From Candidatus Bathyarchaeota archaeon (GTDB taxonomy: Archaea > Thermoproteota > Bathyarchaeia > Bathyarchaeales > Bathycorpusculaceae), in contig PLSP01000053.1 in NCBI GenBank assembly GCA_003165195.1, forward strand, positions 1-45,852: a DNA stretch of 45,852 nucleotides, in the 5' to 3' direction. A program made the translations under genes and the position numbers. Below, piece by piece: positions 1-45,852 of this stretch (positions are counted from its first letter, which is position 1; every line of letters starts with the position of its first letter). The notes beneath the pieces were generated by a model. That model did not search any database and was not told the origin of the DNA. It saw nothing but the letters and a program-made list of their open reading frames with translations.

Positions 1-2136
1 TTGTCAACTTCGAACACAGATTCTAACCAAAAAGAGGCTGAAAACGCCAAAAAACTACTCGACAACCCAGAATATTTCCTCAATAGAGAACTCAGTTGGA
101 TCAGGTTCAACGCCCGTGTTCTAGAGGAGGCACGAGACGTCTGGCACCCCCTTCTGGAAAGGATAAAATTCATAGCCATTTGCGGCAGCAACCTAGACGA
201 GTTTTTCATGACTCGAATTCCGAGACTTATGAAAAAAGTCAAGTCAAAGCCAGATGAAAAATCCATGGATGGGAGAACCGCAATGGAGCAAATCGAAGCT
301 ACGAGAAAAGAAATAATTCCGCTAATTGAGAGTCACGCAAGCTGCTGGAAAGGAGAGCTCATACCAGCGTTAGGAAAACAGGATATTCACATTAGGAACT
401 TTGAGGACTTACCGAATTCAACCAAAGAGAACCTGCGAGAATTCTTTAACAAGTCAATATTACCGTTGGTTAAAATTCCTAAAGAGGGCTTCAGCAACAG
501 TGCGATTGAAAATTTGCATATAACCCTTTTTGTCTCAGGCTTCGCCGAAAAAAATTGGCGTTACTTAATAGACGTTCCCACTGAGAGTTTTGGAAGGCTA
601 ATAAGGATTCCGAGCGGTTACAGCCCAGAAACTGAGAGAGAGATGAAGTATTTAGAACATAATTTTGTGTTCCTAGAAGACCTAATGGCCAGCAATCTGG
701 ACTTGATTTTTCCAAACGAGAAAACGCTGAAAGCTTATCCTTTTAGGCTTACCCGAAATGGCGAAATAGATATTTTAATGGATGAATCGGCAGACTTTGT
801 AAATTCTGTAAAGAAAAGCCTTTCTAATCGTAAAGCCGGTTTGCCAAGCAGGGTTGAATTTGGTAAGGAAACTCCGCTGTCGACTAGAGAGATGATAGCA
901 AACGAACTAGGTTTACCTTACTACTCGGTTTACGAGTTTGACGGACCTTTAGGGCTTGTAGATCTCTGGCAACTGCTTAAAATAAACCGCCCGGACCTAA
1001 AAGACAAAACCTTCCTTCCATCCATTTCGCCTCTGTTAACCACTGACAGCAGCTTGTTTCAAACAATTGCCAAACAAGATATTGTTCTATACCACCCTTA
1101 TGACGGCTTCGAGGTAATAATTGATCTGTTAAGAGAAGCAGCTCAAGACAAAAATGTCCCAGAAATCCGAATAACAATGTATAGGATAGATTCTAGATCG
1201 CCAATTGTTGACGCCTTAATTCATGCAGCCGAAAACGGGAAAAAAGTAACAGCAATCGTGGAACTTAAAGCCAAATTCGACGAAGAAAACAATATTGCCC
1301 TTGTTTCAAAGCTAAGGCAAGGCGGCGTAAATACGGTTTACAATTTTCCTAATTTTAAAATTCACGCCAAATTATGTCTTATTGTGAGAAAGGAAAAAAA
1401 CAAGATAGTCAGATACTCCCATATTGGCTCAGGAAACTACAACGCAGTCACAGCAAAAATCTATGGAGACATAGGCTACTTGACTGCGAACCCCGAGATA
1501 GGAAGCGAACTCGAAGACCTTTTCAACATCCTTACAGAGGGACTTCAAGAAAAAGATTTCAAACATCTGCTTGTAGCACCTAAAAGCCTGAAAAACGAAA
1601 TCCTTAAGCGGATAGACAGAGAAATAAGCTTGCATCAGAAAACAGGGAAAGGATACTTAGCGTTTAAGCTAAACAACCTGGAGGAAACCGAGGTTATTGA
1701 GGCTTTATACCGAGCGTCCATGGCCGGAATTAAAGTTGACTTAAACGTCCGCGGTTTATGCTGCTTGAGGCCGGGCGTTAAAGGGGTAAGCGAAAACATT
1801 TCAGTCATATCGATTGTTGGACGCTTCCTTGAACACGCCCGAATTTACTATTTCAAAGATGATAAAGAAAACGAAGTCATTATAGGAAGCTCAGATATGA
1901 TGTTTAGAAACCTCAACGAAAGAATTGAGGTTCTCCTATCAGTACCTGACCCTCACTTACGTCAAACAATCCTCGAGGATATGTTAAAAATCTCTCTCCG
2001 AGACAACGTCAAAGCAAGAAAACTCTTGCCTGATGGAACCTACGAGAGGGTTATGCCTAAAGAAGGAGAAAAACTGGTGAACTCGCAGGCGTGGCTAATC
2101 CAACACCGGGGAATTTGGAATGAGCGTCCGAGTTAA
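1..2136 (+). CDS. ppk1: Polyphosphate kinase 1 (PPK1)
   Basis: Reversibly transfers the terminal phosphate of ATP onto polyphosphate chains. The 711 residues match the usual PPK1 length. The N-terminal PPK domain opens with NRELSWIRFNARVLEEA near residue 28. The catalytic half shows the phosphohistidine region FKIHAKLCLI (His455) and a second conserved histidine in FLEHARIYYF (His612), followed by SSDMMFRNLNERIEV. It starts with TTG at base 1; the conserved domain begins well inside, so the N-terminus looks complete, but upstream signals lie outside the window. Its 3' end overlaps the start of a decayed CHAD-type gene at 2120, and ppx follows on the same strand, so this looks like an old ppk1-CHAD-ppx operon. 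The family call is firm. The direction of the reaction in the cell cannot be told from sequence. Confidence 0.96.
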   Translation: MSTSNTDSNQKEAENAKKLLDNPEYFLNRELSWIRFNARVLEEARDVWHPLLERIKFIAICGSNLDEFFMTRIPRLMKKVKSKPDEKSMDGRTAMEQIEATRKEIIPLIESHASCWKGELIPALGKQDIHIRNFEDLPNSTKENLREFFNKSILPLVKIPKEGFSNSAIENLHITLFVSGFAEKNWRYLIDVPTESFGRLIRIPSGYSPETEREMKYLEHNFVFLEDLMASNLDLIFPNEKTLKAYPFRLTRNGEIDILMDESADFVNSVKKSLSNRKAGLPSRVEFGKETPLSTREMIANELGLPYYSVYEFDGPLGLVDLWQLLKINRPDLKDKTFLPSISPLLTTDSSLFQTIAKQDIVLYHPYDGFEVIIDLLREAAQDKNVPEIRITMYRIDSRSPIVDALIHAAENGKKVTAIVELKAKFDEENNIALVSKLRQGGVNTVYNFPNFKIHAKLCLIVRKEKNKIVRYSHIGSGNYNAVTAKIYGDIGYLTANPEIGSELEDLFNILTEGLQEKDFKHLLVAPKSLKNEILKRIDREISLHQKTGKGYLAFKLNNLEETEVIEALYRASMAGIKVDLNVRGLCCLRPGVKGVSENISVISIVGRFLEHARIYYFKDDKENEVIIGSSDMMFRNLNERIEVLLSVPDPHLRQTILEDMLKISLRDNVKARKLLPDGTYERVMPKEGEKLVNSQAWLIQHRGIWNERPS

Positions 2137-2358
2137 GAAACAACCATGCAAAATTGACTCAAGTCACTGCAATTTCGGCGCAGAAGCAATTCTCGCTCTT
2201 CTGAAACGTTTCGAGGATAACATCGATAGGCAAAAAAATGTGCTTTGGAATGCACAGAAACAAAATCTCTGTTGGAGGAGCAGGCTTTTAATAGAAAGAA
2301 AGACTTGTTTGAAAAGAGCTTTGCTAAAAAATTGGTGTTGATATGGGAGCAACAGTGA
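2120..2358 (+). pseudogene. Relic of a CHAD...HD-type protein with the middle deleted
   Basis: Two pieces in different frames resemble the two ends of the 850-residue CHAD protein at 5764. Frame-2 codons from ATG 2120 read IDSSHCNFGAEAILALL, matching IDSSYCRFGGEALVKLL at the CHAD start of that protein. Frame-1 codons about 2269-2355 read LLEEQAFNRKKDLFEKSF then AKKLVLIWEQQ and stop (TGA 2356). This matches VLEESAVNKKKDMFEQSF then NKKVMLAWKQ near its C-terminus. Roughly 700 residues in between are missing and the junction near 2230-2260 is out of frame, so no working protein is expected. The start overlaps the end of ppk1 and the tail overlaps the start of ppx, as in a once translationally coupled operon. 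Confidence 0.75.
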
Positions 2359-3914
2359 AAGCTGCTGGGCAAGTAGTGGGTTTTGTAGATATTGGAACAA
2401 ACGCAGTGCGGCTTTTAGTGGTGCGGATAAACCCAAATTTTTCTTACACAGTCATTAGTCAAGAAAAAGAGGTTGTGCGGCTTGGAGAGCAGGAATTTAA
2501 AGATAACATACTTAAACAGCAAGCCATGGAACGCACAATTTTTGTCTGCGGCAAGTTTTCTGGTCTTGCCAAAACCTATGGCGCAAACGAAATAATTGCT
2601 GTTGGAACCTCTGCCATTCGAGAAGCAAGAAACCAAAGTGAGTTTTTAGCTAACCTTAAACGTGAAACGGGATTAAACGTCAATGTTATCTCAGGACAAG
2701 AAGAAGCCCGTTTGATTTACCTTGGGGTCTCAAGCGGGATCGACATGGGAGAAGGAAACGGTATTTTCCTCGATTTAGGAGGAGGCAGCACTGAAATTGC
2801 TATTGGAAACCAAAGTGAATGCCTCTATGTGAATAGCCTCAGAATAGGTGCAATTAGACTAACAAGTCAGTTCATCGGCGAAGATTGGACGGGACCCGTA
2901 GGAGTTAACACCTACAACCAGATTAAGAATTACGCTTGCAGTAAGTTTCACGCGGCTAAAGGAAAAGTTCAACAGTACAATGTCAGGCAGGCATGGGGCT
3001 CATCAGGCACAGTCATTAACCTTGCAGAAATCGCTTCTAAACTTTTCAAGAAAAACAGCAGTGGCGCTACATTGACGCTTTCGAGGAAAAACCTCAAAAA
3101 ACTTGTGCCGATTCTCTGGTCACTTTCCCTCGAAGAAAGAAAAAATGTTCCCGCAATAAATCCTTATAGAGCAGACATAATAGTCGCTGGAGCAGCCATA
3201 ATTGAAGCGGTTATGGACGAGTTCGGTTTAGAACAAATGAACATCAGCCATCGAGAACTGCGCGATGGATTACTTATCGATTACCTATCTAAGTTTAAAG
3301 GCTTCAGGGAACTGCAAAAAGCACCTATGCGGAATAGAAGCGTAGTGCATTTGGGGCGGTCTTGCAACTTTGATGAGAAACACTCTGAAACTGTGACGGC
3401 GTTAGCACTGCAACTCTTTGACAGCGCAAAACAAATTGGGCTACATAATTTAGGGGAAGCAGAAAAGGAGCTCTTGAAATATTCAGCTACGTTACATGAT
3501 GTAGGAGATTTTCTCTCGTTCAACGACCATCACCTCCACTCTCACTACATCATCTGCAACGCTGAATTGTTCGGATTTGACCCCAAAGAAATCCAGATAA
3601 TGGCAAATGTAACGCGTTACCACCGCAAAAAATTGCCATCCAAAAAAGCGCTAAAAGCAAAGGGGTTCGACGAGAAAACCAAAGAAACAATAATTGCTCT
3701 CTCAACGTTTTTGCGTTTTGCTGAAAAACTCGATCGGACCCACTCGGGACTTGTTAACAAAGCAGAATTTATTAAAGAAAGCAAAGATGAAGTTTTGCTG
3801 TTGTTTTATTCTAACTCGGACTGTAGCTTGGAGGAATGGAGCATCGTCCAGAACCGACAAGCCTTCTATGAAGCCTTCGAAAAGCAATTGGACACTAAAT
3901 GCATAGTTGAATAG
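2343..3914 (+). CDS. ppx: Exopolyphosphatase / pppGpp phosphohydrolase with C-terminal HD domain
   Basis: PPX/GppA-family phosphatase of the ASKHA fold that hydrolyses terminal phosphates of polyphosphate (or pppGpp in bacteria). Phosphate loop 1 is GFVDIGTNAVRLLVVRI near residue 13, phosphate loop 2 is FLDLGGGSTEIAIG near 143, and the adenosine-type loop is AWGSSGTVINLAEI near 220. The C-terminal third is an HD-type domain with HSETV, LHDVG (His385-Asp386) and RYHRKKLP, the same arrangement found in the HD region of the 850-residue protein at 5764. At 523 residues it is normal for two-domain PPX. ATG 2343 is used; a GTG at 2355-2357 is a close alternative. It sits downstream of ppk1 and converges on ppk2, which supports polyphosphate turnover. 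Exopolyphosphatase versus GppA activity cannot be separated here. Confidence 0.92.
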   Translation: MGATVKAAGQVVGFVDIGTNAVRLLVVRINPNFSYTVISQEKEVVRLGEQEFKDNILKQQAMERTIFVCGKFSGLAKTYGANEIIAVGTSAIREARNQSEFLANLKRETGLNVNVISGQEEARLIYLGVSSGIDMGEGNGIFLDLGGGSTEIAIGNQSECLYVNSLRIGAIRLTSQFIGEDWTGPVGVNTYNQIKNYACSKFHAAKGKVQQYNVRQAWGSSGTVINLAEIASKLFKKNSSGATLTLSRKNLKKLVPILWSLSLEERKNVPAINPYRADIIVAGAAIIEAVMDEFGLEQMNISHRELRDGLLIDYLSKFKGFRELQKAPMRNRSVVHLGRSCNFDEKHSETVTALALQLFDSAKQIGLHNLGEAEKELLKYSATLHDVGDFLSFNDHHLHSHYIICNAELFGFDPKEIQIMANVTRYHRKKLPSKKALKAKGFDEKTKETIIALSTFLRFAEKLDRTHSGLVNKAEFIKESKDEVLLLFYSNSDCSLEEWSIVQNRQAFYEAFEKQLDTKCIVE

Positions 3915-3937
3915 AGGCCACAGTAGCAAGCCTATGC

Positions 3938-4840
3938 TTACTCTTTTTGCAATTGCACTTTTGCATTCTCCAAATCGTCTAGTTGCTCCTTGCTTAAAGA
4001 AGGAAATTTCAGGTCTAATCCCTTGATTTGCGCTAGGATTATTTCCGATATCAACGCGTGAGCTACCCATTTTTTGTCCGCAGGAATAATGTACCAAGGG
4101 GCCCATTCAGTGCTTGTCGAGTTAAACACATCTTCGTATGCTTCCACATAATTATCCCATTTCGATCGTTCTGAGAGGTCAAATTTTGAAAATTTCCAGT
4201 TCTTACTTGGGTCTTCCAATCGTTTTAGCAAACGCTCTTTCTGCTTTTTCTTTGAAATATTGAGGAAAAATTTTAGCACTATGGTTCCGTTTCGAACCAG
4301 GTGCCTTTCAAACATGTTTATGTCCTGGTATCGCTCATCCCAAAAGTGTTTCCCTTCCAAATCTGAAGGAAGCCTTTGTGTTTCCAATACTTCAGGCCGA
4401 ACTTTAACTATTAATACGTCCTCGTAATATGAGCGATTGAAAATCCCAATGCGCCCCCTTTCGGGAAGAACTCTTGATTGGCGCCAAAGGAAATCGTGGT
4501 TAAGTTCCTCCTCGGTTGGCGTTTTGAAACTGTTAACTTGGCACCCTTGAGGATTAAGACCCGACATTACATGCCGGATAGTTCCATCTTTTCCCGCTGT
4601 ATCCATACCTTGGAGAACAATGAGCATAGAGTAAGTGTCGCTTGCCCAAAAAAGCTGCTGCATCTCAAAAAGTTTCTGTTTGTTTTCCTTAAGAAAAGCT
4701 AACGCCATTTCTTTAACAGCTTTTTTGCCTTCTTTTTCTTCTTCATTTTGGGCCCACTTCGGCACCCAAGCTGAATCATAATCTTTAAGGCTAACTTTTT
4801 TGCCCTGAACTATTTTGAAATCAGCTGCATCAATTGACAT
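3938..4840 (-). CDS. ppk2: Polyphosphate kinase 2 (PPK2) family nucleotide phosphotransferase
   Basis: PPK2 enzymes use polyphosphate to phosphorylate nucleoside mono- or diphosphates. The P-loop is LQGMDTAGKDGT (residues 77-87), followed by VNSFKTPTEEELNHDFLWR and the RIGIFNRSYYEDVLIVKV lid/Walker B region, all typical of single-domain PPK2. The 300-residue length agrees. ATG 4840 starts before a charged N-terminal extension usual for the polyphosphate:AMP/ADP phosphotransferase group. It is convergent with ppx with only 23 bases between them. With PPK1 and PPX beside it, the cell can both make and spend polyphosphate. The subclass (AMP versus ADP acceptor) is not decided. Confidence 0.94.
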   Translation of the reverse strand: MSIDAADFKIVQGKKVSLKDYDSAWVPKWAQNEEEKEGKKAVKEMALAFLKENKQKLFEMQQLFWASDTYSMLIVLQGMDTAGKDGTIRHVMSGLNPQGCQVNSFKTPTEEELNHDFLWRQSRVLPERGRIGIFNRSYYEDVLIVKVRPEVLETQRLPSDLEGKHFWDERYQDINMFERHLVRNGTIVLKFFLNISKKKQKERLLKRLEDPSKNWKFSKFDLSERSKWDNYVEAYEDVFNSTSTEWAPWYIIPADKKWVAHALISEIILAQIKGLDLKFPSLSKEQLDDLENAKVQLQKE

Positions 4841-5046
4841 AACAAAACCCTAGTGATAATCTAGATAATCCACTTAACAATTCCTATGCTATATCCAAGA
4901 AAGCGCATGATAAAAAGAAAATCAAATCAACGAAAGTTTGCCTCAAGTGGCATAAATTTGCAAACGAGAGAAGACAGAGACAAGAATTAGTTACAATTCA
5001 ATAAGAGACTGAAAGAAAAAGGAAAGAAGCACGAGTCAATTTTTAT

Positions 5047-5670
5047 TTAGGAGTTCATTTCGCTGTTTGACAGCTTTTCCTGTTCTGACGGCTGAGTGCT
5101 AGTTTCCTCTTTGATGGGCATTTCCGATTTGACGGGGGTTTCTGCTTTTGCGTTAATTTTTTTTGCGGAAACAATTTTTGCTTTTGGAGTTTGTTTTGGC
5201 TTTACGGTTTTCTTATGAATAGCAGGTTTGGTCTTCAGAGAAGGGGCTTCTTTGCGATCTGACACAGGAGCTTTTTTGGCTTTAACTTCAAGTTTCTTTT
5301 TTGTGTTCCAGATTGGAAGTTGACCATACTCTTCTTTAAATTTGACTAATAGTTCTTCCTGCATAATTCTTGGTTTGAGAGTTGGCATCCAGCCTATTGC
5401 AACCTTTTCTAGATAGCCTTAGTTCAAAAGCATCTCGTTAATTTTTTTAGTGTTTTTTCCACCATACCCTGCAAGATAGCCGCCCAATATTCTTTTGCTC
5501 GGTTTTTTTGTGCGTCCGATATATAGAATATCCGATTCTGGTTTTCCTGTGAGTTCCTGATTAGCAAGTATTATGACAACACCCTCGTCTGGGGGCAAAT
5601 TAGAGGCTGCCAAAGTTTTCATTGGGAACCATACGGAGAAGCCTGCTTCCATTAAAGTTTTAGAATTCAT
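5047..5670 (-). pseudogene. Small YIG-motif (GIY-YIG-like) protein gene with an in-frame TAA
   Basis: Two open stretches on the same strand and frame are separated only by TAA at 5421-5419. The first (codons 1-83, ATG 5670) contains VVIILANQELTGK and ILYIGRTKKPSKRILGGYL, which resembles a GIY-YIG nuclease-like core (YIG followed by arginines). After the stop the frame continues without gap as GYLEKVAIGWMPTLKPRIMQ, then EELLVKFKEEYGQLPIW, which reads as the natural continuation of the domain, then a Lys/Pro-rich tail of about 70 residues ending at 5047. A single base change (for example GAA to TAA) would explain the break. A sequencing error, a recent nonsense mutation, or restart at the internal ATG 5388 are all possible. 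The GIY-YIG assignment is tentative. Confidence 0.6.
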
Positions 5671-5763
5671 ATTTCAGTAAGAACTGCTAGAAGGATTTAA
5701 CTATTTCTACGTCTTGAATCTAGCAATTTACGCAGTTATCCGAAGGGAGTCGATTATAGCGTC

Positions 5764-8316
5764 ATGTTGTTTTCAGTGCAAAGCAATGCGGTTGGGACAA
5801 AAAGAGGAAAAAGAAATTCAATCAATTGGTTGCCGTCAAGCATCGAGGCAAATAAAATGATCCGTGGCTTTGACCCCGACTACGCTGCGATAGATTCCAG
5901 TTATTGCCGTTTCGGTGGTGAGGCACTCGTGAAGCTTCTTCAATTTCTAGAGTCCCAAATGGAAGGTGTTGAAAAGAGTGAGGACATTGAATACGTTCAC
6001 AAGATGCGGGTTGCTTCACGCAGAATAAGAGCTGTTATTCCGCTTTTCAGCGAATGTTTCCCAAAGAAGCGGTATAAAAGATGGTTAAACGAAATCAAAA
6101 AAATAACTCGATTTCTTGGAGCGGCAAGGGATCTTGACGTTCAAATCTTGTTCGTAAAAGAGTACTTAAAGCGGCTTCAACCAAACGAGCCAATGCCGGG
6201 AATGGAAGCATTACTTGAGCGGCATGCGAGCGAGAGAATCAAATTACAATCAAGGGTTTCTAACGAAATACAAGAGCTTAAAAACTCAAGAGTTCTGGAA
6301 CAAATAGCAAGTTACTGCAAACGAATCAAAGAAGCAACAAGCAGCCCTTTTAACCTCTATTCTGTTCGTGAAAAAGCCTTCTGGCAAATATCGTCTAAGC
6401 TAGACGAGTTCATAGCTATGGAAGAATATGTCCATAAAGAAAACGAAATTCTCAAACATCATGAAATGCGCATCAAAGCCAAGTGGCTGCGATACACTTT
6501 GGAAGTTTTTGCGCCGCTTTATCAAGGAGAGCTTTCAGATGATATAGGAATAGTGAAAAACTTTCAAGACACACTTGGAGAACTACATGACTGCGATGTT
6601 TGGGTTAGAAGCATTCCAGGAGTCATAAACGAAATCCAAAAAGAACCTGTTTCATCGCCAGAAAACGAAAGAACCATGTCAGAGGGCAACATAGATCTTT
6701 TAAAGTTCCTCGAATACATCGAACAAAAAAGAAAAAGCTACTACCAACAATTCGTAAGTCTCTGGGATGAAAACAAAAGTAAAGACTCTTTTGAAGAATT
6801 AAGGAATAAAGCAAGCGCAGGTTTCATGGCCGGAGAATATCGAACTAAATCGGAATTGGCTAATCCTTACGTTAAAATCGGATTAATCTCAGATATTCAT
6901 GCCAACCTGAATGCTCTTGAAGCAGTAATAAAAGATGCAGAGAATCGAGGAATAACTGTTTTTCTTAACGCCGGCGATATAATAGGGTTTGGAGCTTTTC
7001 CAAACGAAGTTATTCAGGCACTTTACTCAAAAAATACACTCAGTGTGAAAGGTAACTTCGACCTAGAAGTTTTAGCCAAGAATAAATGGGGGAAAAGCTC
7101 TAAAAAATTCGCCATAGAATACACAAGAAAAGCGTTGACGAAGTCTTACCAAACCTATCTACGTGCTTTGCCTTTGAAACTTGAAATTGAAATTGCCCAA
7201 AAGAAATTTTTATTGATTCACGGAACCCCAGACTCTATTGACGAACACCTTTATCATGACACGCCAGACGAGAGATTTCAAGAAATAGCAAAAAAGGCAG
7301 CCTCGGACATAATTGTTTTTGGTCATTCACATGAACAATTCACAAAAAAAATGGGGGACACTTTATTCATTAATCCAGGCAGCGTCGGAAGGCCTGGGGA
7401 TGGAAACCCTCAAGCCGCCTACGCGGCGATCAATGTTAATCCTTTATCTGTTGAATTGATAAGGGTTAATTATGACGTCGAGACAGCAGCTGATTCTCTG
7501 CGAAGAAGGGGTGCTCCTGAAAGCTATTCCCAAATGCTGCTTCGAGGATTATCGCTTGAAAGCATAGCGGCGGAAGACAAAGCTCGAGAGCAAGACATGG
7601 AGAAAAATTGTGCTGAAATAAATTCAAGTACCCAGAGTATTTCACAAAAATATGGAATGGATATAAAACATTCCGAACAAGTGAGAAAACTTTCTCTAGA
7701 ACTCTTTGACACCCTGCAACATTTGCACAAGCTAGGCAAAAGAGAACGTTGTTGGCTAGAATGTGCCGCCATCTTACATGACATAGGATTAGCAAACGGA
7801 ACCAAGGCACACCAAAAGAATACGCTAAAGCTCATTCTAAATGACACTCAACTGCCGTTCACATCAGTAGAGAGGCAAATTATAGCAAATATTGCCCGAT
7901 ATCATCGAAAAGGGTGCCCAAAAAACAAGGATTACAGCTTCAAGTCTCTTAACTCGGAATTAAAAGCCAAAGTTGGAGCTTTGGCGGGCATTTTGCGTCT
8001 AGCGGACGGTTTGGATTTCTCCCATCAGTCTAACGTTGAAAAAGTAGAAGCCCATGTGGCTTTCGAGTACGTGACTATTGAAGGATTTGTCCGTCTGAAC
8101 CCTGTTCTGGAGGAGAGTGCTGTAAATAAGAAAAAGGACATGTTTGAGCAGTCCTTTAATAAGAAAGTAATGTTGGCATGGAAGCAGATCCAACCCCTTC
8201 AACAACAAACAAGCCAGCAACCTGAACTAACACAGCAGTCTACCCCTGCACCCGACGGAAACGTACCTCCGCCGCAGGAAGCAACGTCAAAACCACAGCA
8301 AACCAGTTCGTCATAA
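5764..8316 (+). CDS. CHAD - calcineurin-like phosphoesterase - HD domain fusion protein
   Basis: Multidomain protein of 850 residues. Residues about 37-340 form a CHAD domain (IDSSYCRFGGEALVKLL, EYVHKMRVASRRIRAVIPLF, RDLDVQ, HHEMRIKAKWLRYTLEVF), a conserved-histidine helical bundle known to bind polyphosphate. Residues about 370-560 are a complete YfcE/MJ0936-type metallophosphoesterase: SDIH (Asp377, His379), GDIIGFG (Asp405), GNFD (Asn431), HGTPDS (His486), FGHSHEQF (His521, His523). Residues about 630-800 are an HD domain related to the C-terminus of PPX: HSEQV (His636), LHDIG (His672-Asp673), RYHRKG (His714). The last 40 residues are Gln/Pro/Ser/Thr-rich and probably disordered. ATG 5764 follows an AGGGAG motif. 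No membrane segment is seen. With ppk1, ppx and ppk2 alongside, the sensible inference is a polyphosphate-tethered phosphohydrolase or regulator; the substrate is unknown. Confidence 0.88.
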   Translation: MLFSVQSNAVGTKRGKRNSINWLPSSIEANKMIRGFDPDYAAIDSSYCRFGGEALVKLLQFLESQMEGVEKSEDIEYVHKMRVASRRIRAVIPLFSECFPKKRYKRWLNEIKKITRFLGAARDLDVQILFVKEYLKRLQPNEPMPGMEALLERHASERIKLQSRVSNEIQELKNSRVLEQIASYCKRIKEATSSPFNLYSVREKAFWQISSKLDEFIAMEEYVHKENEILKHHEMRIKAKWLRYTLEVFAPLYQGELSDDIGIVKNFQDTLGELHDCDVWVRSIPGVINEIQKEPVSSPENERTMSEGNIDLLKFLEYIEQKRKSYYQQFVSLWDENKSKDSFEELRNKASAGFMAGEYRTKSELANPYVKIGLISDIHANLNALEAVIKDAENRGITVFLNAGDIIGFGAFPNEVIQALYSKNTLSVKGNFDLEVLAKNKWGKSSKKFAIEYTRKALTKSYQTYLRALPLKLEIEIAQKKFLLIHGTPDSIDEHLYHDTPDERFQEIAKKAASDIIVFGHSHEQFTKKMGDTLFINPGSVGRPGDGNPQAAYAAINVNPLSVELIRVNYDVETAADSLRRRGAPESYSQMLLRGLSLESIAAEDKAREQDMEKNCAEINSSTQSISQKYGMDIKHSEQVRKLSLELFDTLQHLHKLGKRERCWLECAAILHDIGLANGTKAHQKNTLKLILNDTQLPFTSVERQIIANIARYHRKGCPKNKDYSFKSLNSELKAKVGALAGILRLADGLDFSHQSNVEKVEAHVAFEYVTIEGFVRLNPVLEESAVNKKKDMFEQSFNKKVMLAWKQIQPLQQQTSQQPELTQQSTPAPDGNVPPPQEATSKPQQTSSS

Positions 8317-8348
8317 CAACTAATTGCTTTGATTAACAACTAAAGAGC

Positions 8349-8369
8349 ATCCTGCTTCATAAGCAGGAT
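8349..8369. terminator. Perfect hairpin between convergent genes
   Basis: ATCCTGCTT, a CAT loop, then AAGCAGGAT form a perfect 9-bp stem with a 3-nt loop. It lies in the 59-bp gap between the CHAD fusion gene and the convergent small Cys-rich gene. Position and symmetry suggest a bidirectional terminator or transcript-end stabiliser. The oligo-T tract expected of an archaeal terminator is weak here, so the role is inferred. Confidence 0.45.
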
Positions 8370-8375
8370 TTAACT

Positions 8376-8609
8376 TTACATTTTAGAATCTGCTGATTTT
8401 CCGATGAGACAATAATACATTTGATCTAGTAAGTATTTTTCGCTTACGGGGCAATCGGGGCATATGCAGCCAGTGGATTGAACTTTTTCCTTAGTTTTCC
8501 CCATGGCGCAAAAAAGGTTATCGCTGAACTGCGATTTCTTAAATGTCGGGCAAGAAGGACACGCACATAAGTGCTTGTTTTCTAAATTATCTTCGACGGC
8601 TTTTCTCAA
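8376..8609 (-). CDS. Small cysteine-rich protein (DUF2769-like)
   Basis: A 77-residue protein with two similar halves, each with clustered cysteines: CACPSCPTF followed by LFCAMGK, and CICPDCPVS followed by YYCLIGKS. The CxCPxCP pattern resembles the DUF2769 family found in archaea. The cysteines could bind zinc or an Fe-S cluster, but no function is established. It starts at TTG 8609; a better start is not visible. It stands alone, convergent with the CHAD fusion gene. The gene call is supported by the internal repeat of the cysteine pattern; the role is unknown. Confidence 0.6.
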   Translation of the reverse strand: MRKAVEDNLENKHLCACPSCPTFKKSQFSDNLFCAMGKTKEKVQSTGCICPDCPVSEKYLLDQMYYCLIGKSADSKM

Positions 8610-8749
8610 AAAAAGACCTTACAGAAAAGTGCAGGTTAAAAGTAATAAGGGTATGTGAGCTCTTAGTGGCACCTTGGAAAAGTGCAAGGAAGTTGAGCGG
8701 TGATGTTTTTAGCTAAGTTCACTCTACTAGTGCTTGAGGTTTTCTAGTT

Positions 8750-9244
8750 ATGTCTACGACAAGCCAAATTCAGTGGCCTAGTGGTTTTGAAACTGCAAAC
8801 TGCAAAGTACACGTTCACAATGAGCTTGCAATGACTTCTGTTCCTGAAACGGTTTGGGCATGGCTTATTCGGGCACAGCTTTGGCCAACCTGGTATCCTA
8901 ACTCCGCCAACATAGAGTTTCTTACCGGTCAACCACCCAACCTAGCGTTAGGCACAAGATTCCGCTGGAAAACCTTCGGCATCACAATTGAGTCAAATGT
9001 GCTGGAGTTTGTGCCTAACGAACGTCTTGCGTGGGATGCCCACGGAACTGGACTTAACGTTTACCACGCTTGGCTCATCCAGAAAACTAATGAAGGCTGC
9101 AAAGTCATAACTGAAGAGAACCAAGGCGGCGTAGTTGCCCAGCTTGGAAAAACTCTAAGACCAACCCGCATGGAAAAGATGCATCAGATTTGGCTGGAAG
9201 GTCTAAGCGCTAGAGCTAGCACTGGTTTGCCGCCTGAGCTGTAG
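8750..9244 (+). CDS. SRPBCC (START-like) domain protein
   Basis: A 164-residue single-domain protein with the SRPBCC/polyketide cyclase pattern: VPETVWAWLIRAQLWPTWYP (helix-grip start), then GTRFRWKTFGITIESNVLEF, NERLAWDAHG and a C-terminal helix MEKMHQIWLEGL. Such folds enclose a hydrophobic ligand pocket; the ligand cannot be deduced. The N-terminal 20 or so residues precede the domain. There is no signal peptide or membrane segment. It appears monocistronic, with the zinc-ribbon gene converging from the right. Family call good, function unknown. Confidence 0.75.
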   Translation: MSTTSQIQWPSGFETANCKVHVHNELAMTSVPETVWAWLIRAQLWPTWYPNSANIEFLTGQPPNLALGTRFRWKTFGITIESNVLEFVPNERLAWDAHGTGLNVYHAWLIQKTNEGCKVITEENQGGVVAQLGKTLRPTRMEKMHQIWLEGLSARASTGLPPEL

Positions 9245-9266
9245 CTGGCGGCTGTTCGCGTTGCAG

Positions 9267-9467
9267 TTATTGTTTTTGACCGCATTCTGGACAAAACTTG
9301 GCTGACGCAGCAATTCGGGTTTGGCACTTTGGGCAAATTTTTAGCAAGATTGGCTGATGCAGGGCAACTCCACAGTTGTTGCAGTAATTAGAGTTTATTG
9401 GCACTTGGGCACCGCAGCTTGCACACCTCAAGGATGGAGCTGTAGTGTAAGGAGGCATTGGAACCAT
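9267..9467 (-). CDS. Double zinc-ribbon protein
   Basis: A 66-residue protein made almost wholly of two zinc ribbons: CASCGAQVPINSNYCNNCG and CPKCQTRIAASAKFCPECG. Each has two CxxC pairs, so each should bind one zinc. ATG 9467 is used. Such proteins are common in archaea and usually serve as protein or nucleic-acid interaction modules. It is the last host gene before the left end of the integrated element at 9617. No specific partner can be named. Confidence 0.75.
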   Translation of the reverse strand: MVPMPPYTTAPSLRCASCGAQVPINSNYCNNCGVALHQPILLKICPKCQTRIAASAKFCPECGQKQ

Positions 9468-9616
9468 TATGAAAGCGGAAAGAATTCTAAACCACCACTA
9501 TAGAGTGCTCGGAGCACCTTTTTTGTCTTTTCCCAGATCAAAAACTAATTAATGAATTCAAAAGAAGAACATGAAAAAAAGAGGCAACTCTTCTACTGTC
9601 CAGCAGCTTAATTAGC

Positions 9617-9661
9617 TGGTGCGGTCACCGGGATTTGAACCCGGGTTGTCAGGTTGGGAAC
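9617..9661. repeat. attL: orphan 3' half of tRNA-Gly(CCC)
   Basis: Forty-five bases identical to 14138-14182. Read on the minus strand they comprise the anticodon stem base G31, the anticodon loop, T-arm, acceptor 3' strand and encoded CCA. The match stops exactly after GGGAAC (left continues G, right continues C). It marks the left junction of the integrated element. Confidence 0.92.
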
Positions 9662-10473
9662 GTAGCTTTAACATAGATTGGACTTCTTATCACCAATGGC
9701 TATGTTCAAGGTATAGCAAACATTATGTTAGCAATGTCTTCGCTCACTCAAAACGATACTTTGACTATTTCCATGATGTATCAAAAATTTCGTTGATACC
9801 AAGCACTAGAATTGATAATGTGATTGATTCACTTACGGCACTTTCTAAGTTTACTGGTTGTTATGAGCAGTTCAAACAACAGCTAAAGAACTATGACATC
9901 AAAAGACATAAACAAAATTGCATTGAATCCTTTATGAGAATACTTACCGCTAGTGGTAGTGACGTTCTTGATTGGTACGGTAAAGCTTTAGCTGCCTTAA
10001 GACCAAACGAACAGTTATTTCTTAAATTCTGTAAACTTACTGGTGTAAGAAAGGAAGAAGCTATCAATTCTTACAATCTAATAATCAAATTAGCAAGTGA
10101 GGACAAGCTATCAGAATATTATCATAGAGAGCTAAATTGCCTGATGCATTTTAGGTATGGCAAACTATTCTTGCGGGTTAAGAAGAACTTATTCATTAGT
10201 TTTGTACCTGAAAGCCTAATCAACGAAATAGCAAATAGCACACCAGTAACTTATCCAGCGATATTAAAGAGATTGAATCATTATCAATTGAATGTCAGAA
10301 TATCGGAACTAAGGGATTATTACGGTACATACCTTTTGCAACATGGCATTCTTGAACAAGAAGTTAACTTGCTACAAGGTCGAATTCCAGTAAGCGTTTT
10401 TTGTAAACATTATTGGAGTCCTAAGCTGACAGAATTGAGAGACAGAGTGTTTAAGGCACTAGAAACAATCTGA
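9619..10473 (+). CDS. int(C): C-terminal part of SSV-type tyrosine recombinase
   Basis: Archaeal SSV-type integrase, catalytic portion. All catalytic elements are here: box I KLTGVRKEEA, a beta-hairpin lysine around LFLRVKKNLF, box II arginine in ISELRDYYGTYLLQHG, and the nucleophile tyrosine in SVFCKHYW, followed by the usual LTELRDRVFKALE helix. The first 14 residues (RSPGFEPGLSGWE) are a translation of the attL tRNA fragment, and an in-frame TAG at 9613 stops the frame from extending leftward. Joining int(N) codons 1-80 to the CGT codon at 9661 gives a continuous protein of about 350 residues, close to the 335 of SSV1 integrase. In the integrated state this piece has no proper start and is probably silent. 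Confidence 0.85.
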   Translation: MRSPGFEPGLSGWERSFNIDWTSYHQWLCSRYSKHYVSNVFAHSKRYFDYFHDVSKISLIPSTRIDNVIDSLTALSKFTGCYEQFKQQLKNYDIKRHKQNCIESFMRILTASGSDVLDWYGKALAALRPNEQLFLKFCKLTGVRKEEAINSYNLIIKLASEDKLSEYYHRELNCLMHFRYGKLFLRVKKNLFISFVPESLINEIANSTPVTYPAILKRLNHYQLNVRISELRDYYGTYLLQHGILEQEVNLLQGRIPVSVFCKHYWSPKLTELRDRVFKALETI

Positions 10474-10725
10474 AGAATAGAGACAAGCACTAATCAATTC
10501 TTCCCAAACTTTTTTGTTAGCTTCCTTCTCAGGGTATTTCTCTGAATCGTTGGAGTTCCCTAGATAACTTGTTTTCCTTAGAAATGTCATCTTACACCAT
10601 CCTCTTAGAAAAGCAATTTTTGACTATTGACTCACCAAGTTTCTGAAACTGCTTTTAGGTTTTAAAAAATCGGACATAACTGAAAACATAAAAAATAATT
10701 CCCAGTTGCCAAAAAAGAAAAAAGG
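10474..10725. other. Element intergenic stretch after int(C)
   Basis: About 250 A+T-rich bases between the end of int(C) and the small zinc-ribbon gene. I see no convincing reading frame, tRNA or strong hairpin in it. It may hold the transcript end of int(C). Confidence 0.4.
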
Positions 10726-10875
10726 TTATTTTTCAATTACGTTATTTGCATCTACTAAGAATTCAAAATCACAGTTGCCACATGTAACAAAATATTGATT
10801 GCCAGCTGGATTCATAGTTAATTGGCTCAATATTTGCTGATTATATCCGCATTTTGGGCATTTTGCAATTTTCAA
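10726..10875 (-). CDS. 49-residue zinc-ribbon protein of the integrated element
   Basis: Reading leftward from TTG 10875 the frame gives MKIAKCPKCGYNQQILSQL, continues to YFVTCGNCDFEFLVDANNV and ends with TAA at 10728-10726. Two CxxC pairs (CPKC, CGNC) separated by 22 residues form a single zinc ribbon, with the usual aromatic/hydrophobic residues between strands. An AGGTGA motif lies five bases before the TTG; GTG 10884 in the same frame is an alternative. It is short enough to be missed by automatic calling. Function unknown; similar mini zinc ribbons are common on archaeal plasmids and viruses as DNA-binding or transcription factors. Confidence 0.6.
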   Translation of the reverse strand: MKIAKCPKCGYNQQILSQLTMNPAGNQYFVTCGNCDFEFLVDANNVIEK

Positions 10876-11245
10876 ATTTCTCACCTCACTTTTTTCCAGA
10901 GGGTTAGGTGAGTATTTTTGAGGTTAAGAGTCAAAAGTGTGTTTGTTACCATCTGTTACCTTCTTAAAGTAACGTTTTTACGGTAATGTTCCATAGTGGC
11001 TGTACTCTTCAAAGTGTGTATACCACTATTCATTTTTTCACTTTCCACTTTATTTTAAGGTGAACAGCTATTTTAAGCTTAACTGATAAACGGATGGAAA
11101 ACTTCACGCTTAATGTCGATTTTGCGAAACCGAGGATAAAACGTAAAGATTTCAAGATTCTTTTTAGCCTTGATTTACCCTTCTTTGATGTTCTTTGTTT
11201 CTTCAAAGACTAACAAAGTAACAGATTAAGGTAGTTTAGAATAAG
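10876..11245. other. Element noncoding region, candidate origin or control region
   Basis: About 370 A+T-rich bases with no credible gene. Visible structure: TGTTACC twice near 10946-10963, an inverted pair GTTAC...GTAAC around 10957-10974, and TCTTTGA (11182-11188) facing TCAAAGA (11203-11209). This is the longest gap in the element and the best candidate for a replication origin, but nothing in it proves this. Confidence 0.3.
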
Positions 11246-11608
11246 TTAAAAGTTCGCTGTAAAGGTTGTAACACCTGATGGAACATATGTTGACAAGCCA
11301 TTTTGTATGTAGCCATTTTGATAAATAAGTTGAACAATATAGGATTGATTACCCAAAAGCAAAATACTGTATGCACCATTCACGTCAGGAACACTTGAAG
11401 TTATTGTTTCATCCAAGCTAGTAAATTTTATCGTGGCAACACTTGAATCCTGAATTGTCCCTGATACTTGTACCTGTTCGTTTGTTCCACCTCCTGTTTT
11501 GCTTGGCAGTATTCCACTTGGCGATATAACCAAAACACCAACAAAAATGCCCAATACTAAACCAACGACTAAGCCAATTACAGAACCAAGCACTATTTTA
11601 TTGTTCAA
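11246..11608 (-). CDS. Membrane-anchored extracellular beta-domain protein
   Basis: A 120-residue protein. Residues 5-30 (KIVLGSVIGLVVGLVLGIFV and onward) form an uncleaved signal-anchor helix; the rest (from about residue 45) is a small beta-sandwich reminiscent of carboxypeptidase-regulatory/Big-type domains, with VSGTIQDSSVATIKFTSLDE, DVNGAYSILLLGNQSYIVQL and a C-terminal strand VTTFTANF. It probably faces the outside of the cell. It starts at ATG 11608 and lies on the element, leftward like the next two genes. No catalytic motif is seen. It could be a surface protein of the host cell or a virion component; neither can be shown from sequence. Confidence 0.65.
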   Translation of the reverse strand: MNNKIVLGSVIGLVVGLVLGIFVGVLVISPSGILPSKTGGGTNEQVQVSGTIQDSSVATIKFTSLDETITSSVPDVNGAYSILLLGNQSYIVQLIYQNGYIQNGLSTYVPSGVTTFTANF

Positions 11609-11705
11609 CTAGATTAGCCTCAATTCTACTTACTGTATTTTGGCGTTTAAGTTTTCGCCATTGCTAAGTTGCTACTAGTGGGTTGCTAAGGCTTGTTGGC
11701 TAGGT

Positions 11706-12167
11706 CTAATGTAATACTCCGAGTTTGACTAGATATAATAAAAAGAAAACCAAAGTTATCACTGCGATTAGGAACCAAGCTATTATTAAGAGTCCTTGTT
11801 TATAAGTGAACTTTTCTGAAATTTTCTGAATTAATTTCTGAATTGAAATAGCTATGTTATCAATTAGGGGAAAGTAGAAACCACCAACCCCACTTTCTCT
11901 GAATTGTCTATTTATTTCATATAAGTAGAAACAATTATACAAACTGAAGTCAATGCCTAAGACTAACCCAAGATATAAAACTGACAATGATAGCCAACCC
12001 CAACTAAGCAATCCGTATGGATGTTGGAGTATTGGGAGAGTTGTAATTGTGCCAATCAAACAAGTAAAAAATAACACCGCAAAAAACAAAATCATCTCTC
12101 TATAAAAATCTGAGAGAGGTTTGTATTTTTCTTTATCCAAGTTTAAACCCTTTCCTTCTTGCTCCAC
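11706..12167 (-). CDS. Multi-span membrane protein of the element
   Basis: A 153-residue hydrophobic protein with about three to four transmembrane helices: MILFFAVLFFTCLIGTITTL (about 25-45), WGWLSLSVLYLGLVLGIDFSL (about 55-76), a weaker segment, and QGLLIIAWFLIAVITLVFFL (about 124-145). A conserved-looking loop KLIQKISEKFTYKQ precedes the last helix. It starts at GTG 12167, 22 bases after the stop of the zinc-ribbon gene at 12190. No Shine-Dalgarno is visible. The bases just before and over this start encode FCPNCGARRKG in another frame, hinting that the original protein carried an N-terminal zinc ribbon. Function unknown. Confidence 0.6.
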   Translation of the reverse strand: MEQEGKGLNLDKEKYKPLSDFYREMILFFAVLFFTCLIGTITTLPILQHPYGLLSWGWLSLSVLYLGLVLGIDFSLYNCFYLYEINRQFRESGVGGFYFPLIDNIAISIQKLIQKISEKFTYKQGLLIIAWFLIAVITLVFFLLYLVKLGVLH

Positions 12168-12189
12168 AATTTGGACAGAAAGTTCCTAA

Positions 12190-12813
12190 TTATAGAGCTG
12201 CTCCACAATGAAGGCATCTCAGCTCCACAGATTTGTTCTTACTTCCACAGTATTTGCAGTATATCCATTCTGGCAAGTTGTTCTTGGAGATAAGGCAGTT
12301 TATAGCAGATGCCCACTGCTGGCTAGTTGCTTTTATTTGATTTGACAAAGCCATGTTTCCAGCTATCAGACTACCTATTCCACCAAATAAGACTAGTCCA
12401 GCAGCAGAGGCTACGGTACCTGTGCTTAAACCTAATCTAAACTCTCTTTTGTTTCCATCTTTGAATATTATGCTTAAAGAACCGTTGTTTTCTACAAGTG
12501 CCATTATCATATCTGAAATAAGCAAAGATTCCTTTTGATGGTGAAAGTCTTTGTTTGTTAATGATGCATCTTTGCATTGAAGTAGAGGAGCATCATTGGC
12601 ACTTATTTTCTTGTGTCCAAAAAGGCTCATGGCACAGTCTTCGCAAAGTTTCTTGCCTTTGTACTCTGGGAATTCACTTTCATTTCCACTAAATGAATAG
12701 ATGGTGTATACTAATATCGGTGCCATAAGGTAGCCTCTTTTAAGTTGATGATTCCAAGTTTTAGATTCTTCCTTTGAGCTAAGCTCTATTCCACACTTTG
12801 CGCACTGAACCAT
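12190..12813 (-). CDS. Zinc-ribbon protein with Gly-rich hydrophobic insert
   Basis: A 207-residue protein. The N-terminus has CAKCG (residues 4-8) and CEDCAMSLFGHKK (near 57), and the C-terminus has YCKYCGSKNKSVELRCLHCG, so two zinc sites are likely. Between them, SIIFKDGNKREFRLG and QIKATSQQWASAINCLI resemble the two halves of a PH/GRAM-like domain interrupted by the hydrophobic segment ASAAGLVLFGGIGSLIAG (about 136-153), which may dip into the membrane. ATG 12813 is used. It is the first gene of a leftward trio in the element. The domain reading is inference; no enzyme motif is seen. Confidence 0.6.
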   Translation of the reverse strand: MVQCAKCGIELSSKEESKTWNHQLKRGYLMAPILVYTIYSFSGNESEFPEYKGKKLCEDCAMSLFGHKKISANDAPLLQCKDASLTNKDFHHQKESLLISDMIMALVENNGSLSIIFKDGNKREFRLGLSTGTVASAAGLVLFGGIGSLIAGNMALSNQIKATSQQWASAINCLISKNNLPEWIYCKYCGSKNKSVELRCLHCGAAL

Positions 12814-13109
12814 AATGTCTCTTTGTACGTGGTGCAGATTTAAGCTTTTTTAAAGACCAAAAATAACAATGAGACTGCCAAATGCAATAATGACAGTACA
12901 AGCTTAGATCATAGCGGTGTTTTTATTTTTGGTTGTAAATTAGAGCATTGATTTTTGGAAAGAGAAGCACCAGTATCCCCACGAAATATACTATTCTCTA
13001 GTTATTTAGCGATGAACGAGTTAAGCGAGAGAAGAGCAAATATATAATGTAATGTATGGGAAAATTAACTTGAAAAAAGAAACATAACCAGCCTGTTTTT
13101 AGGATGTTC

Positions 13110-13601
13110 TCAGTTTTCACCCAAAAGACTATGCAAAGCTTTGAATGTAATTTCACGGTCTTCTTTTGTATGCCCTATTCTATCTGGATTCGCTGTTACT
13201 GTGACTCGTTTAAAGTTTGCGTGCCCATGCTCCTTTAGTAACCGCATTAGAATTGAAGCCTGTTGTTGACAACTACGCTCACCGCATGTTTCTATTGCTG
13301 TTTTGGTTGTAAGGATCTTTCTTTCGAGAAGGTCTAAAACTATTGCAGGTTTGTTGGCATATTGATAAGTTAGGTATCGGTCAAAACTCTGAGTGACTAA
13401 AACTCTTCTTTGCATTTTCGTTCTTGCTACAATCTGGTCTAACTTTTGCTTGGTTAGATTGTTGTCAAAGTTCAGATCCCTGTATCTAATTATTCGGGGA
13501 CTATGATGCACTGGTGCACCGTGCCCTAAATTATCCGTTCTTGCCTTATGGTACTCAATCGGTACAACCTCAACAAGATTATCCGTGAATTCATTTAACA
13601 T
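13110..13601 (-). CDS. Element protein of unknown function, possible winged helix
   Basis: A 163-residue soluble, basic protein with no family I recognise. The segment from about residue 87 (IVLDLLERKILTTKTAIET) to about 128 (ASILMRLLKEHGHANFKRV) is helix-turn-helix-like and could be a winged helix; the C-terminus ends RIGHTKEDREITFKALHSLL. ATG 13601 lies just beyond a cluster of operator-like repeats (13641-13698) shared with the divergent RHH gene. By position it could be a regulator or replication initiator of the element. No Rep, primase or helicase motif is visible, so that is a guess. Confidence 0.5.
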   Translation of the reverse strand: MLNEFTDNLVEVVPIEYHKARTDNLGHGAPVHHSPRIIRYRDLNFDNNLTKQKLDQIVARTKMQRRVLVTQSFDRYLTYQYANKPAIVLDLLERKILTTKTAIETCGERSCQQQASILMRLLKEHGHANFKRVTVTANPDRIGHTKEDREITFKALHSLLGEN

Positions 13602-13640
13602 GCAACATTACCTTTTCCAATACAATAATAGAATAAAGAG

Positions 13641-13698
13641 TAGATACACCCTAAGTATGTCAGTATAGATACACCCTATAGGGAATATCTATTCCCTA
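13641..13698. promoter_or_regulatory. Operator-like repeat cluster in divergent promoter region
   Basis: TAGATACACCCTA occurs twice (13641-13653 and 13666-13678, 25 bases start to start, about two and a half helical turns). It is followed by a 20-bp perfect palindrome TAGGGAATATCTATTCCCTA at 13679-13698; the overlapping CCCTATAGGG (13674-13683) is also a perfect palindrome. The cluster sits between the leftward gene at 13601 and the rightward RHH gene. Symmetric sites of this kind fit binding by a dimeric RHH or winged-helix regulator. Confidence 0.55.
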
Positions 13699-13770
13699 GT
13701 TTCCTTGAGAATTAAAGCTTATCTCATAAATTTTCAGCAGCTAACACCACAACAACGATACTTATATCGC

Positions 13771-13776
13771 TTTATA
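13771..13776 (+). promoter_or_regulatory. TATA box for the RHH-int(N) unit
   Basis: TTTATA at 13771-13776, preceded by CTTATAT at 13761-13767, lies about 25 bases before the GTG at 13798, the spacing expected for a leaderless archaeal transcript starting at that codon. Confidence 0.4.
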
Positions 13777-13797
13777 CATACAACAACATACGTAAGC

Positions 13798-13938
13798 GTG
13801 AACGATTTGGTAAACAAGAAAATAACAACAATGCGAATTGATGAAGAACTTCTAGAAAAAGCTCACCACTTAGGCTTGAATGTATCAAAGATTTCTGAGA
13901 ACGCTATCAAAGAAGCAATAGAAAAAATGGAGGCTTAA
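13798..13938 (+). CDS. Ribbon-helix-helix (CcdA-like) regulator
   Basis: A small DNA-binding protein: KKITTMRIDEELLEKAHHLG then LNVSKISENAIKEAIEKME, a beta-strand followed by two helices as in the RHH/CcdA antitoxin fold. GTG 13798 is chosen because a TATA element lies about 25 bases upstream, giving a leaderless message; ATG 13831 directly before the strand is the other good choice. The frame is open back to 13705, but that extension does not look like the family. It ends three bases before the TTG of int(N) with GGAGG inside its 3' end, so the two are coupled. No toxin partner is adjacent, so a repressor or copy-control role binding the palindrome at 13679 is more likely than toxin-antitoxin. 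Confidence 0.65.
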   Translation: MNDLVNKKITTMRIDEELLEKAHHLGLNVSKISENAIKEAIEKMEA

Positions 13939-13941
13939 ATT

Positions 13942-14241
13942 TTGAAAGTCGAATGTCCAGTTTGTAATCTTCAAGGGCTTTTACAACAAAGAGGAAATAG
14001 CAGCAGGATTCAACATTACGTAGGATACAAAGACGGAAAACGTGTATATCTTTATCATAAGTTGGAAGTAAATGGAAGTAATGGAAGTAAATTGTTGGAA
14101 GTAAAAAAGATTAAGTCAAGCCCTAATTGTAATTTGTTGGTGCGGTCACCGGGATTTGAACCCGGGTTGTCAGGTTGGGAACCTGATGTCCTAACCAAGC
14201 TAGACTACGACCGCAAAGATCTAAAAAAGAAAGATGTCTAA
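13942..14241 (+). CDS. int(N): N-terminal part of SSV-type tyrosine recombinase
   Basis: Starts at TTG 13942 behind a GGAGG inside the RHH gene. It shows a metal-binding-like CPVC near residue 5 and RIQHYVGYKDGKRVYLYHKL, a pattern seen at the start of archaeal integrases. Codons 71-80 enter the right att repeat and read RSPGFEPGLSGWE, exactly as at the left repeat, and the frame then runs out through the tRNA 5' half to a stop at 14239-14241. That last part is not integrase. On excision the frame continues into int(C) with RSFNIDWTSYHQW. The piece lacks all catalytic residues, so it cannot act alone. Confidence 0.8.
   Translation: MKVECPVCNLQGLLQQRGNSSRIQHYVGYKDGKRVYLYHKLEVNGSNGSKLLEVKKIKSSPNCNLLVRSPGFEPGLSGWEPDVLTKLDYDRKDLKKKDV
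14063..14104. repeat. Four copies of TGGAAGTAA inside int(N)
   Basis: TGGAAGTAA occurs at 14063, 14073, 14082 and 14096, spaced 9-14 bases, 34-75 bases from the att core. It encodes a Gly/Asn/Ser/Lys linker (LEVNGSNGSKLLEVKK). It may be simple repeat growth in a linker or integrase arm-binding sites. Confidence 0.5.
14103..14108 (-). terminator. Oligo-T terminator for the tRNA, supplied by the element
   Basis: On the minus strand a run of six T lies about 30 bases beyond the encoded CCA. A corresponding T7 run at 9580-9574 lies a similar distance beyond the orphan half and would have served the uninterrupted tRNA. Archaeal RNA polymerase commonly stops at such T runs. Confidence 0.4.
14138..14182. 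repeat. attR: right 45-bp repeat within tRNA-Gly
   Basis: Identical to 9617-9661. It covers anticodon stem base to CCA and joins the chromosomal 5' half of the tRNA (14183-14214). It is the right junction of the element. Confidence 0.92.
14138..14214 (-). tRNA. tRNA-Gly (anticodon CCC), CCA encoded
   Basis: A complete cloverleaf reads leftward from 14214. Acceptor GCGGTCG pairs with TGACCGC (last pair G-U). The D-arm is GTCT/GGAC with GG in the loop. The anticodon stem TCAGG/CCTGA encloses TTCCCAA, giving anticodon CCC (Gly, GGG codons). The T-arm is CCGGG TTCAAAT CCCGG. The discriminator is A and CCA is encoded. No intron. The 3' 45 bases are the att repeat, so integration has preserved the gene. 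Confidence 0.95.
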
Positions 14242-14244
14242 TTC

Positions 14245-14252
14245 ATTTAAAT
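14245..14252 (-). promoter_or_regulatory. TATA box for tRNA-Gly
   Basis: ATTTAAAT, a self-complementary TATA element centred about 34 bases before the mature 5' end of the tRNA on the minus strand, consistent with a short 5' leader removed by RNase P. Confidence 0.5.
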
Positions 14253-14397
14253 GTTTTACATTCACAGTATAGAAAATCAGAACCTCACTAAAACAACTAG
14301 TTAAACGTCTTTTAGTCAGTTTTCTCCATTCGTTCCAGCCCAGCAAGCATAATCGTTATTTCTAACTAAAAAGAAAGAGTACCGAGGAGACCACAGT

Positions 14398-15477
14398 TTG
14401 CCGAAAAATTACACTTACACGGACGCAGGCGTAAACCGTCAACAACGCGTTGAATCCAAAAAAGCCCTAAAAAACCTTCAAGAAACCTACAAATACAGCC
14501 TATTCGCCGGCGTCAAACATCTACCATATGGCAACATATTCCCCATAGACGAAAACTCCTTCTTGGACCTTGTCATCGAGGGAGTAGGCACCAAAGTCCT
14601 CATAGCACAATTGGCTCAGAAATATGACACCATAGGCGAGGACGCGGTAGCAATGGCGGTCAACGACGTAATCCGCTCAGGAGCCAAACCACTTGCCATA
14701 GCCGATAACATACATGCCCAAGAAAGTAACCCTCAGCTTGTAAGGGACTGGTTAAAAGGCATCATCCAAGGCGCCGTCGAATCAGAATGCCCAGTTACAA
14801 GCGGCGAAACGGGTGACGTCTCTGAAATAATAAACGGCATAGTCCAAAACGCAGGATTTGATATGGTTGTTGCTTCAGTTGGCCAGGTTTGGAGGCAAGA
14901 AATCATCACGGGAGAGAACATTAAGCCAGGCGACCCCATAATTGGGTTAGCCAGCAGCGGACTACACAGCAACGGTATTACCCTTGCAAGAAAAATCCTG
15001 TTCAAACAATGGGGCGGAAAATTCGAGCCCAACGATGTTCCCGAGGGCTTAGAGAGAGAAGTTGTTTTGGAAGCTTTAGAACCTACCAAAATCTATGTTA
15101 AACCACTCCTCAAGTTGGCTAAAGAAGTGAAAATCAAAGCAGCCGTGCACATCACCGGTGACGCCTACACCAAATTCAACAACCTAACCGCCACTTCACC
15201 AGGGATAGGCTTCGAATTTACAAACTTCAAGCCGCACCCAATTTTTGCTCTAATCCAGAAAACGGCGGCTGAACTTGGCTACATTATTTCTGATGAGGAG
15301 ATGTTTAAGACTTTTAACATGGGCTGGGGTTTTGGCATAATCGTAGATAAAATGGATATTGATAAGGCAATGAACACTCTTCAGCGGGACAATGCAAAGC
15401 CTGAAATGATAGGAAAAGTAACCGACAGAAAAACTGTAGAGATAGAGTACAAAAACAAAAGGATGAAGTTAACGTAA
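14398..15477 (+). CDS. purM: Phosphoribosylformylglycinamidine cyclo-ligase (PurM)
   Basis: Catalyses ATP-dependent ring closure of FGAM to aminoimidazole ribotide in purine synthesis. The 359-residue protein shows the AIRS-family signature: YTDAGVN near the N-terminus, EGVGTKVLIAQ, the long VAMAVNDVIRSGAKPLAIAD motif, SGETGDVSE, IGLASSGLHSNG, and HITGDAYTKFNNL. TTG 14398 follows GAGGAG and the protein starts with the expected region, so this start is good. It lies just right of the tRNA and the integrated element and 58 bases before purS, which has its own TATA box. The assignment is secure. Confidence 0.95.
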   Translation: MPKNYTYTDAGVNRQQRVESKKALKNLQETYKYSLFAGVKHLPYGNIFPIDENSFLDLVIEGVGTKVLIAQLAQKYDTIGEDAVAMAVNDVIRSGAKPLAIADNIHAQESNPQLVRDWLKGIIQGAVESECPVTSGETGDVSEIINGIVQNAGFDMVVASVGQVWRQEIITGENIKPGDPIIGLASSGLHSNGITLARKILFKQWGGKFEPNDVPEGLEREVVLEALEPTKIYVKPLLKLAKEVKIKAAVHITGDAYTKFNNLTATSPGIGFEFTNFKPHPIFALIQKTAAELGYIISDEEMFKTFNMGWGFGIIVDKMDIDKAMNTLQRDNAKPEMIGKVTDRKTVEIEYKNKRMKLT

Positions 15478-15504
15478 ATTTTTGCTTTTGTTGCAGCGAA
15501 AGCG

Positions 15505-15511
15505 TTTAAAT
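15505..15511 (+). promoter_or_regulatory. TATA box for purS-purL-purQ
   Basis: TTTAAAT at 15505-15511, preceded by purines/GC as in a BRE-like element, about 28 bases before ATG 15536. This suggests transcription starting near the purS start codon. Confidence 0.4.
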
Positions 15512-15535
15512 CCTCTGGCTGAATTTAGAGGTTCT

Positions 15536-15787
15536 ATGAAATACTGCGCCAAAATTGAAGTCAGCCTAAAACCAGGCCACAGCAACCCTGAAGGAGAAAC
15601 CACCGCTCACCTTCTGGTGGAACTGGGTTACAAAGTAGAAGCCGTTGAAGTAAGCAAAGTCTACACCGTCAACTTGGAAGCAGCAAACGTCAGTGACGCC
15701 AAACTAAAGGCGGAGGAAATGAGCAAACGCCTCTTGGCAAACCCCACCAAAGACAACTACACAATATCTGTTGAGGAGCAGAAATGA
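15536..15787 (+). CDS. purS: Phosphoribosylformylglycinamidine synthase subunit PurS
   Basis: Small bridging subunit of the PurSQL complex that turns FGAR into FGAM. The 83 residues from ATG 15536 (KYCAKIEVSLKPGHSNPEGE, then VYTVNLEA) match the family length; the frame is open further upstream (to 15482) but that part overlaps the TATA element and is not family-like. The stop overlaps the purL start (ATGA at 15784), so translation is coupled. Secure from context and sequence. Confidence 0.92.
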   Translation: MKYCAKIEVSLKPGHSNPEGETTAHLLVELGYKVEAVEVSKVYTVNLEAANVSDAKLKAEEMSKRLLANPTKDNYTISVEEQK

Positions 15788-18165
15788 ACGCTAACCTCTA
15801 CATCCAACGCAAAACAGACTACAATCTCTATGAGGTAGCATTAGTCAAAGCCACTGATGCAGAGCTTATGGAAGTCAACAACGAATTAGCATTAGGATTT
15901 AGCATAGAAGAACTGAAAAGTATTCAAGCCTATTTCAAGCAGGAAGACAGAAACCCAACAGACATCGAACTTCAAACCATCAGCCAGACATGGTCAGAAC
16001 ACTGCTACCATAAAACCTTCAAAGGGAAAATCAAGTTTAACGGCAAAGAAATTGACAGCCTATTTAAAACTTACATTGCCAAAGCAACCAAACAAATCAG
16101 AGCGCCATGGTGCTTTAGCGTTTTTGAAGACAACGCAGGCATCGTCAAATTTGACATGGGTTATGGCATAGCGGCTAAGGTTGAAACCCATAATCACCCG
16201 TCCGCTGTTGAACCCTTTGGAGGGGCAGCAACAGGTGTAGGCGGTGTGATCCGCGACATTTTAGGTGTGTGGGCCGACCCAATCGCATGCACAGACGTAT
16301 TGGGGTTCGGACCATTAGATTACGATTACAAAAAGTTGCCAGCAGGCGTTAAACATCCAAAATACGTGTACATGGGGGTCACCGCGGGCATTAGCGCATA
16401 TGGCAATAACATGGGCATACCAACGGTGAATGGAGCCATTTACTTTGATGAAAGTTACACAGGCAACGTTACCGTTTACTGCGGATGCATAGGTCTTTTG
16501 CCCTTAAACAAGTTTACAAAAAACGCCAAACCAGAGCATATTGTAGTTTTGGCGGGAGGAAAAACAGGACGTGACGGCATACACGGCGTAACCTTTGCCT
16601 CAGCCGAATTAACGGAGAAATCAGAGGAAATTTCGCGGCCAGCCGTTCAGATTGCTGACCCTATTGAGGAAGAAAAGGTGAAACGGGCAATAATTGAAAT
16701 CCGCGACCTGCAGCTGGCATCGGCGACCACTGACCTCGGCGGAGGCGGCTTATCCTCAGCGGTTGGCGAAACAGCTGAGCGATTTGACTGCGGAGTCACT
16801 GTTGAACTGGGAGCTGTGCCATTGAAGTATCAGGGTTTGGCTCCGTGGGAAATCTATATTTCCGAATCACAAGAGCGGATGCTAATAACAGTGCCACAAG
16901 AAAACCTCGAACGGGTTATGGCGATTTTCGAGAAAGAGGATGTATCTGCCACAGCAATAGGCACACTAACCACCCAACGCCGGCTACATCTCACCTACAA
17001 GGGACAAACAGTTGCCAACATGGACATGGCTTTCCTGTTTAACCCCTGCACAAGCACCAAAACCGCAATCATAGAAAAACAAACCTTCACAGAACCCATG
17101 TTTCCAGAGCCCAAGAACCTAACCGAAACCCTCCTGCAACTGCTTTCAGCGCCAAACATCGCCAGCAAAGAAAGCGTTATTCGAACGTACGACCACGAGG
17201 TAAAAGGCAACACTACCCTCAAGCCATTGCAGGGTAAGTACGCGGGACCGAACGACGCTGCCGTGCTTAAACCGCTGGATGACTCGCAAAAGGGGTTGAC
17301 GATTTCGTGCGGCATGAATCCTAACTATGGCAAGATCGATGCTTATTGGATGGCGGCTTCGGCTATCGATGAAGCAATACGCAACAATATAGCGGTGGGC
17401 GGCAGAAGAATTGCGCTGCTCGACAATTTCACATGGGGCAACCCTGAGAAGCCAGAGCGGCTGGGTTCGTTGGTGCGTGCTTGTGAGGCTTGCTACGACT
17501 TCTCGGTGGCATTTAAAGCCCCGTTTATCTCAGGCAAAGACAGCCTTTACAACGAATCCCCTATGGGTCCAATCACTCCGACACTTTTGATTACGGCTGT
17601 CGGAGTAGTTCCAAACATTCAAGCAGTCACCTCGATGGATTTGAAAGCGCCAGGCAACTTGTTATACATAATTGGCGAAACATTCGCTGAACTCGGCGGC
17701 TCAGAATACTACAAACTCAAAGGCTTTATAGGCGCAAGCGTTCCTAAAGTTAAGGGCGCCAAAGCCAAGCGCACCTTTAGAGACGTAACCAAAGAAATTG
17801 ACGCGGGCCTTGTTAAGTCATGTCATGACCTTTCGGAAGGGGGGTTGGCGGTAGCGGCAGCTGAGATGGCGTTTGCAGGAGGCTACGGCGTAGAACTTGA
17901 TATGCGCAAGGTTCCAGGCGAAGCGCTAGAGCGGAATGACTTTGCTCTGTTTTCTGAATCTAACAGCCGCTTCCTTGTAGAAGTGGAAGAGAGAGACAGG
18001 CAAAACTTTGAAGCATTGATGAGAGGCAAAGCTTGCGCGAAAATCGGCAAAGTAACTAAAGAAGAAAAACTAATTATCCATGGGTTAAACCAGAAAAATG
18101 TCGTTGACGCTTCATTGGTTGAGCTTCGGCGCAGTTGGAAAAAAACATTCGGGAGCGAATCCTAA
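15784..18165 (+). CDS. purL: Phosphoribosylformylglycinamidine synthase subunit PurL
   Basis: Synthetase subunit that activates FGAR with ATP and adds ammonia delivered from PurQ. At 793 residues it is a small-type PurL (no fused glutaminase). Motifs: TISQTWSEHCYHKTF (catalytic His), VETHNHPSAVEPFGGAATG, the long GGKTGRDGIHGVTFAS motif, TTDLGGGGLSSAVGE, SGKDSLYNES, and CHDLSEGGLAVAAAEM. It overlaps purS by four bases and abuts purQ directly (TAA then ATG). The operon order purS-purL-purQ and the family are clear. Confidence 0.96.
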   Translation: MNANLYIQRKTDYNLYEVALVKATDAELMEVNNELALGFSIEELKSIQAYFKQEDRNPTDIELQTISQTWSEHCYHKTFKGKIKFNGKEIDSLFKTYIAKATKQIRAPWCFSVFEDNAGIVKFDMGYGIAAKVETHNHPSAVEPFGGAATGVGGVIRDILGVWADPIACTDVLGFGPLDYDYKKLPAGVKHPKYVYMGVTAGISAYGNNMGIPTVNGAIYFDESYTGNVTVYCGCIGLLPLNKFTKNAKPEHIVVLAGGKTGRDGIHGVTFASAELTEKSEEISRPAVQIADPIEEEKVKRAIIEIRDLQLASATTDLGGGGLSSAVGETAERFDCGVTVELGAVPLKYQGLAPWEIYISESQERMLITVPQENLERVMAIFEKEDVSATAIGTLTTQRRLHLTYKGQTVANMDMAFLFNPCTSTKTAIIEKQTFTEPMFPEPKNLTETLLQLLSAPNIASKESVIRTYDHEVKGNTTLKPLQGKYAGPNDAAVLKPLDDSQKGLTISCGMNPNYGKIDAYWMAASAIDEAIRNNIAVGGRRIALLDNFTWGNPEKPERLGSLVRACEACYDFSVAFKAPFISGKDSLYNESPMGPITPTLLITAVGVVPNIQAVTSMDLKAPGNLLYIIGETFAELGGSEYYKLKGFIGASVPKVKGAKAKRTFRDVTKEIDAGLVKSCHDLSEGGLAVAAAEMAFAGGYGVELDMRKVPGEALERNDFALFSESNSRFLVEVEERDRQNFEALMRGKACAKIGKVTKEEKLIIHGLNQKNVVDASLVELRRSWKKTFGSES

Positions 18166-18987
18166 ATGCAGCAGCAAGAAATCAAAGTTTGTGTTCTACG
18201 CGTCGGTGGAACCAACTGTGACGCAGAAACCCAACGGGCCTTTCTGGAGCTTGGCGTACGGGCAGAAGTTTTACATATTAACGAGCTGGTTAAACGAAAG
18301 AACCTTCTTGATTATTCAGTGTTGGTTTTTCCGGGTGGCTTTTCTTTTGGCGACTATGTACGGTCAGGCGTCATTTTCGCCCGCTATCTCAGCGCCAAAG
18401 TCGGTAAAGAGATGGAAGCTTTCATTAACGAGGGCAGACCGATTCTAGGAATATGCAATGGCTTCCAAATATTAGTTGAGTATGGTTTGCTCCCGGGTTT
18501 TGAAGGCGTGAGCACTTACCCCGAGGCAACTTTGACGACTAATGAGCCAACAGGCTTCAAATGCGAGTGGATCTACCTAAAACAGGAAAACAAGGGCAAA
18601 TGCGCCTTTACCAGCAAAATTCCGGCAGGAAAAGTAACGCGTATGCCGATTGCGCACGGTGAAGGCAGGCTTCTGTTTCCTAAAGAGAAAGAGGAAAAGT
18701 TGCTGGCTAAGCTAATTGATGAGGACATGGTTGTTTTCCGCTACTGCACCGAAGGGGGCGAAGCAGCAGATGGCAAGTACCCAACTAACCCAAACGGCTC
18801 AACCTACGACATTGCAGGCATATGCAACCGTGAAGGAAACATCTTTGGCTTAATGCCACATCCTGAGCGGGCAATGTACTGGTGGCAGCAACCCGACTGG
18901 ACACGACAACAACAGATGACACAGTACGGCGACGGCAAACTTATCTTTCAAAGCATCATCGACAAATTAACCAAGAAGTGCCGCTAA
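18166..18987 (+). CDS. purQ: Phosphoribosylformylglycinamidine synthase glutaminase PurQ
   Basis: Class I glutamine amidotransferase that feeds ammonia to PurL. The 273-residue protein has the oxyanion strand FPGGFSFGDYVRSG, nucleophile elbow ILGICNGFQILVEYG (Cys), and the His-Glu pair in GLMPHPERAMYW. The ATG begins right after the purL stop. Its last 21 bases overlap the 3' end of the convergent pfkB-family gene, so the two purine operons meet tail to tail here. Confidence 0.95.
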   Translation: MQQQEIKVCVLRVGGTNCDAETQRAFLELGVRAEVLHINELVKRKNLLDYSVLVFPGGFSFGDYVRSGVIFARYLSAKVGKEMEAFINEGRPILGICNGFQILVEYGLLPGFEGVSTYPEATLTTNEPTGFKCEWIYLKQENKGKCAFTSKIPAGKVTRMPIAHGEGRLLFPKEKEEKLLAKLIDEDMVVFRYCTEGGEAADGKYPTNPNGSTYDIAGICNREGNIFGLMPHPERAMYWWQQPDWTRQQQMTQYGDGKLIFQSIIDKLTKKCR

Positions 18988-19884
18988 ATCCTTTGCATAT
19001 GGCAAACCATCGCGGGCGCCCATTTTCGTTACGCTTCTAGACGCCACAAAATTTCCCAACTGTCCGCATTCGGCGAGAGGTTTGTCGTTGATTAAACCGT
19101 AGAGGAAGCCGGCGTTAAATGCGTCTCCAGCGCCGGTCGTGTCAAGTACTTGAACTTTGAAAGGCAGAATAGTCTTTCTTTCTTCGCCATTTGTAACATA
19201 ACATCCTCGGTTGCCAAGCTTCACAGCCACGATTTTTACGCCCATATCAATCAGCGTAGCTGCGCCCGTGGGGCAGTCGGTCTCGCCTGTTAAGCGTTCA
19301 AGTTCCAAAGCGTTCGGCATCATTACATAGGAACTTCTGATTAAGGGTTCAATAAATGCAAGCCCCTTCTGTGCATACACGGAACCGGGATCAAAGCTAA
19401 CTTTAACATCGCTAGGCAGATTGCCTAAGAGTTTTTTTTGGGCACGAAACGATTTTTCGCCTACAAATGAGGTTAAATGCAAGAAGTTTGTTTGGGAAAC
19501 GTAATCCCATTGGATTTCTCGAGGCTCAATTGTGTTGTTGACGCCTGAGTTGATGTAGAGGGCTCTTGCACCTTTCTTGTCCACAAACCCAATCACTGAA
19601 CCGCTTTTGCCCTTTTTTGCCTCAATTATGCCACTGGTATCGACGCCTTCGGTTTTGAAGCAATCCCTTTGAAAGTTACCTTCCCTGTCATTTGCTACTT
19701 TGCCAACAAACCCAACTTTGCAGCCAAGCCTCGCCAACCCAACAACGGTATTCGCAGCTGAGCCACCGCAAGCCTCCGTGGATGATTCAACAAAGCTCTC
19801 TTCTTCAGCTCCAGCAAGCCGATCCACTTTGAAGAGCATATCAACGTTTAGCGCACCAAAACCTATAACATCAAACTTGTTCAT
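18967..19884 (-). CDS. PfkB-family sugar/nucleoside kinase
   Basis: Ribokinase-like kinase of 305 residues. N-terminal GFGALNVDMLFKVDRL and ACGGSAANTVVGLARLG bind the sugar; the C-terminal DTTGAGDAFNAGFLYGL holds the anion hole and catalytic Asp. The substrate is not fixed by sequence: archaeal members include nucleoside kinases, ribokinase and ribose-1-phosphate kinases. As the last gene of a purF-purD-(HAD)-ftr-kinase operon (4-base overlap with ftr), nucleoside or ribose salvage into purine nucleotides is the natural guess. It overlaps purQ by 21 bases tail to tail. Confidence 0.85.
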   Translation of the reverse strand: MNKFDVIGFGALNVDMLFKVDRLAGAEEESFVESSTEACGGSAANTVVGLARLGCKVGFVGKVANDREGNFQRDCFKTEGVDTSGIIEAKKGKSGSVIGFVDKKGARALYINSGVNNTIEPREIQWDYVSQTNFLHLTSFVGEKSFRAQKKLLGNLPSDVKVSFDPGSVYAQKGLAFIEPLIRSSYVMMPNALELERLTGETDCPTGAATLIDMGVKIVAVKLGNRGCYVTNGEERKTILPFKVQVLDTTGAGDAFNAGFLYGLINDKPLAECGQLGNFVASRSVTKMGARDGLPYAKDLAALLG

Positions 19885-20789
19885 GCAAACAACTCACTCA
19901 AAAATATTTTATGTTGACCTAATTTGCCACCGTAGTTACCAGCGGAAACCTTCACAACCCCATCAATGCCGAGAACCGCTTCTATTCCAACTTTAGTAGC
20001 TTCTTTTACCGCATCTAAGGAGACGCCGTCATAGACTATTTCAGCAACGTAGTTTACGCCTTCTGACACACGGGATTCCTTGCCTAACTGTTTCTTAAGT
20101 GAAGGGCAATAAAGGTGGTTTGTTGTTGGACCAATCTTGGGAAAATGGGTCTCAGGCTTAGAACCCGCGGAGCAAATGTCAAAGGGCGTGACGACTCCGC
20201 CAACAGTGGGAATTGCGGCTAAAGCTTTTTCACCCGCTTGTTTTAGAGCTATTCTTGTTTTGCACATTACCCAAAAGTTCCCGCCCATAACACCTTTTGC
20301 ATAGCTTATATAGTGCTCGATGACAAAATCGGGAACCATCAAAGGCACGACAATAACTTCCCTGCCATTACGCTTCTCAACCCATTCATATCCGTCACCG
20401 CAGTGACCAACAGTTTCCATCATATCTAATTTGCCTTCAGCTTTAGGCAGATCGTCATAGACGGCGGTGAAAGGTTTAACAAGAATGTCTTGTCGGATAC
20501 GGTAAGAAAGCTCCTTTTCAAATTTTTTGAGGGATTGCTCGAAGGTTTTTTTGGGGTTTATTTCTCCCCAGAACTGCAGTATTGCGCCGACTCTTTTATC
20601 GGGTGTTTCTTTTGGCTGCAGATATTTTTCTACTCCACCTTCGGTTCTGCCGATTACAACGGAGGGGGTTGCCGTTGAATCTTCAGCGGCTTTGCGAACT
20701 GTTTCCGCATCATCGGCTGTAACGATTACACGACAAAAGATGCCGGTAAAAGCTTCTGCAAAAGTGTCCTCAATTGGCGCTTTGCCCAT
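19881..20789 (-). CDS. ftr: Formylmethanofuran:tetrahydromethanopterin formyltransferase
   Basis: Ftr moves the formyl group between methanofuran and tetrahydromethanopterin, the second step of the archaeal methyl branch. Signatures: IEDTFAEAFTGIFCRVIVTA at the N-terminus, HCGDGYEWVEKRNGREVIVV, KGVMGGNFWVMCKT, and a C-terminal VSAGNYGGKLGQHKIFL. ATG 20789 is chosen since it places IEDTFAEAF as in the family; TTG 20807 adds six residues. One base separates this ATG from the stop of the upstream HAD-like gene, and the end overlaps the kinase by four bases. The location inside a purine operon is unusual. Confidence 0.92.
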   Translation of the reverse strand: MGKAPIEDTFAEAFTGIFCRVIVTADDAETVRKAAEDSTATPSVVIGRTEGGVEKYLQPKETPDKRVGAILQFWGEINPKKTFEQSLKKFEKELSYRIRQDILVKPFTAVYDDLPKAEGKLDMMETVGHCGDGYEWVEKRNGREVIVVPLMVPDFVIEHYISYAKGVMGGNFWVMCKTRIALKQAGEKALAAIPTVGGVVTPFDICSAGSKPETHFPKIGPTTNHLYCPSLKKQLGKESRVSEGVNYVAEIVYDGVSLDAVKEATKVGIEAVLGIDGVVKVSAGNYGGKLGQHKIFLSELFA

Positions 20790-20790
20790 T

Positions 20791-21873
20791 TCATCCGAGT
20801 CTCCCAATTGCTACTCCACGCACTTTTTTCCGAAACTCGCCGCTCTCTTTTGTGAGCGATTCCATATTTTGGGCTGTAACTATTTGAGCTTTAGGTAAAT
20901 CATCAGGATACAAACTTGAAAGCTGTTTAAGCAATGCAGCGTCTACTTCGCTAAATTCTAGGGCTGGAAAACCCCAATCCTGCAGGGCATTGACTGTCAC
21001 ATCTTTCCCGAACTTACAGAATAAATCGGCGATAACTGCCGTGACAAGATTGCTTTCTGAGAGAACAGCCACTTCCGCAGTTTTGACAGCATAACCGTTG
21101 CCGTTGAAAGAAACGGTTAAGCCGCCGCCCGCTCTGACCAGTTTGAAGGCTTCAACGTCTGTTAAACTGTCGCCAACATACATAACGTTCGCTAACTCCA
21201 CGTCCAAACGCTTCACGACTTCACGGATTGCCTCTGCCTTCTGTTCCCCGCCAACCGTAACCACGTCAACGAGAAATTTGCCCACAAACATCTGTGGTAT
21301 TTGACTCCAGAAAATCTCGTCCAACCGCCCAATAATTGTTTGGTCACTGTGCGAGAAATGTTCAATTGTCCCTGCGGCTGGGGGAATGTCGATAACGCTC
21401 ATTTGAGCAATTTCTTGCGCTATTTCCTTTAAGCAGTCTTTTTCCCGCGGAGTTATGGCACATGTGTCTAGGCTGACTTTGGTGCAGTATGTGTTTTTGT
21501 ATGGGAAGCTGATGGCTTTGCAAAGGGCTCTGATATAATGTTCGTAGCTAGTGCTTACGATGTAAGTGTGGGCTACTGTTTGCACGTAGCGAAGGGTATT
21601 TTGGCTATTGGATATTAAAACTATGTTTTCTGTTGAGAATGCGTCCATCTGCGTGTCAGTAACGCCGTACGCTTTGAAAAAGGGTAAAATCAGCTTAAGT
21701 GTGCTACCGGCAGAGTAGCCGGGTTTGTGCAAAATATCTGCTAGCACATCATCATATCTGCTTATGTTGGCGAAGAGTTTGTCGCCGTTAGGAATGAAGT
21801 TGGATGCTATTTCGTAGGCGTTGTCGTTTTTTGAGATCGGCCCCTCGCAGTCAGAGATGAAGACACGCTTCAC
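20791..21873 (-). CDS. HAD-like archaeal protein (COG4030 / EhaR-like)
   Basis: A 360-residue protein starting FISDCEGPISKNDNAYEIAS, with RYDDVLADILHKPGYSAGST and TLKLILPFFKAYGVT following, and a later VMYVGDSLTDVEAFK. The first aspartate block and the GDSxTDxxA block are those of the HAD phosphatase fold, though the second acidic residue of the usual DxD is replaced (DCE). It resembles the archaeal COG4030 group, named EhaR in methanogens, whose reaction is not known. The start ATG overlaps the purD stop by four bases and ftr begins one base after its end, so it is tightly inside the operon. A small-phosphate hydrolase is plausible. Confidence 0.7.
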   Translation of the reverse strand: MKRVFISDCEGPISKNDNAYEIASNFIPNGDKLFANISRYDDVLADILHKPGYSAGSTLKLILPFFKAYGVTDTQMDAFSTENIVLISNSQNTLRYVQTVAHTYIVSTSYEHYIRALCKAISFPYKNTYCTKVSLDTCAITPREKDCLKEIAQEIAQMSVIDIPPAAGTIEHFSHSDQTIIGRLDEIFWSQIPQMFVGKFLVDVVTVGGEQKAEAIREVVKRLDVELANVMYVGDSLTDVEAFKLVRAGGGLTVSFNGNGYAVKTAEVAVLSESNLVTAVIADLFCKFGKDVTVNALQDWGFPALEFSEVDAALLKQLSSLYPDDLPKAQIVTAQNMESLTKESGEFRKKVRGVAIGRLG

Positions 21874-23288
21874 GTTTTATGCCTCAAATGTACCATGTGG
21901 CTAACCGCTTTGGATATATGATTCTTTGAAGCTACGTCGCTTCTGTTCCACAATCCACCGCCCGTGATGGCTTTGGCGCCTTCCTGACTAATTTGCCGAG
22001 CCTCCTCAATGCTTTCGCCTATTCCTAGAATTCCAACGGCACGTGATTTGAGGGCGTAGTTTTTGCCGTCGTTTCTTAACTCCATTGAGCCAGGATAAAT
22101 GCGGATGTTGTTACCGTATTTTAGCCTTAATGCATAGGCTTTTGATAAATCGACCGGCGTGTTTGTTGCAGCTTGATCAATCTGGTCATGATAAATGTCT
22201 GCGTAGCCGCCATAGTCGGATGGGACCTTGTAGGTTAAAACTGATGCAGTTGGCTCCAGCGTTACACGTGCGAGGCTGCCTTCAATCATGCTTAGGCATA
22301 GCTCGACAAAGTCCTCTTTGATTAGCGCTAGAAGGTTTATTATTTCTGGGTCACCGGGGCGGCTGTTTATCTCCAGAACTTTGATGCCTTTGCCCGTGTG
22401 CATGAAAGCAAGATAGAGTGGTACACCTCTCAGGGCGGTGTCATCTTTGATTTTGGCGCTCCAACCCCAGAAAATCTTGCTGCTTAACTCAAGCTCTGCC
22501 TGTCGATCAGCGGCGGTAAGGAATGGCAAGGTATCACCTGTGTCTTTGTACGAACCCATGCCACCCGTGTTTGGTCCCATATCGTTGTCGAAAGCACGCT
22601 TGTAGTCTCGCGTGTCAGGCAAAGGTATGAAATGTTTACCGTCGCAAAAACCCATAAAGCTTGATTCTTCCCCATCAATTTTTTCCTCGATAATAACTTT
22701 ACCATATTTGAAGCTGGACATAAAATGATCAAAAAGCTCGTTTCGGTTGGCAAAGTGATCTCCCCAGACGCCTACACCTTTCCCGAGTGCAGGTTTGTCA
22801 GGTTTCACTACTGCCTGGTTTTCTAGTTCGTCGAGCCACTTGTAAACTGCTTTCTTAACTTCCTCCTCATCCTTAAAGTCGGCAGGGCTAAAAACTTTGA
22901 ATTTGGGATTGGCTTCGGGGGCAAGCTCAGAGAATAGCAACCGCTGCTCAACCTTGCTCTCTTCGAGAGCGTATTTCTGTTTGGGGCAAATAACGGGGAT
23001 ACCTGTACGTTTTTCAATTTGGTCTCGGATTCCTTCAATTATGGGTTTTTCTGACCCGACTAAGGCAAAGTCAATGTTGTCTTTGTTTGCTTGGGCGAAC
23101 CTGCAGATTTCGTCGACATCCAAGTTAGGGATGACAACGTGCTTTGTGGCTTTCTCAACGTTGAAGGGGTTGCGTTGTTTGTCAGCGATGTATAGTTCTA
23201 CTTGGTAGTTTTTGCTTTGGAGAAGTGCATCAACCATTGCGACCTCTCTTGCTCCGTAAGAAACGACAAGTATACCGATTTTTTCCAT
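21870..23288 (-). CDS. purD: Phosphoribosylamine-glycine ligase (PurD)
   Basis: ATP-grasp enzyme joining phosphoribosylamine and glycine to GAR. Residues 1-110 form the N-terminal Rossmann-like part (IGILVVSYGAREVAMVDALL, DFALVGSEKPIIEGI). The ATP-grasp core shows AVVKPDKPALGKGVGVWGD, VIIEEKIDGEESSFMGFCDG, DNDMGPNTGGMGSY and VLEINSRPGDPEIINLLAL. The usual GGREHA of bacterial PurD is replaced by GAREVA. At 472 residues it is a little longer than bacterial enzymes (about 430). It follows purF after 36 bases and overlaps the next gene by four bases. Confidence 0.93.
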   Translation of the reverse strand: MEKIGILVVSYGAREVAMVDALLQSKNYQVELYIADKQRNPFNVEKATKHVVIPNLDVDEICRFAQANKDNIDFALVGSEKPIIEGIRDQIEKRTGIPVICPKQKYALEESKVEQRLLFSELAPEANPKFKVFSPADFKDEEEVKKAVYKWLDELENQAVVKPDKPALGKGVGVWGDHFANRNELFDHFMSSFKYGKVIIEEKIDGEESSFMGFCDGKHFIPLPDTRDYKRAFDNDMGPNTGGMGSYKDTGDTLPFLTAADRQAELELSSKIFWGWSAKIKDDTALRGVPLYLAFMHTGKGIKVLEINSRPGDPEIINLLALIKEDFVELCLSMIEGSLARVTLEPTASVLTYKVPSDYGGYADIYHDQIDQAATNTPVDLSKAYALRLKYGNNIRIYPGSMELRNDGKNYALKSRAVGILGIGESIEEARQISQEGAKAITGGGLWNRSDVASKNHISKAVSHMVHLRHKT

Positions 23289-23324
23289 CCAGATACACCG
23301 TTACTGGATACAGTGCAGCAATAC

Positions 23325-24830
23325 CTAATTTGCTTTACCGTCAGCAGTTAGCGGTTGAACTTCGTCCAACTCGTATACTCTTGTTTTTTCCTCGTAGCCT
23401 TCTAAGAAGCGTTGTTTCATGATGTCAGCCATTTTCTGAGCACACGGCGTCGGGTATTTGCCCGTTATGCAAGCCATGCAGAGATCATCCTCTTTCCGCC
23501 CAATGGCACGAACCAAGTTCTCGATAGATTGATAGCATACGCCGTCCGCCCCGATGACTTTGGCGATTTCCTGTGGAGTGCGTTTGGAACCGACAAGCTG
23601 CCCATACGTTGACATATCGATGCCGTAGAAACAAGGACCGATGATTCGCGGGAAAGTTACAAAAACATAGACTTTTGTAGCGCCTGCTTTTCGGAGTTTA
23701 TCGATGATAACTTTAGTTGTGTCTCCCCGAACAATGCTGTCTTCAGTTATAATGACCCGTTTGCCTGCCACTTTGTTGCCTAAGATGTTGATTTTCTTGT
23801 CGATGGTTGAGAAACGTTCATTGTTGAGAAGTATGAAGGCCCTCTCGGTGACATAGCGGTGCCGCCTTGACGCGCGTTCCCAACGTAGACCCGACTGTTC
23901 ATGGACTCCCATAGCTGAATCGTCACCTGTTTCTGGGACAGACATAATTATGTCCGCATCATGTGACTCTTTAGGATATTCTTTAACGATATTTCTGCCG
24001 AAGTCCTCTCTGATTTCATAAACGTATTTGCCGCCAAACGTAGAGTCTGGTCTCGCGAAGTAGGCGTATTCAAAAGCGCAGAAGGCGTGTTTGGGATTTT
24101 CAATAACTTGGATGCGTTTGAACCCATCTTTTGAAACTGTTACAAGTTCGCCTGGGTTAAGCTCGAAGTCTTTTACAAAACTATTCATGTCTAAACTGAC
24201 GGTTTCTGAGCTAAAAGCAAAAGTTTTGGTTGCTGGATCATGACCAGCGCATAGCGGTTTTATTCCATACTGGTCTTTGAACGCGAAAAATTCGCCGTTC
24301 CCAGTTATGCCTGTTACTGAAAACGCCCCATCCAGGTTTTCCATGACTCCACGCGCAGCCGACACTAAATCTTTGGTTTGTTTTAATCCGAGGAGCATTT
24401 TGTGGCATATGATGTCGGAATCACAGGTGTAGAGAAAGTCTTCAAAGTTCTGGGTCATTTCTCTTTTGAGCGGTGAAGTGTTTACGATGTTTCCGTTGAA
24501 TGAAAGGGCAAGTTTAATGCCGTCTGATTGTGCGGTGACGGGTTGGGTGCCTGAAATTAATGAGTTGTCGTCGCATTTGCCAGATGTAGTATATCTGACG
24601 TTGCCGATGCCTATGGAGCCAGGGAGACGTTCGAACCATTCATGGATGACGTTGGTTTTTATTTTCGGCACAAGGTCGAGGTTTTTGTAAACGTAAAAGT
24701 GGTTGTTGCTGTACGTTAAGAAGCCGTGTGATTGGTGACCTCTATGGTTTTGGGATCGAAGACCCCAATAAACAAACGGAAAAACAGGTTGATTTTCATA
24801 ATTTATTGCGCCAAATATACCGCAGCCCAT
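23325..24830 (-). CDS. purF: Amidophosphoribosyltransferase (PurF)
   Basis: First committed enzyme of purine synthesis: glutamine plus PRPP to phosphoribosylamine. The N-terminal Ntn glutaminase begins MGCGIFGAINYENQ with RSQNHRGHQSHGF; the PRTase domain has RRHRYVTERAFILL and the PRPP loop VIITEDSIVRGDTTK; C-terminal CMACITGKYPTPC may hold the Fe-S cluster found in many PurF. ATG 24830 is preferred, giving 501 residues. The frame continues to TTG 24884. Either way the nucleophile Cys is not residue 2 (M-G-C), so a short propeptide or trimming is implied. First gene of the leftward purine/ftr operon. Confidence 0.93.
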   Translation of the reverse strand: MGCGIFGAINYENQPVFPFVYWGLRSQNHRGHQSHGFLTYSNNHFYVYKNLDLVPKIKTNVIHEWFERLPGSIGIGNVRYTTSGKCDDNSLISGTQPVTAQSDGIKLALSFNGNIVNTSPLKREMTQNFEDFLYTCDSDIICHKMLLGLKQTKDLVSAARGVMENLDGAFSVTGITGNGEFFAFKDQYGIKPLCAGHDPATKTFAFSSETVSLDMNSFVKDFELNPGELVTVSKDGFKRIQVIENPKHAFCAFEYAYFARPDSTFGGKYVYEIREDFGRNIVKEYPKESHDADIIMSVPETGDDSAMGVHEQSGLRWERASRRHRYVTERAFILLNNERFSTIDKKINILGNKVAGKRVIITEDSIVRGDTTKVIIDKLRKAGATKVYVFVTFPRIIGPCFYGIDMSTYGQLVGSKRTPQEIAKVIGADGVCYQSIENLVRAIGRKEDDLCMACITGKYPTPCAQKMADIMKQRFLEGYEEKTRVYELDEVQPLTADGKAN

Positions 24831-25103
24831 TTTTGATTCATTCCCGCGTTGAATGCGGATGTAGTGCAAGAAGGGGTTTATCAATTTTTAGTACAAATTT
24901 AGCTCAAAAGCATGATGAATTTTACATGACTGTTGGTAAAGCTTCAATGATTAAAGAAGTGAATTTCAGCTTTTGTGATCCGCAAACTGCCCGTCCAGTC
25001 TAAGTGTTCCTTCTAATGCAGCAACTACGAAAAATGCAAAGTTCAACATACAAAGAAGCGCTGCAATTTTCAAGATGAAAACCGCGTTTTTTAGCGTCGA
25101 CTG

Positions 25104-25514
25104 TTATTTGTGCATGTATTCCAGCATGCCGAAGTGGTTGCCTTCAGGATCCAAAGCAAGTGCCCACCAGCCCAAACCTGGAATCTCCATCTTTGGCACA
25201 ACTATTTTGCCACTGAGCGCAACCACTTTTTTGCTGTACTCGTCCACGAACTCCACCGAAACGTAGTTTATCGGAATAGCCAGTTCAGGCGATGCAGCAT
25301 CCATCCTCTCGTACAATCCGCCGTTGACCCCCTGACGAGTCGGCATCATCGTCTTCTCATCAACAGGAACCGTTCCCACAAGATAGTAAGTTGTTGGTCC
25401 AGGATACTTATTCATAGTCCAACCGAACAAATCCACGTAAAATTTCTTTAATTTCTCGATGTCATTAGCTGGAATTTCAAAATGAACGATTGTATGATCC
25501 CAAAAAAAAATCAC
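25104..25514 (-). CDS. VOC (glyoxalase/bleomycin resistance) family protein
   Basis: A 136-residue single protein with two VOC half-modules: VHFEIPANDIEKLKKFYVDL and FGWTM at the N-terminus, and FVDEYSKKVVALSGKIV with LALDPEGNHFGMLEYM at the C-terminus. Ligands typical of the fold (His, Glu) are present, but the reaction cannot be named. GTG 25514 is used, preceded on the minus strand by TTTAACAT about 30 bases up, a weak TATA element. The second to fifth codons run through nine T residues, a spot liable to indel errors. It is monocistronic between the CODH operon and the purine operon. Confidence 0.78.
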   Translation of the reverse strand: MIFFWDHTIVHFEIPANDIEKLKKFYVDLFGWTMNKYPGPTTYYLVGTVPVDEKTMMPTRQGVNGGLYERMDAASPELAIPINYVSVEFVDEYSKKVVALSGKIVVPKMEIPGLGWWALALDPEGNHFGMLEYMHK

Positions 25515-25553
25515 CGCTAACCTAATTCTCTTACAAAAACAAAAATGTTAAAC

Positions 25554-25568
25554 CGAAAGTAACTTTCG
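25554..25568. repeat. 15-bp palindrome upstream of the VOC gene
   Basis: CGAAAGTAACTTTCG is a perfect palindrome about a central A, 40 bases upstream of the VOC start and 79 bases beyond the end of cdhE. It could be an operator for the VOC gene or part of a 3' structure of the CODH transcript. Confidence 0.35.
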
Positions 25569-25606
25569 TCTGAAAGTTTACGGCAAATAACCTGTACTTT
25601 AGTAAC

Positions 25607-25640
25607 AGTATTAAAAAATAATTAAAAAGGAAAAGAAAGT
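25607..25640 (-). terminator. Oligo-T terminator after the CODH/ACS operon
   Basis: On the minus strand, starting a few bases after the cdhE stop, the sequence is T-rich with runs of five and six T (CTTTTTAATTATTTTTTAAT). This is the usual archaeal stop signal at the end of a long operon. Confidence 0.45.
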
Positions 25641-25646
25641 TTGGCT

Positions 25647-27071
25647 TTATGGTTGCCATTTCTCTATGAGATACTTAGGTATCTCACTGCTATCTCTTGG
25701 TCCAACGAGGACTTTCCAGCCGCTAAGCTCTTCGATTTCGCCGCTGATTCTTGATGCTTTGCCCGGGATGATGATCTTGCGGTGTTTAACTTTGCTTTCG
25801 ATACCTGAGGCTTTGATTGCGTCTGCAACCCGTTCAGCTGTTAGTTTGCGTCCTGCGACTCCACTGTCGATAGCTGAGCCTTCCGTTTCGACGACGATCA
25901 GGTAGGCGTTGAGTTTGTTGCTTTCGATGTCTGAGGCTACAGTGTAGTATGTCAAGGCGAAGTTTGTTGTGAACATGACTGGTGAATTTTCGTCTGGGGT
26001 ACCGTATACTTTGAGTCCTGGAGCAACTGCGACTGGTTTGCGTGGGTCAGTGTAGATGTTTTGTCTTAGCACTGCTGTTGGAAGCAGCATCCATCCGTCG
26101 TTGCCGTGCATAATTAGAACGTCTGCATATCTTACTACGAGCATTGAGGCGGTGTATGCTTCACGCCATTTGATCAAGTCGTCTGCTGTGTCGCCTTTGT
26201 TTGCCCAAGCCACCATTGGAACGCCTAACAGTGGGAAACCTGCAAGTTCTTCGCCGCCTTTTGTTGCAGCTCTGCGTAACATGGTAAAGTTGTTGATTGT
26301 GTCGGGTAAGCCTTCGTTGATGAAAGTGCCGGGGTCTAACACAACGTCAGTGACACCGTAAGCCATAACGGTCTTAGCAAGTGAAACCAGAGTGTTTAGG
26401 TCGTTTGGTGCTGAAACAACCAGTGGGCACTCGTACATCAATGCGAGTTCTGCCATGTCTTTCCAGTTTTCTTGGGTTGCCGCGTAAATTAGTGGCCTTG
26501 CTTTTGGAGCAGCCATCAATCCTGCTTCCATAACATTGTTGTTTAGTGAGCACAGGATCATGGGTAACTTGGTTGAGTCGGCGACTTTTTTGACGACTGC
26601 CTTGAATTTTTCAGCATCGCCTGAGGTTGAGCGGACAGCAATCATATCGAGTTTGAGTGTGTAGCCGATATATTCGAAGCTAAAGTTTTCGGTTTTCTTT
26701 ATGCGACTTTCAACTATGTCTGCGGGCATTTCGTCTGTGACGTCAATTGCGATGGCTGTTGGGTTTTTGTAGGTGAATTCGTGGCGGTACATGACTAGTT
26801 TGCCACCGATTTTGCATGCTTTGTCGCCTGTGCCAACGATAACTTCTTTGACCGCTGGTTTTAGCAGTTCTTTAAGCGCTTTGTAGGCTTTCGCGTTTTC
26901 TGGTTTTAGCAGTGGTTTGCAACTGTCGATTTCGACTTCGCGGTTGACGATTTTTGTGGCAAATGCCATGCAGTTGTCTTGTCCGCATTCTTTGCAGTTA
27001 GTTTTTGGCAGGAGTTTGTAAATATCTATTGGGCTTAGTTCTCTTAATCCAGCTTTCTTTTTCTCGCTCAT
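25647..27071 (-). CDS. cdhE: CODH/ACS corrinoid Fe-S protein large subunit (CdhE)
   Basis: Gamma subunit of the acetyl-CoA decarbonylase/synthase: holds the cobamide and a [4Fe-4S] cluster and passes the methyl group from the pterin carrier to acetyl-CoA synthase. The cluster motif is C26-x2-C29-x4-C34-x16-C51 (TNCKECGQDNCMAFATK region), then a TIM barrel with LCSLNNNVMEAGLMAAPKARP and a C-terminal cobamide-binding domain. 474 residues is a normal length. It is the last gene of the operon, 12 bases after cdhD, and a T-rich terminator follows. Confidence 0.95.
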   Translation of the reverse strand: MSEKKKAGLRELSPIDIYKLLPKTNCKECGQDNCMAFATKIVNREVEIDSCKPLLKPENAKAYKALKELLKPAVKEVIVGTGDKACKIGGKLVMYRHEFTYKNPTAIAIDVTDEMPADIVESRIKKTENFSFEYIGYTLKLDMIAVRSTSGDAEKFKAVVKKVADSTKLPMILCSLNNNVMEAGLMAAPKARPLIYAATQENWKDMAELALMYECPLVVSAPNDLNTLVSLAKTVMAYGVTDVVLDPGTFINEGLPDTINNFTMLRRAATKGGEELAGFPLLGVPMVAWANKGDTADDLIKWREAYTASMLVVRYADVLIMHGNDGWMLLPTAVLRQNIYTDPRKPVAVAPGLKVYGTPDENSPVMFTTNFALTYYTVASDIESNKLNAYLIVVETEGSAIDSGVAGRKLTAERVADAIKASGIESKVKHRKIIIPGKASRISGEIEELSGWKVLVGPRDSSEIPKYLIEKWQP

Positions 27072-27083
27072 GTCAATCTCTCC

Positions 27084-28322
27084 TTAAGCTTTGACGCTGA
27101 CCCAATCAGCGTATTTTGAGGCGTCTGCCTTTTTGCCGCTGGTCAGAAAGTTAGTTACGTCTTTGAGTGTTTTTACGGCTGCGGGGTGCATCATCATGAA
27201 TAGGTCTACGCCTGCAAGCAGTAGTGTTAGAGCGGTTGTGACCTCCCAAAGTGGGCCTCTGAGTTCTCGTGGTTCCCATTCAGGAGCCATCTTTAGCCAA
27301 GCTTCTCTTGCTGCCCAAGCGTTTGTTGTGCCTGAACTCATTGGGTGAGCTAGCTCTGCGTCGCCCATCAAACCGCCTATACGTGCGCGTTCCATGTTTG
27401 TAAATGCGTAGTCTAGACCGTAGCCTAATGCGGCAGTGGTCAAGTCCATAACAATGTCTTCTCTTGATAGGTAATCGTACAGTCTCCTGTTTAGCTCTCG
27501 TGCCAAGTTGAGGTCCATTGGTGTGAAGGATAGTGCTGCGTTTCCTGCTTTCTTTACAAACTTTGCACAGCGTTCAACATCCATGTCGCGTGTGAGTGAG
27601 CTAATGAGGAAGCGTTCTCCTGGGAAGGCCTCGCATATGGCTTCGAAGACGTTTGCGTCTTTAACTGGGTCACCGCATCCGCCGATGACAAGTGGTACAT
27701 CAACGGCTTGCAATACTTTCTCGACGGTTTTTACTGCGTCTTTCGGTGTGGCGTCTTTGAGAAGTGGGTCGATGCTGATTAAGTGGATTGTAACCATGTC
27801 TGCGCCGAACTTTTCAACTGCAAGTTTTGCCCATGCTGCTGGGTCGCCTACTACGTCCTTAACGTGCATTTTTACGGCTTTGCTAAGGGGGACTTCCATG
27901 TCGAAAACGTCAAGGGTAATTACTGGTTTGTGTGTGGTTGGTCTCTCAAAATTGTAGAAAGCGGGTGATGTTTCGCCGCCTATTAGGTATGATTTGCCTC
28001 TTGTGCCGCCTTCGCTTCTGGTTGCGCCTAGTTTGACTGTTGTGATGGTGTTTGGGTAGGTTTCGATTGGTCGAAGGAAAGATGCCTGAAGCATTGAGAG
28101 CGGTTTTCCGCCTGCCATGCCAGGTACGCCTGCTGGAAGCTTTAGTTTGGGCATTATTTGCGCAGCCATGCCTGGTTCAAAGATTATCTCAAGGTCTTTG
28201 ACATCCATTTGGAAGTCTTCCAGCTCGATTTGCCGGAATTTCTCAAGCGCAGCTAACAGTTCGTCGCTTAGTTGCAGTCCTTCGTTGTCTTTCTTTTTGC
28301 CGTTTTCAGGCAATGGGCTCAC
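27084..28322 (-). CDS. cdhD: CODH/ACS corrinoid Fe-S protein small subunit (CdhD)
   Basis: Delta subunit, partner of CdhE in methyl transfer. The 412-residue protein is a TIM barrel with the family segments EIIFEPGMAAQIMPKLKLP near the start, AWAKLAVEKFGADMVTIHLI, PLVIGGCGDPVKDANVFEAI and YGLDYAFTNMERARIGGLMG. It overlaps cdhC by four bases (28319-28322). The Gly-rich first strand suits the usual interface with CdhE. Secure from sequence and order. Confidence 0.95.
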   Translation of the reverse strand: MSPLPENGKKKDNEGLQLSDELLAALEKFRQIELEDFQMDVKDLEIIFEPGMAAQIMPKLKLPAGVPGMAGGKPLSMLQASFLRPIETYPNTITTVKLGATRSEGGTRGKSYLIGGETSPAFYNFERPTTHKPVITLDVFDMEVPLSKAVKMHVKDVVGDPAAWAKLAVEKFGADMVTIHLISIDPLLKDATPKDAVKTVEKVLQAVDVPLVIGGCGDPVKDANVFEAICEAFPGERFLISSLTRDMDVERCAKFVKKAGNAALSFTPMDLNLARELNRRLYDYLSREDIVMDLTTAALGYGLDYAFTNMERARIGGLMGDAELAHPMSSGTTNAWAAREAWLKMAPEWEPRELRGPLWEVTTALTLLLAGVDLFMMMHPAAVKTLKDVTNFLTSGKKADASKYADWVSVKA

Positions 28323-29734
28323 CGCTTCTCTTGTTTGTCGTCTTTGACGGTTTGGATGATGACTTTGTTTGCGTAGATTTTGGCGTCTTTTAGTATGATT
28401 CTGAATCCGCCGGCCATTATTGGCAGTGTACCTGCTGTTGCAACTGGCATCATTGTGCCTGCAGCTTCTTCAGATACTTGTAGTGCAGTTGCTTCTGTTG
28501 CTGGCGCTTCTTCAGCTGTCCATCTTGCTACGACTGGGTGATTCTTGACCTTTAGGAATGCTTTGAGTTCGTCGATGCTTTTTGCATCTTCTTCAGTTGC
28601 GACTTTGTCAACGAGGTCTGCTGGGATGAAGTCTTTGACTCTTTCTTTGACTTCTTTTGGTACCCATACAACTCGGTTCCAGCCGCCGTCTGCTGCGAAG
28701 AATTTTTTGCTTCTCATGTATTCGATGCTCATGCCGTGGAATCCGTCTATTTGTCTTCCGCCTGCTGCTGAGTCTGCGATGGTGCTGAAGGGTAAGCCGT
28801 TTACTGTTGCGCCTTTGAAGCTTCTGTGAACGACTGCTAAGCCGTCGACTTCTGGGATGTAGAAGGTTACTGCTTCGAAGCATCCGCATGAAGTGTGTGG
28901 GTGGTCGAATGCTGTGTATAGCCAGACTTGGTTAACTTCACCCATGCTGCGTTTCTTTGCTGCTTCGTTAACGCCGGTAAATTCGCCTTTCTCAGCGTTG
29001 ATCATTTGGCCTCTGGGTATTGCGAAGACTGGGCCTTTTGGATCAATGCTTGCTGAGGCTTTGCCGTCAAACCAGCTGATTGCGCCGCAGTTGCTGTATC
29101 TTTGCGGTGTGATTACACAGACGTGGCTTGGGGCGAATGATTGGCATAGTGCACAACCGTAGAATGTGTCAACATCCTCGTCTTTTAGGCCTCTTGCTTT
29201 TGCGTCACGTGATTCGTACGCTTGGACGGCGTCAGGATACATTTCGTCAAGTTTTGCCACATCTGTTATGAAGGTAATTTGTGCTTTCTCGATGATTGGC
29301 AGTTCAGTCTTGAAGAGTCGATATAGAACTTTGCCGATTGGTTCAAAGCTGTTTAAGCCTTTCGAGAAGGATTTTTTGCCGATGCGTATCCAGATGTCAT
29401 AGCGCTGGTTTAGGTGCATGAAACCCTCGATGTAATTTAGGTAGCCGTGAATGCGCCTTTCAATGACACCTTCAAGGCCTGCATCAAGTTTTTCGCCTGC
29501 AGCTTCAACAAGAATGCCGAATGGGTATGCGCCGCCTTCTTTTAAGTCTTTTAAGTCTGGACCGATGATGGTGATTTTTCCATCGTCAATCTCATTCATG
29601 GGTTTAACTTTGGCTAGTTCAAACTTTTGTTTGACTGTGGGTCCGCCTAGTTCAACTTGCATGTCATTTCTTCGGATACGTTCGCCTTCGTAGATTACGC
29701 CAACTTCAACGGGTATATCTTTAAACATTGACAT
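28319..29734 (-). CDS. cdhC: Acetyl-CoA synthase beta subunit (CdhC)
   Basis: Carries the Ni-Ni-[4Fe-4S] A-cluster and assembles acetyl-CoA from CO, methyl and CoA. The cluster ligands lie in CALCQSFAPSHVCVITPQRY, SNCGAISWFDG and TSCGCFEAVTFY; 471 residues without the long N-terminal domain of bacterial AcsB, which is the archaeal form. ATG 29734 sits behind a GGAGG inside the 3' end of cdhB. The C-terminal 60 residues are Ala/Thr-rich and then return to a compact strand-rich end, seen in archaeal CdhC. Fourth position in the operon order A-B-C-D-E is kept intact. Confidence 0.96.
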   Translation of the reverse strand: MSMFKDIPVEVGVIYEGERIRRNDMQVELGGPTVKQKFELAKVKPMNEIDDGKITIIGPDLKDLKEGGAYPFGILVEAAGEKLDAGLEGVIERRIHGYLNYIEGFMHLNQRYDIWIRIGKKSFSKGLNSFEPIGKVLYRLFKTELPIIEKAQITFITDVAKLDEMYPDAVQAYESRDAKARGLKDEDVDTFYGCALCQSFAPSHVCVITPQRYSNCGAISWFDGKASASIDPKGPVFAIPRGQMINAEKGEFTGVNEAAKKRSMGEVNQVWLYTAFDHPHTSCGCFEAVTFYIPEVDGLAVVHRSFKGATVNGLPFSTIADSAAGGRQIDGFHGMSIEYMRSKKFFAADGGWNRVVWVPKEVKERVKDFIPADLVDKVATEEDAKSIDELKAFLKVKNHPVVARWTAEEAPATEATALQVSEEAAGTMMPVATAGTLPIMAGGFRIILKDAKIYANKVIIQTVKDDKQEKR

Positions 29735-29737
29735 TTT

Positions 29738-30280
29738 TTAATTTCCTCCATCAAATTTTGAGGTCATTACTTTGAGGTTTGCAGCCCACTCTTCGAGGGT
29801 TGCGTTTGGGAAAGAAAAGCTTGCATGTACATGGAATAGATTGTCTATTGTCATGGTTCTTAGTTCTGGTGCGAAGTGTTTGAGTCCTGATAGGATGAGT
29901 GCTTCCATGTAGTAGGGCATAGCGACCATTATAACGAGGTCTGGGTGGCCTTTGCCATCTAGGCCTTGCCATGATGGATCTCCGACGCGTTGGCCGATTT
30001 CCATTGCATTCATGAATGCTGCTGGCTGGTATCCGCGTTTTATGAATTCGCCTACCATGTGGGCTGTTGCGACTACTGGAACTTTGCTTGCGTTTGCGAA
30101 GTCTATTAGATATTCGATCAATTGTCGGCCTTCCATGTACCTCTCAGTGGCGTTGCTGCCGACGATGAGAAGGGGGTGGGAGGCTTTTTTGATCAGTGCT
30201 ACTGCGACTTCGGGTTTCTGTATTGGGGTTGCTTTTTTAGTTGTGGCTACTTCTGCACATTGCCATGGTTCACAAGACAT
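29738..30280 (-). CDS. cdhB: CODH/ACS epsilon subunit (CdhB)
   Basis: Accessory subunit that binds CdhA; flavin/NAD-binding DHS-like fold of about 170-180 residues. Segments: ASHPLLIVGSNATERYMEGR, PVVATAHMVGEFIKRGY, WQGLDGKGHPDLVIMVAMPY and the end HASFSFPNATLEEWAANLKV. ATG 30280 starts 15 bases after the end of cdhA. Its exact role in catalysis is not settled in the family. Call secure from context and sequence. Confidence 0.93.
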   Translation of the reverse strand: MSCEPWQCAEVATTKKATPIQKPEVAVALIKKASHPLLIVGSNATERYMEGRQLIEYLIDFANASKVPVVATAHMVGEFIKRGYQPAAFMNAMEIGQRVGDPSWQGLDGKGHPDLVIMVAMPYYMEALILSGLKHFAPELRTMTIDNLFHVHASFSFPNATLEEWAANLKVMTSKFDGGN

Positions 30281-30295
30281 GTTTTATCTCTCCAT

Positions 30296-32647
30296 TTACT
30301 CCTTCATTTTTCGGACCATTCTCGGAAGCAGGGTTGGGTCCGGTATGATTGTTTCTTGCCAGTTGTTTGCTTCCAGTATCTTTGTGAATTCGTCTTTCAT
30401 TGTCATAGGGACATCAGCCATTGTTCTTATGAACAGGTGTAGGTCGTTTGGCATGACGCCTAAGTAACGTTTGCTGAGGTCAACGTAGTGGCTTAGTTTT
30501 ATGCTGCGTCCTTTCCATGTGTCGTTTGGTCTGATGCAGAGTTTTGCGATTGCAACCATGCATTCCTCCTTAGTTTCTGCTACGTTGAAGAGGTGTTCTG
30601 GTGCTGGTCCAACATTTACTTTGTCGCCTGTGCGTGCATCGTAGACCATCCAGTTTTCTGGGTCTTCTTTTCTGCCAAGGAGCATGCGTCTATATTTGCT
30701 GCCATGTGGACCGACGAGGACTGGTACACCTAAGCGCCAGAATCCTGCGCCGATTGCTGCGGCTTTCTGTGAGTATGCACCCCAAGCTAAGCCGACTGCA
30801 CCGAGACGGTTGTGGATATAATCTGCGATTTCTTCGTAGTTGCCCTTAAGTGGACGTTTTGCGAAGATGTTTGCTACTTTGATTGCTGCGCCCGCGATGT
30901 GGCTGTTTGCAACGCATGAGCCCATGTTGAGAACTCCTCCAGCTTCGAATCCGCCGGGGAATTCTTCGTAGAGTGTTTGGCCGTCGCTGTTGCGGTAGCT
31001 TCCTGCTGACATAGCTGAGCAGCCTGATAATGCAACGATGTATCTTCGGCTTGCGAATTCTCTGGCTATATCATAGACGTCTTTGCCGCCTTTCGGATAG
31101 TTGCTGCAGCCTACGATTGCAACGATGCCTGGGATTTCACCAAGAACTATTGGGCTGCCGACATTTCGGATTTCAACGTCTGAGACTTGGCCTCTGCCTG
31201 TGCGGCATAGGTTATTTTCTGCGTACATGGCTTTTTCGCCAGCTTTAATGATAAGGCTGTGTATCATGATTTTCTGTGGGCACGCTTCTTCACATCTTCC
31301 GCAACCAATGCAAGTTTCATAGAGATCTTCCAGTAGGCTTAGGTCGCCTTTTGCAGCTGCTTTGATTGCTGTTGGAATCGCGTAATCTTGTGGACAGTTG
31401 CGTTGGCAAGTCTTGCATTGTGTGCAGGTCTTAGCAATTTCGGTAATTTCCTCTACGCTAGGAAGAGAGCTCTTTCTCTTGCGTATTGGAGCTACTTTTT
31501 GAGCGACGCGGACAGCAACTTCGCCAACTTTTTCTGGATCAAGAATGAGTACGCCTTTGACTTTGCCGCTTACTAGGTCAGCGACGATTTCGTCTGCTGG
31601 ATCATTTGTGCGATTCTTGAAGCCCATGCAGTTCTTTTCTGATGCGGCGATTACTGGAGCGTTAACTTTTCCTGCTTCGTCATAGACATCGGTTCTGACG
31701 CATTGTTCGTCGAGAACAACTACGTCTGCTAACCCAGCTCGGATAAATCTAAGTTCCCAACTGATTGGACCGACAATTCTGGCGCGGCTATAGTACCGTG
31801 TCATGTCGTGAGAAGTACAACATAAACCGACTACTTCGATTTGTTCGTCAACTTTGTTATCTTTCGCATAGTCGATAATTCCGACTGACGGGACAACGTT
31901 ATGGCCGATAGTCATTATAACTGGTTTTGTGCGGTCGACGCTGCCTATACCGAGTTTGACGAGCGGTGCTTCTGGATCAGCTTTTGGGTAGCCTAAAGCA
32001 GAAATTTGGGCTATGTCGCCAACTTCCATGCCTACGTGGTCAATCATGCCGACGTGGAATGCTTTAGATTCAAAATCTAAGTTGTTGCCTTCTTGACCTG
32101 TGTGTCCTACGGCAAGAACCTGAGTGATTTGTTCTTCAACATAAGATAAAACATCCTCCAAGTCACCGAGCGTTTGGGGCTTTATTCCCGTAACTAGCCT
32201 AGTGATTGGGGCTTCAACTTTTACGTTTAAGCCTCCAACGTCTATGGGGAACCTGCGCCCATATTTCTCAATTAAATGGTGAACGAGGTGGCGTGAGTGT
32301 GCTGAGTGACATGCAGATCCGATCGCACATGCCAACATCACAATTCTTGATGATTGGGTAGCGATGTCTATGCCGCATGCACCGCGTTTTCCAGCTGTCA
32401 AGTCGCATTTGCCAAAAGTGCAGAGACAACAAGAGTCACAGTCGGGCATATAAAAGGGCTTGTATTTGTTGAGGAGCTTCATGTCCCAGTCCCTAAGGGT
32501 GGTCATGGAGGGCATTGGCGTTGGTCCCATTGGCTCCTCGGTGTAGTTATCATTCATAACTTTGCCGATGGAGACTTCGAGGTTTTTTATGAGACCAGCG
32601 TTAGTCTTCATTTCGTCTATTTTTATATTAACGTTCTTAGTGGTCAA
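30296..32647 (-). CDS. cdhA: CO dehydrogenase catalytic subunit (CdhA)
   Basis: Alpha subunit carrying the Ni-Fe-S C-cluster for CO2/CO interconversion. 783 residues. The N-terminal cluster ligands are in CDSCCLCTFGKCDLTAGKRG; the archaeal extra ferredoxin domain shows CTQCKTCQRNCP and CIGCGRCEEACP; C-cluster region includes VGLCCTSHDMTRYYSR, GCSNYPKGGKD and NMGSCVANSHIAG. TTG 32647 is used, with GAGGT nine bases before it and a TATA element about 47 bases before; the next ATG is internal to the conserved N-terminus region. First gene of cdhABCDE. Confidence 0.96.
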   Translation of the reverse strand: MTTKNVNIKIDEMKTNAGLIKNLEVSIGKVMNDNYTEEPMGPTPMPSMTTLRDWDMKLLNKYKPFYMPDCDSCCLCTFGKCDLTAGKRGACGIDIATQSSRIVMLACAIGSACHSAHSRHLVHHLIEKYGRRFPIDVGGLNVKVEAPITRLVTGIKPQTLGDLEDVLSYVEEQITQVLAVGHTGQEGNNLDFESKAFHVGMIDHVGMEVGDIAQISALGYPKADPEAPLVKLGIGSVDRTKPVIMTIGHNVVPSVGIIDYAKDNKVDEQIEVVGLCCTSHDMTRYYSRARIVGPISWELRFIRAGLADVVVLDEQCVRTDVYDEAGKVNAPVIAASEKNCMGFKNRTNDPADEIVADLVSGKVKGVLILDPEKVGEVAVRVAQKVAPIRKRKSSLPSVEEITEIAKTCTQCKTCQRNCPQDYAIPTAIKAAAKGDLSLLEDLYETCIGCGRCEEACPQKIMIHSLIIKAGEKAMYAENNLCRTGRGQVSDVEIRNVGSPIVLGEIPGIVAIVGCSNYPKGGKDVYDIAREFASRRYIVALSGCSAMSAGSYRNSDGQTLYEEFPGGFEAGGVLNMGSCVANSHIAGAAIKVANIFAKRPLKGNYEEIADYIHNRLGAVGLAWGAYSQKAAAIGAGFWRLGVPVLVGPHGSKYRRMLLGRKEDPENWMVYDARTGDKVNVGPAPEHLFNVAETKEECMVAIAKLCIRPNDTWKGRSIKLSHYVDLSKRYLGVMPNDLHLFIRTMADVPMTMKDEFTKILEANNWQETIIPDPTLLPRMVRKMKE

Positions 32648-32691
32648 ATATCTTAACCTCTGTAAAGGTTTAGATAGTAACGCCCTGACAC

Positions 32692-32703
32692 TCTTTTTAA
32701 ACC
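32692..32703 (-). promoter_or_regulatory. TATA element of the cdhABCDE operon
   Basis: Minus-strand GGTTTAAAAAG lies about 47 bases before the cdhA TTG, in the 137-base gap after the CooC-like gene. A start about 25 bases downstream would leave a 20-25 base leader that contains the GAGGT ribosome site. Confidence 0.4.
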
Positions 32704-32784
32704 TTTCCAGAATTTATTGCTAAAAGTCTGGTGCAGTCCTGAGGAATGGAAGGTTTTTTAAAAATTGTGTAAAATAAATATGGG

Positions 32785-33549
32785 CTAAAGATAGCCAAGA
32801 TTTTTCAGGATCGCTTTTACAGAAAGGTAGGCCTTGCTACTTGATGGCAAATCTAGAAGAGACTTCCCATTAAGTACGAACTCGTCTAGCTGGTCGTCAG
32901 CAGCAATCTTGCCTAAGAACTTGAAACCTAAATCAACTTCCACTTGCTTGCTTAGTTCCGCTGGAAACCTGTATCCGCCCACCAAATAGAAGTTTTCAAA
33001 TTTCATGTCAACCTCTTTAGCTATTTTATAAGCACGTCTCACATGGTCTTGCGATTTTTTAGAGTGATCTAAAATGTCAAAGATGTCGTTAACATTTGAC
33101 GTGATTCGCCTGTTGAGATTTTCAAGACCAGCTGGAGAATCTACTAGCACGTACTTGTAGTTTTTAGTTAAAGATTCCAATGCGCCTTTCAAGGCTGAGT
33201 TTGGCATGCAGTAGCAACCTTCGACCCATTTGGTGCCAACTGCCAAGAAGTCAAAATTCGGGCTTTCAAAAAGAGCATTTTCCCAAATGCGACTTTCAAT
33301 GCGCTGTGTTGGTGGAATACCGACTGTCGTGCCGCCTTGTTCAATAAATGTGCTGACAAGCAATTCGGCAATAGTTGATTTTCCTGCTTCTTTGAGGTCT
33401 ATACCAAGCATTTCAGCAAGGTTTTGGTCAGGGTCAGCATCAACCAACAAAATCGGTGATTGAGCCGAATTAATTAATGCTTTTGCCATTAAAGCTGTGA
33501 AACTGGATTTTCCTATTCCGCCTCGGCCAACTGTTACTAGTGTTTTCAC
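32785..33549 (-). CDS. CooC-like CODH nickel-insertion ATPase, variant P-loop
   Basis: MinD/ParA-type ATPase of 254 residues related to CooC/AcsF, which prepare CO dehydrogenase or acetyl-CoA synthase for nickel. It has the metal-site motif GCYCMPN (Cys112, Cys114) and the switch regions VDADPDQNLAEMLG and VLVDSPAGLENLNRR. The P-loop reads GRGGIGKSS: the signature lysine of the deviant Walker A (GKGGxGK) is arginine at residue 9. It overlaps the next CooC gene by four bases and lies just before cdhA. The arginine could change dimer-dependent ATP hydrolysis, so its role may differ from its twin. Confidence 0.88.
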   Translation of the reverse strand: MKTLVTVGRGGIGKSSFTALMAKALINSAQSPILLVDADPDQNLAEMLGIDLKEAGKSTIAELLVSTFIEQGGTTVGIPPTQRIESRIWENALFESPNFDFLAVGTKWVEGCYCMPNSALKGALESLTKNYKYVLVDSPAGLENLNRRITSNVNDIFDILDHSKKSQDHVRRAYKIAKEVDMKFENFYLVGGYRFPAELSKQVEVDLGFKFLGKIAADDQLDEFVLNGKSLLDLPSSSKAYLSVKAILKNLGYL

Positions 33550-34346
33550 TTTTTTAACCCCTGAGCTTGTTCTGTTTTCTTAATTAAAATCTCACATATA
33601 TTATCTATGGTTTTGACGGCTTCAATTTCCTTGTTTTTTAGGGGAGTTTCTCCTAGCATATCTGCTTCTATGACTTTTTGGTCGAAAGGTATGAAACTTA
33701 GAAGAGGGATGCCGTTTTTTTCTGCGAAATTTGTGATTGCTTCCTTTTGAGCTTCGTTCATGACTCTGTTTCCTACGAGGTATAGTTGCTGCATGTCGGC
33801 GGCTTTTGCCATGTCGTATATGTGCTTGGCTATTTCTAAAGGTTTCAAATTTGAGTCAGCAACGATAAGCAGCACATCCACTTGCTTAGCGGTGCCTCTT
33901 CCAATGTGCTCTACGCCTGCTTCCAAATCTAAAACAACTGCTTCGTCGCGTTCCACCACTAAATGGCGAAGCAAAGCTCGAATGACAGCGGTTGGAGCGC
34001 ACATACAGCCAGCACCCATTGATTGCACCGTTCCCATTACAATCAGGCTCGGGCCAAGAGGAGTGGGAACAGCGTACTGTTTAACAATGTCATCAACGCT
34101 GAAATTCAAGTTGTAGACACCTGAGTAGCCTGTGCTTGTTTTTGACTCGACAAGGGGTTTATTTTCTGAAATCGGCACGATTTTACGTGTTTCTTCTGCT
34201 TTTAAGCCTAAAGTTAACCCCAGATTCGGTGAAGAATCTGCGTCAATCGCAATAGTTTTCAAGCCGCGATCAACAAACCCCTTCGCTAAACCGCCTGCAA
34301 GAAGAGTTTTGCCTACGCCGCCTTTACCTGAAACTCCAACCTTCAT
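33546..34346 (-). CDS. cooC: CooC/AcsF-type nickel-insertion ATPase
   Basis: A 266-residue P-loop ATPase with the standard deviant Walker A SGKGGVGKTLL (residues 6-16), the switch I aspartates IDADSSPNLGLTLGL, the CxC metal motif GAGCMCAPTAV (Cys114, Cys116) and VVLDLEAGVEHIGRG. CooC dimers bind nickel through the CxC pair and load it into CODH. ATG 34346 starts the two-gene cooC unit which reads into cdhA. Two paralogues side by side suggest one for the C-cluster and one for the A-cluster; that split is inferred. Confidence 0.93.
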   Translation of the reverse strand: MKVGVSGKGGVGKTLLAGGLAKGFVDRGLKTIAIDADSSPNLGLTLGLKAEETRKIVPISENKPLVESKTSTGYSGVYNLNFSVDDIVKQYAVPTPLGPSLIVMGTVQSMGAGCMCAPTAVIRALLRHLVVERDEAVVLDLEAGVEHIGRGTAKQVDVLLIVADSNLKPLEIAKHIYDMAKAADMQQLYLVGNRVMNEAQKEAITNFAEKNGIPLLSFIPFDQKVIEADMLGETPLKNKEIEAVKTIDNICEILIKKTEQAQGLKK

Positions 34347-34418
34347 AATCTCACAATTAAGAATTCTTTTAAAGGTTAATTTACCTTTTCGCCAGTTCCG
34401 CAGAAAAGCAGTACACTA

Positions 34419-34883
34419 CTAACCACTTTTTTGTTCAAGCAGTGTTCTTCTTGGGTAAAATCCGAATTGCTTGTAGAAAACATATGCCTGCTCGTTGCCT
34501 GTAGCCACTGAAACAATTTTCTTTTTTGCGCCTTTACTGTTCAACCACTGTAGCGCTTTCTTCATTAACGCTGTCCCTATGCCTTGTCTTCTAAAATGTG
34601 GGCTGACAAAGATAGATTCAATTTCTCCTGTTGACCACCGATCCATGCTGCTTGTGCAATAGGCAACAGGTTTTCCTGAATCATTTATTGCGATGTCAAC
34701 TCTGATTTCTCCTCCTAAGGCCTTCTGCAAAATAGCTTGCTTTCGATCGGCAAACGTTAGGGTACTATAGTATTCTTTGAAATGGGGCGAGAGGGTTAGA
34801 TGATGCTTGTTTAGGTCTTCCCACAGGAACTCTGTTCTATCGATCAAATCCTCGTTTCCGGTTAAAAAGGTAACATTGTTCAT
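34419..34883 (-). CDS. GNAT-family N-acetyltransferase
   Basis: A 154-residue GCN5-related acetyltransferase. The acetyl-CoA loop is SPHFRRQGIGTALMKKALQW (R/Q-x-x-G-x-G/A), preceded by strand EIESIFV and followed by AYVFYKQFGFYPRRTLLEQ, the usual last motif. The substrate amine cannot be told. ATG 34883 is used. It stands between the cooC genes and the divergent siroheme reductase, with its own upstream gap, and has no obvious pathway link. Confidence 0.85.
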   Translation of the reverse strand: MNNVTFLTGNEDLIDRTEFLWEDLNKHHLTLSPHFKEYYSTLTFADRKQAILQKALGGEIRVDIAINDSGKPVAYCTSSMDRWSTGEIESIFVSPHFRRQGIGTALMKKALQWLNSKGAKKKIVSVATGNEQAYVFYKQFGFYPRRTLLEQKSG

Positions 34884-35080
34884 GAAGTCTCTTCCCGTTG
34901 ATATAATGCATGTTTTAAAGCTTCAGCGATAAAAAATTTGCTGAGTAAGATAAGCATAAATTATACGCATGTTGATTTGAAGGTACCGATTCACTGAAAA
35001 GCAGTTAAAATGACAAAATGTGTAATATTTGGCTTTTAGAAATCCAAAGCCTAAGATAAGAAATTTAGGGGACTATAGTT

Positions 35081-36586
35081 TTGAGTTCGAATCTACCAGC
35101 AGACAATCAAGCTTTTCAAGACCGATATGTGTTAGGCAAAGACAAATGCGAAGGCTCCAGCCACTTTTTGAGAATCAAGATTCCAAATGGCAGGTTAACC
35201 TATACCCAGTTCAAAGCAATCGCTGAACTGTCCAGGTCATACGGTAGGGGATATGCTGAAATCACTGACAGGCAAAACCTGCAGCTGCATTGGATCGAGC
35301 TCCAAAATGCACTGGATATTTTCGCTAAGCTGGATTTGATTGGGTTTTCCACTGACCATGGAGGCCAAGGAATCCCCACTGCACATGGCGGCGACGTACG
35401 AGCCATCGTAAGTTGCCCAGCCGCAGGCATAGATAAGGATGAATTGGTTGATGCTTGGCCAATAGTTAGGCAGCTTGATAACTTCTTCAACGGCAACAAA
35501 GACTTCTTGGACCTGCCCAGAAAATTCAAAATAGCAATAAATACCTGCAGCCTGAACTGCGGAAATCCTGAAAGCCAAGACCTATCATTTACTGCCGTTA
35601 AACAGCCGTCGGGTAAGGTGGGTTTTGCGGTTTTTGTTGGAGGAACCGTTGCAGCAGTGCCGGAGCTTGCCAAGCCGTTAAACGCTATAGTGCAGCCAGA
35701 GGAAATACTGGACGTTGCAAAGTGTACCGCTGAAATCTTTAGAGATTTTGGAGCCAGAGAAGTTAAGGCAAAGGCGCGTTTCAGGTGGCTGGTTGATGCT
35801 TGGGGAACGGAGAAGCTAAGAAAAAAAATTGAGGAAAAAATGGGGAAATCCCTACAATCCTCTGAGCTTAAACATCTACCAAATTGCAAAAAAGAACATA
35901 CAGGTGTTCAACCTCAAAAGAAGCTTGGATACTCATTCATCAACGTACCAATTGTCAGCGGCGTGTTGTCAAGCGAAAAAATGCAAAAATTGGCCGACAT
36001 TGCTGAGAAATTCGGCGATGGAGAACTACGTCTAACCCCATATCAAAACATAATAATAGCCAACATACCCAACGGTTCTGTAGACAAAGCACTCAAAAGA
36101 CTCCAAGAAAACGGGTATCCATCGGCAAATCCATATGTAAAGTGGACAACTATCGCTTGCGCTGGCAACTTTTGTGGAAAAACCATTGACCACCCCAAAA
36201 ACCGTGCGAAAGAAACCATGGATTACCTTGAAGAACGCTTTGGAGACAATTTAAGGAAGGCAGAGTTGCAGATTAGTTTTAGCGGTTGCCCAAATGGGTG
36301 TGCACGCCACTTAACTGCAGATGTAGGGTTACAGGGAACAGCTTTACCATTTGGAGGCAAAAACATTCCGGGGTACAACCTCTTTATTCGAGAAAGCACT
36401 GGTACCCCTGCTTTGAGCAGGATAGTTCAAAGAGGAATAAACGGGGAACACGTAAAATTTGCTCTAGCAAATCTTATTGAAACATACTTAAACAGTCATA
36501 TGAACTTGAGCTTCAGCGAATATTTAACCACAAAAAGCATCGAAGAACTTCAAGCCATCATTAATTCAAAGCCACATCAGAATTGA
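35081..36586 (+). CDS. Siroheme nitrite/sulfite reductase-like protein
   Basis: A 501-residue protein with two ferredoxin-like half-domains plus two siroheme/4Fe-4S domains, as in ferredoxin-type nitrite and sulfite reductases: TYTQFKAIAELSRSYGRGYA with EITDRQNLQLHW near the start, INTCSLNCGNPESQDLSF, and GELRLTPYQNIIIANI. The cluster/siroheme cysteines are Cys360, Cys365 (ACAGNFCGKT) and Cys403, Cys407 (SGCPNGCARH). The first pair is C-x4-C where C-x5-C is usual. TTG 35081 has AGGGGAC about 13 bases upstream. It is a single gene with no nearby transporter or siroheme gene, so nitrite versus sulfite cannot be decided. Confidence 0.85.
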   Translation: MSSNLPADNQAFQDRYVLGKDKCEGSSHFLRIKIPNGRLTYTQFKAIAELSRSYGRGYAEITDRQNLQLHWIELQNALDIFAKLDLIGFSTDHGGQGIPTAHGGDVRAIVSCPAAGIDKDELVDAWPIVRQLDNFFNGNKDFLDLPRKFKIAINTCSLNCGNPESQDLSFTAVKQPSGKVGFAVFVGGTVAAVPELAKPLNAIVQPEEILDVAKCTAEIFRDFGAREVKAKARFRWLVDAWGTEKLRKKIEEKMGKSLQSSELKHLPNCKKEHTGVQPQKKLGYSFINVPIVSGVLSSEKMQKLADIAEKFGDGELRLTPYQNIIIANIPNGSVDKALKRLQENGYPSANPYVKWTTIACAGNFCGKTIDHPKNRAKETMDYLEERFGDNLRKAELQISFSGCPNGCARHLTADVGLQGTALPFGGKNIPGYNLFIRESTGTPALSRIVQRGINGEHVKFALANLIETYLNSHMNLSFSEYLTTKSIEELQAIINSKPHQN

Positions 36587-36674
36587 TGTAATGACCAATC
36601 AACAAGGGGGCTATGGCAACTTTTAATTCCTCCTTTACGGGTCAAATATCAAGCTAAATACTGGGGAAGACGAT

Positions 36675-37088
36675 TTGACAAGCGCCATCGTGGAGTGTCC
36701 ACATTGCCATTACAGGTTTAATTACGAATTTATTCCCGCAGCGTCATTCTACTCGATTCGACTGGGAACATTAAGGATATTCAAATGCCCCCGCTGCAAG
36801 GATCTTCACAAATTTAATATTACTCACTTTGGAAAAGACCCGTCGCTGCCAACCCATGGAGATAACGATGAAACTGGAATCGGTGTTAAAGTTTGGGCAT
36901 TACTTCTCGGACCACTGCTTGCCCTGATAATCATTCCCTACATAATACAGTTTGTATTTAGGATATCATTCGCCTTTGCTTTCATCGTTCCGGTTACGCT
37001 TGCATTGATCTGGATTGCTGTGTTTACCGTATATATTTACAGGAAAGCCAGTCGGAAAATTGGCGACAATTCAAATTGGGGTTATTAG
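36675..37088 (+). CDS. Zinc-ribbon membrane protein
   Basis: A 137-residue protein. Residues 8-42 form a zinc ribbon (CPHC ... CPRC), then a linker and two transmembrane helices: VWALLLGPLLALIIIPYIIQ (about 74-93) and FAFAFIVPVTLALIWIAVFT (about 98-117), with a basic end. It starts at TTG 36675. The next gene begins immediately after its stop, so the two form a membrane pair. The family is one of many archaeal zinc ribbon plus helix proteins with no known role. Confidence 0.65.
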   Translation: MTSAIVECPHCHYRFNYEFIPAASFYSIRLGTLRIFKCPRCKDLHKFNITHFGKDPSLPTHGDNDETGIGVKVWALLLGPLLALIIIPYIIQFVFRISFAFAFIVPVTLALIWIAVFTVYIYRKASRKIGDNSNWGY

Positions 37089-37640
37089 ATGTCGGTTGAG
37101 CAGTTTACTTTACAGCCATCCTCATTTACTGGAACAATTGCGCTAATAATTCTACTTGTGATTGGCGCCGCCCTTTTGCTCCTAGCGATTACAACTGGAA
37201 GGCGAGCAAAAACAATCAGGCACACTTTTTTGGCTTTATTAATTATAGGTATAGCGGTTATCGGATTAGGGATATGGTTGTTTTTCTCGTCTAACACGCC
37301 TTCAACCATAACGGTTGGCTCTGGATATGTAAGTATACAATCACCAATCTTTGACGGCGCAGGCAACATGAACATTACAGCTAACAAAATAGCGTCTGCA
37401 TATGTTGGACAGATTGGTTCAGGCAATCTAACATTGTCAAAACAGCATGGAACCAATTACGACAACTTTAACGTCGGGTTATTCACTCTTGGAAATGGAA
37501 AAACTGCGTACGTTGTATCCGACAATTCTACAGATCTTGTAATTCAACTTACTAGCGGAGAATACGTAATACTCGGCACATCTAACACGAACGCGCTTGC
37601 CGAAGGGTTTACACAGTATGTTCACCCATTGACAAGTTGA
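37089..37640 (+). CDS. Two-helix membrane protein with PH-like domain
   Basis: A 183-residue protein with helices TIALIILLVIGAALLLLAI (about 15-33) and FLALLIIGIAVIGLGIWLFF (about 48-67), then a beta-rich domain of about 110 residues: ISIQSP-type strands, GNMNITANKIASAYVGQI, TAYVVSDNSTDLVIQLTSGE and a final helix NALAEGFTQYV. That order resembles the small bacterial PH domains that follow two membrane helices (bPH type). ATG 37089 follows the previous stop without a gap. Role unknown; it may assemble with the zinc-ribbon partner. Confidence 0.62.
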   Translation: MSVEQFTLQPSSFTGTIALIILLVIGAALLLLAITTGRRAKTIRHTFLALLIIGIAVIGLGIWLFFSSNTPSTITVGSGYVSIQSPIFDGAGNMNITANKIASAYVGQIGSGNLTLSKQHGTNYDNFNVGLFTLGNGKTAYVVSDNSTDLVIQLTSGEYVILGTSNTNALAEGFTQYVHPLTS

Positions 37641-37777
37641 CAAATAGGCACTCAACCCCAAATCCAATAAATTGCCCAGACCTTTAGCCTACCCCGCAAA
37701 ACCCCAGACTTGTTTGCTGCAAACCACAAAAGACAACTTTCCCAATGTAAATCACCGTATGCAGGGTTTGCAAAAGA

Positions 37778-37823
37778 TTTTTTAATACAAACATTGTTAG
37801 CCACTACTCTGAGATGACATCTC
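37778..37823 (+). promoter_or_regulatory. Promoter and start-proximal hairpin of the MTHFR-like gene
   Basis: A TATA-like TTTTTTAATAC around 37778-37787 lies some 40 bases before ATG 37824. GAGATGACATCTC (37811-37823) is a perfect inverted repeat (GAGATG, A, CATCTC) that ends exactly at the start codon. If transcribed it would form a 6-bp stem at the ribosome entry; as DNA it could be an operator next to the start site. Confidence 0.4.
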
Positions 37824-38549
37824 ATGAAAATACTAAACGAGTTTGTCCCAACACGCAAATTTCTAAAGCTTGCAGACGAAATAAAAGATCTAGTTGACGG
37901 ATGGAACGTTACTGACAGCGCAGCTGGTTTTCCTGCACCCAGCGGCGTAGTTGTAAGCTGCATCCTAAAGAACAAATACCCAGAAAAATATGTCTGCCCA
38001 ATCTTCATTCTCCACTATAAAGGACCAGTTGAAGTAGGAGGCTTAGCCCTAGCATCTGACATCATAGGCTTAGATGGCTTAGCAGTCACTATGGGAGATA
38101 AACCGGCATACGGTGAACCCATTAAAATGTTACCATCATCTGAGGCCGCGCGAGATTTCATACGTAACACCGTAAAAACCAAGAACCTCAAACTCGGTTG
38201 CCTACTTACGGCAAGAGTCTCTGCTGAGGATGCTATAAAACGCGCCAAAGATCCATGGGACTTCATTTACTTTATGAGACTCGAAGACAAATCCTTCCCG
38301 ATTCTCCAGCAGGTAGCAGCAGAATGCAAAAAGATGAACAAGCCAATCTACGCATACTTCCTAGTCGGCACAGCAAAGAACGTTGAGATAGTCAAAAGGA
38401 TTGGATGGCCAACAGCCGCAACAATGGATACAGTTGAAGAAAAAGCAGCAAGGCTCGAAGGTATAGTTGATGGCATAATTGCAACATGCGCCGGAGATGC
38501 AGAAGGCGACAAAGAGATGTTGCAAAAACTACAGAAGTTCAGAAGCTAA
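37824..38549 (+). CDS. Methylenetetrahydrofolate/H4MPT reductase-like TIM-barrel protein
   Basis: A 241-residue protein similar to the barrel of MTHFR (MetF) and its short archaeal relatives: DGWNVTDSAAGFPAPSGVVV, then LHYKGPVEVGGLALASDIIG, LDGLAVTMGDKPAYGEP, KLGCLLTARVSAEDAIKRA and KPIYAYFLVGTAKNVEIVKR. The GDxP strand end and the conserved Asp/Glu positions suit flavin and pterin binding. It is shorter than MetF (about 290). No zinc-Cys MetV partner is next to it. With Ftr, CODH/ACS and F420 genes near, it is a good candidate for methylene-to-methyl reduction in the Wood-Ljungdahl methyl branch, but the electron donor is unknown. Confidence 0.7.
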   Translation: MKILNEFVPTRKFLKLADEIKDLVDGWNVTDSAAGFPAPSGVVVSCILKNKYPEKYVCPIFILHYKGPVEVGGLALASDIIGLDGLAVTMGDKPAYGEPIKMLPSSEAARDFIRNTVKTKNLKLGCLLTARVSAEDAIKRAKDPWDFIYFMRLEDKSFPILQQVAAECKKMNKPIYAYFLVGTAKNVEIVKRIGWPTAATMDTVEEKAARLEGIVDGIIATCAGDAEGDKEMLQKLQKFRS

Positions 38550-38586
38550 TCAGCTTCTTCTTATTCTTTTTGGGTTTTTGCTAGCA

Positions 38587-38594
38587 TTTTTTTT
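38587..38594 (+). terminator. T8 terminator before cofE
   Basis: Eight T residues 38 bases after the stop of the MTHFR-like gene, with a further T-rich run just before, are typical of archaeal termination and separate it from the cofE unit. Confidence 0.45.
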
Positions 38595-38620
38595 GATTTA
38601 AAGGCGAAATAAGATAAGCT

Positions 38621-38627
38621 TTTAAAT
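38621..38627 (+). promoter_or_regulatory. TATA box of cofE-SCP2 unit
   Basis: TTTAAAT preceded by AAGATAAGCT lies 50 bases upstream of ATG 38677; a start near 38650 leaves a leader holding GAGGAG (38662-38667), an ideal ribosome site. Confidence 0.5.
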
Positions 38628-38676
38628 GTTAATTGTTGTGTGTATTTAGCCTTTAAAAAACGAGGAGACTCTATAT

Positions 38677-39435
38677 ATGGACACGATTAAGGTAATTGCT
38701 GTTGAGAATCTGCCATTGATCAAGAAGGGAGACAACCTTGGGCAACTCATCGTTGAGGCGGCAGAGAAGCAAAAGACGCCTATTCAAGAAAAAGACATAA
38801 TCGTAGTCACCCATGTTGCGGTATCTAAAGCTGAAGGGAACATAATTGACCTCGACAAAGTGGTTCCCTCAGAAAAAGCCAAAGAAATATCGAGCTTTAC
38901 AGGTAAAGACCCAGCTTTGGTTGAAGTTGTTCTCCAGGAAACCAAAGAAATCGTCAAAATGAACAAAAACACAATAATAACTGAAACCAAAAGCGGTGTA
39001 ATCTGCGCCAATGCCGGAGTAGACCGATCCAACGTTTCAGGCGACAGAAATGTTGTACCGTTACCAAAAAACCCAAATGTCTCCGCACAAAACATAAGAA
39101 AAGAAATAAAACATCTGACCGGAGTCAACGTCGCAGTAATCGTTTCAGACACACATGGTCGACCTCTCCGCATGGGAGAAATAAATGTTGCCGTGGGAGT
39201 GGCAGGAATCAAACCGATTAGGGATAGGCGAGGCGAAAAAGACTTGTTTGGATATGTTCTTAGAATAAAACAAACCGCCATAGCTGATGAACTTTCATCC
39301 GCAGCCGAGCTAGTGATTGGTCAAGCAAACGAGGGAATACCAGCAGCGATTATTCGAGGATACAATTACCAAACAGCTGAAAACACTTCGGCAGTTGATT
39401 TGACTCGCCCAAAAGAAAAAGACATGTTCAGATAA
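38677..39435 (+). CDS. cofE: Coenzyme F420:L-glutamate ligase (CofE)
   Basis: Adds gamma-linked glutamates to F420-0 with GTP. The 252-residue protein matches archaeal CofE: GDNLGQLIVEAAEKQ, DIIVVTHVAVSKAEGNIIDL, VICANAGVDRSNV, VIVSDTHGRPLRMGEINVAV and ELVIGQANEGIPAAIIRGY. There is no FbiB-type C-terminal domain. It starts at ATG 38677 after GAGGAG and is followed at once by the SCP2 gene (stop TAA then ATG). With cofC 500 bases downstream it forms an F420 group. Confidence 0.95.
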   Translation: MDTIKVIAVENLPLIKKGDNLGQLIVEAAEKQKTPIQEKDIIVVTHVAVSKAEGNIIDLDKVVPSEKAKEISSFTGKDPALVEVVLQETKEIVKMNKNTIITETKSGVICANAGVDRSNVSGDRNVVPLPKNPNVSAQNIRKEIKHLTGVNVAVIVSDTHGRPLRMGEINVAVGVAGIKPIRDRRGEKDLFGYVLRIKQTAIADELSSAAELVIGQANEGIPAAIIRGYNYQTAENTSAVDLTRPKEKDMFR

Positions 39436-39798
39436 ATGAAAAATCAAAGAGTCGAAAATATGCAAGTTCAGACGCCGAAACAATTTTTGGAAGAAGTGTT
39501 ACCGCAAAAATTCAGACGTGAAAAAGCGGCAAACATAGATGTTGTTGCACAGTTGAACTTAACTGGCCCAAACGGGGGTAACTGGGTAGTTACCATAAAA
39601 AATCAAACATTAAAGGTGACTGAAGGAACCTATCCATCGCCTACGTTGACTCTGAAAGTTGCTGACAGCGATTTCGTGGATATTGTGAATGGAAAGTCAA
39701 GCGCAACTGAGGCATTTTTCTCGGGAAAAATCCGCATTATAGGCGATTTAGGTTTGGCGTTAAAACTAAAGGACACTGGGCTCTTAAACGGAGAATAG
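39436..39798 (+). CDS. SCP2 sterol-carrier domain protein
   Basis: A 120-residue protein with the SCP2 fold pattern: FLEEVLPQKFRREKAANIDV, VVAQLNLTGPNGGNWVVTIK, PSPTLTLKVADSDFVDIVNG and SATEAFFSGKIRIIGDLGLA with LKLKDTGLL closing the lipid pocket. ATG 39436 abuts the cofE stop; ATG 39460 (MQVQTPKQ) is an alternative. Such domains bind hydrophobic molecules. Its fixed place between cofE and cofC is suggestive of a link with F420 or a lipid-like cofactor, but nothing shows the ligand. Confidence 0.82.
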   Translation: MKNQRVENMQVQTPKQFLEEVLPQKFRREKAANIDVVAQLNLTGPNGGNWVVTIKNQTLKVTEGTYPSPTLTLKVADSDFVDIVNGKSSATEAFFSGKIRIIGDLGLALKLKDTGLLNGE

Positions 39799-39935
39799 CC
39801 GTTTGGGGCTCCGATAAACAAAAACCAAGCCAAACAATTTAAGGCAAAAAATAAAAACGCAACAAGACCTATTCAAATTACCTAACGAAGATGATTACGC
39901 CACCAACGCTTAATCATCAAAGGCTGGTGGAAAGC

Positions 39936-40583
39936 ATGTCAACCTATGCTATAGTACCTGTAAAAAAACTCTCAAAATCGAAAACAAGGCTTTCCACATT
40001 CCTAACTTCTGAGGAACGCACTCTCTTCACCCTAGCCATGCTGGAAGACGTTTTAGGAGCGTTGAAACACTCTAAAGTTAACAAAACCATCATAGTGGGT
40101 GCTAACTCAGAGGTTGAATCATTTGCCAAAAATTTTGGGATGATGTTTCTAAGGGAACAGCAAGAAGGCTTAAACCCAGCACTCAACCAAACGACTAAAT
40201 GGTGCATCCAAAACGGCGCGGAACAAGTTCTGATCTTGCCCACAGATGTCCCAGTTATAACACCAAAAGACATAGATCAACTCATCAAATTAGCATCCAA
40301 AAATTCCATAGTCATTTCTCCCTCAAAAAATGGGGGAACCAACGCCCTGTTGCAAACACCACCTGAAATTATAGTCCCCTCTTTTGGAAACGATAGCTTC
40401 AACAGACACACTGAAAAAGCAGCAGCAAAACATGTTAAAACAAAAGTCTATGTCTCTTCCCGCATCATTTTAGATATCGACTCTGGAAAAGATTTGTCTA
40501 TACTCCTCAAGGCTGGAAAACAAACGGGTTCATACCGCTTCCTCACAAAAAGCACATGGGGCAAAGCCCACAATTTAAGCTAA
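39936..40583 (+). CDS. cofC: 2-phospho-L-lactate guanylyltransferase (CofC)
   Basis: Activates phospholactate (or PEP) with GTP for F420 synthesis. From ATG 39936 (GGTGGA upstream) it is 215 residues: STYAIVPVKKLSKSKTRLST is the nucleotide-binding N-terminus, with ILPTDVPVITPKDIDQLI and SPSKNGGTNALLQTPP, and FGNDSFNRHTEKA later, all as in archaeal CofC. An earlier ATG 39891 would add 15 residues not found in the family. It ends seven bases before the stop of the convergent Cys-cluster gene. Confidence 0.9.
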   Translation: MSTYAIVPVKKLSKSKTRLSTFLTSEERTLFTLAMLEDVLGALKHSKVNKTIIVGANSEVESFAKNFGMMFLREQQEGLNPALNQTTKWCIQNGAEQVLILPTDVPVITPKDIDQLIKLASKNSIVISPSKNGGTNALLQTPPEIIVPSFGNDSFNRHTEKAAAKHVKTKVYVSSRIILDIDSGKDLSILLKAGKQTGSYRFLTKSTWGKAHNLS

Positions 40584-40590
40584 CAAACGG

Positions 40591-41136
40591 TTAAGTCAAA
40601 CCCATTTTCTTTGCAACTTCAAGGGGCAAGTCGTCATCGCCAATTTTAAAGGTCGCCGGTTCATCAATTTTTACAATAGCCCTCAAATCGTCTGCATCAA
40701 GCTCGCAGATAAGTCGAGTTAACTCTTTCTTAGCAACCTCTAAATGCGCCGACAAAGCATCGTTATCCCTAAAGAGCACACCAGCGTAAGCGCAGATTCC
40801 CTCTTTTTTAAGAAACCACTCAACCTTCTTAGTCCTAAAGTTAATGTCAAACGTTACAGGCCCAGCCCGGCATGTCTCAGGCTTCACAGCATGCACTGAG
40901 CACTTTCCCGTTTTCTTGTCAAAAAGGGTACATAAAAAGTCCTCATCAAACGCGGGGTAGCTGTACTTTTCCTTGACAAAAGGCTCTTTGGAGTCAATTT
41001 TTCGTGAGTTTAGGTATTTTTTCAGGATTTTTTTCCTGCGCTTAGAAAGGGGTGGTCTTGCATCCCTACAGCAGACAGAGTTGCATTGGGAACAAACATC
41101 AAACGAGTAAGTAACGCCTTTGTTGTCTTCTGACAT
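40591..41136 (-). CDS. YkgJ-type cysteine-cluster protein
   Basis: A 181-residue protein with the CxxC...CC pattern of YkgJ-like metal/Fe-S proteins: CSQCNSVCCRDA (residues 16-27), FLCTLFDKKTGKCSVHAVKP, ETCRAGPVTF and EGICAYAGVLF. The eight or so cysteines probably bind zinc or an iron-sulfur cluster. ATG 41136 lies 17 bases after the end of the GCS2-like gene, on the same strand, so they likely share a transcript. Known relatives have no settled function. Confidence 0.75.
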   Translation of the reverse strand: MSEDNKGVTYSFDVCSQCNSVCCRDARPPLSKRRKKILKKYLNSRKIDSKEPFVKEKYSYPAFDEDFLCTLFDKKTGKCSVHAVKPETCRAGPVTFDINFRTKKVEWFLKKEGICAYAGVLFRDNDALSAHLEVAKKELTRLICELDADDLRAIVKIDEPATFKIGDDDLPLEVAKKMGLT

Positions 41137-41153
41137 TTTGGCTGCACCGTTTT

Positions 41154-42293
41154 TCAGAGGTAGGGTTCATTATTTGATAGGCACTTAATAAGCGTTGAAT
41201 AAACACTTAAGATTGCTTCAGGGAAATCTGTTTTGTCAGCGCGCCGCTGCACTTTTTCGCGGATGAGATTTGAGAGGCTTCCTTCTTCGATACGCTTTTT
41301 AATGAGCCACAGGTAGCTTTTTTCTTCAGCGTCCGCATGCTTCAAAGCTAAATCAAGGTAGTTTTGGCACACCTGTCTTGCAGTTTTGCCGGCTGGATGC
41401 ATGACCTTAGCATTTAAACCGTCCTTAACAATGTTGTTGAAGTCTCTGACAAGCAACTCATGTGGCAAAAGCTCAGCGTCAGAAGCAATCAACCCTCTGA
41501 GGGCTGCACGTATGAAACAGCTCAATGCCACATCAGATTTGACGCATTCTTGTTCATCCATCAGGCGCACTTCAAGCGCGCATCTGTCAAAACGGAAAAT
41601 TATTCCTCGTGAATTGACCCACTCTCGATCAAGCAGCACATCGCCCGCACCAGCGGCTTCCAAGTCGCGTGAATAACGACCGATGACGTCGTGCTTGTAT
41701 TGTCCCAGCGAATAGGTGTATTGGGGGATGACTTTGCCTGTGACAGAGGAAATTTCCTTCTGGTTTACCTTGTAGAACTGCAGGCGATTGTCCATGTTAG
41801 GTCCGTTTTTTGCCTCGTAGATGGGTGAGGAAGCGGCGATTGCGGGCAGATAGGTGCATAGGTTTGCAAGTTGGTTGTGGATTTGAATGGCGTCTGGTTC
41901 TTTTTGGTAAGGGAGGTTTAGGTGGAAACTTTGGATGTTTAGCCAGCCATGTTGGTTGAGGTTGAAGATTTTGCCGTACTCCTCGTAAATGCGTTTGTGA
42001 TGGTGTGGCCAGATCCCTGTGTCTTTGAGCTTAAGTAGCGGATGCATGCCTGTGCCTAATAGTTGGGCGCCATGTTTCTGCACGATACTATTTAGCGTCT
42101 GCACTGCATTCTGCATGGTTTCCTCAAACTCTGCAGGCGACTTAAAAGGGCGATTAGCTTTCACTTCCATTACGTGTAACTGCATTTCCTTTCCAAAGGT
42201 GAAGGAGGGCAACTCTACGAAGTTTATGGTTTTTCCGCAGTATGCTTTGATGATTTTGTCACTGATGGGCAATACTTTTAGTTCTTTGTCCAC
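41154..42293 (-). CDS. GCS2-family carboxylate-amine (glutamate) ligase
   Basis: Relative of the COG2170 glutamate-cysteine ligase group, joining a carboxylate to an amine with ATP. The frame from GTG 42293 gives 379 residues with HPLLKLKDTGIWPHHHKRIY, GWLNIQSFHLNLPY, PAIAASSPIYEAKNGP and FRFDRCALEVRLMDEQEC. The essential first strand with the acidic metal ligands (EVFGPEHEYSLVD, a GxExE-type motif) lies upstream of that GTG in the same frame, in codons reaching to about 42335, but no ATG, GTG or TTG is found between it and the TAA at 42362. The real start is therefore probably near 42335 with a non-standard codon. Divergent from the RLAN/ATP-grasp pair, with which it may work. Confidence 0.78.
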   Translation of the reverse strand: MDKELKVLPISDKIIKAYCGKTINFVELPSFTFGKEMQLHVMEVKANRPFKSPAEFEETMQNAVQTLNSIVQKHGAQLLGTGMHPLLKLKDTGIWPHHHKRIYEEYGKIFNLNQHGWLNIQSFHLNLPYQKEPDAIQIHNQLANLCTYLPAIAASSPIYEAKNGPNMDNRLQFYKVNQKEISSVTGKVIPQYTYSLGQYKHDVIGRYSRDLEAAGAGDVLLDREWVNSRGIIFRFDRCALEVRLMDEQECVKSDVALSCFIRAALRGLIASDAELLPHELLVRDFNNIVKDGLNAKVMHPAGKTARQVCQNYLDLALKHADAEEKSYLWLIKKRIEEGSLSNLIREKVQRRADKTDFPEAILSVYSTLIKCLSNNEPYL

Positions 42294-42414
42294 AAGTGAA
42301 TATTCGTGTTCGGGCCCAAATACTTCAAGCGGTTTGTACGTGCGGGTATACCTCTTTTTTTAAGCCTTTATTTTTTAATGCGAATATGTCATAGTTAATC
42401 TTAAATATAACTAC

Positions 42415-43149
42415 GTGAATATCGGGTTTCAGTTAACCTGGTGTTTCATGACCGTGTTGGTCGTCTCCAACTTCGACCTAACCCCTAATCTTCAAGTAAT
42501 GAAGCCCTCAACGTTTCTAGAGTCCACAATCAAAGAAGCAACACTCAACCTAAACAACGAATACCGCTACATGAAAGCGGGCTATTACGTTTCTATGCAC
42601 GCAGAGGTGCTGGGTAACCACGTTATCCCCTCTTGCGAAGATATCATCGACTCCAGCAGAACCCCTATTCTTCTTCTTAGAGCAGCCAGAGCAGGCGTTC
42701 CCACTCTACCGTTCCTTGTCACAGATTCAGTTAAAAAAATAACCGATGAACTTGGGTTTCCAGTGATTCTTTTCGCGGTAAATCCCTTCATATACGACGG
42801 CTTCAAAGTCGCCAACAACAAAAGTGCGCTGTACCGAGCCATGAAAAGCTTAGGCATGAACTACAAATTCGCCGTGTGTGCACAGCCCCTCAAAGGCGAA
42901 CTCTTGACGGTTAAAAGCTTCTTTGGCAAAACCCAAAATCTAGACGCCCAGGTCCAAGAAATCGCAGACCATGTTTATACAATCTTCAAAATCCCGATTT
43001 GCAAATTACACATACAAAAATCCGTCGATAAAGCTTATTTGTGTGGACTGCAACCCGTAGAGAGAGAGGAGCTTTCCGAGAAAGACTTGCAAAAAATATC
43101 CAAAGAGGTCATGCTCATTTCTGAGCAGGGTGAACCCTTCGGTGTCTAA
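42415..43149 (+). CDS. RLAN-type (RimK-like ATP-grasp N-terminal) domain protein
   Basis: A 244-residue protein matching the RLAN domain normally fused to a RimK-like ATP-grasp enzyme: VLVVSNFDLTPNLQVMKPST, then ATLNLNNEYRYMKAGYYVSM and HAEVLGNHVIPSCEDIID. Here it ends before the ATP-grasp part, which is a separate gene overlapping its 3' end by 20 bases. The start is uncertain: ATG 42448 (MTVLVVSNF) looks better than the upstream codon at 42415. No catalytic motif is known for the domain; in fused relatives it likely presents the substrate. Coupled translation with the ligase is expected. Confidence 0.72.
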   Translation: MNIGFQLTWCFMTVLVVSNFDLTPNLQVMKPSTFLESTIKEATLNLNNEYRYMKAGYYVSMHAEVLGNHVIPSCEDIIDSSRTPILLLRAARAGVPTLPFLVTDSVKKITDELGFPVILFAVNPFIYDGFKVANNKSALYRAMKSLGMNYKFAVCAQPLKGELLTVKSFFGKTQNLDAQVQEIADHVYTIFKIPICKLHIQKSVDKAYLCGLQPVEREELSEKDLQKISKEVMLISEQGEPFGV

Positions 43150-44020
43150 GATCGCGTGTTTTGTTGAGAAATACAATTTTTCTGATCCCCGCGAGGAAGG
43201 CGCTCTTGACAACTTCAAGCTTGCCGCGGAGCAGTCTGGCAATCAATTCAGTTTCCTTTTCCGGGAAAACATCTCTGATGTCTCCAAATATGACGCCGTT
43301 TTCATTAGGGCAACGACTGACCCGCTTAATACGGCTTATGTTGTCTCCAAAACTGCTTGGGAACTGGGAATGAAAGTAATCGACGACCCTGAGTCCATAA
43401 CCATCTGCGGAAACAAAATCCATCAGTATGCCCTCTTCGAAAAATACAATGTTCCACACATACCCACCGTCTTTTTAAACAAGGACGAACTGCACCACAA
43501 AAAAATCAGCGATATATTCGATGAACTGGGAAAACCCGTTGTCATAAAAGCACCTTACACGAGCTTCTCCCGGTATGTGGAGAAAGCCGCCTGCGAAACA
43601 AGCTTCCGCGATGTCGCCAAACGATTCTTCAAAAAATCCGACGTTTTAGCAATCCAAAAGTTCACACCAACCGCCTTTGATTGGAGAGTCGGCGTCCTAA
43701 ACAACGACGTACTCTACGTCTGCAAGTACATGATTCCCAAAGGCAAATGGAAGCACGGCGCCAAACTCCGAGGCAAACCGACTGTTGTTTGGGGCAGAAC
43801 CGTGAGCCTAAGCAAACGAGAGATGCCGCCACGGCTACGGGAAGTCGCGGTGAAGGCGTGCAGCGTGGTGGGCAAGGGACTCTACGGCGTAGACCTCAAA
43901 GAGGTTAACGGTGAATATGTTGTGGTGGAAGTTAACGATAACCCAAGCATCTACGCGGGCTACGAAGACTCATCAGACCACGACATCTACCAGCGAATCA
44001 TTACCTACTTATCAGAATAG
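43130..44020 (+). CDS. RimK-like ATP-grasp ligase
   Basis: A 296-residue ATP-grasp enzyme. N-terminal domain IACFVEKYNFSDPREEGALD; the ATP-grasp core has NKIHQYALFEKYNVPHIPTV, KPVVIKAPYTSFSRYVEKA, AIQKFTPTAFDWRVGVLNND and GVDLKEVNGEYVVVEVNDNPS with ExN metal ligands. It ligates an amino acid to a carboxylate. It overlaps the RLAN gene by 20 bases. Archaeal RimK-type relatives include CofF (alpha-glutamate cap on F420) and MptN (glutamate on tetrahydromethanopterin), and the nearby cofE/cofC genes make such roles possible. The RLAN partner and divergent GCS2 gene point instead to a peptide-like product. Confidence 0.85.
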   Translation: MNPSVSKIACFVEKYNFSDPREEGALDNFKLAAEQSGNQFSFLFRENISDVSKYDAVFIRATTDPLNTAYVVSKTAWELGMKVIDDPESITICGNKIHQYALFEKYNVPHIPTVFLNKDELHHKKISDIFDELGKPVVIKAPYTSFSRYVEKAACETSFRDVAKRFFKKSDVLAIQKFTPTAFDWRVGVLNNDVLYVCKYMIPKGKWKHGAKLRGKPTVVWGRTVSLSKREMPPRLREVAVKACSVVGKGLYGVDLKEVNGEYVVVEVNDNPSIYAGYEDSSDHDIYQRIITYLSE

Positions 44021-44040
44021 CATCGCCATTTTCGACACAT

Positions 44041-44050
44041 ATTTATTTTA
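44041..44050 (+). promoter_or_regulatory. TATA element of the deoxyhypusine synthase gene
   Basis: ATTTATTTTA lies 40-49 bases before ATG 44090; a start about 25 bases on leaves a short leader that includes AGGAG at 44075-44079, ten bases before the ATG. Confidence 0.45.
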
Positions 44051-44089
44051 ACGCTCATTTTAGTCCCAGTGCACAGGAGACCAGTTGTC

Positions 44090-45046
44090 ATGCAACATGA
44101 ACCGCATAAAATACCCGTTAAAGATTATGAGTTTACCGAGAAAATGACGGTTGATGAACTTGTCAGCCAGATGGATGCTGCGTGGGGCTTCACAGCAGGC
44201 AAGGTTGCCACGGGAGTAGGCATAATGGAATCTATGATCAACGACAAGGGCTGCGTCAAATTCCTCTCTTTCCCCGCCGACATCATTGCGACGGGCACAC
44301 GTGGAGTGATTCGCGAACTGGTTAAACGCAAACTCGTTGATGTCATAATCACCACATGCGGCACCTTAGACCATGACGTAGCACGCTGCTGGAAAGACTA
44401 CTATAAAGGCAGCTTCATAATGAACGACTCCAAACTACACCAAGAAGGCGTAAATCGACTCGGAAACATCCTAGTGCCCAATGACAGCTACGGCATTATC
44501 ATCGAAAAGAAAATCATAGGGTTACTGGAAGAACTTTACAAGGAAGGCAAACAAGAACTTTCTACTACCGAACTGTGCCGTGAGATCGGCTTGCGTTGCT
44601 GCAACGAGAGCTCGATTCTTTATTGGGCAGCCAAAAACAATGTCCCAATCTTTGTGCCGGGCATAACCGATGGCTCCGTTGGTTACCAACTCTGGTTTTT
44701 CAGCCAAGATCATCATAACTTTAGAATCAACCTGCTAAGAGATGAAGGCGACCTCAACAACATCGTTTTCGATGCCAAAAAAAGCGGCGCCCTAATCGTA
44801 GGCGGAGGCATCAGCAAGCACCATACGATCTGGTGGAACCAGTTCAAAGACGGCTTAGACTACGTGGTCTACATCAGCACAGCAGACGAATGGGATGGCA
44901 GCCTCAGCGGCGCTCGTCCCCGAGAAGCGGTTTCATGGGGAAAAATCAGTGAAAAAGCCAAGCGAATAATGATTGAAGGCGACGCCACAACAATCATGCC
45001 GCTAATGACTAGCGCATTAATCGACAGGCTAGGCAAAAAGAAATAA
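44090..45046 (+). CDS. dys: Deoxyhypusine synthase
   Basis: Transfers the aminobutyl group of spermidine to a lysine of archaeal/eukaryotic translation factor a/eIF5A. From ATG 44090 it is 318 residues. Family blocks: AWGFTAGKVATGVGIMESMI, FPADIIATGTRGVIRELVKR, TTCGTLDHDVARCW, IFVPGITDGSVGYQLWFF, VGGGISKHHTIWWNQF and the active-site lysine in REAVSWGKISE. An upstream GTG at 44069 is in frame but the AGGAG site favours ATG 44090. It follows the ATP-grasp gene with its own promoter. Confidence 0.93.
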   Translation: MQHEPHKIPVKDYEFTEKMTVDELVSQMDAAWGFTAGKVATGVGIMESMINDKGCVKFLSFPADIIATGTRGVIRELVKRKLVDVIITTCGTLDHDVARCWKDYYKGSFIMNDSKLHQEGVNRLGNILVPNDSYGIIIEKKIIGLLEELYKEGKQELSTTELCREIGLRCCNESSILYWAAKNNVPIFVPGITDGSVGYQLWFFSQDHHNFRINLLRDEGDLNNIVFDAKKSGALIVGGGISKHHTIWWNQFKDGLDYVVYISTADEWDGSLSGARPREAVSWGKISEKAKRIMIEGDATTIMPLMTSALIDRLGKKK

Positions 45047-45089
45047 AGCCAATTTTAAAACGAGAGAAAACTGCTTTCAGCCTTCATGA

Positions 45090-45704
45090 CTAATCACAAT
45101 GACTTTCCAGAGGCACAGAGCTTTCACCGCTATCGTCAAGTATCTTTTGTACGGCTTTTTCTATTCTGTTTATGTCTTCTTCACTTGGTCTAACCATGTG
45201 GTCGCCGTGGTACCAAGTAGGCGTGTGGTGAGGTGCAGCTCGAATGTACTTGCCTGGAGCTGAGAGTAAGCCTACGCATTTAAACTTGAGATGTTCCAGC
45301 TCCAGTTCAAGCAGTTTTAATGCTGGAATGGCTTCTTTCGGCCCTAGATGTGCACCTGCATATGTGACAAAAGCTAAGCCGAGCTTTGGTCCAGGAACAA
45401 CCTTTCCGTAAGCAACCCAGCCTGCTCGACGAGAAACAGTTCTCATTACATCAAGAATTTCGTCGGGCGGTAATCCCCATATAACAAGCGAGCCCACGCA
45501 CAAAAAGTCGTAATCTTCGAATTCAAACGGTGGAGTCTCCACATCGAAACCTTGTTTGACATTGAAACTGTCACACGTCCAGCTGTTCCTTAGGAATACT
45601 TCCCGAATGATGTTGGCTACTCTTTCGGTGTTACCGGAATATGAGGTATAGATTATAAGGCACCTTTTCTGCAGGGTCCTCGTTTTCTTATTTTGCTTTT
45701 CCAT
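45090..45704 (-). CDS. Flavodoxin-like protein
   Basis: A 204-residue protein with the flavodoxin P-loop LIIYTSYSGNTERVANIIRE for FMN phosphate, then DFLCVGSLVIWGLPPDEILD and GLAFVTYAGAHLGPKEAIPA, the strands that hold the isoalloxazine ring. The C-terminal HHTPTWYHGDHMVRP part is longer than in simple flavodoxins, closer to flavodoxin-domain oxidoreductases. ATG 45704 is used; a GTATATATC TATA-like element lies around 45748-45756. It may carry electrons, but no partner is adjacent. It converges on the deoxyhypusine synthase gene. Confidence 0.8.
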   Translation of the reverse strand: MEKQNKKTRTLQKRCLIIYTSYSGNTERVANIIREVFLRNSWTCDSFNVKQGFDVETPPFEFEDYDFLCVGSLVIWGLPPDEILDVMRTVSRRAGWVAYGKVVPGPKLGLAFVTYAGAHLGPKEAIPALKLLELELEHLKFKCVGLLSAPGKYIRAAPHHTPTWYHGDHMVRPSEEDINRIEKAVQKILDDSGESSVPLESHCD

Positions 45705-45852
45705 TGTAATATATCATTTCTTTTGTAAAGTAGATGAAATAAGTGAAGTATATATCATTAAGCTGACATGCAGAACAGCTAGTTACCTGAAGGATACTAA
45801 ATAGTTAAAAACTAACGTTTTAATTTCTAACCGTAACTCTTCATTTTACGCC

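Follow-up and report, generated by a model that had tools for sequence, protein, structure and literature searches.

The gene at positions 5764 to 8316 (+ strand) of the window, the whole 45,852-nucleotide stretch of Bathyarchaeota DNA analysed here, encodes a protein in which a CHAD domain, a calcineurin-type metallophosphoesterase domain and the C-terminal module of an exopolyphosphatase (PPX) are joined, and we regard it as a good candidate for an unrecognised polyphosphate (polyP)-cutting enzyme, polyP being the substrate that we infer. Our favoured reading, to which we give a probability of roughly 45%, is that the fusion takes part in the polyP cycle of Bathycorpusculum-type Bathyarchaeia as a polyP-tethered phosphohydrolase and most likely cuts the chain. 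Surveyed across one Bathyarchaeia family, it is a new combination of known parts.

The three-part architecture claimed in the preliminary description was confirmed, each module scoring above its Pfam gathering score. The CHAD domain (PF05235; 5932 to 6606, residues 57-281) reached 151.9 bits against a cut-off of 25.6 (E 3.5e-44), and the metallophosphoesterase domain (Metallophos_2; 6874 to 7434, residues 371-557) was matched with an E-value of 6.5e-26. The PPX domain III-type HD domain (7624 to 8055, residues 621-764) matched Ppx-GppA_III (PF21447, the PPX/GppA C-terminal domain III) with 74.4 bits against a cut-off of 27.3 (E 1.3e-20), and the HD family at residues 634-751 (E 5.4e-7); it is followed by a last alpha/beta module (8056 to 8187, residues 765-808), the counterpart of the PPX C-terminal end. 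All lie on the + strand. The same families were matched at E ≤ 0.01 by all 16 full-length fusion proteins scanned, the window's included, and with 19 genomes carrying the fusion, chance or misjoined domains were ruled out. CYTH had no match among 16 members of the family at E ≤ 0.01, and the fusion is thus not of the ygiF type. PF02541, the ASKHA catalytic half of PPX, is found in the neighbouring ppx but went unmatched (E ≤ 0.1) in the fusion, which is therefore not filed as a PPX.

The open reading frame spans 850 residues, or 819 with a start at ATG 5857. This codon, Met32, may be the real start: its alignment column is the start in 14 of 15 aligned relatives, and GAGG lies 8 nt 5' of it; AAGGGAG, 14 nt 5' of position 5764, would instead fit the longer frame. 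A structure model built on an alignment of 8 sequences was of moderate confidence (pLDDT 74.3, pTM 0.53), and the Foldseek matches of the predicted fold include the CHAD-polyP complex 6qva (204 columns) and E. coli PPX 1u6z (219 columns), given as column counts with query ranges not printed. An anti-phage role was rejected, the window protein matching 0 PADLOC defence families; one orthologue had a single 20-bit match, to PDC-S10 (E 7.9e-5). Plasmid-borne relatives were rejected as well, with 175 plasmid records matching parts of the query and 0 covering 80% of it in one place.

To learn about its distribution, we searched 90 genomes of the window's Bathyarchaeia family and found the fusion in 19, never without PPK1. 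PPK1 was present in 19/19 fusion genomes and in 2/71 genomes lacking the fusion, and PPX in 19/19, counts that are not independent because the genomes are related. Eighteen of these 19 have the gene order ppk1-fusion-ppx, 16 of them on a single contig and two by inference across contig breaks, and the operonic fusion nearly always overlaps both neighbours; the overlap with ppx is seen in 17/18 loci and measures 16 nt in 14. Genes for pstSCAB-phoU lie within the fetched stretch at 12/18 loci. A contig scan with the single window protein yielded five loci, three from Candidatus Bathyarchaeota and two from Candidatus Bathycorpusculum. Matches to the CHAD family, counted irrespective of domain architecture, also occurred in Methanosarcina acetivorans and five bacterial control genomes.

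The locus in the window includes the ppk1, ppx and ppk2 neighbours that the preliminary description had named. The ppk1 gene (polyphosphate kinase 1; 1 to 2136, + strand) begins at the contig edge and is followed by ppx (2343 to 3914, + strand), whose product carries a C-terminal HD module, and by a gene of the polyphosphate kinase 2 family, ppk2 (3938 to 4840, - strand). Next comes a conserved neighbour encoding a GIY-YIG-like protein with a Lys-rich tail (5047 to 5670, - strand), in relatives just below the GIY-YIG cut-off. In the window it is broken by an in-frame TAA at 5419-5421 (frame read by eye), leaving 5047-5388 as the listed ORF; a free histone-like gene was rejected for this K-rich ORF, which is the C-terminal part of the GIY-YIG-like gene.

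Between ppk1 and ppx, both ends of a second fusion gene were detected: an N-terminal remnant of 36 codons (2120 to 2227, + strand, E 5.7e-5), which shares its first 17 nt, ATG included, with the end of ppk1, and, in another frame, a C-terminal remnant (2224 to 2358, + strand, E 4.4e-10), whose last 16 nt, with the stop, are also the first of ppx. Judged from the sequence, the window departs from the common arrangement: its operonic copy has been deleted (2.1 kb), with both ends left as a 0.2-kb ppk1-ppx scar, and the gene at 5764-8316 is a diverged, relocated duplicate of a gene whose usual place is between ppk1 and ppx. On the assembled contig, as opposed to reads, the scar could be an assembly error rather than a deletion; the preservation of the 17- and 16-nt junction overlaps speaks for a genuine earlier copy. 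A fusion peculiar to the window was rejected, the window copy being the atypical, relocated one.

Mapping of the CHAD domain onto that of C. tepidum points to polyP binding by the fusion protein. H79, R82, R86 and R122 are unchanged in 19/19 alignment rows covering them, and R243, Y244 and K265 in 20/20. In the alignment with 6qv7 the first four, R243 and Y244 correspond to C. tepidum H253, R256, R260, R296, R418 and Y419, and K265 is the counterpart of K441, a distal polyP-contact residue. Of the distal contacts, which also include the back-side residues R385-K390, R438 and K441 were compared; the R438 counterpart is basic in 3/20 rows and Gly in the window. Mutating the C. tepidum residues that correspond to the conserved positions costs polyP affinity (PMC6537752). 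Because PPK1 accompanies the fusion in 19/19 genomes and ppk1-fusion-ppx recurs in 18/19, a polyP-associated phosphohydrolase is strongly supported, and the invariant CHAD positions add to this support; of the earlier suggestion of a polyP-associated phosphatase or nucleotide-signal hydrolase, it is the polyP association that gene context and CHAD positions bear out.

The middle domain retains its predicted metal centre. All seven ligands (D377, H379, D405, N431, H486, H521, H523) are present in the window protein, as previously listed, and in 19/21 fusion copies, one of which is the sole full-length copy detected in the genome of the window; the departures are a duplicate in genome G022 and the operonic copy of G023 (D377N). 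The classic calcineurin-type motif is GNH(D/E), and active members without this His exist. The His is absent from all 21 fusion rows, where the residue after the metal-binding Asn position is Phe, Tyr or Leu (GN[F/Y/L]D in 20/21, GDYD in the G022 duplicate), and it is not required for membership of PF12850/PF00149. Across the seven closest operonic pairs, dN/dS is about 0.11-0.22 in every domain (dS near 1), and in 6/7 of these pairs dN is lowest for the phosphoesterase, the exception involving G023. Its Foldseek top matches are 3qfm (SapH), tied with the uncharacterised 1nnw; a PDB sequence search placed 3rqz first (E 6.9e-18), then 3qfm (E 1.2e-13). In the stretches fetched around ten stand-alone relatives of the domain (5.6-13 kb), no ORF was homologous to ppk1, ppx or ppk2 (10/10). 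Counted against the polyP-cutting reading were SapH as top fold match, the relatives away from ppk and ppx, the missing motif His, the two copies off the ligand set, the mostly non-basic R438 counterpart, the moderate-confidence model and the PPX already present.

The SapH match is also the chief ground for the main rival, which we consider unlikely: a polyP-sensing nucleotide-polyphosphate hydrolase, whose end modules would sense polyP or place the enzyme on granules while the phosphoesterase cleaves Ap4A, ATP/ADP or another nucleotide. PPK2, which in principle connects polyP and nucleotides, neighbours the fusion in 10/18 loci, and the structure title of 3qfm describes an asymmetric Ap4A hydrolase and phosphodiesterase. 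Against it speak the neighbouring genes that were recognised, which are genes for polyP and Pi, and the broad substrate range of the calcineurin-type fold family. Such an enzyme would link the phosphate store to the nucleotide pool.

The G022 copy is a redundant duplicate that has lost H379, N431, H486, H521 and H523, with HD changed to HE, whereas its CHAD domain and an 810-aa open frame remain. It would fit a granule protein (phosin) or a scaffold for PPK1 and PPX with catalysis secondary, and a granule coat of CHAD proteins has been reported (Tumlirsch and Jendrossek 2017, cited in PMC6537752). The seven ligands kept in 19/21 rows, among them the window genome's sole full copy, and the low dN of the phosphoesterase argue against this role, which appears quite improbable.

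The HD ligands previously listed (H636, H672-D673, H714) are present at those numbers, and H683, D748 and D751 add to them; the set is complete in 20/21 fusion rows. The likeness to the C-terminus of the adjacent PPX, noted in the preliminary description, holds and extends beyond the HD domain, with residues 619-802 matching at 33% identity. Because all 19 neighbouring PPX proteins keep the same His/Asp set, Glu replacing D748, it gives no sign of a new function in the fusion. The titles of 1u6z and Alvarado 2006 tie the C-terminal half of PPX to polyP binding and processivity, and by this analogy the module may be a second polyP clamp; a polyP-binding domain engineered from E. coli PPX serves as a polyP probe (PMC6537752). 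Of the two hydrolase centres proposed earlier, the ligands of both are intact, but the second is a PPX C-terminal half and perhaps a clamp. Least probable is a polyP-controlled second-messenger hydrolase with two centres, acting on (p)ppGpp or cyclic nucleotides: the intact HD ligands, matches to GppA/PPX structures, a CYTH gene nearby in 9/18 loci, cyclic nucleotide production by some CYTH proteins (PMC8233210) and the polyP-cAMP link proposed for Acidithiobacillus CYTH-CHAD cyclases (PMC6416229) would agree with it, and the HD set common to all those PPX proteins speaks against it. In an HD tree, for which the program warns of long branches meeting, the HDs of the 21 fusion copies cluster together (98/96), separate from the 19 PPX HDs (100/99). 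These separate groups reject a recent local fusion with the HD of the adjacent ppx, and on this tree the joining of the modules appears to predate the divergence of the two genera.

In the favoured polyP-cutting reading, a polyP chain would be gripped from both ends of the protein, by the N-terminal CHAD domain and by the PPX-type HD/C-terminal module; the dinuclear metal centre between them would most likely hydrolyse phosphoanhydride bonds of the held chain, through internal cuts or by removing short pieces from its ends. Because the genes overlap, the fusion is probably co-translated with PPK1, the maker, and PPX, the end-trimmer, and would thereby supply PPX with new ends or limit chain length. 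Yeast PPN1 and PPN2, compared by description only, carry to our knowledge no CHAD or HD module. Both cut polyP, PPN2 being a metallophosphatase, and the calcineurin-like endopolyphosphatase PPN1 is a precedent for the proposed chemistry (PMC6973038); CHAD raises ygiF activity (PMC6537752), a precedent for the proposed role. A more far-reaching version, which is rather unlikely, makes the fusion the first prokaryotic calcineurin-type endopolyphosphatase, assembled independently of PPN1/PPN2 between two unrelated polyP clamps, CHAD and the PPX processivity module, and co-translated with synthase and exopolyphosphatase.

Among the open-licence literature matches listed, we found no report of a CHAD-calcineurin-type phosphoesterase fusion or of a Bathyarchaeia polyP operon. 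CYTH/TTM-CHAD polyphosphatases such as E. coli ygiF likewise join a phosphohydrolase to CHAD, whereas the fusion has a calcineurin-type catalytic domain, an N-terminal CHAD and an added PPX C-terminal module, with CYTH as a separate gene. CHAD proteins that stand alone (C. tepidum, S. solfataricus; phosins) share the fold and core polyP-contact residues, but their open frames, at 235-315 aa, leave no room for the phosphoesterase and HD parts; an adjacent CHAD gene and ppx have been described before in Sulfolobales-type archaea (PMC10892726), and a ppx-like ORF lies within 1.5-kb flanks at 10/17 stand-alone Thermoproteota CHAD loci. PPX/GppA exopolyphosphatases have homologous C-terminal HD and last modules, but the fusion carries a metallophosphoesterase in place of their ASKHA catalytic half. 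SapH/PH1004-like metallophosphoesterases (3qfm, 1nnw, 2gju, 3rqz) share the catalytic domain and its C-terminal extension in chains of 246-270 aa without CHAD or HD.

A 2026 study describes Mn2+/Co2+-dependent polyP-degrading activity of unidentified enzyme in Haloferax volcanii, which is without PPX, and its list marks the endopolyphosphatases PPN1 and PPN2 as Eukarya (PMC13318637). The H. volcanii control genome had no CHAD match, so the fusion cannot be that activity. The G022 duplicate, with both metal centres lost and CHAD kept, and the window scar are natural variants separating binding from catalysis. Archaeal polyP breakdown is poorly known, and the fusion, a conserved metal hydrolase inside the ppk1-ppx operon flanked by two predicted polyP-binding modules, provides a named gene to test for the missing activity class.

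The open reading frame at 5764-8316 (+), which encodes 850 residues, had been described in the preliminary description as a fusion of three modules, and each of these scored over its Pfam cut-off: CHAD (residues 57-281), a calcineurin-like phosphoesterase (371-557), and the PPX/GppA domain III HD module (621-764). The metal ligands proposed there were recovered by alignment at the same positions (D377, H379, D405, N431, H486, H521, and H523 of the phosphoesterase; H636, H672-D673, and H714 of the HD module). NCBIfam assigned the middle part to the YfcE phosphodiesterase subfamily (70.3 bits against a cut-off of 56.25), and residues 619-802 are 33% identical to the adjacent PPX. In an alignment of 16 full-length proteins, the Met32 column is the start of 14 of the 15 relatives, and GAGG lies 8 nt upstream of the corresponding ATG 5857. 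Met32 is the probable translation start, and no more than probable because AAGGGAG also precedes ATG 5764, by 14 nt. The last 40 residues form a Gln/Pro-rich tail, and such a C-terminal tail is confined to three duplicate-type copies among the 16 proteins.

An AlphaFold2 model of the fusion was built on an 8-sequence alignment (mean pLDDT 74.3, pTM 0.53; pLDDT below 50 over residues 1-42); the relative placement of the parts in it is not trustworthy and was set aside. In a Foldseek search against the PDB, 3qfm and 1nnw shared first place, and 2gju and 3rqz were also matched (SapH/PH1004-type phosphoesterases), as was C. tepidum CHAD in its polyP-bound (6qva) and polyP-free (6qv7) forms. The PPX/GppA structures 8jgx, 1u6z, and 6pc0 were matched over 186-219 columns; certain long PPX alignments whose rmsd exceeded 10 were set aside. 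Since Foldseek gives no query ranges, the PPX/GppA matches were assigned to the HD domain plus the module after it from the resemblance of residues 619-802 to the adjacent PPX and from the alignment.

The fusion was found in 19 of the 90 genomes of the window's family, comprising 15 of 32 in its genus (the window's genome counted) and 4 of 7 in a second genus (g24). PPK1 (PF02503) is encoded by 21 of the 90, namely all 19 with the fusion plus G019 and G020 without it, and a PPX-type HD match (E < 1e-29) was obtained in exactly the 19 fusion genomes and in none of the other 71. Fisher's test of PPK1 against the fusion (19/0 against 2/69) gave 1.5e-17, a figure that is not independent evidence, as the genomes are related. 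The G020 PPK1 is 34% identical to that of the window, and a second PPK1 in G014 is of the same kind (35%); this second type has no adjoining fusion gene in the fetched stretches (loci L088 and L089). Of 398 genomes sampled from the phylum, 11 contained the long fusion, all of them members of the window's family. Outside the family, matches to the phosphoesterase alone sit in open frames of 225-336 residues, those to the HD module alone in frames of 186-352, and CHAD matches in frames of 235-315 (below-cut-off matches left aside).

The order ppk1-fusion-ppx was found on a single contig in 16 genomes. In G024 and G405 contig ends interrupt the fusion gene, ppk1 lying to one side of the break and ppx to the other, and in G025 it is broken into two open reading frames, of 113 and 654 codons, that do not share a frame. 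An overlap between fusion and ppx is present in 17 of 18 loci; it measures exactly 16 nt in 14 of these and 10, 10, and 34 nt in the other three, G023 having an 8-nt gap instead; ppk1 and the fusion overlap in 16/16 (17-137 nt, longest ORFs taken).

In the window, 206 bases separate ppk1 (1-2136, +) and ppx (2343-3914, +), and a scar at 2120-2358 keeps both ends of the operonic fusion gene and both gene overlaps. Its N-terminal part consists of the first 36 codons, with a 17-nt overlap between their ATG and the ppk1 stop. Its C-terminal part, in another frame, covers model positions 734-778, and its stop and the ppx ATG overlap by 16 nt. Overlaps of the same lengths occur in intact operons (17 nt in 5/16, 16 nt in 14/18). 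The operonic copy thus appears to have lost its interior through a deletion of about 2.1 kb, a size estimated from model length. The gene at 5764-8316 is a duplicate beyond ppk2 (3938-4840, -), the only full copy found there, with all ligands kept. G017 and G022 each have a duplicate of this kind in addition to an operonic copy in which every ligand is present, and the HD and phosphoesterase trees both place the three duplicates in a single group (support 100/99). The G017 duplicate keeps all ligands; that of G022 (L033:10016-12445) has lost phosphoesterase H379, N431, H486, H521, and H523, and its HD has become HE, the CHAD positions being kept. This G022 duplicate may represent a natural binding-only variant. 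In G004 (L029, contig G004:C77), a C-terminal fusion scar (E 8.6e-6) precedes a ppx that, read by eye, is truncated past the first HD histidine, and a search of the genome for PPK1 gave no match; the whole polyP module seems to have decayed as a unit.

Pairwise identity averages 50% for CHAD, 30% for the linker, 55% for the phosphoesterase, 63% for its C-terminal extension, and 56% for HD across 18 full-length copies. For the closest operonic pair, dN/dS comes to about 0.15 in CHAD, 0.12 in the phosphoesterase, and 0.19 in HD, and for the seven closest operonic pairs it ranges over about 0.11-0.22, all rough values with dS near 1. In six of these seven pairs, dN is lowest in the phosphoesterase; the exception involves G023, whose phosphoesterase carries D377N. 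All seven phosphoesterase ligands are present in 19 of 21 rows and the HD ligands are complete in 20 of 21; N431 is followed by Phe, Tyr, or Leu in each of 21 rows and by His in none. In C. tepidum CHAD, mutation of H253, R256, R260, R296, R418, and Y419 has been reported to lower polyP affinity (PMC6537752). Their aligned equivalents, H79, R82, R86, R122, R243, and Y244, are invariant in all rows covering them (19 and 20 rows), as is K265 (C. tepidum K441); at the R438 equivalent, just 3 of 20 rows have a basic residue.

Every part of the fusion is already known, and CHAD adjoining ppx in archaea has been published (PMC10892726); the triple combination with its fixed ppk1/ppx position was not found in the open-licence literature, among the matches listed. 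In the most economical reading, the two flanking modules, whose polyP affinity is known from other proteins, would hold the polymer and the metal hydrolase would act on it; this is suggested by the polyP-affine modules on either side of the hydrolase and by the position of the gene between polyP maker and trimmer. CHAD is reported to raise ygiF activity (PMC6537752), and internal polyP cutting is possible for a calcineurin-like enzyme, as described for yeast PPN1 (PMC6973038). Against this reading, the catalytic domain has as its best fold match an Ap4A hydrolase, which shares first place with an uncharacterised protein, and no polyP genes were found near ten stand-alone phosphoesterase relatives in the fetched stretches. 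We hold polyP as the substrate only tentatively, at a probability of roughly 0.45. A polyP-tethered hydrolase of nucleotide polyphosphates is the unlikelier alternative.

Apart from this locus, the window contains at 38677-43149 a cluster of F420 ligase (CofE), CofC-like, GCS2-type glutamate-cysteine ligase-like, and RimK-like ATP-grasp N-terminal domain proteins, possibly an F420 or peptide ligation cluster.

The neighbourhood was surveyed in 18 loci, G405 being left out, with CYTH, GIY-YIG, and pst/phoU queries from the G436 locus. A GIY-YIG-like protein is conserved in the vicinity of the polyP operon (17/18 loci); its window copy (5047-5670, -) is interrupted by an in-frame TAA. The protein has a Lys-rich tail reminiscent of AlgP, which is H1-like and is reported to space polyP granules in Pseudomonas (PMC9239181). 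CYTH was found in 9/18 loci and ppk2 in 10/18. Downstream of ppk1-fusion-ppx, locus L034 (14258-19897) encodes a PhoU protein with a MazE/AbrB-like N-terminus, a pstS-like solute-binding protein, pstC, pstA, pstB, and phoU (Pfam for three of the six ORFs; pstC, pstA, and pstB named by eye), and similar pstSCAB-phoU sets lie in the fetched stretch of 12/18 loci. The fusion neighbourhood is a phosphate-storage and phosphate-uptake island.
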